A stretch of 41,204 nucleotides of DNA from Syntrophales bacterium (lineage in GTDB: Bacteria; Desulfobacterota; Syntrophia; Syntrophales; UBA8958). Both the position numbers and the translations under genes were made by a program. The stretch's first letter is position 1. Each line of letters starts with the position of its first letter. The DNA lies in contig JAOAFE010000015.1 in assembly GCA_026416455.1 (NCBI GenBank), positions 1 to 41,204 on the forward strand. The letters run 5' to 3'. Below are positions 1-41,204 of the stretch, one piece after another. Under the pieces are notes generated by a model that saw nothing but the letters and a program-made list of their open reading frames with translations, did not search any database and had not been told where the DNA came from.

Positions 1-1082
1 CGCTGCCCTGCGAAGAGACCGATGTATTGCTTCCGCAGACCATCATCGAAATCGGTGAGCCATATCTCATAGGGAGTCTTTAGCGTTTCCAACAGGTAAA
101 GCCCGTAGCGCTCCCGTGTTTCCTGCCTTTTGGCCACCATGTGTGGAAGTAAATCCAGGTGGATGATCGCCTTATCGCCGTCGGCGTTGTCGATATCGAT
201 AAATTTCCGTGTTTCCGATAAACCAAAAGCCTCAGCAAGAATGTTCACAGCCTCTTCTTTGGTACGCCCGGCTTTGAGCAAAGGTGGAGCAGAAATTCTA
301 TCTTCATCCGGCACATCTCTAAGGTCCGGTCTCCCATAATCCTTCCAAGTCTTTTGCCCCGTTAAGATTTTCATCGGCCGATCTGCTCGCTCTCTATCCC
401 ACAGGACACTCGCCTCTCCCGGGTTGTAATCCCAACCCGGATCGATCCCTTTGGGAAATGGTCTCATCTCGCCTGTGCGAGGATCACGCTTAACTTCCAT
501 TTCATCGTCGGGATGATGCGTAACTTTCAGCCCATCACGTTCCATTTCCCTTCTGGAAAGTGACACCACCGTACAGCGACAATTCCAGCCATTCGGCGGA
601 TAGTGCGTTTTCCACCAGGGATGATCCGCCGGCAATACCGTATCGTTCCAGGCGCGATGCTGTGGTCGCGTCTTGCGGTCATTCACAGCCACATAACGCC
701 AATACGGTCTGGCTTTGAGTACATCCGGATCCGTCATGGCACGGTAATGCCCCACGCTGTAGGCGGTCTGGATATTCACGTTAAATATCGTCGCAAGCCT
801 CCGCGGGCTTCCCAGCTGCACCTCTTCACCGTCCACAACCTGGCGTCCCCACCAGCCCTTTCTCTGCAAAATGGGAGTCAAATTCTTCTTAAATTCCTCG
901 AACGTGGTCCCTTCGCTCATGGCGCGATCCAGTTCGTCCCGGATATCCTTCAAAATATCGAGACGCATGGCCTTCGCCACCGTGAAGGCTTTCACGTGGT
1001 CCTCATGCCACATCTCATGCCATCGCCACGAGAAGCGGTAGCCCTTCTGGCGAAAGTATGCGATGGCCTCTTCGGGAGGCAT
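1..1082 (-). CDS. Mu gpF / SPP1 gp7-type phage minor head protein with C-terminal PBECR2-like nuclease domain (partial)
   Basis: The minus strand is open for 360 codons from an ATG at 1082 to the window edge, so the C-terminus is missing. Residues 1-130 are mostly helical (PPEEAIAYF, then WHEDHVKAFTVAKAMR), as in the SPP1 gp7/Mu F head-morphogenesis family. Residues 131-172 hold the family core: a VNDRKTRPQHR stretch, HPWW, and PPNGWNCRC at 162-170. A linker leads to residues of about 235-360 that resemble the phage Barnase-EndoU-ColicinE5/D-RelE-like nuclease 2 fold: LLKAGRTKEEAVNIL, then HMVAKRQETRERYGLYLLETL, YEIW and KQYIGLF. Homologues as I remember them start about ten residues earlier. 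Here an in-frame stop lies 25 codons upstream with no other ATG between, so the N-terminus may be clipped. GGGAAAG precedes the ATG. No other phage gene is visible to the right, so this is a prophage edge or remnant. The head-protein call is firm; the nuclease-domain call is from memory of the family. Confidence 0.8.
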   Translation of the reverse strand, partial: MPPEEAIAYFRQKGYRFSWRWHEMWHEDHVKAFTVAKAMRLDILKDIRDELDRAMSEGTTFEEFKKNLTPILQRKGWWGRQVVDGEEVQLGSPRRLATIFNVNIQTAYSVGHYRAMTDPDVLKARPYWRYVAVNDRKTRPQHRAWNDTVLPADHPWWKTHYPPNGWNCRCTVVSLSRREMERDGLKVTHHPDDEMEVKRDPRTGEMRPFPKGIDPGWDYNPGEASVLWDRERADRPMKILTGQKTWKDYGRPDLRDVPDEDRISAPPLLKAGRTKEEAVNILAEAFGLSETRKFIDIDNADGDKAIIHLDLLPHMVAKRQETRERYGLYLLETLKTPYEIWLTDFDDGLRKQYIGLFAGQ

Positions 1083-1256
1083 GTTGCAGTGACTTTCCCA
1101 AAGATGAGGGATCGGACGGAAGGACGTGTTTGTTGGACTTGAAAGTAGAAATTTTTAAGTGTTCCTGATTAATAATCTGCAGGTCGTAAGTTAGGGTCTC
1201 CCATTGTCACCCGAAAAGCATAGAAATATTCAATGTCAGGTCCTCATGTCTTTGGG

Positions 1257-1285
1257 TTGATGATTACACGCTTTTGAAGTATGAA
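1257..1285 (+). promoter_or_regulatory. Candidate sigma-70 promoter for the disulfide reductase gene
   Basis: TTGATG at 1257-1262 and TATGAA at 1280-1285 are separated by 17 bases. Transcription would start near 1292, just before a strong AAGGAGG ribosome binding site at 1307-1313. The rest of 1083-1256 shows nothing recognisable. Confidence 0.4.
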
Positions 1286-1319
1286 CACCCGAAGAGAGGA
1301 AATGTTAAGGAGGAGAAGA

Positions 1320-2648
1320 ATGGGCAAGAGAGTGGTAATTATCGGTGGTGGGGCGGGTGGAGCGTCCGTTGCGGCGGAAGCAAAGAGAACCGACCCATCT
1401 CTGGAGATAGTAATTTTAGAAAAGGGGAATTATGTTTCCTTTTCCGCTTGACCCATGCCTTACTACATCGGAGATGTAGTAAAAGATCATAAGTTATTGA
1501 TCGCGAGGACACCGGAAAAGTTCAAATCGGCAGGGATAGAAATTAGACTATCGACGGAAGTTCATAGCATAGATTATCCTCAGCATTACGTTGAGTGTTC
1601 AGGAAATGAACGCATCCCTTTTGATATCCTCGTTCTTGCCCTCGGTGCGGAGGCCGTCGTGCCCGGAATAGAAGGTATTCGTAAGCCCGGTGTCTTTTTC
1701 TTGCGAAATCTTGAAGACGCTATAGCAATTAAAGGCTGGCTGCGGGAAAAGAAGATAGAAAAAGTGGTCATCTTGGGTGCGGGGTTCATCGGTTTAGAAA
1801 TGGCAGAGGCCTTAAAGATGGCGGGTATTCAAGTCACCATCTTGCACAAAGCAAAATGGCCGGCCAACAGATGGGACGAAGAACTATCTTCATTTATGCA
1901 CGAAATTTTAGTCGCCCGCGGAGTAGAATTCGTCCCAGAGGTGGAGGTTAAAGAGATAGATGACGGGGAAAGAGGTCTGTTAGTTAAAACCGATAAGGGA
2001 AATTGGGAGGCTGGCCTAGTGCTCGTGGCCACGGGCGTAAGACCGGACGTGCGTCTCGCAAGGTCGGTGGGAGCGGCTTTGGGGCGCTCGGGTGCCATTG
2101 CCGTTAATTTCAACCAAAAAACTTCCCTCGATGATGTGTATGCTGTGGGGGACTGCGCCGAGGTCTTCCATCGCGTAAGTAAGAAATGGGTCAATTTTCC
2201 TTTGGGAGATATTGCCAATAAACAAGGGCGCGTTGCGGGTAGAAATATAGGCGGTAGGCCAATGGTTTTCGAAGGGGTGGTTGGGGCCCAATCCTTTCGT
2301 CTCTTCGAGTTGGAATGTGCGGCAACTGGCCTTTCGGAGAAAGAGGCTGTCGATGCGGGTTATAATCCCGTAAGTACCATTATCTGGGGAAGTGCCACTG
2401 CGCCGTCTATGGGGAGGAAACGCTTGGGGCTCAAATTGATCGCCGACAAATCTACGGGCAGAATCCTCGGTGCCCAAGCCGTGGGTTTAGAGGGCGCGGT
2501 AAGTAGGATCAATGTCTTGTCTGTAGCGCTGTTCGCTGAGATGAATCTGGATCAGATAGGTTATCTCGATTTGGCGTATGCGCCTCCCTTTGGCCCGGCG
2601 TGGGATATTGTGCATGTTGCTGCGCAGACGTTGAAAAGGATGATCTAA
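1320..2648 (+). CDS. CoA-disulfide reductase/NADH oxidase-family flavoprotein, predicted selenoprotein (Sec44 encoded by TGA)
   Basis: This is a FAD- and NAD(P)H-dependent pyridine nucleotide-disulfide oxidoreductase of 442 residues, the family's usual length, if TGA at 1449-1451 is read as selenocysteine. The ATG at 1320 is set by AAGGAGG six bases upstream. Residues 4-14 are the FAD dinucleotide-binding site (RVVIIGGGAGG). The NAD-binding site is VVILGAGFIGLEMAE, and the second FAD contact is DDVYAVGDCAEV. Codon 44 sits in SFSA-TGA-PMPYYIGDVV and aligns with the catalytic cysteine of CoA-disulfide reductase (SFANC-ALPY in Staphylococcus aureus Cdr). The 43 codons before and 398 after the TGA stay in one frame without any other lesion. 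The usual substrate is CoA disulfide, a polysulfide or O2; which one applies here cannot be read from sequence. The alternative is a nonsense mutation or sequencing error. A gene caller would truncate it to start at ATG 1455. Confidence 0.8.
1449..1482 (+). promoter_or_regulatory. Candidate bacterial SECIS element downstream of in-frame TGA
   Basis: After TGA (1449-1451) there is an 8-base spacer, then TTACTACATC (1460-1469), loop GGA (1470-1472) and GATGTAGTAA (1473-1482). This is a perfect 10-bp stem. The apical loop begins 19 bases after the TGA and starts with G. Both agree with bacterial SECIS rules: a loop roughly 16-37 nt from the UGA and a G in its first two positions. The hairpin lies in codons for the conserved PYYIGDVV stretch. 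Confidence 0.65.
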
Positions 2649-2672
2649 TTGAATAGACCTTACGATACTTGT

Positions 2673-3087
2673 CTAAGGTAATCGACCTGATTCAATCAAC
2701 TGGTTTAAGATTTGGATTATTTTGGGTAATGCATCGAGGGCAGCTTTTTCCCCTTCCAAGATGGCCTCATGCTTTTTACTCAAGTCGCTGGAAGCAATAT
2801 GCCCGTCACGTGGTTTGATTACCACTTCGGCTTTTTTCAGTTGATTTTCCGAAATGCGTGCGTGCATGATGTCAATAGATTGAAGAATTGTTTCGATGGT
2901 CCCTTTAGGAAGGGTCGAACTTAAGCCGGAAGATATATCAACAGCGATGACTATGTCTGCCCCCATTTTTTTGGCGAATTCCACGGCGACGGGACTCACC
3001 ACTCCTCCATCAACGTGTCGGGTTGAAAAACGGTGGGGATAGGAGAGCTGGCGTCACTCGTCCTCTCCGTATCGCCTCTCGCAAAGC
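2673..3087 (-). pseudogene. Decayed C-terminal fragment of a patatin-like (RssA-type) phospholipase
   Basis: The minus-strand frame ending at 2673 encodes HVDGGVVSPVAVEFAKK and MGADIVIAVDIS. This is the typical second half of RssA-type patatin hydrolases, in which the Asp of DGG/DGA is catalytic. Just upstream, in another frame, KALREAIRR and PALLSPPFF continue the same family (LREAIR.., PGIFPPV). The two parts are separated by a one-base frameshift near 3017. A TAG stops the upstream part after about ten further residues. The N-terminal half with the GXSXG nucleophile is absent. The fragment cannot make an active lipase, and I regard it as a remnant. The remaining 109-residue ORF (GTG at 3002) is probably not a functional gene. 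Confidence 0.7.
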
Positions 3088-3090
3088 TTT

Positions 3091-3390
3091 CCTCTTCACC
3101 TATTTAGTATTTATGCCCTATGTCTTCTGCAATTAAAAGGTTGTCTCTGGTTCCCATTTGGGAGAATGACTCGCTACAATCAACTTTTTTTCTTAGAATC
3201 GCGATTGATCACCATCCTCATCTATGCCGCCACTTCTTATTTTTTCATGCCTTTTGAATCCCGGGCGGCTGGGACTGAGCTGGCTGGATTTGAGAGAGTA
3301 CCTGAGATTTTCGATCATCAGTAGCAATGTGACTTCGAAGGGGATTTCTTGTTCGATGAAAAATGGTTGTTCATTCTATTTCACAAAAAA
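3091..3390. other. Stretch without a recognisable gene
   Basis: No convincing coding frame is seen. A short plus-strand frame (about 3192-3324) reads a hydrophobic run, ITILIYAATSYFF, then ends at TAG. It has no good start and matches nothing I recognise. The region is probably decayed sequence between the patatin remnant and the panC promoter. Confidence 0.4.
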
Positions 3391-3398
3391 TATTTTTC

Positions 3399-3427
3399 TT
3401 GACAAGACATAGTCCCTCTGATACGTA
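3399..3427 (+). promoter_or_regulatory. Candidate promoter for the pan RNA-panCD transcript
   Basis: A perfect TTGACA at 3399-3404 is followed after 17 bases by TACGTA at 3422-3427, with TG one base before it (extended -10). The start of transcription would fall near 3434, directly before the pan RNA stem. The -10 itself is a weak match. Confidence 0.45.
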
Positions 3428-3435
3428 GCGCACGG

Positions 3436-3468
3436 CCGCTTGGATCCGAGTTGGTCGGACTGGGACGG
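3436..3468 (+). ncRNA. pan-motif RNA (candidate riboswitch) in the panC leader
   Basis: The sequence folds as CCG-CUUGG-(A)-UCCGA, loop GUUGG, UCGGA-CUGGG-(A)-CGG. The paired blocks are 3445-3449/3455-3459, 3439-3443/3460-3464 and 3436-3438/3466-3468. Single bulged adenines sit at 3444 on the 5' side and 3465 on the 3' side. A stem interrupted by two bulged A residues, upstream of pantothenate genes, is the published description of the pan motif, known from Firmicutes, Chloroflexi and deltaproteobacteria. Only one copy is seen here, whereas tandem copies are common in the class. The ligand is not known to me. Confidence 0.8.
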
Positions 3469-3531
3469 GAGAATGAATATGGGAACGTCGGAAAATTAAG
3501 CCTCCCGTCTTTTGTGACGGCGAGGCTTTTT
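3464..3531 (+). terminator. Intrinsic terminator with competing antiterminator in the panC leader
   Basis: AAGCCTC-CCGTC (3498-3509) pairs with GACGG-c-GAGGCTT (3516-3528) around a TTTTGT loop and runs into a T-tract, four bases before the panC ATG. GACGGGAG at 3464-3471 is an exact complement of CTCCCGTC at 3502-3509, inside the terminator's 5' arm, and it overlaps the 3' strand of the pan RNA base stem. A folded pan RNA would hide the antiterminator strand and let the terminator form, which suggests an OFF switch. Confidence 0.75.
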
Positions 3532-3535
3532 GGTT

Positions 3536-4402
3536 ATGAAGATGGAAATTATTAAAACCGTAAAGGAAATGCAAGAGAAGGCCGAAAAATTAAGGCAAAC
3601 GGGGAAGATCATCTCCTTTGTCCCCACGATGGGTTACTTTCACGAGGGACATCTCAGCCTTATGCGGGAAGGGCGCAAGTTAGGAGACTGTCTCGTCGTC
3701 AGCATCTATGTCAACCCCACGCAGTTTGGACCAAATGAAGATTTGGATCGTTATCCTAGGGATTTTGAACGGGACCATAAAATGGCGGAGAGCGTGGGCG
3801 TAGATGTGATTTTCTATCCCTCCAACGGGGAGATGTACCCTGCTGGTTACCAAACGTACGTTAATGTCGAGAAGGTGACACAGAATCTATGCGGCCTGTC
3901 TCGTCCCGGACATTTTCGTGGGGTTGCCACGGTCTGCTGCAAGCTTTTCAATATCGTGAAACCTCACTACGCCGTATTTGGACGAAAGGATTTTCAACAA
4001 CTCGTGGTCATCAAACAGATGGTACGGGATTTGAATATTGATTTACAGGTTATTCCCATGCCGACGATGAGAGAGGCAGATGGGTTGGCCATGAGTTCGA
4101 GAAACGTATATCTAAGCGAAAAAGAAAGAGAATCTGCCCTCTCGTTGAGTCGCTCGTTAAGGATGGCGGAGCGGATGTATGAGGCGGGTGAAAGAAACGT
4201 AGAACGGATCGTACAGGAGGTTACAAATTTTATTACAGGTCACCCGTTCACGAAGATAGATTACGTAAAGATATGTGACGTTGATAGTATGATGGATATA
4301 GTAGGAGAAATAGACCGGCCAGCCGTTTTGGCCCTCGCCGTGTTCGTGGGAAAAACGAGATTGATCGACAATCATGTTTTAGGAGAGGCCATAACGTTTT
4401 AG
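3536..4402 (+). CDS. panC: Pantothenate synthetase (pantoate-beta-alanine ligase)
   Basis: The enzyme joins pantoate and beta-alanine with ATP in the cytoplasm, the last step of vitamin B5 synthesis. The protein has 286-288 residues, normal for PanC. Visible motifs are [14 protein letters not shown] (the HIGH-type nucleotide site), [33 protein letters not shown], and [13 protein letters not shown] (the KMSKS-like loop). The start is ATG 3536 or ATG 3542. Neither has a clear Shine-Dalgarno, because the leader terminator ends only four bases upstream. That leaves little room for ribosome binding and fits control by the pan RNA. panD follows 31 bases downstream. panB is not in the window. Confidence 0.95.
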
Positions 4403-4433
4403 GCCAGAGGAAAAAATAAAAGGGTATGGGGCC

Positions 4434-4790
4434 ATGCAGAGATTTATGCTTAAATCCAAACTTCACCGGGCGACCGTGACCGATGCTAATCTTCACTACG
4501 AAGGCAGCATCACCATAGACGAATCCCTCATGGAAGCAGCGGATATGGTGCCCTATGAGGAAGTGCACATTTACAATATAAACAACGGAGAGCGGTTCAC
4601 CACTTATGTAATCAAGGGGAAAAAGGGATCGGGAACGATTTGTTTAAATGGCGCTGCGGCACGTAAGGTGGCAGTGGGAGATCTCATCATCATTGCCACT
4701 TATGCTATTGTTAATGAAGAAGAGCTAAAGAATTGGAAGCCTCGGTGTGTGCTCTTGGACGGTGAAAATAAAATAAAGAAGATTCACTAG
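4434..4790 (+). CDS. panD: Aspartate 1-decarboxylase proenzyme
   Basis: This enzyme makes beta-alanine from aspartate, the second substrate of PanC. It has 118 residues, the usual PanD length. The self-cleavage site is seen in HYEGSITID: cleavage between Gly and Ser gives the pyruvoyl group on the alpha chain. [12 protein letters not shown] at the N-terminus and [16 protein letters not shown] further on are typical. It lies 31 bases after panC with no promoter between, so it should be co-transcribed and share the pan RNA control. A terminator-like hairpin follows at 4836. Confidence 0.95.
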
Positions 4791-4835
4791 CGGTCAGTGG
4801 GCAGTCCGTAATATGATGAAATAAACTGTTTTGCC

Positions 4836-4868
4836 GCGGGCAGGGTGTTTTCTCTGCCCGCCTTTGTT
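4836..4868 (+). terminator. Terminator-like hairpin after panD
   Basis: GCGGGCAG (4836-4843) pairs perfectly with CTGCCCGC (4854-4861), followed by CTTTGTTT. It ends eight bases before the likely start of the DUF502 gene and separates it from panCD. The T-tract is imperfect, so some read-through is likely. Confidence 0.6.
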
Positions 4869-4875
4869 TAAAGTG

Positions 4876-5511
4876 ATGAGAGTAAAAATTTGGCAGAGAA
4901 TTAAACAAACTTTTATTGCCGGGCTGGCCGTCGTAATACCGGTGGGGATAAGCATTTACACCCTTTTTTTTATCATCGACCTGATCGACGGGGTGTTAGA
5001 CATTCTCCCCAAGAGAATTCATCCCGATAGCTTGATTGGCTATCACATCCCTGGTCTTGGAGTAATTGTAACTCTCGTAATTACAATCTTAGCCGGTCTC
5101 ATGATCAGGAGCTACTTAGGCAAAAAGTTGATGGATCTAGGGGAGAATTTCTTTCGCCGCATACCCGTCGTAAGAAGTATCTACGACGGTTCCAAACAGG
5201 TGGTAGATAGCTTCATTGCCAACAGAAAAAAGGGTTTTAAGAAGGTGGTCCTCGTACGATTTCCCCATACGGGACTTTATTCATTAGGTTTCGTCACGGG
5301 TGAAACACCATCCCATATAAAAGAAGGGAAAGAGAGTCAGTTTATAAACGTCTATGTCCCTACCACTCCCAACCCAACTTCCGGCTACCTCGTCTTGGTC
5401 CCCTCTTCCGACGTAGTGGAGGTTGATATGACGGTAAACGAGGCGCTCAGTTTCATCGTTTCTTGCGGTCTCGTGCAAAAACCAGAGGTTGATCTGGAGA
5501 AAAAGGCTTGA
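4876..5511 (+). CDS. DUF502 family membrane protein
   Basis: The 211-residue protein belongs to the DUF502 family, whose biochemical role is unknown. Two membrane segments are visible: about residues 10-33 (TFIAGLAVVIPVGISIYTLF) and 52-75 (IPGLGVIVTLVITILAG). A conserved soluble part follows with FFRRIPVVRSIYDGSKQVV, VVLVRFPHTGLYSLGFVTG, VYVPTTPNPTSGYLVLVP and DMTVNEALSFIVSCG. I chose ATG 4876 because the 15 codons before it lie in the terminator hairpin and do not look conserved. A GTG at 4873 is possible. ahcY follows after 63 bases. Confidence 0.85.
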   Translation: MRVKIWQRIKQTFIAGLAVVIPVGISIYTLFFIIDLIDGVLDILPKRIHPDSLIGYHIPGLGVIVTLVITILAGLMIRSYLGKKLMDLGENFFRRIPVVRSIYDGSKQVVDSFIANRKKGFKKVVLVRFPHTGLYSLGFVTGETPSHIKEGKESQFINVYVPTTPNPTSGYLVLVPSSDVVEVDMTVNEALSFIVSCGLVQKPEVDLEKKA

Positions 5512-5574
5512 TTGAGCCACCGTTCTCATGTAAGTAAACCCATCCAAATAGAAAAGGAAAAGGAGGAAAAGATC

Positions 5575-6999
5575 GTGTCCTACCGGCCTATTGACCCATC
5601 CTTGCCCTATAAGGTGGCAGACCTTTCCCTTGCCGATTGGGGGAGAAAAGAAATGGAGCTTTCGGAGAACGAGATGCCGGGACTTATGGCCATTCGTGAA
5701 AAGTACGGGCCTAAAAAGCCCCTTTCGGGACTGAAAGTTATGGGAAGCCTGCACATGACAATTCAGACGGCCATGTTGATCGAGACCTTAAAAATTCTCG
5801 GAGCGGACATCAGGTGGGCGTCGTGCAATATATTTTCCACCCAAGACCATGCGGCGGCCGCTATTGCCAAAGCCGGTTCGGCCGCCGTTTTTGCTTGGAA
5901 AGGGGAGACGCTGGAGGATTATTGGTGGTGCACAGAGCAAGCTCTTACGTGGCCTGACGGATCAGGGCCTGATCTCATCGTCGATGATGGAGGAGATGCT
6001 ACACTGTTTGTGCATCAGGGGGTGAAGATAGAGAAGAATCCCGACCTTTTGCAGCGCCACTATGAACACAAAGAGATGGCGATCCTGATGGAGCGTTTAA
6101 AAAGAAGTTATGAAATAGACAAGACGCGTTGGCAGCGTATAGCGAGCAAAATTCGCGGCGTGTCCGAGGAAACGACGACGGGTGTGCATCGTCTCTATCA
6201 AATGGAGAAGGCAGGGGAGCTTTTGTTCCCCGCCATCAACGTCAACGATTCGGTGACTAAGTCGAAGTTCGATAATTTGTATGGATGTCGGGAGTCTCTG
6301 GTAGATGGCATCAAGAGGGCAACCGATATCATGATTGCCGGAAAGACGGTGGTAGTTTGTGGATACGGTGATGTGGGGAAAGGATGTGCACAGTCCATGA
6401 GGGCCCTAGGAGCCCGGGTGATTGTGACGGAGGCAGATCCGATCTGTGCCCTCCAGGCCGCTTTAGAAGGATACGAGGTCAAGACCTTAGAAGATGTCGT
6501 TTCCTTTGCCGACATCTTTATTACGGCCACCGGCTGTTGTGATGTTATTACAGGCGAACACATGGAACAGATGAAGAATGAGGCTATTGTCTGCAACATC
6601 GGCCATTTTGATAGTGAAATCTCCATGACCTATCTGGAGAACAATCCTCGCTGCAAAAAGGAGCAGATCAAGCCACAAGTGGACAAGTGGACTTTAGAAT
6701 CCGGGAGATCTATCATTGTGCTTGCCGAGGGTAGGCTCGTCAACCTGGGTTGTGCCACCGGCCATCCCAGTTTCGTTATGAGTGCTAGCTTCACCAATCA
6801 ATGTCTCGCCCAGATCGAACTGGCAACCAAGGACTACAAACCGGGAGTCTATACCCTGCCCAAAATTCTCGATGAAGAGGTGGCTCGGCTCCATCTGCCC
6901 CGCCTCGGTGCAAAACTGACGAAACTCACTCAAGCCCAGGCGGATTACATCGGAGTTCCCGTGGAAGGTCCCTATAAACCGGATCATTATCGCTACTGA
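5575..6999 (+). CDS. ahcY: Adenosylhomocysteinase (S-adenosyl-L-homocysteine hydrolase)
   Basis: It hydrolyses S-adenosylhomocysteine to adenosine and homocysteine with bound NAD, closing the methyl cycle. The protein has 474 residues, typical of the long bacterial form. Motifs include [31 protein letters not shown], the NAD-binding [25 protein letters not shown], and the conserved C-terminal PDHYRY. The GTG at 5575 is preferred because GGAGG lies just upstream (near 5560) and family members start close to this point. The open frame continues back to a TTG at 5512, right after the DUF502 stop. No SAH riboswitch is seen. Its stop codon abuts that of lptG on the other strand, with no terminator between. 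Confidence 0.95.
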
Positions 7000-8079
7000 T
7001 CACGTCGGTATACGGCGGGCAAAAAACAGGCCCAGAAAGGCAAAAAAGATATTGCTTAACCAAGGGGCAAGCCAGGGGGGGAGAGTACCGGCTCTGCCGA
7101 GGGAGAGAAAGAGGGCAAACAAGAGCCAATAGGAGAAACCAATGGCGGCCCCCAGTGTCATACCCTGCGCTAGTCCCCCACTTCTTTCTGCCCGGATGCC
7201 GAAAATAATGCCAATGGGGATAAGGAGAATACCTGCGAAACTGAAGGCTATTTTGCCGTGTAGGTCGGCGCGGTAAGGAGTGGTATCGTAGCCGTCGTCT
7301 TTTAATTTTGCCACGTATCGGTAAAGATCTCTGAAACCCATGCGGTCCGGACTTTTGCGGGCCATGAGGAGTTCGTCAGGGGTCTCGGAAATAGGGGCCG
7401 CAATCGTAGGCGCTATGGAAATAAGAATTCTGTTTTCTTCCGAAAAAGAAACAATCTGCACTCGGTCTAGTTCCCAACGATTTGCCCGCCACTGGGCCCT
7501 CTCGGCGTTGATAATTGATTTCAGGTGGAATTGATGATCCAGAATATGCAACGTTACCCCGTATAAGGTGAGAGTTTTGGGATCGATGAGGCGGAAGACG
7601 TATATCCCCTCGTTGCCTCGATACCAAATTTGGTTCTGTTTGAAGGAGCCCGGCATCTTTTGTTTTTTGATTTCCACACTAAGTAACCGATCTGCCTTAT
7701 CTTTAGCCGGAGGAGCGATGTATTCGGAAAAGAGGAAAAAGAATGGTGTTGCCAGAAGGACGAAAATTAATATGGGCAGGCTCAGGCGATAGACGCTGGT
7801 CCCGCTCGCTTTTAGAGCCACAATCTCGTTAAAACGGGAGAAGTTTCCAAACGTAACAAGTGCAGAAAGTAGCAGGGAGGCGGGAATCATATGGGAGATG
7901 ATAGAGGGAAGAAGGTAATAAAAGTAGCGCAAAATGTGAGAAACGGAGGCCCTGTTGCTAAGAAACATTCTTATTTTACTAAAAAAATCCACTATGAGGA
8001 AACATACCGTCAGAGCCACGAGGAGAAAGGCAAAAGAGACGAGAAATTGTTTTAGAATGTAGCGATCGATGATTTTCAT
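7000..8079 (-). CDS. lptG: LPS export permease LptG (YjgP/YjgQ family)
   Basis: An inner-membrane subunit of the LptB2FG transporter, which extracts LPS and passes it to LptC-LptA. The 359-residue protein has N-terminal membrane segments (FLVSFAFLLVALTVCFLIVDFF; the next pair frames HILRYFYYLLPS), a periplasmic beta-jellyroll domain in the middle, and C-terminal membrane segments ending FFAFLGLFFARR. LVTFGNFSRFNEIVALKASG is a typical cytoplasmic coupling region. Its ATG overlaps the lptF stop (ATGA), so the two are translationally coupled. The F/G assignment follows order and similarity and could be reversed. Confidence 0.88.
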   Translation of the reverse strand: MKIIDRYILKQFLVSFAFLLVALTVCFLIVDFFSKIRMFLSNRASVSHILRYFYYLLPSIISHMIPASLLLSALVTFGNFSRFNEIVALKASGTSVYRLSLPILIFVLLATPFFFLFSEYIAPPAKDKADRLLSVEIKKQKMPGSFKQNQIWYRGNEGIYVFRLIDPKTLTLYGVTLHILDHQFHLKSIINAERAQWRANRWELDRVQIVSFSEENRILISIAPTIAAPISETPDELLMARKSPDRMGFRDLYRYVAKLKDDGYDTTPYRADLHGKIAFSFAGILLIPIGIIFGIRAERSGGLAQGMTLGAAIGFSYWLLFALFLSLGRAGTLPPWLAPWLSNIFFAFLGLFFARRIPT

Positions 8080-9230
8080 CTGTTCCGTCTGAGAAACATT
8101 TTAATTTTTTGCCCCGGTGAAGATTCCTGGGCGGATATGAGAATGAGGTAGACTCCGCACATACCTATAAGGATATTGGGCAACCATGCGCCCATAAGGG
8201 GAGGTATGCGCCCCGTTTCTCCGAGGGCGAGGCCCCAGCCACGAAAGACGTAATAGGCGAGAACTAAAATGAGACCGGCCATGAAACCTCGGTATTTGGC
8301 GGCGTGATGTTTTTTTATGCCCATTGGAATGGCGACGAGGGCGAAGAAGATGGCGGAGAATGGTATTGACAGCCTTTCGTAGAGTTCCATTTCCAGTTCG
8401 CGCTTTTCGCTGTCTTCAAGGTTGCTTTTTTCCAGAAGACCTTTTATCTCCTTAACCGTCATCTCTCGGCTCGCCTTCTTGGTCAAATCGGCCGCAAGGG
8501 ACGGACCAAAGTTCAGTTTGACGTCGTACTGCTTGAAGTCTAGCCGTCGGTATTTTTCGATCGGTCGGTCTGGCATATGAATACTACCATCCTTCATGCG
8601 CAAGATAACGCTCATGGTAGCTGAGTCTCCGATCAGAAATGCCTTCTGCGATATGATGTAAATAGGTTGGGAGCCTTGACGGAAATCGGAAATGAAAACC
8701 CCTTCCAGGAAATCCCCGCTTGCGGGGACTCGGTCGGCGTAAAGTATTATACCGGAAAAGTCATCGTTGAATGTTTTCTCTACAATTCCCACCGTCGCCT
8801 TTTTGCATGCAAGGTGGTACATGAGTTGACGGACTTTTAAGTTCCCTTGGGGTAGCAACACATAGCTGTTTAAGAGGCTAATGAAGAAAACGAGCACCGC
8901 AACTAAGAAGATGGGGAGAGATATCTGATATAGACTCATTCCCGAGGTTTTCATGATCGTAAGCTCGTTGTCCGAAGAAAACCGACTTAAGGTCACGAGG
9001 ATCGCGAAAAGTAATGACATAGGCAGGCTGTACAAAAGAAGGGAAGGGAAGAGTAGGAAGATGAAACCAACCACTTCCAATATGCTTACTCCTTTATTCA
9101 TGATCAGATCGACGATCTGAAAGATGCGGCCCAGGATTAACACGAGGGTTACGATGGTAAGGATTAACAGAAAGGACAGGAGAATTTCTTTGAATAAGTA
9201 GCGATTTATTATGAACCGCAGCGAAGACAC
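8076..9230 (-). CDS. lptF: LPS export permease LptF (YjgP/YjgQ family)
   Basis: Partner of LptG in the LPS transporter. The protein has 384 residues, with membrane segments near the N-terminus (LLSFLLILTIVTLVLILGRIF; FIFLLFPSLLLYSLPMSLLFAIL) and the family motif LSRFSSDNELTIMKTSGMS. A periplasmic domain and three C-terminal membrane segments follow (IFFALVAIPMGI; GFMAGLILVLAYYVF; LIGMCGVYLIL). The start is a GTG at 9230, two bases after the stop of the crotonase-family gene. No ATG is available near the expected N-terminus. The order crotonase-lptF-lptG forms one minus-strand operon. Confidence 0.88.
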   Translation of the reverse strand: MSSLRFIINRYLFKEILLSFLLILTIVTLVLILGRIFQIVDLIMNKGVSILEVVGFIFLLFPSLLLYSLPMSLLFAILVTLSRFSSDNELTIMKTSGMSLYQISLPIFLVAVLVFFISLLNSYVLLPQGNLKVRQLMYHLACKKATVGIVEKTFNDDFSGIILYADRVPASGDFLEGVFISDFRQGSQPIYIISQKAFLIGDSATMSVILRMKDGSIHMPDRPIEKYRRLDFKQYDVKLNFGPSLAADLTKKASREMTVKEIKGLLEKSNLEDSEKRELEMELYERLSIPFSAIFFALVAIPMGIKKHHAAKYRGFMAGLILVLAYYVFRGWGLALGETGRIPPLMGAWLPNILIGMCGVYLILISAQESSPGQKIKMFLRRNR

Positions 9231-9232
9231 GG

Positions 9233-9949
9233 TCAGGTCGGGAAATGTAAGTTTTCTATGTAAGGGGGATCGGCCTTTTTCATCAGTTCCACGATGTGGT
9301 GATTCATCCTTTTCTTGAGTTCACCGAAAATGCCCCTCTTCTTTTGAAAAGAAGCGGCGAAGGCCAGGGCTTCAGTCATGAGTTCAGAGGCATCTTGGCA
9401 GGCTTTTACTATCACTTTGCTCTCCTCCAATTCCTTGGCGACCATTCTTTTCCCCGTAAAAATTGCTTCTTCCATTTTGTAAGTGGGGAAGGCCTTGCTA
9501 ATTTGGGCGAGCATGGAGGGGAGAAATGGGATATCGATATCTACTTCGGGAAAACAGAAGAATCCTCGGTCCGATTTCATGAAGCGAAAGTCGCAGGCGC
9601 AGGCGAGAATGCTCCCATCGCCGAAGGCATGACCATTGATCGCCGCAATGACGGGCATAGGAAAAAGAAGAATGCGTTTGAACACATCGTTGGCCCCGTA
9701 AATGAAATCCTTGATGCCTTTTTCGTCTCTTATTTGAATATGCTCCATCATCCAGTTCAAATCAATGCCGAGGGACCAGTTTTTCGTATCGCTGGAGGAT
9801 ATGATGACGGAGTGAACTTCATGATCAGCTTCGATTTCATCGAACGTATTTAACATCGCCGAGTTGAAGGCGGGATTAAATCTGTTTTCTCCATTGTTCA
9901 TGATAAGCATGGCAACGCTTCCCTCTTTTTTCCATTCCACGATGGCCAT
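9233..9949 (-). CDS. Enoyl-CoA hydratase/isomerase (crotonase) family protein
   Basis: The 238-residue protein is a short crotonase-fold enzyme acting on an acyl-CoA. MAIVEWKKEG starts the fold. NWSLGIDLNWM and GHAFGDGSILACACDFRFM match the two oxyanion-hole regions, and FFCFPEVDIDIPF carries the conserved PE segment. The C-terminal helices are shorter than in classic hydratases, and its look is closer to delta3-delta2-enoyl-CoA isomerases, but I cannot fix the reaction. GAGGTG lies just before the ATG. It is the first gene of an operon with lptF and lptG, with a two-base gap to lptF. Confidence 0.8.
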   Translation of the reverse strand: MAIVEWKKEGSVAMLIMNNGENRFNPAFNSAMLNTFDEIEADHEVHSVIISSSDTKNWSLGIDLNWMMEHIQIRDEKGIKDFIYGANDVFKRILLFPMPVIAAINGHAFGDGSILACACDFRFMKSDRGFFCFPEVDIDIPFLPSMLAQISKAFPTYKMEEAIFTGKRMVAKELEESKVIVKACQDASELMTEALAFAASFQKKRGIFGELKKRMNHHIVELMKKADPPYIENLHFPT

Positions 9950-10072
9950 AAGTGCACCTCACGGTAGATTTGAAGGCATCATTACCATAGGCAGGAGGTC
10001 TTTTCAACGGGCCAGATGCTTATTCAGCTCTCGAGTAATGACAGAAACGGTCTCGGCAGGAAAAAAAATAGG

Positions 10073-10101
10073 TTGAAAGAGTCGTCAAAACTTGTTATGC
10101 G
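10073..10101 (+). promoter_or_regulatory. Possible promoter of the hydrogenase operon
   Basis: TTGAAA (10073-10078) and TATGCG (10096-10101) are 17 bases apart in the 229-base divergent gap between the crotonase gene and the hydrogenase. The match is modest. No sigma-54 or FNR-type site was recognised. Confidence 0.3.
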
Positions 10102-10178
10102 TAGCCGCGTATTGTGGCCTATGAGGCTTATCGGCAAAGCAAACCTAAATTGAGACACTTAATTGAGGGGGACACCTT

Positions 10179-11369
10179 ATGGACGATTACAGAAAATATG
10201 TAAGCAAACATTATAATCGTCTCTTGGAGCAGTGTAAGGTCCGTCTGGACGAGGTGGAAAGGGAGTATCCAGAACCAAGAGAAGATTTCCAGGCCCTGCT
10301 AAAGGCAAGGGGTATTTCCCGTCGCAGTTTTCTCAAATGGACTGGTGTGATGACGACAGCCTTGATGCTGCCACCCATATTTAAACCCATGGTCGCACGA
10401 GCAGCCGAAAATTTCAGCCGCATCCCGGTTATCTGGTTACACTTTGCGGAATGTACCGGTTGCAGTGAAGCGATTCTTCGTTCTTCCTATCCCAACGTCG
10501 ATGATATTTTACTGGAGACCATTTCGCTGGAATACCATGAAACCCTGATGGCAGCAGCGGGATATCAGGCTGAAAAGTGCCTGGAAGAGGCGATGGAACA
10601 TTTTGCCGGCAAGTATGTCTGCGTCATTGAGGGCGCCATACCGAGGGGGTTGAACGGTCAGTATTTGAGGCTGGGGCCCAAAGGCGAGACGGGGCTTGCT
10701 TTAGGGAAGAGGGTGGTATCTAAGGCGGCTATGACGATAAGTCTCGGTGCATGTGCCGTCTGGGGTGGAATACCAGCGGCGTCCCCAAATCCGACTGATT
10801 GTGTGGGTGCATCGAAAGCCTTGGGTGTTTCCACTGTAAACATTGCCGGATGCCCTCCGAATGAAGTGAATTTTGTTGGTACGTTACTTCACTTTATCAT
10901 GTTTGGTTCTATGCCTCCTCGAGATGGAGAGGGAAGGCCTCTTTGGGCTTATGGAAAGAGAGTGCATGACTTCTGTGAACGCCGGCCCCATTACGACGCT
11001 GGCGAATTCGTAGAAGAGTGGGGAGACGAAGGTGCCAAAAAGGGATGGTGTTTGTATAAAGTTGGATGCAAAGGCCCGTACACGTTCGCCAATTGCCCTC
11101 ATTTACGTTTTAACGACCACATGTCTTGGCCGGTGATGGCGGGTCATGGTTGCATTGGCTGCACGGAAAGAGGTTTTTGGGACACGATGGCACCCTACGA
11201 GAAACCGATCCAGGAAGCGGCCATCGGTGGCGGGGAGAGAACGATTGATAATATTGGGATTATTCTGACCGCAGCCACGGCGGCCGGCGTAGCAGCCCAT
11301 GGCGTGTATACAGCCATAAGAAAGAAAGATAAGAATCAGGAAGAACAAAAACAAGAGGAACGCGAGTAG
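10179..11369 (+). CDS. hyaA: [NiFe] hydrogenase small subunit, Tat-exported and membrane-anchored
   Basis: The electron-transfer subunit of a periplasmic uptake hydrogenase (group 1 type), carrying three FeS clusters. It has 396 residues. The Tat motif RRSFLKWTG lies at 48-56, followed by a hydrophobic stretch and a cleavage region near VARAAE. CTGCSEAIL holds the first proximal-cluster cysteines, and GACAVWGGIPAA, AGCPPNEVNFV, CPHLRF and GHGCIGCTERGFWD hold the rest. A C-terminal membrane helix (IGIILTAATAAGVAAHGVYTA) anchors it. The n-region of 47 residues before the Tat arginines is longer than usual. The ATG at 10179 has GAGGGGG upstream and no later ATG precedes the Tat motif, so the start is probably right. 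Nineteen bases separate it from the large subunit. The hya name follows operon order, not proven orthology. Confidence 0.93.
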   Translation: MDDYRKYVSKHYNRLLEQCKVRLDEVEREYPEPREDFQALLKARGISRRSFLKWTGVMTTALMLPPIFKPMVARAAENFSRIPVIWLHFAECTGCSEAILRSSYPNVDDILLETISLEYHETLMAAAGYQAEKCLEEAMEHFAGKYVCVIEGAIPRGLNGQYLRLGPKGETGLALGKRVVSKAAMTISLGACAVWGGIPAASPNPTDCVGASKALGVSTVNIAGCPPNEVNFVGTLLHFIMFGSMPPRDGEGRPLWAYGKRVHDFCERRPHYDAGEFVEEWGDEGAKKGWCLYKVGCKGPYTFANCPHLRFNDHMSWPVMAGHGCIGCTERGFWDTMAPYEKPIQEAAIGGGERTIDNIGIILTAATAAGVAAHGVYTAIRKKDKNQEEQKQEERE

Positions 11370-11388
11370 GGACAGTGGGAGGTGAATC

Positions 11389-13059
11389 ATGACCAAAAGA
11401 ATGATAATTGATCCCGTAACGAGAATAGAGGGTCACCTGAGAATCGAGGTGGAACTTGACAATAATAATACCGTGAAGGACGCATGGAGCAGTATTACCT
11501 TATGGCGGGGCATAGAAACAATTCTTAAAGGCAGAGATCCCCGCGATGCGGGACTTATAGTACAAAGATTCTGTGGTGTCTGTACGTATGTGCACTATGA
11601 GGCGAGTATAATGGCTTGTGAGGATGCCTTTGGAATCAAACCTCCACCCAATGCCCGTCTGATAAGGAATCTCACACAGGGTATCTGGTATCTCGGCGAC
11701 CATATTATGCATTTTTACCATCTCCACGGTTTAGATTGGGTTGATATAGTAAGCGCCCTCAAAGCGAATCCCAAAGCGGCAGAAGAATTAGCGAGGAGCA
11801 TTCACCCCAATCCATGGAACTGTTCGGCCTCGCATTATAAGGCAGTGCAGGAACGACTAACCCGTTTTGTGAAGTCAGGAAGACTCGGGCCTTTCGCCAA
11901 TGCTTATTGGGGAAATCCCTCTTATAAACTACCACCAGAGGCCAATTTAGTCATTGTATCTCATTATCTCGATGCCTTGCAGATTTCTAAAGTGGCGGCC
12001 CAAGCTCAGGCGATTTTCGGAGGCAAAAATCCACATCCTCAGCATCTTGTGGTTGGAGGTGTGACTTGTGTCCTCGACATGTTGACTCCCAGCCGTTTAG
12101 GCGAATTCCTCTTCCGGGCCAAGGAAGTGAAGGACTTTGTAGAACGGGCTTACATCCCCGATGTCCTTTTGGCAGCAAGATACTATAAGGATGAAGGCTT
12201 GGCTGGTATTGGTGGCGGGGTTAAGAATTACCTCTGTGTGGGGGGGTTCCCACTCAACGATGATATGTCGAGTTTCCTATTCCCCAAAGGGGTGGTGAAA
12301 AATAGGGACCTAAGTAAAGTATGGCCCCTGGATGAAAAATTGATTACCGAGGAGGTCACACATTCTTGGTACGAAGGCAAAGAGCCACAGCATCCCTATA
12401 GCGGAACGACGGTACCCAAATATACTGGCCTCAGTAAAGATGGATACCTTAAGGGAGAGGAAAAATACAGCTGGTGTAAAGCTCCCCGCTACGCCGGAGA
12501 ACCTTGTGAAGTAGGACCACTGGCGCGTATGGTCGTCGGTTATGCGGCAGGGGATAAGAAAATCAAGTCCTTGGTAGACGAAACACTGAAAGTGACCGGT
12601 TTACCAGCTAAAGTGCTTTTCTCCACCTTAGGGCGGACGGCGGCAAGGGCCATTGAAACAAAGTTGGTGGCAGATCAGATCGAGCCCTGGTTGAATGAGT
12701 TGGTGAAGAATATCAAAAGTGGAGATACGAGGACCTGGACGTACTGTGAGGTGCCCAAAGAGGGCCAGGGGCGGGGTATGACGGAGCCACCACGAGGGGC
12801 TTTGAGCCACTGGATAAAAATTAAAAATTATCAGATAGAAAATTATCAAGCAGTCGTGCCATCTACCTGGAACTGCTCACCTCGAGATAAGAATGGGAAG
12901 CGGGGTCCCTACGAAGAATCACTGATTGGAACGAAGTTGGCCAAGGCAGACCAACCTCTGGAAATCTTGCGTACCATTCACTCCTTCGACCCATGTATGG
13001 CCTGTGCGGTACATATCATTGAGCCAAGTGGTGATGTGCACGAGTTCAAGGTTTGTTAA
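11389..13059 (+). CDS. hyaB: [NiFe] hydrogenase large (catalytic) subunit
   Basis: The 556-residue catalytic subunit binds the NiFe(CN)2CO centre and oxidises H2. The N-terminal ligand motif is RFCGVCTYVHYEA (about residues 61-73) and the C-terminal motif is DPCMACAVH. The last 14 residues after that His (IIEPSGDVHEFKVC) are the tail removed by the maturation protease once Ni is loaded. The first cysteine of the C-terminal motif is Cys, so this is not a [NiFeSe] enzyme. GGGAGGTG precedes ATG 11389. The operon continues with the cytochrome b gene 11 bases downstream. Confidence 0.95.
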   Translation: MTKRMIIDPVTRIEGHLRIEVELDNNNTVKDAWSSITLWRGIETILKGRDPRDAGLIVQRFCGVCTYVHYEASIMACEDAFGIKPPPNARLIRNLTQGIWYLGDHIMHFYHLHGLDWVDIVSALKANPKAAEELARSIHPNPWNCSASHYKAVQERLTRFVKSGRLGPFANAYWGNPSYKLPPEANLVIVSHYLDALQISKVAAQAQAIFGGKNPHPQHLVVGGVTCVLDMLTPSRLGEFLFRAKEVKDFVERAYIPDVLLAARYYKDEGLAGIGGGVKNYLCVGGFPLNDDMSSFLFPKGVVKNRDLSKVWPLDEKLITEEVTHSWYEGKEPQHPYSGTTVPKYTGLSKDGYLKGEEKYSWCKAPRYAGEPCEVGPLARMVVGYAAGDKKIKSLVDETLKVTGLPAKVLFSTLGRTAARAIETKLVADQIEPWLNELVKNIKSGDTRTWTYCEVPKEGQGRGMTEPPRGALSHWIKIKNYQIENYQAVVPSTWNCSPRDKNGKRGPYEESLIGTKLAKADQPLEILRTIHSFDPCMACAVHIIEPSGDVHEFKVC

Positions 13060-13070
13060 GGGAGGGTGCT

Positions 13071-13742
13071 ATGGAACATTACGTTGCACCGCTTAAACAC
13101 TGGACGGTGGCCATGAGGATAAACCATTGGGCCATGGCTATATCCATCTTCGTGCTCATTGCCACGGGTTTTTTAATTGCTTATCCCGTGACCATCTCAA
13201 AGGGAGAGACGTGGCTCAAGTTTTCCGTGGGGGAGATCAGATTCTGGCATCTTTTCTTCGGTGTACTGCTCACCTTTCTCTTTATTTGGCGGCTGTATCT
13301 AGCTTTCTTTTCCCGTTTCCATGCCGACTGGAAGGACTTGTTCGCATTTCTAAATATTAAGGACCTCATTCACCAGATAAAATTCTATCTCCTCATTGAA
13401 AAGGAAGGGCCACCCCACCGAGGGCTGTACGGGCCAATGCAATCTCTTGCATACTTGGGTCTCTTCGGGCTTATTTTCCTCATTATCATAACGGGTCTGA
13501 TCCTCATGGGGGCGGGTTACCACGCGGGAATCACCGCTTTCATCTACTCAATTTTGAAACCTGTGGAGCGCCTACTTGGTGGACTGGCAATGGTTAGATA
13601 TATACACCATGTACTGACATGGTGCTTTGTACTCTTTATCGTCGTTCACGTTTATATGGCATTCTGGTACGATGCTGTGCTCAAGGAAGGCACACTCTCA
13701 TCGATGGTCAGCGGGTACATGTTTAAGAAAGAGGGGCATTGA
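13071..13742 (+). CDS. hyaC: Hydrogenase cytochrome b subunit
   Basis: Di-haem membrane subunit of 223 residues that passes electrons from the small subunit to the quinone pool. Four membrane segments are visible: MAISIFVLIATGFLIAYPV, FFGVLLTFLFIWRLYLAFF, LAYLGLFGLIFLIIITGLIL and CFVLFIVVHVYMAFWY. Candidate haem-ligand histidines are in RINHWAM, WHLFFG and the late YIHHVLTW and VVHVYMAF motifs. ATG 13071 is preferred over an upstream in-frame start because GGGAGG precedes it. A terminator-like hairpin follows the gene. Confidence 0.93.
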   Translation: MEHYVAPLKHWTVAMRINHWAMAISIFVLIATGFLIAYPVTISKGETWLKFSVGEIRFWHLFFGVLLTFLFIWRLYLAFFSRFHADWKDLFAFLNIKDLIHQIKFYLLIEKEGPPHRGLYGPMQSLAYLGLFGLIFLIIITGLILMGAGYHAGITAFIYSILKPVERLLGGLAMVRYIHHVLTWCFVLFIVVHVYMAFWYDAVLKEGTLSSMVSGYMFKKEGH

Positions 13743-13770
13743 TTTTCCATCGGGAGCAGATATTTCTCGT

Positions 13771-13810
13771 AAAAAAGGGGGATTAAGAATTCCCCCTTTT
13801 TTGATTTTTC
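13771..13810 (+). terminator. Rho-independent terminator-like hairpin between structural and maturation hydrogenase genes
   Basis: AAAAAAGGGGGA (13771-13782) pairs with TCCCCCTTTTTT (13791-13802), followed by further T-rich sequence. It lies in the 74-base gap between hyaC and the protease gene. No separate promoter is obvious after it, so partial termination that lowers maturation-gene expression is the simplest reading. Confidence 0.7.
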
Positions 13811-13816
13811 GACACC

Positions 13817-14308
13817 ATGGGCAAGAACAGAGTAACCATTCTCGGTTTAGGGAACATACTTCTTAAAGACGAAGGCTTTGGGGTCCATTTCGTCCGGTGG
13901 CTGGACAGTCGGTGGCAATTTCCCGTCGGGGTGGAGTTGGTCGAAGGAGGGGTGATGGCCTATGCCCTTTTAGGGCCTATCTGCGACTGTGAAAATCTGA
14001 TTGTCATCGATGCATTAAAGGTAAACGATGAGCCTGGGTCTATTTACCGCCTCACCCTAGAAGAATTGAAGCCCAAACTACCACCCCCTACCTCCGCCCA
14101 TGAGGTCCAGTTTCTGGACGTTCTTTTCCAAGCGGACCTATTAGGGGAGGCGCCCGAGGTGATCTTTCTGGGTATCGTTCCTTTAGATATGGGTGAAATG
14201 GACATGGAGATGACTCCCCTCATGAAAGAGAAATTCCCCCTCATGGAAAATGTTCTTTTACAGGAGCTTTCCCGTTACAATATTACGCCTGTAAGAAAAA
14301 ATGCATGA
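13817..14308 (+). CDS. hyaD: Hydrogenase maturation protease (HyaD/HycI family)
   Basis: This endopeptidase removes the C-terminal tail of the large subunit after nickel insertion. The 163-residue protein starts VTILGLGNILLKDEGFGVHFV with the conserved GNxLxxDEGxG site (Glu binds Ni). It continues with ELVEGGVMAYALLG, the Asp-containing ENLIVIDALK, and the late STSAHEVQFLD-like His region (PTSAHEVQFLDVL). It overlaps hypA by eight bases. Placement directly behind the structural genes supports action on this hydrogenase. Confidence 0.92.
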   Translation: MGKNRVTILGLGNILLKDEGFGVHFVRWLDSRWQFPVGVELVEGGVMAYALLGPICDCENLIVIDALKVNDEPGSIYRLTLEELKPKLPPPTSAHEVQFLDVLFQADLLGEAPEVIFLGIVPLDMGEMDMEMTPLMKEKFPLMENVLLQELSRYNITPVRKNA

Positions 14309-14645
14309 GCTATCACTGGTAGAATCCTTGCTTCGGATGATTGAAGAATATGCCGCCAGGGAAAAATTTCGGCGCGTGTTGCGGATACGACTCTCGACGG
14401 GAAAATTCTCCGGCGTCGTTCCTACCGCCTTGCGTTTTGCTTTCGATCTTCAATCTCAAGGCACGGTAGCCGAAGGAGCCCAGATTCAGATGGAGATTCT
14501 CCCCGCGGCTTTATATTGTTTTGGGTGTGGAAAAGAGATAGAAGTCGAATATTTTGATGCCATCTGTCCTCAATGTGAGGGTTCAATGGTAATTTTGGTG
14601 CGAGGCACAGAAGAATTAAAATTAATGGAATTAGAAGTGGAATAA
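14301..14645 (+). CDS. hypA: Hydrogenase nickel-insertion protein HypA
   Basis: Zn- and Ni-binding chaperone of 114 residues that works with HypB to deliver nickel. The N-terminal MHELSL carries the Ni-binding MHE motif. The zinc site is CFGCGKEIEVEYFDAICPQC (CxxC-x14-CxxC). It overlaps the protease gene by eight bases and is followed by hypC after 26 bases, preceded by GGGAGG. Confidence 0.95.
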   Translation: MHELSLVESLLRMIEEYAAREKFRRVLRIRLSTGKFSGVVPTALRFAFDLQSQGTVAEGAQIQMEILPAALYCFGCGKEIEVEYFDAICPQCEGSMVILVRGTEELKLMELEVE

Positions 14646-14671
14646 GGGAGGTAGAAAGGGAGGGAGATGGG

Positions 14672-14902
14672 ATGTGTATAGCCATACCAGGACGCGTGTT
14701 GAGTATCAGTGATGAAAACACGGCTCTCGTCGATGTCTTTGGGACGAAACGGGAGGTTTATCTCGATTTACTCGATGACCCTGTTCAAGTGGGGGATTAC
14801 GTGATTTCCCATGCCGGTTATGCCATAGAGAAACTTGATGAGAAAATTGCCTTGGAAAAGATCGCTTTTCTCAAGGACATTATCGAAAATGAAATGTATT
14901 GA
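14672..14902 (+). CDS. hypC: Hydrogenase assembly chaperone HypC
   Basis: A 76-residue chaperone with the diagnostic N-terminus MCIAIPGRVLS. The Cys2 residue binds the Fe(CN)2CO precursor together with HypD. GDYVISHAGYAIEKLD in the second half is also typical. Its end overlaps the start of hypD by 14 bases, which suggests translational coupling of the two partners. Confidence 0.95.
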   Translation: MCIAIPGRVLSISDENTALVDVFGTKREVYLDLLDDPVQVGDYVISHAGYAIEKLDEKIALEKIAFLKDIIENEMY

Positions 14903-15995
14903 TCAATATCGTAATCCCGACCTCATAGTGGGGCTGAAAGAAGGGATTGCCCACCTGGCCGAAAAAATGGCCAGAAAAATAACCATCATGGAAATCTGTG
15001 GGACCCATACCCAAGCCATAGGGAGGTGGGGTTTGCGTCGTCTCCTACCAGAAAATGTGCAGCTTGTTTCGGGTCCCGGATGTCCCGTCTGCGTTACCTC
15101 CAGCGCTGATGTGGATCGAGCCCTCTACCTGGCAAGTTTAGATCGGGTAATCTTCACTACTTTTGGTGATATGTTGCGGGTTCCCGGCAGTGAAGGACGT
15201 TCACTCCAGGTCCTTCGGGCAGAAGGAGCCGATATCAGAGTGGTCTTCTCTCCCGTGGATGCCTTGCGGATAGCTTTGGATAATCCAAAAAGAGAGGTTA
15301 TTTTTTTGGGCATAGGATTCGAAACTACAGCGCCGGTTGTAGCGTCTACGGTGATCAAGGCAAAAGAGAAGGAGATAAAAAACTTCTCCGTTTTTTCTGT
15401 GCACAAAACCATTCCCAAGGCCATAGAGGCCCTCTTAGATGATACAGCACTTTCCATTGATGGCTTCATCTGTCCTGGTCACGTGAGTGTCATTACGGGC
15501 GTGATGGCATATGAGGCCATACCTAAGGCAAAGAGGGCGGCCGTAATTACGGGATTCGAACCATTAGATATTCTGGAAGGCATATGGATGATTCTCAAAC
15601 AGATTTCTTCGGCGAGATTTGAGGTGGCTGTTCAATACGAAAGGGCAGTAAGAAAGACGGGAAATCCTAAAGCGCGTAGGCTCATGGAAGAGGTATTTGC
15701 TCCTGGTCACGCTGAGTGGCGAGGTCTGGGTGTGATCGAGGGAAGTGGCCTCTATTTGAATGATCTTTACATGGAATTCGACGCGATGAAGCGTTTTTCC
15801 ATGCCCCTGGTGGAGGCAGTGGATCCGCCCGGATGCTTGTGTGGAGAAGTATTAAAGGGGAAGGTAACCCCCCATCAATGCCCGCTGTTTGCCGAAATAT
15901 GTCAACCCCAACATCCAGTTGGTCCTTGCATGGTGTCCGGAGAGGGAACGTGCGCCGCCTATTTTAAATACGAGAGGGAGGATTGTTTTTCATGA
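14889..15995 (+). CDS. hypD: Hydrogenase formation protein HypD
   Basis: FeS scaffold protein on which the Fe(CN)2CO group is built with HypC. The protein has 368 residues. Motifs seen are MEICGTHTQAIGRWGLR, SGPGCPVCVTS, GFETTAPVVAS and CPGHVSVITG. The four C-terminal [4Fe-4S] cysteines are in DPPGCLCGEVL, HQCPLF and EICQPQHPVGPCMVS. The ATG at 14889 within the hypC end is the family start (MKCIDQYR). The frame is open further back to 14835, but that part is hypC in another frame. Confidence 0.95.
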   Translation: MKCIDQYRNPDLIVGLKEGIAHLAEKMARKITIMEICGTHTQAIGRWGLRRLLPENVQLVSGPGCPVCVTSSADVDRALYLASLDRVIFTTFGDMLRVPGSEGRSLQVLRAEGADIRVVFSPVDALRIALDNPKREVIFLGIGFETTAPVVASTVIKAKEKEIKNFSVFSVHKTIPKAIEALLDDTALSIDGFICPGHVSVITGVMAYEAIPKAKRAAVITGFEPLDILEGIWMILKQISSARFEVAVQYERAVRKTGNPKARRLMEEVFAPGHAEWRGLGVIEGSGLYLNDLYMEFDAMKRFSMPLVEAVDPPGCLCGEVLKGKVTPHQCPLFAEICQPQHPVGPCMVSGEGTCAAYFKYEREDCFS

Positions 15996-16657
15996 AGATT
16001 ACCGTGGTGAGAAATGTCCTAGAAGCAAATGATCGTATCGCTCAGGAAAATCGCCAACTATTAAATGAGAAAGGCGTTTACGTCTTGAATCTAATGAGTT
16101 CTCCGGGGGCCGGAAAAACATCGCTTCTGGAAAAGACGGTATCCGCCCTCGCGGATCGTTTTCGCTTGGCTGTCATAGAGGGCGACATCCAAGACACCCT
16201 TGATGCCGATCGGATCGCTGCTCTCGGAGTACCGGTTGTCCAGATAAATACTCAAGGGGCATGCCATTTGGATGCCAATATGACGAAGGAAGCCTTAGGG
16301 GCGCTAGATCTAGAGCTCATTGACATCATTTTCATCGAAAACGTAGGCAATCTTGTTTGCCCGGCCGAGTTTGTGGTGGGTGAAAATATCAAGGTAATGA
16401 TTTTAAGCACACCCGAAGGAGCAGATAAACCGTCCAAATATCCCCTCATGTTTAAAGAATCGGCAGCTTTGATTATCAATAAAGTGGACCTACTGCCCTA
16501 CGTGGATTTTGATCTTGAGATGGCGAAGAAAAGGGCTTTGGCCTTAAATCCGGAGCTTCGCATTTTTGAGGTTTCCTGCAAAACCGGATCGGGAATAGAT
16601 GATTGGATACGTTGGTTAACTCTTCAGGTAGAGCTTTTTCAACGGGATGCACGATAG
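15992..16657 (+). CDS. hypB: Hydrogenase nickel-incorporation GTPase HypB
   Basis: GTPase of 221 residues that drives nickel delivery with HypA. The P-loop is SSPGAGKTSLLEKT, and later parts are EGDIQDTLDADRI, QINTQGACHLDA, IFIENVGNLVCPAEF (metal and switch region), INKVDLLPYV and SCKTGSGIDDW. The N-terminal nickel motif (CxxCGC) and the His-rich stretch of some HypB proteins are both absent. Only the G-domain metal site is expected. The ATG overlaps the hypD stop (ATGA). It overlaps hypF by 11 bases. Confidence 0.95.
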   Translation: MKITVVRNVLEANDRIAQENRQLLNEKGVYVLNLMSSPGAGKTSLLEKTVSALADRFRLAVIEGDIQDTLDADRIAALGVPVVQINTQGACHLDANMTKEALGALDLELIDIIFIENVGNLVCPAEFVVGENIKVMILSTPEGADKPSKYPLMFKESAALIINKVDLLPYVDFDLEMAKKRALALNPELRIFEVSCKTGSGIDDWIRWLTLQVELFQRDAR

Positions 16658-18944
16658 AAAAAAAAGAAAAAGGTTTTTTTTCTCCGGCATAGTTCAGGGG
16701 GTTGGATTTCGTCCCTATCTTTATCGTATTGCCCAAAGATATGAACTGGGTGGATTTGTGCGCAATACACCAGAGGGCGTTCTCCTTGAAGTGGAGGGAC
16801 CAGATGGGAAATTAGCAGAATTCTTCCAAACTATCATGGAGGAACTACCTCCCGCCGCCGAAGTCACCCATGTTGAAGTTAGTGAGGAGATGATCAAGGG
16901 AGAAAGTTCCTTTCATATTTTGGAAAGCGACCAGGAGGGAAAGAAGGAGGTGATTATTCCGCCTGATATTGCCGTATGTGAGGATTGTCTAAAAGAATTG
17001 AATGATCCTCGCGATCGGCGATACCTCTATCCCTTCATCAATTGCACTAACTGTGGCCCCCGTCTGACCATCATCCGTGATGTACCTTATGACCGCCCAA
17101 ACACGTCCATGAGTTGTTTTGCTTTTTGCGCCGCGTGCCGCGCCGAATATGTAAATCCTTCCAATCGCCGTTTTCATGCCGAACCGAATGCATGTCCTGT
17201 ATGTGGCCCTAGATTGTGGTTGACCGCCAGTGACGGTAAAAGGTTAACAGAATACGACGCGGATCCTATTCGGGAAGCGGCTAATAAACTAAAACAGGGT
17301 ATGTGTGTAGCCATCAAAGGGTTGGGGGGATTTCACCTCGCCGTGGATGCCACCTCGGAGGAGGCCGTAATAAGGCTACGTCAAAGAAAATGTAGAGAGG
17401 AGAAGCCTTTTGCTCTCATGGTCCAGAATTTAGAAGCGGCTTCAGAACTGGTGGAAATCGGCCAGGAAGAAAAGAGAATTCTCCTCTCCCCACGGCGTCC
17501 TATTGTTTTGTGTAAGAAAAAAGAGGGAGCACGAATCGCATCTGCCGTCGCACCGGGGATGAGAGATCTCGGTATTATGTTGCCCTACACCCCTGTTCAT
17601 CACCTCCTGTTGGCCTACGTGGGGCTTCCCTTAGTCATGACGAGTGGTAATATGGTCGATGAACCCATATGCATAGGTAATCGAGAGGCAATTTTGCGAC
17701 TTAAGAACATTGCTGACTACTTTCTTTTACATAATCGAGATATTTTAGTCCGATGCGATGATTCGGTTGAAATGGCGGCTGGGAATAATGGCATGATCAT
17801 CCGTCGTTCGCGCGGATGGGCGCCGCGACCGATCATGCTGAACCAATCATTTCCCGATGTGCTTGCCCTCGGCGGTCATTTGAAATCTTCATTGTGCGTC
17901 TTAACTGAGACCAAAGCGTATCTAAGCCCCCATATTGGAGATTTGGAAACTCCCGAAGCGAGGGATTTTTTTCTCGAAAGCATCAAGATCATGGAGCGCA
18001 TTTCGGGATGTAATCCTGATATTATTGCTTGTGATCTCCATCCCGCGTATTGGACGAGTCAACTGGCGGAAAAATTGTCAAGGTCACACATGCTTCGGGT
18101 TCAACACCATCACGCCCACGTGGTTAGCGCGATGGCAGAAAACGGACTCACGGGATGTGTTTTAGGAATAGCCCTGGATGGGACAGGTTACGGAGATGAT
18201 GGAACGGTTTGGGGCGGAGAATTTCTGCTAGCCGATTTTACGGGATATGAGAGGGTGGGCCATATTGCCCCTTATCCTTTGCCCGGTGCAGAGGCGGCGG
18301 TAAAGGAGCCGTGGCGCAGTGCTATCGGCATTCTTTTCGAAAGTTTCGGAGAAGACTGGGAACACGTAGTCAGAAAACTCTCCTTGGTCGACACATCCCT
18401 TCAGTTGGATATTGTGGGTAATATGATGCGAACTGGCTTCAACACGCCTAGAACATCCAGTCTTGGGAGGCTCTTCGATGCCGTATCGGCTATAGTAGGT
18501 GTAAGAAGAAAAGTTTCATTTGAAGGGCAGGCCGCCATGGAACTCCAGGCGTTGGTGAGGGGAGATAGTTCTAAGTGTTATCCCTTTTCTGTGACGGAGC
18601 AGGGGGAGAAGCAAATCCTCGATCTACGTCCCCTGATAAGGGCTTTGGTTGATGATGTCATCAAGAAAATAGAACCTTCAGTCATAATCTCCGCCTTTCA
18701 CTTTACAATCATCGAGGCCGTGGCGGCGATGACGAAGGCGTTGATAAATAAGACGAGAACGAGGGACGTTGTCTTAAGTGGAGGCTGTTTTCAGAATAAG
18801 GTCCTTTTCGAGGGACTTGAGGCACGGCTGAGAAAAAACGGGGTTAATGTTTATACGAATAGAGAAGTACCGGTAAACGATGGCGGCCTTTCTCTTGGAC
18901 AAGCGGTAGTGGCCGGTGCATTGGTGAAAAAAGCAGGGTGGTAG
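16647..18944 (+). CDS. hypF: Carbamoyltransferase HypF
   Basis: It makes the CN ligands from carbamoyl phosphate: HypF transfers the carbamoyl group to the C-terminal cysteine of HypE. The 765-residue protein has four visible parts. These are an N-terminal acylphosphatase domain (SGIVQGVGFRPYLYR), two zinc fingers (CEDCLKEL, NCTNCGPRL; CFAFCAACRAEY, CPVCGPR), a YrdC-like domain (AIKGLGGFHLAVDA, PYTPVHHLLL, MTSGNMVDEP), and a C-terminal Kae1-like domain with VQHHHAHVVSAMAE, ALDGTGYGDDGTVWGGE and LSGGCFQNKVL. Length and domain order are normal. hypE follows directly. Confidence 0.96.
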   Translation: MHDRKKRKRFFFSGIVQGVGFRPYLYRIAQRYELGGFVRNTPEGVLLEVEGPDGKLAEFFQTIMEELPPAAEVTHVEVSEEMIKGESSFHILESDQEGKKEVIIPPDIAVCEDCLKELNDPRDRRYLYPFINCTNCGPRLTIIRDVPYDRPNTSMSCFAFCAACRAEYVNPSNRRFHAEPNACPVCGPRLWLTASDGKRLTEYDADPIREAANKLKQGMCVAIKGLGGFHLAVDATSEEAVIRLRQRKCREEKPFALMVQNLEAASELVEIGQEEKRILLSPRRPIVLCKKKEGARIASAVAPGMRDLGIMLPYTPVHHLLLAYVGLPLVMTSGNMVDEPICIGNREAILRLKNIADYFLLHNRDILVRCDDSVEMAAGNNGMIIRRSRGWAPRPIMLNQSFPDVLALGGHLKSSLCVLTETKAYLSPHIGDLETPEARDFFLESIKIMERISGCNPDIIACDLHPAYWTSQLAEKLSRSHMLRVQHHHAHVVSAMAENGLTGCVLGIALDGTGYGDDGTVWGGEFLLADFTGYERVGHIAPYPLPGAEAAVKEPWRSAIGILFESFGEDWEHVVRKLSLVDTSLQLDIVGNMMRTGFNTPRTSSLGRLFDAVSAIVGVRRKVSFEGQAAMELQALVRGDSSKCYPFSVTEQGEKQILDLRPLIRALVDDVIKKIEPSVIISAFHFTIIEAVAAMTKALINKTRTRDVVLSGGCFQNKVLFEGLEARLRKNGVNVYTNREVPVNDGGLSLGQAVVAGALVKKAGW

Positions 18945-18946
18945 CC

Positions 18947-19960
18947 ATGATAAAGCACACAAAAGTATTACTGGAGCATGGCAGCGGCGGATTACTCACT
19001 CACGAGTTGATTACAGAAGTGTTTTTGCCCCTATTTCGCAACGAGACCTTAGAGAGATTGGATGATAGCGCAGTCTTGCAAGTGGGGGGAACGAAGCTAT
19101 GTTTCACGACCGATTCCTATGTCGTGGATCCCATTTTCTTTCCCGGGGGCGATATTGGTTCTCTCGCCGTGTTCGGTACCGTAAATGATATCGCTGTCTG
19201 TGGGGGCGAGCCGTGGGTAATCAGCACCAGCTTCATCGTTGAAGAGGGTTTTCTCATCGAGAATCTTGAGCGTATTACGCGTTCAATGGCAGAGGCAGCT
19301 CATCGAGCTGGGGTCTACATTGTGACGGGTGACACTAAAGTAGTGGCCAAGGGAAATGCCGACGGGATATTCATCAACACATCTGGAATAGGGATAATCA
19401 AGGCGGGAAGAGAATTTTCGGCCGGTCGTATTCTGGTCGGTGACGCGATAATCGTCAGCGGAACCGTAGGCGACCACGGAGCGGCGATCCTCTGTCAGAG
19501 ACGTGAATTAGGCATTGTTTCAGAAGTAATTTCCGATTCGGCACCATTAAATGGTCTCATCCAAGATTTGTTAGATTCGGGAGTGGAGATTCATTTCATG
19601 CGGGATCCCACGCGCGGCGGGTTGGGATCGGTACTGGTAGAGATCGCCAAGCAGGCTGAGTTGAGCTTGGAATTAAGAGAAGAATCTATACCGGTGAAAG
19701 AGGAAGTAAAAGGCCTCTGTGAGTTGTTGGGATTTGATCCCCTCTTTCTTGCCTGTGAGGGAAGGGTTGTTTTGTTCTGTCATGCCCGCGACGTTGAGCG
19801 GGCGATAGACATCCTCCGTCGTCATGAGTACGGCAAGGATGCCCAGGTGGTGGGTGAGGTTAAAAAGAAGGGCAAAGGTCGTCTCCTCCTTCGTTCATCT
19901 TTTGGCGGTATGAGGGAGTTAGATTTGCCTGTAGGAGAACTGGTCCCGCGCATATGCTAG
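18947..19960 (+). CDS. hypE: Hydrogenase expression/formation protein HypE
   Basis: It dehydrates the carbamoyl thioester on its C-terminal cysteine to thiocyanate, the source of the Fe-CN ligands. The 337-residue protein has the PurM-like fold: LEHGSGGLLTHEL at the start, FTTDSYVVDPIFFPGGDIG, GDTKVVAKG, MRDPTRGGLGSVL and a final PRIC with the essential C-terminal Cys. The ATG at 18947 lies two bases after the hypF stop and starts the family sequence. A GTG further up lies inside hypF. It is the last gene of the hyp cluster, and no clear terminator is seen in the next 90 bases. Confidence 0.96.
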   Translation: MIKHTKVLLEHGSGGLLTHELITEVFLPLFRNETLERLDDSAVLQVGGTKLCFTTDSYVVDPIFFPGGDIGSLAVFGTVNDIAVCGGEPWVISTSFIVEEGFLIENLERITRSMAEAAHRAGVYIVTGDTKVVAKGNADGIFINTSGIGIIKAGREFSAGRILVGDAIIVSGTVGDHGAAILCQRRELGIVSEVISDSAPLNGLIQDLLDSGVEIHFMRDPTRGGLGSVLVEIAKQAELSLELREESIPVKEEVKGLCELLGFDPLFLACEGRVVLFCHARDVERAIDILRRHEYGKDAQVVGEVKKKGKGRLLLRSSFGGMRELDLPVGELVPRIC

Positions 19961-20050
19961 AGATGTTTCATTCTAGGTCGGGACAGTCCACACCGTCAGA
20001 TAGATTTTTTAACCGCCCTCTGTTAAGAACACAATTCATGATCTCATGTT

Positions 20051-21298
20051 TTGACAGGTGCTTCGTTGTCTCCGGAAACGATTAGAAAAATAGATCGCAC
20101 AGTCGGCCGTGTGGTCTGCTTCCTCCTTACCTTGATCCGGTACGCCATAGACCTAAGTTTAGGTCGTCGGGTCTTCCGCTCACGGCCAAAAAAAATTGTT
20201 TTTATAAAGTTAGTAGAACAAGGGGCGACCGTCCTTGCTAGTTCCGCTATTCGTCGCGCATGTGACCTGGTGGGGAAACATAACGTATATTTTCTCGTAT
20301 TTGATGACAATAAAGAAATCTTGACCATCCTGGACCTTATTCCGGAGGATAATATAATTTCTATTCGTCATGGGAATTTGCTTATTTTCTTTCACGACGT
20401 GCTCTTAGCCCTCTGGAGAATCCGCAGATTGGAAATAGATGCAGCTGTAGATATGGAGTTTTTCGCTCGGGCCTCGGCTATCATGGCCTATCTATCGGGA
20501 GCCAGAATCAGAGTCGGGTTACATCGATTCACCAGTGAAGCTCCATATCGAGGGGATCTGATGACCCACCGCGTCCAGTATAACCCATATCTACATACCG
20601 CTCAGTTCTATCGCATCCTAGTGGAAACGCTAACGGAAGAACCGGAGGAAATTCCTTTATGGAAAGGAGAACTGGAAGACAATTGGCATGGGGTTCCGCG
20701 CTTTTTTCCTTCACCGGAAGAAAGAGAGAAGGTTTGGCAACTACTCTGCAAGGAAGCGGGTTATACGCCGCGAGGGAGAATAGTACTTTTAAATCCCAAT
20801 GCGAGTGATTTGCTTCCCTTGCGAAAGTGGCCGGAAGAAAGATTCGTCGCCCTGGGTAGAAAGCTCCTCGCTTTCTACGAAGATGTTACACTGGTCATAA
20901 CCGGTGCTCCGTCGGAGATGACGGCCGCCTTGTCTATTGCCCATAAGATCGGCGACACACGTGTAGTTTCTCTGGCCGGAAAGACTTCATTAAGAGAACT
21001 TCTCGTTCTTTATACGCTGGCCGATGTGCTGGTTACGAATGACAGCGGCCCGGGTCACTTTGCTTCCCTCACGGATATTTTCAATATCGTCCTTTTTGGA
21101 CCGGAGACAGCGCGTCTGTTTGGACCCATCGCCGGTCGTGGCCGGGTTATTGAAGCGGGTCTGGCCTGTAGCCCCTGTGTCAATGTTTTCAACCATCGTT
21201 TTTCGCCTTGTAAGAACAACGTCTGTATGACATCCATTTCGGTCGACGAAGTACTGGCTACCATAAAGGCCGTTTTAGGGGAAGAGAAGAAAGCATGA
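20051..21298 (+). CDS. Glycosyltransferase family 9 (ADP-heptose:LPS heptosyltransferase-like)
   Basis: A predicted cytoplasmic enzyme adding a sugar to the LPS core or lipid A. The 415-residue protein shows the GT-B fold of heptosyltransferases: KKIVFIKLVEQGATVLAS near residues 47-64, the C-terminal NPNASDLLPLRKWPEERF segment, and the sugar-nucleotide site VLVTNDSGPGHFAS, then FGPETARLFGP. The cysteine-rich SPCVNVFNHRFSPCKNNVCM is common in this family. The N-terminal 45 residues contain a hydrophobic stretch (VVCFLLTLIRYAIDL). The start is uncertain: TTG 20051 has no clear Shine-Dalgarno and no ATG is near. The stop overlaps the arnT ATG (ATGA), tying it to the arn operon. The donor sugar cannot be told from sequence. 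Confidence 0.85.
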   Translation: MTGASLSPETIRKIDRTVGRVVCFLLTLIRYAIDLSLGRRVFRSRPKKIVFIKLVEQGATVLASSAIRRACDLVGKHNVYFLVFDDNKEILTILDLIPEDNIISIRHGNLLIFFHDVLLALWRIRRLEIDAAVDMEFFARASAIMAYLSGARIRVGLHRFTSEAPYRGDLMTHRVQYNPYLHTAQFYRILVETLTEEPEEIPLWKGELEDNWHGVPRFFPSPEEREKVWQLLCKEAGYTPRGRIVLLNPNASDLLPLRKWPEERFVALGRKLLAFYEDVTLVITGAPSEMTAALSIAHKIGDTRVVSLAGKTSLRELLVLYTLADVLVTNDSGPGHFASLTDIFNIVLFGPETARLFGPIAGRGRVIEAGLACSPCVNVFNHRFSPCKNNVCMTSISVDEVLATIKAVLGEEKKA

Positions 21299-22974
21299 AA
21301 AAGCACTATTTGCTTCTGTACCTGTTCGTTATGCCCTTCATCCTCTTCGTGGTTGTATTGCCTATTATGCCCCTTATGGAGCCGGATGAGGCGCGTTACG
21401 CCCTAATTCCGCGGGAGATGAACGAACGAGGTGACTATATAACGCCCCATCTTAAAGGTGTTACGTACCTTGAGAAGCCCCCTCTCGTTTACTGGCTGGA
21501 GGCTATCTGCTTTCGGCTCTTCGGAGAAAGCGAATTTTCCGCTCGACTTCCCAGTGGACTAAGCGCTTGGGGACTGGTGCTACTTATTTATGTCATCGGT
21601 TCCTCCCTAAAAGATAAACAATTGGGGCTCGTGTCCGCAGCTGTTTTTTCTGTCTCTCTGTTACCCTTCGTGCTCGCGCGGATTAATATCCTCGACATGC
21701 CTTTAACTTTTTTTATTTCCCTAGCTGTCTGGTCTGGCTATCGATATCTCACGCTAAATCGAAACCGTTGGTGGCTATACGGACTTTATTTCTTTTCCGC
21801 CTGTGCCTTTCTGGTTAAAGGCGTGGTGGGCGTTTTCTTTCCTTTCAGCATCCTTATCCTATGGTTGGTTTGGATCAAAAGTTGGCGAAAGGTACCCTCC
21901 CTATTTTCTCCCATGGGATTGATGATTTTAGCCATCTTGATCGGCCCCTGGTTATGGGCGGTTCAAAAGGCAAATCCAGAATTTCTAGAGTTCTTCTTTT
22001 TGCGAGAGCATATCTTGCGGTATACGACAACCATCCATGAAAGGGGCGAGCCTATTTATTATTTTCTCCCCGTCTTGCTGGTCGGGGCGTTGCCGTGGTG
22101 GCTTTACTTCTTAGGCCGTGGCCGTTTTTTGGGGGCGAAAGAGATATGGCATCTGGTACGAAGAGAAGACAAATTAAAATTTCTCATGTTATGGATCTTG
22201 TGGCCCCTTTTCTTTTTCTCCTTTTCATCATCCAAATTAGTGCCGTATATCTTACCCCTTTTCCCACCCCTGGCCGTTTTTTTTGCCATCTTACTCCTTT
22301 ATCGTCCGAAAAATGGGGAGGCCCCTGAGATTAATTTGGGTCCTTACCTTTCGTCCTTGATTTTTATAGCCGTGGTGTTCGTTCCCTTCTTCGTCCCCAC
22401 GTGGAAAAATACCCCCCCTCTGGCCTGGCCATATTACGCATTACCCATTACATTACAAATATTTATTTTGTTTTTTAGTAAAAAAGTTGAAAAAAGTGAT
22501 TTAACTAGTCGATATTTAATTATATCTTTTGCACACGGTTTATATCTTGTTTCTCTTTTGCCGGTGTGTGGCCATTATCTAGCCCCTATCAAGTCGGCTT
22601 GCCGATTGGCCCAGGCCGTAGATAAATTCGTTCCACCTGGTGAGATGATCTATCAATTTCGAACGATTCTATATGGTTTGGACTTTTACACGGGGAAGCG
22701 GACGGCGATAGTAGATGAACAGGGTGAATTGGCGGCTGGCGTGAAAAAGATCTCGTCGGAAGAGAGGAGGCGATATTTTCCCCTTACTTCTGAGGTAATG
22801 GAAGAGTTAAGGAGGGGACATATTATTTATGCCGTCACCGATAAGAGGGAAAAATTAATGGGGCTAGAACAACACGGAGCCAGTATTGAGGTGTTGTGGG
22901 ACAACGGAAAGTATTATATGTATCGGGTGCGGGGTCAGAAAAAGGGGGATCGATGCTTTCCAGCCACCGAATAG
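21295..22974 (+). CDS. arnT: ArnT-like lipid A 4-amino-4-deoxy-L-arabinose transferase (GT83)
   Basis: An inner-membrane glycosyltransferase that moves aminoarabinose from undecaprenyl phosphate to lipid A on the periplasmic side. The 559-residue protein has about 11-12 membrane segments in its first two thirds. The first periplasmic loop carries MEPDEARYALIPREM, with the Asp-Glu pair of GT-C enzymes, followed by YLEKPPLVYWLEA. FARL-type motifs (FSARLPSGL), CAFLVKGVVGVFFP and FFFSFSSSKLVPYILPLFPPLA are typical of the ArnT/PMT family. The soluble C-terminal part is short. The following arnC, arnA and arnD genes support aminoarabinose as the donor sugar. Confidence 0.85.
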   Translation: MKKHYLLLYLFVMPFILFVVVLPIMPLMEPDEARYALIPREMNERGDYITPHLKGVTYLEKPPLVYWLEAICFRLFGESEFSARLPSGLSAWGLVLLIYVIGSSLKDKQLGLVSAAVFSVSLLPFVLARINILDMPLTFFISLAVWSGYRYLTLNRNRWWLYGLYFFSACAFLVKGVVGVFFPFSILILWLVWIKSWRKVPSLFSPMGLMILAILIGPWLWAVQKANPEFLEFFFLREHILRYTTTIHERGEPIYYFLPVLLVGALPWWLYFLGRGRFLGAKEIWHLVRREDKLKFLMLWILWPLFFFSFSSSKLVPYILPLFPPLAVFFAILLLYRPKNGEAPEINLGPYLSSLIFIAVVFVPFFVPTWKNTPPLAWPYYALPITLQIFILFFSKKVEKSDLTSRYLIISFAHGLYLVSLLPVCGHYLAPIKSACRLAQAVDKFVPPGEMIYQFRTILYGLDFYTGKRTAIVDEQGELAAGVKKISSEERRRYFPLTSEVMEELRRGHIIYAVTDKREKLMGLEQHGASIEVLWDNGKYYMYRVRGQKKGDRCFPATE

Positions 22975-23048
22975 AGGGAAATAACTTCATAAACCATGGG
23001 AGTTAGCATTTTGGGCCCGTGGACTAATGGTATTTTGGAGATTGAAAG

Positions 23049-23996
23049 ATGATCTCAGTGGTGATTCCCGTACACAACGAAGAAGAGAATATTCCTCTCC
23101 TCCTAGCGAGGCTGCGAAAGGTCATGGAAGGTTTCGGGAGGCCTTATGAAATCATTTGTGTCGATGATGGAAGTGTAGATCGATCTCTTGAACTCCTCAT
23201 TGCTGCTTGTTCGAACTACCCCCATCTTAAGGTTGTGGAGCTCACGAGAAATTATGGGCAACATCCAGCCGTGATGGCGGGCTTTTCGCAGGCCAGAGGA
23301 GACGTAGTTGTGACGATGGACGCTGATTTACAGAATCCCCCGGAAGAGATACCGAGGCTGATAAAGGTAATGGAGGAAGGTGATTACGAAGTCGTCGGAA
23401 CGGTGCGACGGGTAAGGAGGGATTCCTATTTCAGAATTATGGCCTCTAGAGTTGTTAATCTCATCACCCGACGCATCACGGGGATCGATATGACTGATTG
23501 GGGATGTATGTTGAGGGCCTATCGTCGGCCCGTTGTGGAAAAAATGGTGGCCTATGCGGAACAGGCTACCTTTATTCCCGCCCTCGCCACCGTGTTTGCA
23601 AAGAGGGTAACGGAAATAGAAGTGGAACATGAACAAAGGCATGGGGGAAAAACAAATTATCCCTTACGGAAACTCATCAATCTTCAATTTGACCTCGTTT
23701 CAGCCTTTTCGAATTTGCCTCTTAAAGTGCTCCTCTACGGTGGCATTATCATGTCTTTCTTGGGTATGGCCTTTGGCCTCACCCTCATTATAGCCCGTCT
23801 TTACTTTGGGGCCGCCTGGGCTGCCCAAGGTGTTTTTACCCTTTTTGCTATTCTGTTCTTTTTTGTGGGCATGCAGTTCTTCGCTTTGGGGGTGTTAGGA
23901 GAGTATTTGGGTCGCATCTATCGGGAAGTGAGAAGACGCCCGAGCTTCGTGATCCAACGGATATATGGACCTAAAGATAACGGGGGAAACTTATGA
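23049..23996 (+). CDS. arnC: ArnC-like undecaprenyl-phosphate 4-deoxy-4-formamido-L-arabinose transferase
   Basis: A GT2 enzyme that loads formyl-aminoarabinose onto undecaprenyl phosphate at the inner face of the membrane. The 315-residue protein opens with SVVIPVHNEEENIPLLL. The nucleotide-sugar motifs are VDDGSVDRS and MDADLQNPPEEIPRL, and RHGGKTNYPLRKL follows. Two C-terminal membrane segments are seen (LLYGGIIMSFLGMAFGLTLI; GVFTLFAILFFFVGMQFFAL), then GEYLGRIYREVR. Dolichyl-phosphate-mannose-type synthases look alike; the neighbours favour ArnC. It overlaps the next gene by four bases. Confidence 0.87.
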   Translation: MISVVIPVHNEEENIPLLLARLRKVMEGFGRPYEIICVDDGSVDRSLELLIAACSNYPHLKVVELTRNYGQHPAVMAGFSQARGDVVVTMDADLQNPPEEIPRLIKVMEEGDYEVVGTVRRVRRDSYFRIMASRVVNLITRRITGIDMTDWGCMLRAYRRPVVEKMVAYAEQATFIPALATVFAKRVTEIEVEHEQRHGGKTNYPLRKLINLQFDLVSAFSNLPLKVLLYGGIIMSFLGMAFGLTLIIARLYFGAAWAAQGVFTLFAILFFFVGMQFFALGVLGEYLGRIYREVRRRPSFVIQRIYGPKDNGGNL

Positions 23997-24919
23997 GAGC
24001 CCTCGTTTTTGCCTATCATAACATGGGTATAGCAGGGCTCGAGGCCTTACTGAGAAACCGTTTTTCCGTGGAAGCCATTTTCACCCATGAGGATGATCCT
24101 TCTGAGAATAGGTGGTTTGCCTCTGTGAAAGAATGGGCTCAAGAGAGGAATCTTCCCGTTTATACTCCCCCGAATGTAAACGAACCGACCTGGGTGAAAC
24201 GAATTAACGAAATGAAACCGGATTGCATTTTTTCTTTTTACTATCGTCAGCTTCTTTCCGAATCCATTTTAAATGTCGCATCTTGCGGAGCCTACAACCT
24301 GCATGGTTCTCTGCTCCCCGCTTATAGAGGGCGCGTACCCGTGAACTGGGTGCTCATCCACGGCGAAAAGGTGACGGGTGTTACTCTCCATTATATGGTG
24401 AAGAAGGCCGATGCGGGTGACATCGTAGGCCAAAAAAGAGTGGAGATAGATTTTTACGATACGGCCGAGACGTTATTCGGAAAGCTCTGCCGCGCTGCGG
24501 GAGAACTCCTAGATGAGGTGTTGCCCCTAATAAAAACGGGAAGACATCCTCGTTTCCCTCAGGACGAGTCAAAAGCCACTACCTTTTCTGGGCGTCGACC
24601 GGAGGATGGGAGGATTGACTGGCAGCAAAACGCCATTTCTATATATAACTTGGTACGCGCCGTAACCCGTCCCTATCCCGGGGCTTTTGCTTTTTTTCCT
24701 GATGGTAGGAAGATCATGGTTTGGTGGTGTTTACCTGACGAAAGATTCTCATTTTCTGCGGCCTTGACCGGGGAAGTGAGATTGGAAGATAGGTTCGTAT
24801 ACGTTCAAACGGGGCGGGGTGTAATTAGGCTGCTGGATGTTGAGGTGGGGGAAAAGGTGTTAACGGGCAGGGCAATGTACGAATATTTTTCCACCATGGG
24901 AAAGGTGAGGCTTATATGA
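23993..24919 (+). CDS. arnA: UDP-L-Ara4N formyltransferase (ArnA N-terminal domain as a separate protein)
   Basis: It adds a formyl group from 10-formyl-tetrahydrofolate to UDP-aminoarabinose. The 308-residue protein has the catalytic Asn and His in [19 protein letters not shown] and the catalytic Asp in [10 protein letters not shown], followed by a C-terminal OB-like part ([12 protein letters not shown]). In Escherichia coli this domain is fused to the decarboxylase in one 660-residue ArnA. Here the two functions are separate genes that overlap by four bases (ATGA), which keeps their synthesis coupled. Confidence 0.9.
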
Positions 24920-25935
24920 AGGTTCTAATACTTGGGGTTAACGGTTTTATCGGTCATCATTTGACGAAGCGCATTCTCGAGACAACCGACTGGTCTATCT
25001 ACGGCATGGATCTAAGTGACGACAGGTTGGGCGATTCGATCAAAAACCCACGGTTTCATTTCATAGAAGGGGATATTTCCATTAATCGAGAATGGATTGA
25101 GTATCATATCAAGAAGTGCGATGTTGTGCTTCCTCTGGTCGCCATTGCGACCCCCAAGATGTACGTCGAAGACCCCATTGCCGTCTATGAACTCGATTTC
25201 GAGATGAATTTGAATGTCATCAAGCAATGCATAAAGTATAGAAAAAGAGTAGTTTTTCCTTCCACTTCAGAGGTTTATGGGGCCTGCCCCGATACTGAAT
25301 TCGATGAGGATGAAAGTTTCCTTTGCGTTGGTCCCATTAGGAAAGAAAGGTGGATCTACTCATGCTGCAAGCAGCTTTTAGATCGAGTCATCTATGCTTA
25401 TGGTACCCGGGGGTATTTGGAATTTACCCTTTTTAGACCTTTCAATTGGATTGGCGCGAGGCTTGATTCGCTGGAAACCGCTAAGGAGGGAAGCTCTCGA
25501 GTCGTCACTCAGTTTATTGCCGATTTACTTTTGAAGCGACCTATATCGCTCGTAGATGGGGGGCATCAAAGGAGGTGTTTTACTTACGTTGACGATGGCA
25601 TCGATGCCCTCATGAGAATTTTGGAAAATAAAGATAATTGTTGTCGGAATGAGATCATAAATATCGGAAACCCGAGGAATGAATGTTCTATAAAAGAACT
25701 AGCGGAGATGATGAAAAAGATCTTTATGGAGCACCCCCTCCATAGAGAGGATGAGTCCTATTCGGAAATCGTCGAGGTGCCGTCGGAGAAGTATTACGGG
25801 TCCGGTTATCAGGACATCTATGCTCGCAAACCATCCATCGAAAAGGCACGACGTTTGCTTGGCTGGGAGCCAAAGTTCGACTTGGAAGAATCTCTTAGGC
25901 GCACGATCTATGCCTTCCTCGATGAATATAAATGA
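24916..25935 (+). CDS. arnA: UDP-glucuronate decarboxylase (ArnA C-terminal domain as a separate protein)
   Basis: NAD-dependent oxidative decarboxylation of UDP-glucuronic acid to UDP-4-keto-pentose, the first committed step of the pathway. The 339-residue short-chain dehydrogenase-like protein has the Rossmann motif [10 protein letters not shown], the catalytic PSTSEVYG segment (Ser-Glu pair of ArnA) and YSCCK (Tyr-x3-Lys). It also has the [14 protein letters not shown] Arg region that separates ArnA-type decarboxylases from epimerases. It is followed after 12 bases by arnD. Confidence 0.9.
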
Positions 25936-25947
25936 TTCTCCCGCCTT

Positions 25948-26805
25948 ATGAAATGGGGACTCAAGATAGATGTGGACACTTACCAAGGGATGAAGGAGGG
26001 AGTCCCGCGGCTTTTAGAGATCTTGGAACGATACAAAGTTAAGGCTACTTTTTTTCTTTCCTTTGGTCCCGATGCGTCAGGACTGGCGGTCTTTCAGTTA
26101 TTAAAAAACCCACGTTTTTGGAAAAAGGCTCTCCGTTCTCAGGCCCACCGTCTTTACGGATGGAAAACGGCTCTTTACGGAACGATACTTCCATCTCCGT
26201 TGATTGCCTTATCTTTTCCTTCTTTAGTTCGGCGTTTGGTAGAAGAAGGTCATGAGGTTGCTCTCCACGCCTGGGATCATCGCCGGTGGCAGGATAGTTT
26301 ACCGAAGAGATCGGAGGAATGGATCAGGGAATGGTTCGAAAAAGGAGTTCACGCCTTTGAGGAGCTCTTGGGCCAATCTCCTCACGCCTTTGGCGCCCCT
26401 GGATGGGTGATGGACGAACGATCACTCCGTATTGTGGCGACCCTCATTAACCCTCTGTATTTAAGCTGTACCCGGGCCGAAGAGCCATTCATCTATGAAG
26501 GATTTGAAATATTGGAGATGCCGTCCGACTTGCCTTGTATCGAAGAGGTGGGAATTGACGCTTGGAAAGACATGCTAGCCAAGGCGGAAGTGGATGGGAG
26601 AAGGCATATCTTGCCTCTCCACGCGGAAGTGGAAGGTGGTCGGTGGAAAGATGAATTCGAGGAAATTTTGAAACGCCTGGTCCGAGGGGGCACGGAATTC
26701 CAGACCTTAAAGACATTTGCCCTAGAGTTGAGACAGTCTCCATTACCCAAAAGATGGCCCGAGCTCAAAATGATTCCCGGTCGGGCCTTTCCCTGCCTTG
26801 TTTGA
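25948..26805 (+). CDS. arnD: ArnD-like deformylase (polysaccharide deacetylase family)
   Basis: It removes the formyl group from undecaprenyl-phosphate-linked 4-formamido-arabinose, making the pathway irreversible. The 285-residue NodB-fold protein has the metal Asp in LKIDVDTYQG and the metal His pair in HEVALHAWDHRRWQD. Later come FGAPGWVMDERS and the late LPLHAEVEGG His. It is the last gene of the arn operon, 12 bases after the decarboxylase. General chitooligosaccharide deacetylases look similar; position and the HAWDH motif favour ArnD. Confidence 0.87.
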   Translation: MKWGLKIDVDTYQGMKEGVPRLLEILERYKVKATFFLSFGPDASGLAVFQLLKNPRFWKKALRSQAHRLYGWKTALYGTILPSPLIALSFPSLVRRLVEEGHEVALHAWDHRRWQDSLPKRSEEWIREWFEKGVHAFEELLGQSPHAFGAPGWVMDERSLRIVATLINPLYLSCTRAEEPFIYEGFEILEMPSDLPCIEEVGIDAWKDMLAKAEVDGRRHILPLHAEVEGGRWKDEFEEILKRLVRGGTEFQTLKTFALELRQSPLPKRWPELKMIPGRAFPCLV

Positions 26806-26825
26806 GATGGAAAAAGAGTTGCTAA

Positions 26826-26874
26826 GAATGAGAAATAGTTATATGGGAACGGCAACTCTAAAATTTGTAGAAGT
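26826..26874 (+). repeat. Inverted repeat between arnD and the acyl-CoA ligase gene
   Basis: AGAGTTGC near 26814-26821 pairs with GCAACTCT near 26852-26859 across a loop of about 30 bases, followed by AAAATTTG. GCTGCA-TC-TGCAGC lies just downstream near 26878-26891. The first may act as a weak terminator for the arn operon; its loop is too long for a strong one. Confidence 0.3.
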
Positions 26875-26922
26875 ATGCTGCATCTGCAGCCCTTAGAAAT
26901 AAGCCAAAGGAGGTAAGGAAAA

Positions 26923-28584
26923 TTGGAAACAAGAATTTGGCACAAGTTTTACGATTACAATGTCCCGCTAGAAGTTCGTTTCCCTCGCATGCCTGTACCG
27001 CAGTTTTTGCACGTATCGGCTGCCCAGTTTCCCCATAAGGCATGTACAAGTTTCTATGGTTCTGATCTGACCTTCCGTCAGGTCCGTTCCCAGGTGTTGA
27101 GAATGGCCAACGCCCTGCTAAAGATGGGTGTGAAAAAAGGAGATCGAGTTGGGCTCGCCCTTCCTAACTGTCCTCAGTATGTGATTGCTTATTATGCAGC
27201 TCTCTCGGTTGGAGCCATTGTCGTAAATATGAATCCGATCTATACGGCCAATGAACTCAAGTTCATGATGGAGAACAGTGGACTGGAAACGCTTTTCACC
27301 TTTGATATGGTATTGGGTACCATGCGCCCATTGGCCAAAGAGCTTCAACTCAAGAATGTGATAGTGACCAAGGTAACGGATTATATCAACGGTTTCGGCG
27401 TGAGCGATGCCAAGAGTTTAGAGTTAGAAGAAGGATGGCATCACTTTTCGGAGCTCATCGAGAAGACAACGGATGAGAAGCTGCCCCGAGTATCGATCTC
27501 GGCTGATGATCCGGCTCTAATTCAGTATACAGGTGGGACAACAGGCCTGCCCAAAGGGGCAGTTCTTACGCACTATAATCTTGTGGCTGGCGCTATGATC
27601 GGCGATTTCTGGGGAAGTCCCATTGGGGTCTTCAATGATCGCGCCAAGAGAAAAATCCTGGGAGCTATTCCCTACTTTCACATCTACGCCAACACATATG
27701 CCATGAACATCGCCGTCTACAGTGGTGCTACGCAAGTGTTGGTGCCACGTTTCGACCTGGAAGAATTTATGGGGCTTTTGGGGAGTGTGGACGAGATTTT
27801 TTACTTTCCCACCGTACCTACCATGATTACGGCCATTATCAACCACCCGAAGGCAGAAGAACTGAAGATAGGGGAAAGAATAAAGCTCTTGAGTTCAGGT
27901 GGTGCCCCCATGCCGGTAGAGCTGATTCAAAAGGTGAAGGATGTAGGTATTTTCTTTACGGAGGGATGGGGGATGAGTGAAACCTCTTCCGTGGGCATCA
28001 GTAATCCCGTTTTAGTTAACAAGGTAGGGGCCATTGGAGTGCCAGTTATCGGTACGGATGTGCGTCTCGTGGATATCGAGGAGGGAAAGACCGATGTAAA
28101 GCAGGGTGAGCCGGGTGAAATCATTATCAAGGGTCCCACGGTAATGAAGGAATATTGGAACAATCCCGAAGAGACGGCTAATCAGTTAAGGGATGGATGG
28201 CTATATACGGGTGATATAGGCCAGATGGATGAGGACGGTTACATCTATATCGTCGACCGGAAGAAGGATATGATTATTGCCGGCGGCTTCAACATCTATC
28301 CTCGGGAAGTAGACGAAGTCCTATATCAACACCCGAAGGTGGCCGAGGGGGTGACGGTTGGTATCCCCGATCCTTATCGAGGGGAGACGGTCAAGGCTTA
28401 CATTGTTTTAAAACCGGGGCAAACGGCGACTGAGCAGGAAATAATAGATTTTTGCAAAACCAAGCTCGCTGCCTACAAGGTACCCAAGATCGTCGAGTTC
28501 CGTGATTCATTGCCTAAATCGGCGGTGGGGAAAATTCTCCGAAAGATTCTTCGAGATGAGGAAATCGCCAAGGCCAAGAAGTAG
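26923..28584 (+). CDS. Fatty acyl-CoA ligase (AMP-binding, FadD-like)
   Basis: It activates a fatty or aromatic acid to its CoA thioester with ATP in the cytoplasm. The 553-residue protein has the AMP-binding motif YTGGTTGLPKGAVLTH, the A5 region TEGWGMSETSS, YTGDIGQMDEDGYIYIVDRKKDM, and the C-terminal lysine in SLPKSAVGKILRK. The start is TTG at 26923, seven bases after a perfect AAGGAGGT, so the rare start codon is well supported. Chain-length preference cannot be read. It has its own terminator and is not clearly part of the arn operon. Confidence 0.9.
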   Translation: METRIWHKFYDYNVPLEVRFPRMPVPQFLHVSAAQFPHKACTSFYGSDLTFRQVRSQVLRMANALLKMGVKKGDRVGLALPNCPQYVIAYYAALSVGAIVVNMNPIYTANELKFMMENSGLETLFTFDMVLGTMRPLAKELQLKNVIVTKVTDYINGFGVSDAKSLELEEGWHHFSELIEKTTDEKLPRVSISADDPALIQYTGGTTGLPKGAVLTHYNLVAGAMIGDFWGSPIGVFNDRAKRKILGAIPYFHIYANTYAMNIAVYSGATQVLVPRFDLEEFMGLLGSVDEIFYFPTVPTMITAIINHPKAEELKIGERIKLLSSGGAPMPVELIQKVKDVGIFFTEGWGMSETSSVGISNPVLVNKVGAIGVPVIGTDVRLVDIEEGKTDVKQGEPGEIIIKGPTVMKEYWNNPEETANQLRDGWLYTGDIGQMDEDGYIYIVDRKKDMIIAGGFNIYPREVDEVLYQHPKVAEGVTVGIPDPYRGETVKAYIVLKPGQTATEQEIIDFCKTKLAAYKVPKIVEFRDSLPKSAVGKILRKILRDEEIAKAKK

Positions 28585-28601
28585 AAATAAGGTGAGAAAG
28601 G

Positions 28602-28634
28602 AAAAGCCCCGCTCCGTAAGGTGCGGGGCTTTTT
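28602..28634. terminator. Bidirectional terminator between the acyl-CoA ligase and a convergent small gene
   Basis: AAAAGCCCCGC (28602-28612) and GCGGGGCTTTTT (28623-28634) form an 11-bp stem with T-tracts on both strands. It can serve the ligase on the plus strand and the small membrane protein on the minus strand. Confidence 0.9.
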
Positions 28635-28649
28635 CCTTAGCAGAATTTT

Positions 28650-28925
28650 TCAGCTAACTAGATTCTTCAAAGCCTCTACCACCGGGTTGGTGAAGAGAGC
28701 GACCAGTACCGTATATAGGGCGAACACACCGACGGCCTCATTGGTGTAAATTTTCTCGTATTTATGCTTGAGAGAGATGATGATAAGGCCACCCACAATG
28801 AGGCATCCGAGTTGGAAGTACGGAAAAGAAGCGGCACCGGCAACGGCATACTCGGCAAAACTGAATGTGGCGGTAAGAAGGATGACACACGCCGTAACTA
28901 CTATCGTTCCTAATGTCTTTTTCAT
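28650..28925 (-). CDS. Small membrane protein of unknown function
   Basis: The 91-residue protein starts at ATG 28925 with GGGAGGAG eight bases upstream; a few extra upstream codons are open. Residues 1-23 look like a signal peptide (KK, then GTIVVTACVILLTATFSFA, with AEY as likely cleavage). Two more hydrophobic segments follow: FPYFQLGCLIVGGLIIISL and AVGVFALYTVLVALF. I do not recognise the family. It is convergent with the acyl-CoA ligase and shares its terminator. The upstream 300 bases (28944-29225) are AT-rich and contain no other gene. Confidence 0.7.
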   Translation of the reverse strand: MKKTLGTIVVTACVILLTATFSFAEYAVAGAASFPYFQLGCLIVGGLIIISLKHKYEKIYTNEAVGVFALYTVLVALFTNPVVEALKNLVS

Positions 28926-29225
28926 GGTTTTCACTCCTCCCATTTTTTATTTCTCTTTGCCCTTTTAATATTGAGAAAACCGTGCCAAAAAAGATGAAAA
29001 ATGTGGATTGTTGTAACTATATGTAATTATAAAGTAATTAGCCAAGAAGGGAGTTTGCATAGATTTATGATTTTCGGCAGCAGTTGAACGAAATGTTAAA
29101 TGAAGTAAAAAAAGTGAAATATTTATGGGCTTAAGATGTAACTTGACATGGGGGCGCAATTATTCAATATGGTCAAGCGAAAAAAACGGCTAAGCCCGTT
29201 TCTAATTTTAATTGAGGAGGAGAGT

Positions 29226-29975
29226 ATGAGACTAAAGGACAAAGTGGCGGTGGTGACCGGCTCAGGTCGAGGCATCGGAGAGGGGATTGCTCTTCGTTTT
29301 GCCGAAGAAGGGGCGAAAATAGTGGTTAACGATGTAGATGAGGCAAATGCGAATGCGGTGGTGAAAAAGATTAAAGACTTGGGTAGCGATGCGGTAGCCG
29401 TAATTGGTAGCGTAGCTTCTCGGGAAGTTGTGCAAAAAATGGTAGACACGGCGGTTAATGTGTTTGGTACTATTGATATTATGGTTAATAACGCCGGTAT
29501 TACCCGGGATGTCATTCTCCATAAAATGACCGACGAGCAGTGGAACGAAGTAATCGCCGTTAATTTAACTGGTGTTTTCTACGGGATTCAGATCGCCGCC
29601 CGCGTGATGCGTGAAAAGGGTTATGGCAAGATAATCAACATTTCTTCGACCAGTGCGTTAGGCAATGCTGGTCAGCTTAATTACTCTGCCTCTAAGGCGG
29701 GCGTGATCGGAATGACGAAGACGGCAGCCAAAGAACTAGGTCCCAAGGGGGTGAACGTAAATGCCATTGCCCCCGGCATGATTTGGACAGACATGATGAA
29801 GAGCATGCCACCTCAGGTCATTCAGCAGATGGACGCCATGTTACCCTACCTCGTTCCTTTGAACAGAAAAGGGACACCCCAGGATGTGGCCAACCTTGCC
29901 CTCTTTCTCGCTTCTGACGAAAGCTCTTTCATTACGGGCCAGGTTATCTTCTGCGACGGTGGTATGAAAATGTAA
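29226..29975 (+). CDS. fabG: FabG-like 3-oxoacyl-[ACP] reductase (short-chain dehydrogenase)
   Basis: An NADPH/NADH-dependent reductase of 3-oxoacyl thioesters, in fatty acid synthesis or as a 3-hydroxyacyl-CoA dehydrogenase in degradation. The 249-residue protein has TGSGRGIGEGIALRF (cofactor site), the NNAG motif, the catalytic Ser in NISSTSALG, and YSASK (Tyr-x3-Lys). GVNVNAIAPGMIWTDM and FITGQVIFCDGGM complete the pattern. ATG 29226 is set by GAGGAGGAG upstream; the 26 codons before it are not conserved. A TTGACA at 29142 could be its -35 element, but no good -10 is seen. It has its own terminator. Confidence 0.9.
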   Translation: MRLKDKVAVVTGSGRGIGEGIALRFAEEGAKIVVNDVDEANANAVVKKIKDLGSDAVAVIGSVASREVVQKMVDTAVNVFGTIDIMVNNAGITRDVILHKMTDEQWNEVIAVNLTGVFYGIQIAARVMREKGYGKIINISSTSALGNAGQLNYSASKAGVIGMTKTAAKELGPKGVNVNAIAPGMIWTDMMKSMPPQVIQQMDAMLPYLVPLNRKGTPQDVANLALFLASDESSFITGQVIFCDGGMKM

Positions 29976-29986
29976 AATGTAAATTT

Positions 29987-30020
29987 GGGGATGGGAAAAC
30001 CTCTGATCCCATCCCCTTTT
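29987..30020 (+). terminator. Rho-independent terminator after fabG
   Basis: GGGGATGGGA (29987-29996) and TCCCATCCCC (30007-30016) form a perfect 10-bp stem with a 10-base loop, followed by TTTTATT. It lies 11 bases after the fabG stop and 10 bases before the likely start of the next small gene. Confidence 0.85.
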
Positions 30021-30029
30021 ATTGATAAA

Positions 30030-30299
30030 ATGGGAGAGCGGGTTACACTTGACGATTTGAAAGAAATAGCTGATAGATTGGGCATTGAGGTCAGGTTGGA
30101 ACCTCTGACTATTGAGGGGACCATACACGTAGGAGGCTACTGCCTTGTAAAGGGCAAACCAGTCGTTATACTTAATAAGAAATCCAGTAGAATAGAGCAG
30201 ATTAAAACCCTTGGCGAGGCGATAAAGAAACATGACCTTTCTGGATTGTATTTGCGGCCAGCTATCAGAAGATATTTAGGTCTCGAGGAAACATTATAA
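30030..30299 (+). CDS. Small conserved hypothetical protein upstream of tmRNA
   Basis: The 89-residue protein starts MGERVTLDDLKEIADRLGI. GGYCLVKGKPVVILNKKSS and LGEAIKKHDLSGLYLRPAIRRYL resemble a small conserved protein I recall from deltaproteobacteria and some other anaerobes; no function is known to me. ATG 30030 is chosen because the frame before it runs through the fabG terminator. No Shine-Dalgarno is visible at either start, so the start is uncertain. It may be translated weakly or from read-through. Confidence 0.65.
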   Translation: MGERVTLDDLKEIADRLGIEVRLEPLTIEGTIHVGGYCLVKGKPVVILNKKSSRIEQIKTLGEAIKKHDLSGLYLRPAIRRYLGLEETL

Positions 30300-30305
30300 T
30301 ATAGA

Positions 30306-30334
30306 TTGACTTTTTAACGGCTGAAAGTTAAATT
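30306..30334 (+). promoter_or_regulatory. Promoter of the tmRNA gene
   Basis: TTGACT (30306-30311) and TAAATT (30329-30334) are 17 bases apart. The start of transcription would fall near 30341, about 15 bases before the mature tmRNA 5' end. Confidence 0.55.
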
Positions 30335-30355
30335 AATACTGATAATTCAGAAGCA

Positions 30356-30711
30356 GGGGGCGTCACGGTTTCGACGGGGATAGTTGAAGCTCGTAGCTGC
30401 GTACCGAGGTGCCTGCCGGCCTCGATAAAAAGGCAGGAAAAAAGTAATCGCCAACGATTACGAATACGCTCTAGCCGCCTAATAAGGCTAGCGTCCTCCC
30501 GATTTTGCCTGTCGAATCGGGTCGGGGCGTGATAGAGGCAGGCTGGCCAAACCCTCTTGCCCGGGGAGGGGGAGGTGAGAAAATTACGGGCTGGCAATCT
30601 TGATCCCCTGCCTTTGGGGGAAAAGGTTGTGAGAGCTAAACAAAGGCTACGTACGTAGAGGCTACAGTGGAATATTCTCGGACGCGGGTTCGACTCCCGC
30701 CGCCTCCACCA
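30356..30711 (+). ncRNA. ssrA: Transfer-messenger RNA (tmRNA), tag ANDYEYALAA
   Basis: The RNA rescues stalled ribosomes. The 5' end GGGGGCG (30356-30362) pairs with CGCCTCC (30701-30707) in the acceptor stem, and CCA is encoded at the 3' end (30709-30711). CACGGTTTCGACGGGGATAG near the 5' end and GGGTTCGACTCCCGCC near the 3' end are the tRNA-like D- and T-arm regions. The tag frame starts at GCC 30450 and reads ANDYEYALAA, with two stops at 30480-30485. With the charged alanine the added peptide is A-ANDYEYALAA. It is a one-piece tmRNA of about 356 nt. Confidence 0.97.
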
Positions 30712-30746
30712 AATTATCATGTAGCGTGTTTTTCTGTGATCCGAAG

Positions 30747-30777
30747 AGCCCCAAAAATTGAAGGGCTTTCTTTTTTA
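30747..30777 (+). terminator. Terminator of the tmRNA gene
   Basis: AGCCC (30747-30751) pairs with GGGCT (30763-30767) around an 11-base loop, followed by TTCTTTTTT. It lies 35 bases after the tmRNA 3' end. Confidence 0.65.
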
Positions 30778-30902
30778 CATTTGTTCATTTTGGTTTGATA
30801 TTATCCAATCGAAACCCGCATTAAAAAAACCTCGTCTGTATAGAGTCTAAAAATCACCTTTGGGCAGAGTGTCTATGCATAAAACGATCTCTTCCACAAA
30901 AA

Positions 30903-32147
30903 TCAATCTTTGAGGTGACGCTTATCTTCTTTTCTTATAAAAACTGAAATGATGAGGGCGGTAAGCTGAGAAAATAGAAAGAAAATGAACAATGTCGGGT
31001 AGCGGAACTGCTCACCCGAAATATCAAGCAGGTAACCGCTCAGGGGCTGATAGATAGCGGCGCCGATAAAGGCTGCTGTGTTCATCGCACCGGTTGCTCT
31101 TCCCAAGAGGGAAGGAGGAAAGAGGTCGCGGATAATCTTGAAGTAAAGGGGTAAAACTCCACCCGCGATTAGACCTAGTGAAAAGAACAACGGCGCAATT
31201 GAAATTAAATTCGTACCTCTGCTGAGAAAGAGAAAAGAAGACCACAGCCCAAGGCTAACTGTGAGGGCAAATATAATCACTTTTTGGGGGTCGAGTTTAA
31301 ATTGTTCAGACAAGAAACTAAAGAGAGGTCCTCCAATAGCAAAACCAAGGGGCAAGAGCATAAGGAGCCATCCCGCCTGGAGGCGAGAGAGTCCTAAAAC
31401 ATCCATGAGATAGGGTACGCACCATAATCCTTGAAAAGTCAGAGACACTCCACCGGTAAAGAATGTAGAAAAAAATACCATCCAAAAATCCGGTTTTCTT
31501 ATGACAGAAAGGATACTAACCGAGTTTGTCGAACGAGGGGAAGGAATGGATTTGGCCGGTGAAGGCCAACCCTTTTCTTCAGGTGTGTCGTAAATGAGCA
31601 AAAAAGAAAGCGCCGTCAGGAGAACAGAGGCACCCCCGAGGATGAGAAAGGACATTCTCCATCCGGTTATCTCGACTAAATAGGCGAGGGGTAAAGAAGC
31701 AGAAATTCCACCTAATCCTCCCACCGTGAGCATTAAACCAGTCAAGACTGAGAAACGATGAGGGGCATACCAATTTGAAAAGAGCTTTAAAGCCGGTATG
31801 AAAACGCCAGCCATACCAAAGCCGACGAGGGCACGACCAGCGAGAGCCATTGCAGGGGTTGTAGCCAGTCCAAAAATACAGCTCCCCACTCCGGCAATCA
31901 GATAAGAAGAAATGATCACCCGGCGAGGTCCCGTCGTGTCCGTAAGAATTCCAACCAAAGGTTGCATGGCTGAATAAAGGTAGAAATAGGCCGAGGATAT
32001 GAGACCCAGGAGGAAAGAATCTGTTTTTAGGGATAAAATAAGATCCCGCGCAATTACGGTCGGAGCGAGGCGATGCAGACAAACGAAAAAATAGAGCAGG
32101 GCAATTATGCCCAATAGATACCAACGATAGGTTTTGAAATCCCTCAT
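30903..32147 (-). CDS. Major facilitator superfamily transporter
   Basis: The 414-residue protein has twelve predicted membrane segments and a central cytoplasmic loop (PEEKGWPSPAKSIPSPRSTN). The motif between helices 2 and 3 reads GILTDTTGPRRV, the MFS GxxxDxxGxR/K signature. LAGRALVGFGMAGVFIPALKLF in helix 4 resembles anion:sugar-phosphate and nitrate/nitrite-type branches, but the substrate cannot be named. It stands alone on the minus strand, divergent from the GGDEF gene, with a gap of 129 bases in which I see no strong promoter. Confidence 0.85.
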   Translation of the reverse strand: MRDFKTYRWYLLGIIALLYFFVCLHRLAPTVIARDLILSLKTDSFLLGLISSAYFYLYSAMQPLVGILTDTTGPRRVIISSYLIAGVGSCIFGLATTPAMALAGRALVGFGMAGVFIPALKLFSNWYAPHRFSVLTGLMLTVGGLGGISASLPLAYLVEITGWRMSFLILGGASVLLTALSFLLIYDTPEEKGWPSPAKSIPSPRSTNSVSILSVIRKPDFWMVFFSTFFTGGVSLTFQGLWCVPYLMDVLGLSRLQAGWLLMLLPLGFAIGGPLFSFLSEQFKLDPQKVIIFALTVSLGLWSSFLFLSRGTNLISIAPLFFSLGLIAGGVLPLYFKIIRDLFPPSLLGRATGAMNTAAFIGAAIYQPLSGYLLDISGEQFRYPTLFIFFLFSQLTALIISVFIRKEDKRHLKD

Positions 32148-32276
32148 CTCATAAAGTCCTCGGTAATTTTTTTATAACATAAGACGTTTGTTTCTCCCAC
32201 TTTTTTGTTCTTGACAAATGTTCGAGGATGGGGAAAGAACTTGATAAAGCCTTAAATTACTCTATTCAGGTTTGAT

Positions 32277-33869
32277 ATGACCTACGAGCAGTTTCGGGCC
32301 TTATACAGTTTAATTCTTTTTTTAGTTGCCGTGCTCGCTTTAGGCATCGCAGTCATTTCATGGCGGCGACGTCAAGCACCGGGGGCAATACCTCTGTCCG
32401 CCATGGCTGTCGGACAGGCCTTTTGGTCGCTCTGCTATGGATTACAGCTATCATCGGCCGTAAGACCCGATCCGCTCTTCTGGTTCAAGCTCATGTTCAT
32501 TGGGGTCGTCATCGTGCCGGCCTCTTTTTTCCTCTTTTCCCTGGCCTATACAGGGAAGGGACGCTTTATAACGTCACGACTCATTCTTCTTCTTACGATC
32601 GAGCCAATCTTAATCAATCTCGCCATCTGGACCGATCCTTACCATGGCCTTTTTTCTGGTCGAACAGCGTCGAGTGTACCCATCGGCGGAATCGCCTTCT
32701 GGCTCCATAGCGCTTATTCCTATTCCCTCCTCATAGCAGCAGGTGTGCTGCTTTTTCTCTATTGGCGTAGCTGTCCTCCCGCCTATCGTATGCAGGCCTT
32801 TATCGTGTTGATGGGCTTGCCGATCGCAACGAGTGCCAACGTGATCACCATCTTCCGCCTTACCCCCTGGCCGACCATTGACTTTAGTCCCATAGGAACC
32901 CTGATTAGTTCGGCAACTCTCTCCTATGCCCTGTTTAGGTATAAAATGTTTGACCTCATTCCTTTCGCTCGAGAGGTCGTACTGGAAAAAATGGAAGACG
33001 GTGTGATGGTGTGTGACCGAGACGGGCGCATTGTCGACATGAATGAATCCGCGGAACGTATTTTAGGCCTCCAAAGGAATAAGACGCTGGGAAAGGGTTT
33101 CGAAGGTGTACTCGATGCCTGGGAATCTATCGGAGATAAGATCAAGGGAGAAAAACACATATTGAAGGCTCCTCTCGGAAGTTCCTATCTGGATATGAGA
33201 ATTTCTCCCCTCGTGGATGCCCGGGGGCGTAACCAGGGCTATGTGGCGGTGATGAGAGATATTACGGAGTTAAAGAAGACGGAAGAAAAATTGAGGGAAA
33301 TGAACGAGGTCTTGAACTCGAGACTGGAAGAAATTCAAATGCTACAGGAACGTCTCAAAGAGGAAGCGATTCGCGATCCCCTAACCAATCTTTACAACCG
33401 GCGTTTCTTAGAAGAGACTTTGAAAAGAGAACTGGCCCGGGTGGAGAGGTCTACCGGACGCTTGAGCCTCGTCATGATTGATTTGGACAGATTTAAGGAT
33501 GTTAACGATATGTTCGGTCACCAGTTTGGCGACCAGGTGCTAAAGGCTCTCGGCGACCTCATCAGTTCCCAGACCCGTTTAGGTGATGTGGCCTGCCGCT
33601 ATGGAGGAGAAGAATTTGTCGTTATCCTGCCCGATGCACCTATTGATAGCGCCGTGGACCGTGTGGAGGAGTGGCGGAAGATGTTTAGTGACATAGAGTT
33701 TCGCCCGGAGGACCGAATCATCAGAGTAACATTCTCGGCTGGCGTTGCCTCCTATCCGGAACATGGGGTGACGGGAAATGAATTGATTTCTGCCGCTGAT
33801 GATGCCATGTATGCCGCCAAACTGGCTGGTCGTAATAGGGTAATGGTGGCCAAAAAAGTTACGATTTGA
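32277..33869 (+). CDS. Membrane diguanylate cyclase with 7TM N-terminus, PAS and GGDEF domains
   Basis: It should make cyclic-di-GMP from two GTP. The 530-residue protein starts with seven membrane segments (about residues 5-225), like the 7TM sensor domain of histidine kinases. A PAS domain follows at about 232-340 (MEDGVMVCDRDGRIVDMNESAERILGL). A coiled-coil stretch comes next (EEKLREMNEVLNSRLEEIQMLQERLKEE), then the GGDEF domain at about 364-528 with the active site RYGGEEFVVI. RLGD sits five residues before GGEEF, so the product-inhibition I-site is present. No EAL domain is seen. The signal sensed is unknown. The Shine-Dalgarno is weak (CAGG). Confidence 0.9.
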   Translation: MTYEQFRALYSLILFLVAVLALGIAVISWRRRQAPGAIPLSAMAVGQAFWSLCYGLQLSSAVRPDPLFWFKLMFIGVVIVPASFFLFSLAYTGKGRFITSRLILLLTIEPILINLAIWTDPYHGLFSGRTASSVPIGGIAFWLHSAYSYSLLIAAGVLLFLYWRSCPPAYRMQAFIVLMGLPIATSANVITIFRLTPWPTIDFSPIGTLISSATLSYALFRYKMFDLIPFAREVVLEKMEDGVMVCDRDGRIVDMNESAERILGLQRNKTLGKGFEGVLDAWESIGDKIKGEKHILKAPLGSSYLDMRISPLVDARGRNQGYVAVMRDITELKKTEEKLREMNEVLNSRLEEIQMLQERLKEEAIRDPLTNLYNRRFLEETLKRELARVERSTGRLSLVMIDLDRFKDVNDMFGHQFGDQVLKALGDLISSQTRLGDVACRYGGEEFVVILPDAPIDSAVDRVEEWRKMFSDIEFRPEDRIIRVTFSAGVASYPEHGVTGNELISAADDAMYAAKLAGRNRVMVAKKVTI

Positions 33870-33914
33870 AACAATAAATTTCCGCCGTTTTTTATTATTT
33901 AAGGAGAGTAAGAG

Positions 33915-34682
33915 ATGCCCGAGGGGAAAGACAAAAGTGAAAGGCTGAGGCGATATTTATCCCTTAAAACGGAGCCCGTGTGTTTCAAGAGATTGGATGA
34001 TCGGTCGATGCTAGATAAGATCGAAGGGGTGGTTTTGGTCGAGGACACCCATACTTTTTGCCAATTACCGTTTATGGTGAGAACTATGGGGGTTACTTTG
34101 GGCATTACGCCTGACAGTAAGGTGTTGGATCGTTGCAAAAGATTACATGCCCTGCGGCCTAACACTCCCGAGGAAATGGAAAAAGAGACACTAATGCTTT
34201 CTCGTACTTGGTTCGGTTCGGTTGAAGATGCCTTGGCTCAACAAAAAGATTATCCTTTAATGCCCACTGGCGAGGCGGTGTTACTCTCTCCTCTTTTCAG
34301 GACCAGTTGGGAACCGGACGTTATTTCCATTTTTGGCAACCCCGCCCAGATCATGATGATTCTATGTGGACTTCAGAAGGTGAAATATGAAAAGTTCGAT
34401 TTCTCTTTCATCGGAGAAGGGGCATGCACGGACTCCATTGCCCGTTGTTACGTGACGGGGAAACCTTCTTTATCCATCCCTTGCTATGGGGAACGGGCTT
34501 TGGGTCAGGTTGCGGATGACGAGATCATCCTTGCCCTCCCACCTCGAGAGCTAGATCGAGCACTGGAAGGACTAAGGCAGTTAAGGAAGGTGGGCTTTTC
34601 CTATCCCGTAGTGTATATTGGGTCGCTGGCTAATCCCCTTAAGGCTCTGTCTCGGTTTTATCCTTCTAAAGTTGGGAACTAA
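33915..34682 (+). CDS. DUF169 family protein
   Basis: The 255-residue protein belongs to the DUF169 family, common in anaerobes and of unknown function. Typical parts are LKTEPVCFKRL, EDTHTFCQLPFMVRTMG, the middle ISIFGNPAQIMMIL, and FSFIGEGACTDSIARCYVTGKPSLSIPCYGER with three conserved Cys. AAGGAG precedes ATG 33915. mnmA starts four bases after its stop, so the two are probably co-transcribed. Confidence 0.85.
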   Translation: MPEGKDKSERLRRYLSLKTEPVCFKRLDDRSMLDKIEGVVLVEDTHTFCQLPFMVRTMGVTLGITPDSKVLDRCKRLHALRPNTPEEMEKETLMLSRTWFGSVEDALAQQKDYPLMPTGEAVLLSPLFRTSWEPDVISIFGNPAQIMMILCGLQKVKYEKFDFSFIGEGACTDSIARCYVTGKPSLSIPCYGERALGQVADDEIILALPPRELDRALEGLRQLRKVGFSYPVVYIGSLANPLKALSRFYPSKVGN

Positions 34683-34685
34683 TAG

Positions 34686-35756
34686 ATGACAAAAGGAAAA
34701 GTAGCTGTGGCCATGAGCGGTGGCGTAGATTCTTCGGTCGCCGCTTTTTTATTACGGGAAGCGGGATATGAAGTGGTAGGATTTACTATGACTCGGGTTG
34801 GCGTTTCAGAAAAAGGGGCAAAGGTAAGTAGCCAAGAAGTAGAAAACGCCAAAAAGGTCTGTTCTTACTTGGGCATGGAACATTTTGTCATAGACGTAAC
34901 AGAAGAATTAGAAGAACAGGTCATCGGGCCGTTCATTGATGAATATCTAAGGGGTAGGACGCCTAACCCCTGTGTTAATTGTAACCGCTTTATCAAGTTC
35001 GGATGCCTAATAGAGAACATCATGGCTCAGGGATTCGATTTTATGGCTACGGGCCATTATGCTCGTCTCGGTTTTCGTGGAAGGCACCTCACCCTCATGA
35101 AAGGGCAGGATAAGATAAAAGATCAAAGTTATTTTCTTCATGCCATCGCGCGGGAGCAATTGACGCGCATTATGTTTCCCCTCGGCGAATTGACAAAAAA
35201 AGAAGTGAAGCAGATTGCCCAAATTAACGGTATTCCGGCGGTCCATCATGTAGAAAGCCAGGACATATGTTTTATTCCTGAAAACGGTTACGGTGAATTC
35301 CTGAAAGGGCGTGGCTTCAATATTAACCCCGGAGACTTCGTGGATCGACAAGGGCGTATTCTGGGAAAACACCGGGGGAGCCTACTTTATACCATCGGGC
35401 AGCGGGCGAGGTTAGGTGGTATGAACACCGGAAGGCTTTATGTCATCGGCATTGATCCCCCCCGGAATCTTGTCTTCCTCGGGGGCAAAGAGGAGCTCCT
35501 TTCTCGCTACTTGGAGGCCGATCAGGTAAACCTCCTTGCGGACGATCTTCCCGTAAGCTGCAAGGCGAAGATCAGGTACGCTCATCAACCGGCGGCTTGT
35601 CGGGTCGAGTTGAATGAAGGAATTCTCAATGTCTTCTTCGATACACCTCAAGAGGCTATTACTCCGGGTCAGTTTGTTGTCCTCTACGAAGGAGATGTAG
35701 TTCTGGGAGGCGGAAGGATCATATCTACCGGGGTTGAAACTATTTCACACCCTTGA
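34686..35756 (+). CDS. mnmA: tRNA-specific 2-thiouridylase MnmA
   Basis: It places sulfur at U34 of Lys, Glu and Gln tRNAs. The 356-residue protein has the PP-loop AMSGGVDSSVAA at residues 9-20. The two catalytic cysteines are Cys96 (PNPCVNC) and Cys194 (QDICFIP). GHYARLGF and LYTIGQRARLG are also typical. Its 3' end overlaps that of the convergent formate-THF ligase gene by 17 bases. Confidence 0.95.
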   Translation: MTKGKVAVAMSGGVDSSVAAFLLREAGYEVVGFTMTRVGVSEKGAKVSSQEVENAKKVCSYLGMEHFVIDVTEELEEQVIGPFIDEYLRGRTPNPCVNCNRFIKFGCLIENIMAQGFDFMATGHYARLGFRGRHLTLMKGQDKIKDQSYFLHAIAREQLTRIMFPLGELTKKEVKQIAQINGIPAVHHVESQDICFIPENGYGEFLKGRGFNINPGDFVDRQGRILGKHRGSLLYTIGQRARLGGMNTGRLYVIGIDPPRNLVFLGGKEELLSRYLEADQVNLLADDLPVSCKAKIRYAHQPAACRVELNEGILNVFFDTPQEAITPGQFVVLYEGDVVLGGGRIISTGVETISHP

Positions 35757-37377
35757 TGTTACCTGCTTCGTCAATGTCTATGTTCAGAGCTGCAGGCTGA
35801 GAAGGAAGCCCGGGCATGCGCATGATCTCTCCGGTAATGGGAATGAGAAATCCCGCCCCGGAGGCAATTTTTATTTCTCTTACACTGACGATGAAGTCCC
35901 TCGGCAGCCCCAGAAGTTCTGGATTATCGGAAAGAGATTGTTGCGTTTTGGCGATGCACACAGGCAATTTTTCCAGGCCGCACTTTTTTATAAGGGCGAG
36001 ATCGCGTTTCGCCTGCCGGTGGTAGTCAATAGCCGTGGCGCCGTAAATACGGCTGGCAATGGTGAAAATTTTATCCTCGACAGGAAGATGCCAATCGTAT
36101 AACTTTTTTGCCACAATCGGCGGATTTTCTTCCACCAGTTGAACTATTTTTTCGGCTAAGGAAACCCCTCCTTCTCCCCCCCGAGCATAACAGTCGCATA
36201 CGACCATCTCCATACCTTCACCTTCTGCCGTCTCCATGACGGCGGCCAATTCTTCCTCCGTGTCCGTCGGAAATCTATTTAGGGCGACAACGCAGGGTAC
36301 GCGGAACTGTCCAATATTTTCGTAGTGTTTTCTCAGATTGGCCATGCCGAGTACGGCCATACGGGGGGCAGGACAGGTTAACTCTTCTAGGGGAACGCCG
36401 GCATGATATTTGAGAGCTCTTATCGTTGCCACGAGGACACAGATCCGTGGGAAAAAACCTCCATAGGGTGCCACAATATCGAAAAACTTCTCCGCCCCGA
36501 GATCGAATCCAAATCCCGCCTCCGTGACTACGTATTCGGCTAGTCTCAGAGCTATATCGGTAGCGAGAATACTGTTCGTTCCCTGGGCGATGTTGGCAAA
36601 GGGACCCCCGTGAACGATTGCCGGGACACCTTCTGACGTCTGGACGAGGTTGGGAAGGAAGGCGTATTTGAGCAGGGCGGTAACTGCACCTTCGACTTTT
36701 AGATCCTTCACATAGACCGGATCATCCTCGTAGGTAAAACCGACCAGGATACGTCCTATCTTCTCCTTAAGTTCGCTATAAGAGCGGGATAAACACAAAA
36801 TAGCCATGATTTCACTCGAGGGCACGATGTCGAAACCCGTCTCCCTCGGTATGCCGTTGACCGTACCTCCCAAGCCGATGACGATATGACGGAGGGATCG
36901 ATCGTTAATATCCAATACCCTCCGCCACATGATCTTTCTTGGGTCGATGTCGAGACTGTTTCCGTGGTAGATGGCATTGTCGATGAGGGCGGCCAAGAGA
37001 TTGTGTGCGCTCTCCACGGCCGCAAAATCTCCGGTGAAATGTAGATTAATTTCGTCCGATGGCAACAGAGATGATTTTCCGCCACCCGTAGCTCCTCCTT
37101 TACGGCCGAACACAGGACCCAGTGAAGGCTCGCGAAGGGTCACAATTGTCTTTTTCCCCAGCCGGGCTAGGCCTTGGGCCAGTCCGATTGAAACGGTGGT
37201 TTTCCCTTCCCCCGCCGGCGTCGGTGTCATGGCGGAGATGAGAATCAGGTTGGCGTCAGGTCGGCGCTTGAACTTATCTCTTACGTCCAGTTTGATTTTT
37301 GCCTTGTAGTTTCCGAATAGTTCGAGGTCCTCATCCGGAAGACCAATAGAGCGGGCAATTTCTAGGATCGGTTTCAT
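35740..37377 (-). CDS. fhs: Formate-tetrahydrofolate ligase
   Basis: It joins formate to tetrahydrofolate with ATP, giving 10-formyl-THF for one-carbon metabolism or the Wood-Ljungdahl methyl branch. The 545-residue protein has the ATP site TPTPAGEGKTTVSIGLAQGL, EPSLGPVFGRKGGATGGGKS, FTGDFAAVESAHNLLAA, FGGTVNG-like GLGGTVNGIPRETGFD and GGPFANIAQGTNS. The ACT-domain gene lies three bases upstream on the same strand. 10-formyl-THF is also the formyl donor for the arn pathway encoded in this window. Confidence 0.96.
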   Translation of the reverse strand: MKPILEIARSIGLPDEDLELFGNYKAKIKLDVRDKFKRRPDANLILISAMTPTPAGEGKTTVSIGLAQGLARLGKKTIVTLREPSLGPVFGRKGGATGGGKSSLLPSDEINLHFTGDFAAVESAHNLLAALIDNAIYHGNSLDIDPRKIMWRRVLDINDRSLRHIVIGLGGTVNGIPRETGFDIVPSSEIMAILCLSRSYSELKEKIGRILVGFTYEDDPVYVKDLKVEGAVTALLKYAFLPNLVQTSEGVPAIVHGGPFANIAQGTNSILATDIALRLAEYVVTEAGFGFDLGAEKFFDIVAPYGGFFPRICVLVATIRALKYHAGVPLEELTCPAPRMAVLGMANLRKHYENIGQFRVPCVVALNRFPTDTEEELAAVMETAEGEGMEMVVCDCYARGGEGGVSLAEKIVQLVEENPPIVAKKLYDWHLPVEDKIFTIASRIYGATAIDYHRQAKRDLALIKKCGLEKLPVCIAKTQQSLSDNPELLGLPRDFIVSVREIKIASGAGFLIPITGEIMRMPGLPSQPAALNIDIDEAGNIKGVK

Positions 37378-37380
37378 GAC

Positions 37381-37917
37381 TCAAATAGTCACCGCATCGA
37401 ATCGGATATCGATGTTAAATTCGTCTCCTACCTGCGTTAGATCTCGCTTGAGATCCGCCACCTTAACCCCCGGAGGAAGGGAGAAAAAACAGGTCATCTG
37501 AAACACCGCCGCTCCGGTAAGGAAGTTATGGTCCACATTGGTAGAGATGTCGTCGATATTGATGCCTTTATCGTGGAGGATTCGACAAATTTGATGAATG
37601 ATACCGGGTCTATCTAAGGCGGTAGCCGTAAGACGATACGGGATGCTCGGTTTCATCTCTCGATGGGATGGGGCCTTGGTCTTACGGATGTAAATCTCTA
37701 GATTAGTCCGGGCGCGTAAATCGTTTAAGTCTTCCATCAGGCGATTGATGTCCTCCGTTTTGCCTGAGGTTAAAATGATCATGCCGAATTCTCCGCCCAA
37801 TACGCAGCCGCGAAATCTTTCAATGTTGATTCCCCGAGCGGTAAAAAACTCGGCAATCTCCCTTGCAAGTCCCGGTCGGTCGGGACCCATAGCGGCAAAA
37901 ACGACAAATGATCTCAT
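37381..37917 (-). CDS. Double ACT-domain protein (GcvR-like)
   Basis: The 178-residue protein has two ACT domains. The first is at residues 3-80 (FVVFAAMGPDRPGLAREIAEFF, GINIERFRG). The second is at about 92-170 (RLTATALDRPGIIHQICRILHDKGINIDDIS). This arrangement resembles the glycine cleavage system repressor GcvR and the N-terminus of PurU. It has no catalytic or DNA-binding domain, so it probably senses an amino acid and acts through a partner. ATG 37917 has GGGAGGGAG upstream. It sits three bases before fhs, so a role in one-carbon or glycine control is a fair inference. Confidence 0.8.
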   Translation of the reverse strand: MRSFVVFAAMGPDRPGLAREIAEFFTARGINIERFRGCVLGGEFGMIILTSGKTEDINRLMEDLNDLRARTNLEIYIRKTKAPSHREMKPSIPYRLTATALDRPGIIHQICRILHDKGINIDDISTNVDHNFLTGAAVFQMTCFFSLPPGVKVADLKRDLTQVGDEFNIDIRFDAVTI

Positions 37918-37978
37918 ATTCACTCCCTCCCTGTTGGTCATATCGATTTAACACGCCTGACGCAAGAATACCACACGT

Positions 37979-39997
37979 TTATTCTTTCATAGTGTGGGTG
38001 TACATTTGTTCGATGAGATCACGGTATTTTTCGAGGACGATACGTCTTCTTACTTTCATGGTGTGGGTAAGCTCCCCCGTCTCTACTCGAAAAGGTTGCG
38101 GTAAAAGGGTAAAATATTTAATTTGTTCATAACGGGGGAGACCACGGTTAACCTCTTCTACCTCACGGGCTATTAATTGCTTAACCTCTGGATGGGAGAT
38201 TAATTCCTCAGTCGACGTGCATGTTATTTCATTTTCTTTTGCAAAACGATGAAGGGTCTCGAAATCGGGCACGATGAGGGCGGTGATGTACTTGCGTCCA
38301 TCTCCGACGAGGCAGACCTGATCAATATAAGGGCGAGATAGAAGGGCCACTTCGATTGGATGGGGCGCTATATTCTTTCCGCCCGAAGTGATGAAGATTT
38401 CTTTTTTTCGATCCGTTATCTTAAGAAATCCTTCCTCATCGAAGATGCCGATGTCGCCCGTTTTGAAGAATCCATCTTCGGTGAAGGCTGCGTTTGTCTC
38501 TTCCGGGTTATTCCAATAGCCTTTGAAGATTTGCGGCCCTCGGACGAGAATCTCCCCGTCAGAAGCCAGCTTCTCTTCCGTGCCCAATACCGGCCGGCCG
38601 ACAAAACCCGGCTTCACCCGGAGATGACGGGCTACGGTATAGTAAACGATGAGGAGCGCAAGTCCGGTCAACGGATTGCGATATGGCGATTTTCCTTGCG
38701 CCTGTCTTTCTACCATGATGTTGATCATCGTCTCGGTCATAAAATCGAAAAATTTCTTTCCCACGGAGATAGAAGGGGTCTTTATGATGAGTTCCGGTGC
38801 ATTGAAGTTGATTACGGGGCTGGTTTCGGTAAGGCCGTAGCCTTCACTCAGTTGAATGCCTAGGGCCCGAATAAAAGTTGCAATCTCCGGCGCCAGTTTG
38901 CCTCCCCCTGAGATGGCATAGACGAGGCGATCTAGTCCCATTAGCCGCTTCAACCTCTCAAAGACGAGTAAGTTGGCCAGAGAAAAGAAAAGAAGCTCAT
39001 GGGGCAAAAGGAGCCTACCAGTGGCCAAGCTGTCGACGTATTTCTCGCCTTGTCTCATAGCCCATTGAAATAATAGGCGCCAGCGAGGCGAAAGGCGGTT
39101 TACGGTGGTGATTACTATTTCGTACATCTTCTCGAACAGCCTGGGGATGGTGGCAAGAAGATGGGGCCTTACTTCTTTGAGATCGCGGGCAATTGTTTCA
39201 TAACTTTCGGCAAATACGAGTTCTCCACCTAAATATAGGCCGTTGACGTGGTAATCACATGTGCGGCCGTAGACATGTGAAAGAGGCAGATGGACAAGCG
39301 ATTTCAGATGGAGGTCACGGGAGCGTGTCTTCTGAATCAGTTCGGAGGCTGTGCATTGATGAATGTTGGCCATGAAATTTCTGTGAGTAAGAATGACGCC
39401 TTTTGGTTTGCCCGTCGTGCCCGAGGTATAGACGATGGAAACGATGTCATCAGGGGTAACAGATTTTATGGACTCTTCGACTCGGATGAGGGGAATTTCT
39501 TGCCCTCGGGCGACGATTTCCGACCATTCGTAGACGTTGGGTGGTCTTTCACCTTCCCAGGGAGCCATGGTTATTATGGTTATCGTCGATCTGTCTTTAA
39601 AAACCCGAAGGGCCATCTGGGCCTTATCGGGGGTGGAGGCGATGATCATCCGGGAGTCGCTGTCTTTTACCATATAAGCGAGCTCCGTTTCGGTGAGGGT
39701 AGGGTAGAGGGTAACACTAATGGCCCCGCAGGCTTGGATGGCCTGGTCGGCAATGATCCATCGAGGGCGGCTTTCAGAAAACATGACGACCCGATCACCC
39801 CGCGTTATCCCACTGGCCATAAGACCTCGAGCTAAGTCCAATACTTCTTGCCTTGTCTCTGCCCACGTGCGGGAACAAAATTGCTCTATTTTACGTCCTT
39901 TTGAATCATAACGAGCTGTGAGGAAAGGATAACTATTCCCATATCGGAGGGCTTGTCTGTGAAATAGACCGCAGAGAGTATCTTCTCCATAACTCAT
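37979..39997 (-). CDS. Long-chain acyl-CoA synthetase (AMP-binding, FAA1/LcfB-type)
   Basis: It activates long-chain fatty acids with ATP and CoA. The 672-residue protein is of the long form. Motifs are YTSGTTGKPKGVILTH, HLPLSHVYGRTCDY, SGGGKLAPEIATF, LSEGYGLTETSPVI, FKTGDIGIFDEEGFLKITDRKKE, and KNIAPHPIEVAL; the last part is typical of the FAA1 class. ATG 39997 is chosen because GGAG lies nine bases upstream and the frame before it crosses the leader hairpin and promoter. This is the second acyl-CoA ligase in the window. Confidence 0.9.
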   Translation of the reverse strand: MSYGEDTLCGLFHRQALRYGNSYPFLTARYDSKGRKIEQFCSRTWAETRQEVLDLARGLMASGITRGDRVVMFSESRPRWIIADQAIQACGAISVTLYPTLTETELAYMVKDSDSRMIIASTPDKAQMALRVFKDRSTITIITMAPWEGERPPNVYEWSEIVARGQEIPLIRVEESIKSVTPDDIVSIVYTSGTTGKPKGVILTHRNFMANIHQCTASELIQKTRSRDLHLKSLVHLPLSHVYGRTCDYHVNGLYLGGELVFAESYETIARDLKEVRPHLLATIPRLFEKMYEIVITTVNRLSPRWRLLFQWAMRQGEKYVDSLATGRLLLPHELLFFSLANLLVFERLKRLMGLDRLVYAISGGGKLAPEIATFIRALGIQLSEGYGLTETSPVINFNAPELIIKTPSISVGKKFFDFMTETMINIMVERQAQGKSPYRNPLTGLALLIVYYTVARHLRVKPGFVGRPVLGTEEKLASDGEILVRGPQIFKGYWNNPEETNAAFTEDGFFKTGDIGIFDEEGFLKITDRKKEIFITSGGKNIAPHPIEVALLSRPYIDQVCLVGDGRKYITALIVPDFETLHRFAKENEITCTSTEELISHPEVKQLIAREVEEVNRGLPRYEQIKYFTLLPQPFRVETGELTHTMKVRRRIVLEKYRDLIEQMYTHTMKE

Positions 39998-40010
39998 AGA
40001 AATCGACTCC

Positions 40011-40046
40011 AAAAAAATAAGGGTGTTGAGATGTCCCATCCACCCC
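40011..40046 (-). terminator. Terminator-like hairpin in the 5' leader of the acyl-CoA synthetase gene
   Basis: On the minus strand GGGTG (40045-40041) pairs with CACCC (40025-40021). Inside, GATG-GGA-CATC makes a further 4-bp stem. TTATTTTTTT follows directly, then GGAG and the ATG. The RNA would start about 40049, so the hairpin occupies its first 30 nucleotides. It has the shape of an intrinsic terminator. Confidence 0.55.
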
Positions 40047-40055
40047 TTTTTTTGG

Positions 40056-40084
40056 ATTATACTATTTTCCCCATCGATTGCCAA
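40056..40084 (-). promoter_or_regulatory. Strong sigma-70 promoter for the acyl-CoA synthetase gene
   Basis: Read on the minus strand: TTGGCA (40084-40079), 17 bases, then a perfect TATAAT (40061-40056). Transcription would start near 40049. Confidence 0.75.
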
Positions 40085-40102
40085 TAAGGGAGGCAGAAAA
40101 AA

Positions 40103-40132
40103 TTGACATTCCGTTTTGATTGGTAGTACGTG
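40103..40132 (+). promoter_or_regulatory. Possible promoter for the DUF2889 gene
   Basis: A perfect TTGACA at 40103-40108 is followed by TACGTG at 40127-40132 (spacing 18). The -10 is weak but resembles the TACGTA of the panC leader promoter. Confidence 0.3.
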
Positions 40133-40167
40133 GCCTTTTGAAGACGTGCTGTTAGGAGGAAAAAAAT

Positions 40168-40722
40168 ATGCGGGAGAAGGGAGAGAAGGTACACACCCGG
40201 ACGATAGAGATCAATACGTACGTAGCGGGCGAAAACAAACTGATCGTCGAGGGTATCCTTAAGGACGAGCGCTTCCAGGAAACTTACGTGCCTACGGGCG
40301 AGAAGTTTCCGCCAGGGATCATGCATCACATGTCAATAAGATTATTGGTCAATGGCTCGGACATGAAAATCGAGGACGTGGCGGTCGAGTTCGGCCATGT
40401 GCCCCGGGAGTATTGCCGGGAAACAGAAGAGTGTCTGCGCCCGGTCAAAGGGATGCAGATCACCAAGGGTTTTACCGGACGTGTAAAAGAATTGGTTGGG
40501 GGGGTTAAGGGATGTGCCCACCTTGTTGAGTTGCTCCAGGCGATGGCACCGGCGAGCTTTCAAGGGGTCGCCGCCTATCGGGCAAAAAAACCGACCGTTT
40601 TAGATGCCCGTCTATTTAAGATGGTTCATGATCGGCTTGTAAATACTTGCTATGTGTGGCGGGAAGGTGGGCCTTTAACTACTGCCCTTCAGAGGAAAAT
40701 GTCCTCGCTCCGGGAGGAATAG
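40168..40722 (+). CDS. DUF2889 family protein
   Basis: The 184-residue protein is of the DUF2889 family, function unknown. HTRTIEINTYVAGENKLIVEGILKDER is a typical start, followed by PPGIMHHMSIRLLVN, GCAHLVELLQAMAP, with conserved Cys and His, and NTCYVWREGGP near the end. AGGAGG precedes ATG 40168. It is divergent from the acyl-CoA synthetase gene. The 198 bases after it hold only a small palindrome (TTAAGA-GGTTT-TCTTAA near 40746). Confidence 0.85.
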   Translation: MREKGEKVHTRTIEINTYVAGENKLIVEGILKDERFQETYVPTGEKFPPGIMHHMSIRLLVNGSDMKIEDVAVEFGHVPREYCRETEECLRPVKGMQITKGFTGRVKELVGGVKGCAHLVELLQAMAPASFQGVAAYRAKKPTVLDARLFKMVHDRLVNTCYVWREGGPLTTALQRKMSSLREE

Positions 40723-40920
40723 ATTCCTAGATTATGAAGTAGCATTAAGAGGTTTTCTTAAGCCCGTTCATGAAAAATTATCGTGAGAAGACCGTATTCG
40801 AAAGTAAAGTTATGGAAGTTCTTAACCTTAAGTGGAGAACATTGCATTTGGGGGAGAAGTTTACAAGGTGTCTTCTTTCGTGGTAAAGGGGAAAAAATTG
40901 CAAAAAAAAGGATACGGGTG

Positions 40921-41204
40921 ATGAAAAAAAGCTTATGTGTTCTTTTTTTTACGATTCTGTCATTAATGGTTACCGGCTGTGCGTGGCTGGAAGTAGAACA
41001 TCTTTCCGTCAGCCCTATTTCTCATGCTATCTACGATTGTGGTAAAGAAGCGATAGTTGAAGCCTCTTACTATACCCTCTCTGACCGAAGCCTGGAATTT
41101 GTTCGATTGAAAATGCCGAATGGAAAGAGGCGCACCCTACCGCGCGTCCTTTCTGCCTCCGGCGTTCGTTACACAGATGACGTAGATGTCATCTGGTGGA
41201 TTAA
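40921..41204 (+). CDS. Lipoprotein with MliC-type lysozyme-inhibitor domain (partial)
   Basis: The frame runs off the window after 94 codons. MKKSLCVLFFTILSLMVTGC is a lipoprotein signal with Cys20 as the lipidation site. The part after it (YDCGKEAIVEASYYTLSD, FVRLKMPNGKRRTLPRVLSASGVRYTDD, then VIWWI) matches the MliC/PliC pattern: an early Cys, a mid G-x-x-x-x-L stretch, SASGxRY and a late W. Members inhibit c-type lysozyme at the outer membrane. The C-terminal end is not seen. The Shine-Dalgarno is weak (AAGG). Confidence 0.7.
   Translation, partial: MKKSLCVLFFTILSLMVTGCAWLEVEHLSVSPISHAIYDCGKEAIVEASYYTLSDRSLEFVRLKMPNGKRRTLPRVLSASGVRYTDDVDVIWWI

Follow-up and report, generated by a model that had tools for sequence, protein, structure and literature searches.

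A gene near the start of the window, i.e., the whole stretch of 41,204 bases, which is an entire contig of a 2.1-Mb genome (96% complete), very probably encodes a selenoprotein, with selenocysteine (Sec) inserted at the active site of an enzyme resembling CoA-disulfide reductases (CoADR). The reading frame, the position of the in-frame UGA, a hairpin downstream of it, the Sec machinery of the genome and the pattern of Sec/Cys exchange among relatives, all established computationally, point to this reading. The protein is a new branch, with the site motif UPxP, of a known Sec family.

Apart from the terminal TAA (2646-2648), the TGA that forms codon 44 is the sole stop in the frame. Its read-through yields an uninterrupted protein with the site ...VSFSAUPMPYYIGDVVKD... 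(Table 1). An earlier note on this DNA had placed the TGA exactly on the single catalytic cysteine of the family, in a frame intact on both sides and behind a strong Shine-Dalgarno sequence, and all three points hold. It had also foreseen a truncated call lacking the FAD-binding N-terminus, and this is indeed what ORF callers output. That translation truly starts at this second ATG, leaving the N-terminal part untranslated, is nevertheless very improbable: the strong Shine-Dalgarno sequence lies at ATG 1320 and none precedes 1455; the FAD-binding glycine motif is encoded upstream, in a region conserved in homologues, and would be lost; and the enzyme would die without FAD and its catalytic residue. 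Plain ORF calling cuts off the FAD-binding end of such a gene.

Table 1. Features of the window.
Feature	Position	Strand	Basis and remarks
Phage Mu F-like protein with C-terminal PBECR2 nuclease-like domain	3-1082	-	Contig end, prophage-like
Shine-Dalgarno AAGGAGG	1307-1313	+	Sequence; 6 nt to ATG 1320
Full gene of the putative selenoprotein	1320-2648	+	Read-through translation, 442 aa; CoA-disulfide/persulfide reductase-like
In-frame UGA, putative Sec44	1449-1451	+	Aligned with catalytic Cys of 6ruz/5l1n; TGA/TGT/TGC column in relatives
Truncated ORF expected from a standard gene caller, start judged false	1455-2648	+	No Shine-Dalgarno before 1455
bSECIS hairpin, 10 bp, loop GGA (1470-1472)	1460-1482	+	Folding, relatives; conserved core 1462-1480
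Short ORF, convergent, directly downstream	2673-3002	-	Pfam: no match
Hydrogenase-like gene cluster	10179-14308		ORF inspection
tmRNA gene, tag ANDYEYALAA	30356-30711	+

The four genes that the earlier note had proposed to search for, selA (617 bits), selB (374 bits), selD and selC (a tRNA-Sec with anticodon tca), are all present in the window's genome. Among 100 relatives, selB scored over the cut-off in 94; it was missing from G003, G010, G018, G034, G043 and G066, some of which are incomplete. None of these six genomes has a TGA orthologue, and selB is found in every TGA-bearing relative. In G003, which is well assembled and 97% complete, the orthologue has been kept with the codon TGT. The selD gene of the window's genome (G000:C33:139969-140898) carries one in-frame TGA and is probably itself Sec-containing, and selB there adjoins an fdhD-like ORF, named by inspection.

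Published criteria for a bSECIS element are a loop of 3-9 nt with a G in its first two positions, a stem of 4-16 bp, a distance of 16-37 nt from the UGA and a minimum free energy (MFE) of at most -7.5 kcal/mol (PMC13188914). The window hairpin lies within all of these values: its arms (1460-1469/1473-1482) pair exactly over 10 bp around the 3-nt loop, 18 nt from the UGA, with an MFE of -10.7 kcal/mol (shuffle z -2.6). Folding the wider region 1430-1520 gave -27.8 kcal/mol (z -4.5). The fold suggested in the earlier note is hence SECIS-like, and the perfect hairpin with a G-starting loop at the correct distance exists as it was described.

Of 86 Sec genes, nearly all retain the inner 8 bp (1462-1469/1473-1480), and only about 20 have the outer two pairs. 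In the Cys orthologues, the core is broken in 17 out of 17; the seven inner Watson-Crick pairs are all kept in 72 of 74 Sec genes vs. none of the 17 Cys genes. Compensatory changes occur among the Sec genes at pairs 1463-1479, 1464-1478 and 1466-1476, the first being C-G in the window and U-A in most. The 3' arm includes codon 53 (Val), for which 63 of 64 Sec genes use GTA; the remaining Sec gene, L020, carries ATA there, paired with a compensating TAT in the opposite arm. Elsewhere downstream in the Sec genes, GTA accounts for 230 of 2120 Val codons (11%), and among the Cys genes, only one of 15 has it at codon 53, where other codons or residues mostly stand. On these sequence comparisons, the hairpin is under synonymous constraint solely in genes with the TGA.

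The codon at the site was read in 79 orthologues from the 100 relatives, the window's own counted in; by their names, the nearest relatives belong to Smithellaceae, Syntrophaceae/Syntrophobacterales and further deltaproteobacterial MAGs, from which the window is taken to lie in Syntrophales. The site reads TGA in 64 and TGT or TGC in 15, with no other codon, so that the alignment proposed earlier does show a TGA/Cys column at residue 44. On a tree built with the Sec site and the hairpin columns masked, the state changes at least eight times on supported (starred) branches. The hairpin tracks the Sec state in six to eight of eight independent pairs and runs opposite to it in none (median p 0.008). 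Cys is most simply a derived state within the window's clade because the sister groups outside it also carry Sec; the direction itself is beyond proof by this method. Such Cys orthologues occur within Syntrophales. For example, L038, from a single-contig genome of 3,179,300 bases (G044), belongs to the same clade as the window protein at about 54% identity, and has CPMP at the site, a TGT codon and an altered hairpin core, although selB is still present in G044. Sec/Cys swaps in close relatives, nearly all with selB, offer matched pairs for measuring the benefit of Sec, and bear on what it gains in a flavin disulfide reductase.

The same column settles whether the gene is simply an ordinary Cys-type gene hit by a sequencing error or a recent nonsense mutation, i.e., a pseudogene. 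The gene does come from a single MAG-like contig, and TGA is one base away from TGC and TGT. However, the same TGA stands in 64 orthologues with conserved flanks and no further stop, and the synonymous constraint on the hairpin is limited to TGA genes. The shared TGA column refutes this explanation, to which we give practically no probability.

The claim of the earlier note was thus sound as to a selenocysteine at a CoADR-like catalytic site, as the TGA/Cys column, the hairpin and the sel genes indicate, and failed as to a new selenoprotein, since published reviews already list the family. It appears there as 'FAD-dependent oxidoreductase (CoA-disulfide reductase, NADH oxidase)' (PMC9312934, PMC13188914), with the motif UGxP in the newer one. 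The listing goes back to a 2006 survey with one 'NADH oxidase' selenoprotein, from Geobacter metallireducens (PMC1794560), and one further sequence came from the GOS marine metagenome in 2008 (PMC2398784). The Geobacter enzyme (WP_011365774.1) belongs to the same family as the window protein (TIGR03385/COG0446), with Sec at the catalytic position, and is set apart by its published motif, UGxP instead of UPxP. We found no paper on the UPxP branch, though supplementary tables may count it, and no literature on Sec in Syntrophales or Smithella for this enzyme. What is novel is the spread and conservation of the Syntrophales branch: the Sec form is prevalent in this order and has many further members in the phylum, whereas the earlier records amount to one Geobacter genome and one metagenome sequence.

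A search of 395 genomes from the phylum turned up many further homologues with a TGA; the site motifs include UPxP, UExP, USEP, ULMP, USIP, UGxP and UAxP. In the tree, the UPxP and UExP-type sequences form one supported group and the UGIP/USIP sequences (VGRVVDD) another; a small number with UGIPYN fall inside a mostly Cys group, and the build of the hairpin differs between these Sec groups. The UGxP-type Sec sequences of the search fall into clades of their own, share about 36-41% identity with the window protein and have another hairpin build. The UPxP branch is itself a separate, order-wide clade with its at least eight Sec/Cys exchanges. It is conceivable, if rather doubtful, that its Sec arose independently of the Geobacter-type UGxP, as an order-wide second origin followed by about eight Sec-to-Cys reversions with SECIS decay; if true, this would be a natural replicated experiment on the retention vs. 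loss of Sec.

A second Sec clade (USIP/UGIP/UAVP: L103, L105, L106, L108-L111, L215, L217-L219, L221-L227, L230 and L232), about 36-41% identical to the window protein and differing from it in hairpin build, is a paralogue in several Syntrophales genomes. L216, L228, L229 and L231, with UGIPYN or UGMPYN, sit within a group that is mostly Cys (CGMPYN) and likely represent further Sec/Cys exchanges.

The protein contains PF07992, PF00070 and PF02852 (FAD, NAD(P) and dimerisation domains). These three domains, one flavin-facing Cys/Sec, and matching alignment and structure place it among the CoA-disulfide/persulfide reductases (single-Cys PNDOR). In NCBIfam, the best matches are to models of CoA-disulfide reductases (NF007123, E 4e-119; TIGR03385, E 2e-116). 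With C in place of Sec in the query, the scores stay below the curated cut-offs (398 vs. 458 bits and 389 vs. 579 bits, respectively); hence, they do not secure this substrate assignment. The PDB search returned 6ruz (E 3e-95), the NADH-dependent CoA-disulfide reductase of Thermus, with 42% identity over a full-length alignment; the Pyrococcus horikoshii CoADR (4fx9, 5l1n) aligns over its full length at 37-38%. Foldseek gave TM scores of 0.91-0.93 against these CoADR structures, whose catalytic Cys aligns with Sec44. The characterised enzymes have Gly after this Cys (CGxP), whereas Pro follows Sec in the window protein (UPxP). The AlphaFold model, made without FAD, CoA or a second subunit, has low confidence at residues 43-56. 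Arg23, Arg63, Asp278, Arg304 and Tyr420 are invariant across the Sec and Cys forms; Arg23 and Tyr420 would be CoA-site positions, by analogy with the S. aureus enzyme.

A substrate of the CoA/persulfide class appears somewhat probable. Among solved structures, those of CoADR and CoA-persulfide reductases come closest, and the invariant Arg23 and Tyr420 presumably lie at the CoA site. A selenoprotein of the same fold acting on another substrate, e.g., an NADH oxidase/peroxidase or the reductase of another small molecule, is a serious possibility at a little under even chances. Scores against the CoADR models fall short of their cut-offs, the Geobacter relative in the literature was originally called an NADH oxidase, UPxP is conserved, a rhodanese domain is missing, and the thioredoxin-reductase-like flavoprotein upstream in relatives hints at general thiol redox. 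The NADH-dependent persulfide reductase Npsr (3nta, 6pfz) shares the core fold and single catalytic cysteine with the window protein. It bears a C-terminal rhodanese domain (PMC7969121), for which Pfam gave no match in the window protein, which stops at residue 442.

For the selenoprotein with a CoA-type substrate, the following mechanism is proposed. Translation would begin at ATG 1320, and at UGA 1449, SelB would deliver Sec-tRNA, guided by the hairpin downstream within the coding sequence; a stop at this codon would yield a useless 43-aa peptide. The product, by analogy putatively a homodimer, would be a FAD enzyme from the group of CoA-disulfide/CoA-persulfide reductases, lacking a rhodanese domain. 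Electrons would pass from NAD(P)H via FAD to the centre at Sec44, where Sec and bound CoA probably form a selenenyl-sulfide, comparable to Cys-S-S-CoA in the Cys enzymes. The selenolate may then attack CoA-disulfide, CoA-persulfide or polysulfide.

In relatives, trxB-like (thioredoxin-reductase-like) and lgt genes lie upstream of the orthologue; this context fits thiol redox in general and names no substrate. At their place in the window, the phage Mu F-like gene lies directly upstream, and since it occupies this side at the contig end, the context is uninformative for the window copy. Inspection of in-frame TGA codons with open flanks across the window gave no convincing Sec site except 1449. 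The hydrogenase-like large subunit has Cys, not Sec, at its C-terminal site (DPCMAC). The short ORF directly downstream of the selenoprotein gene appears to be the end of a formerly longer gene whose upstream part is degraded.
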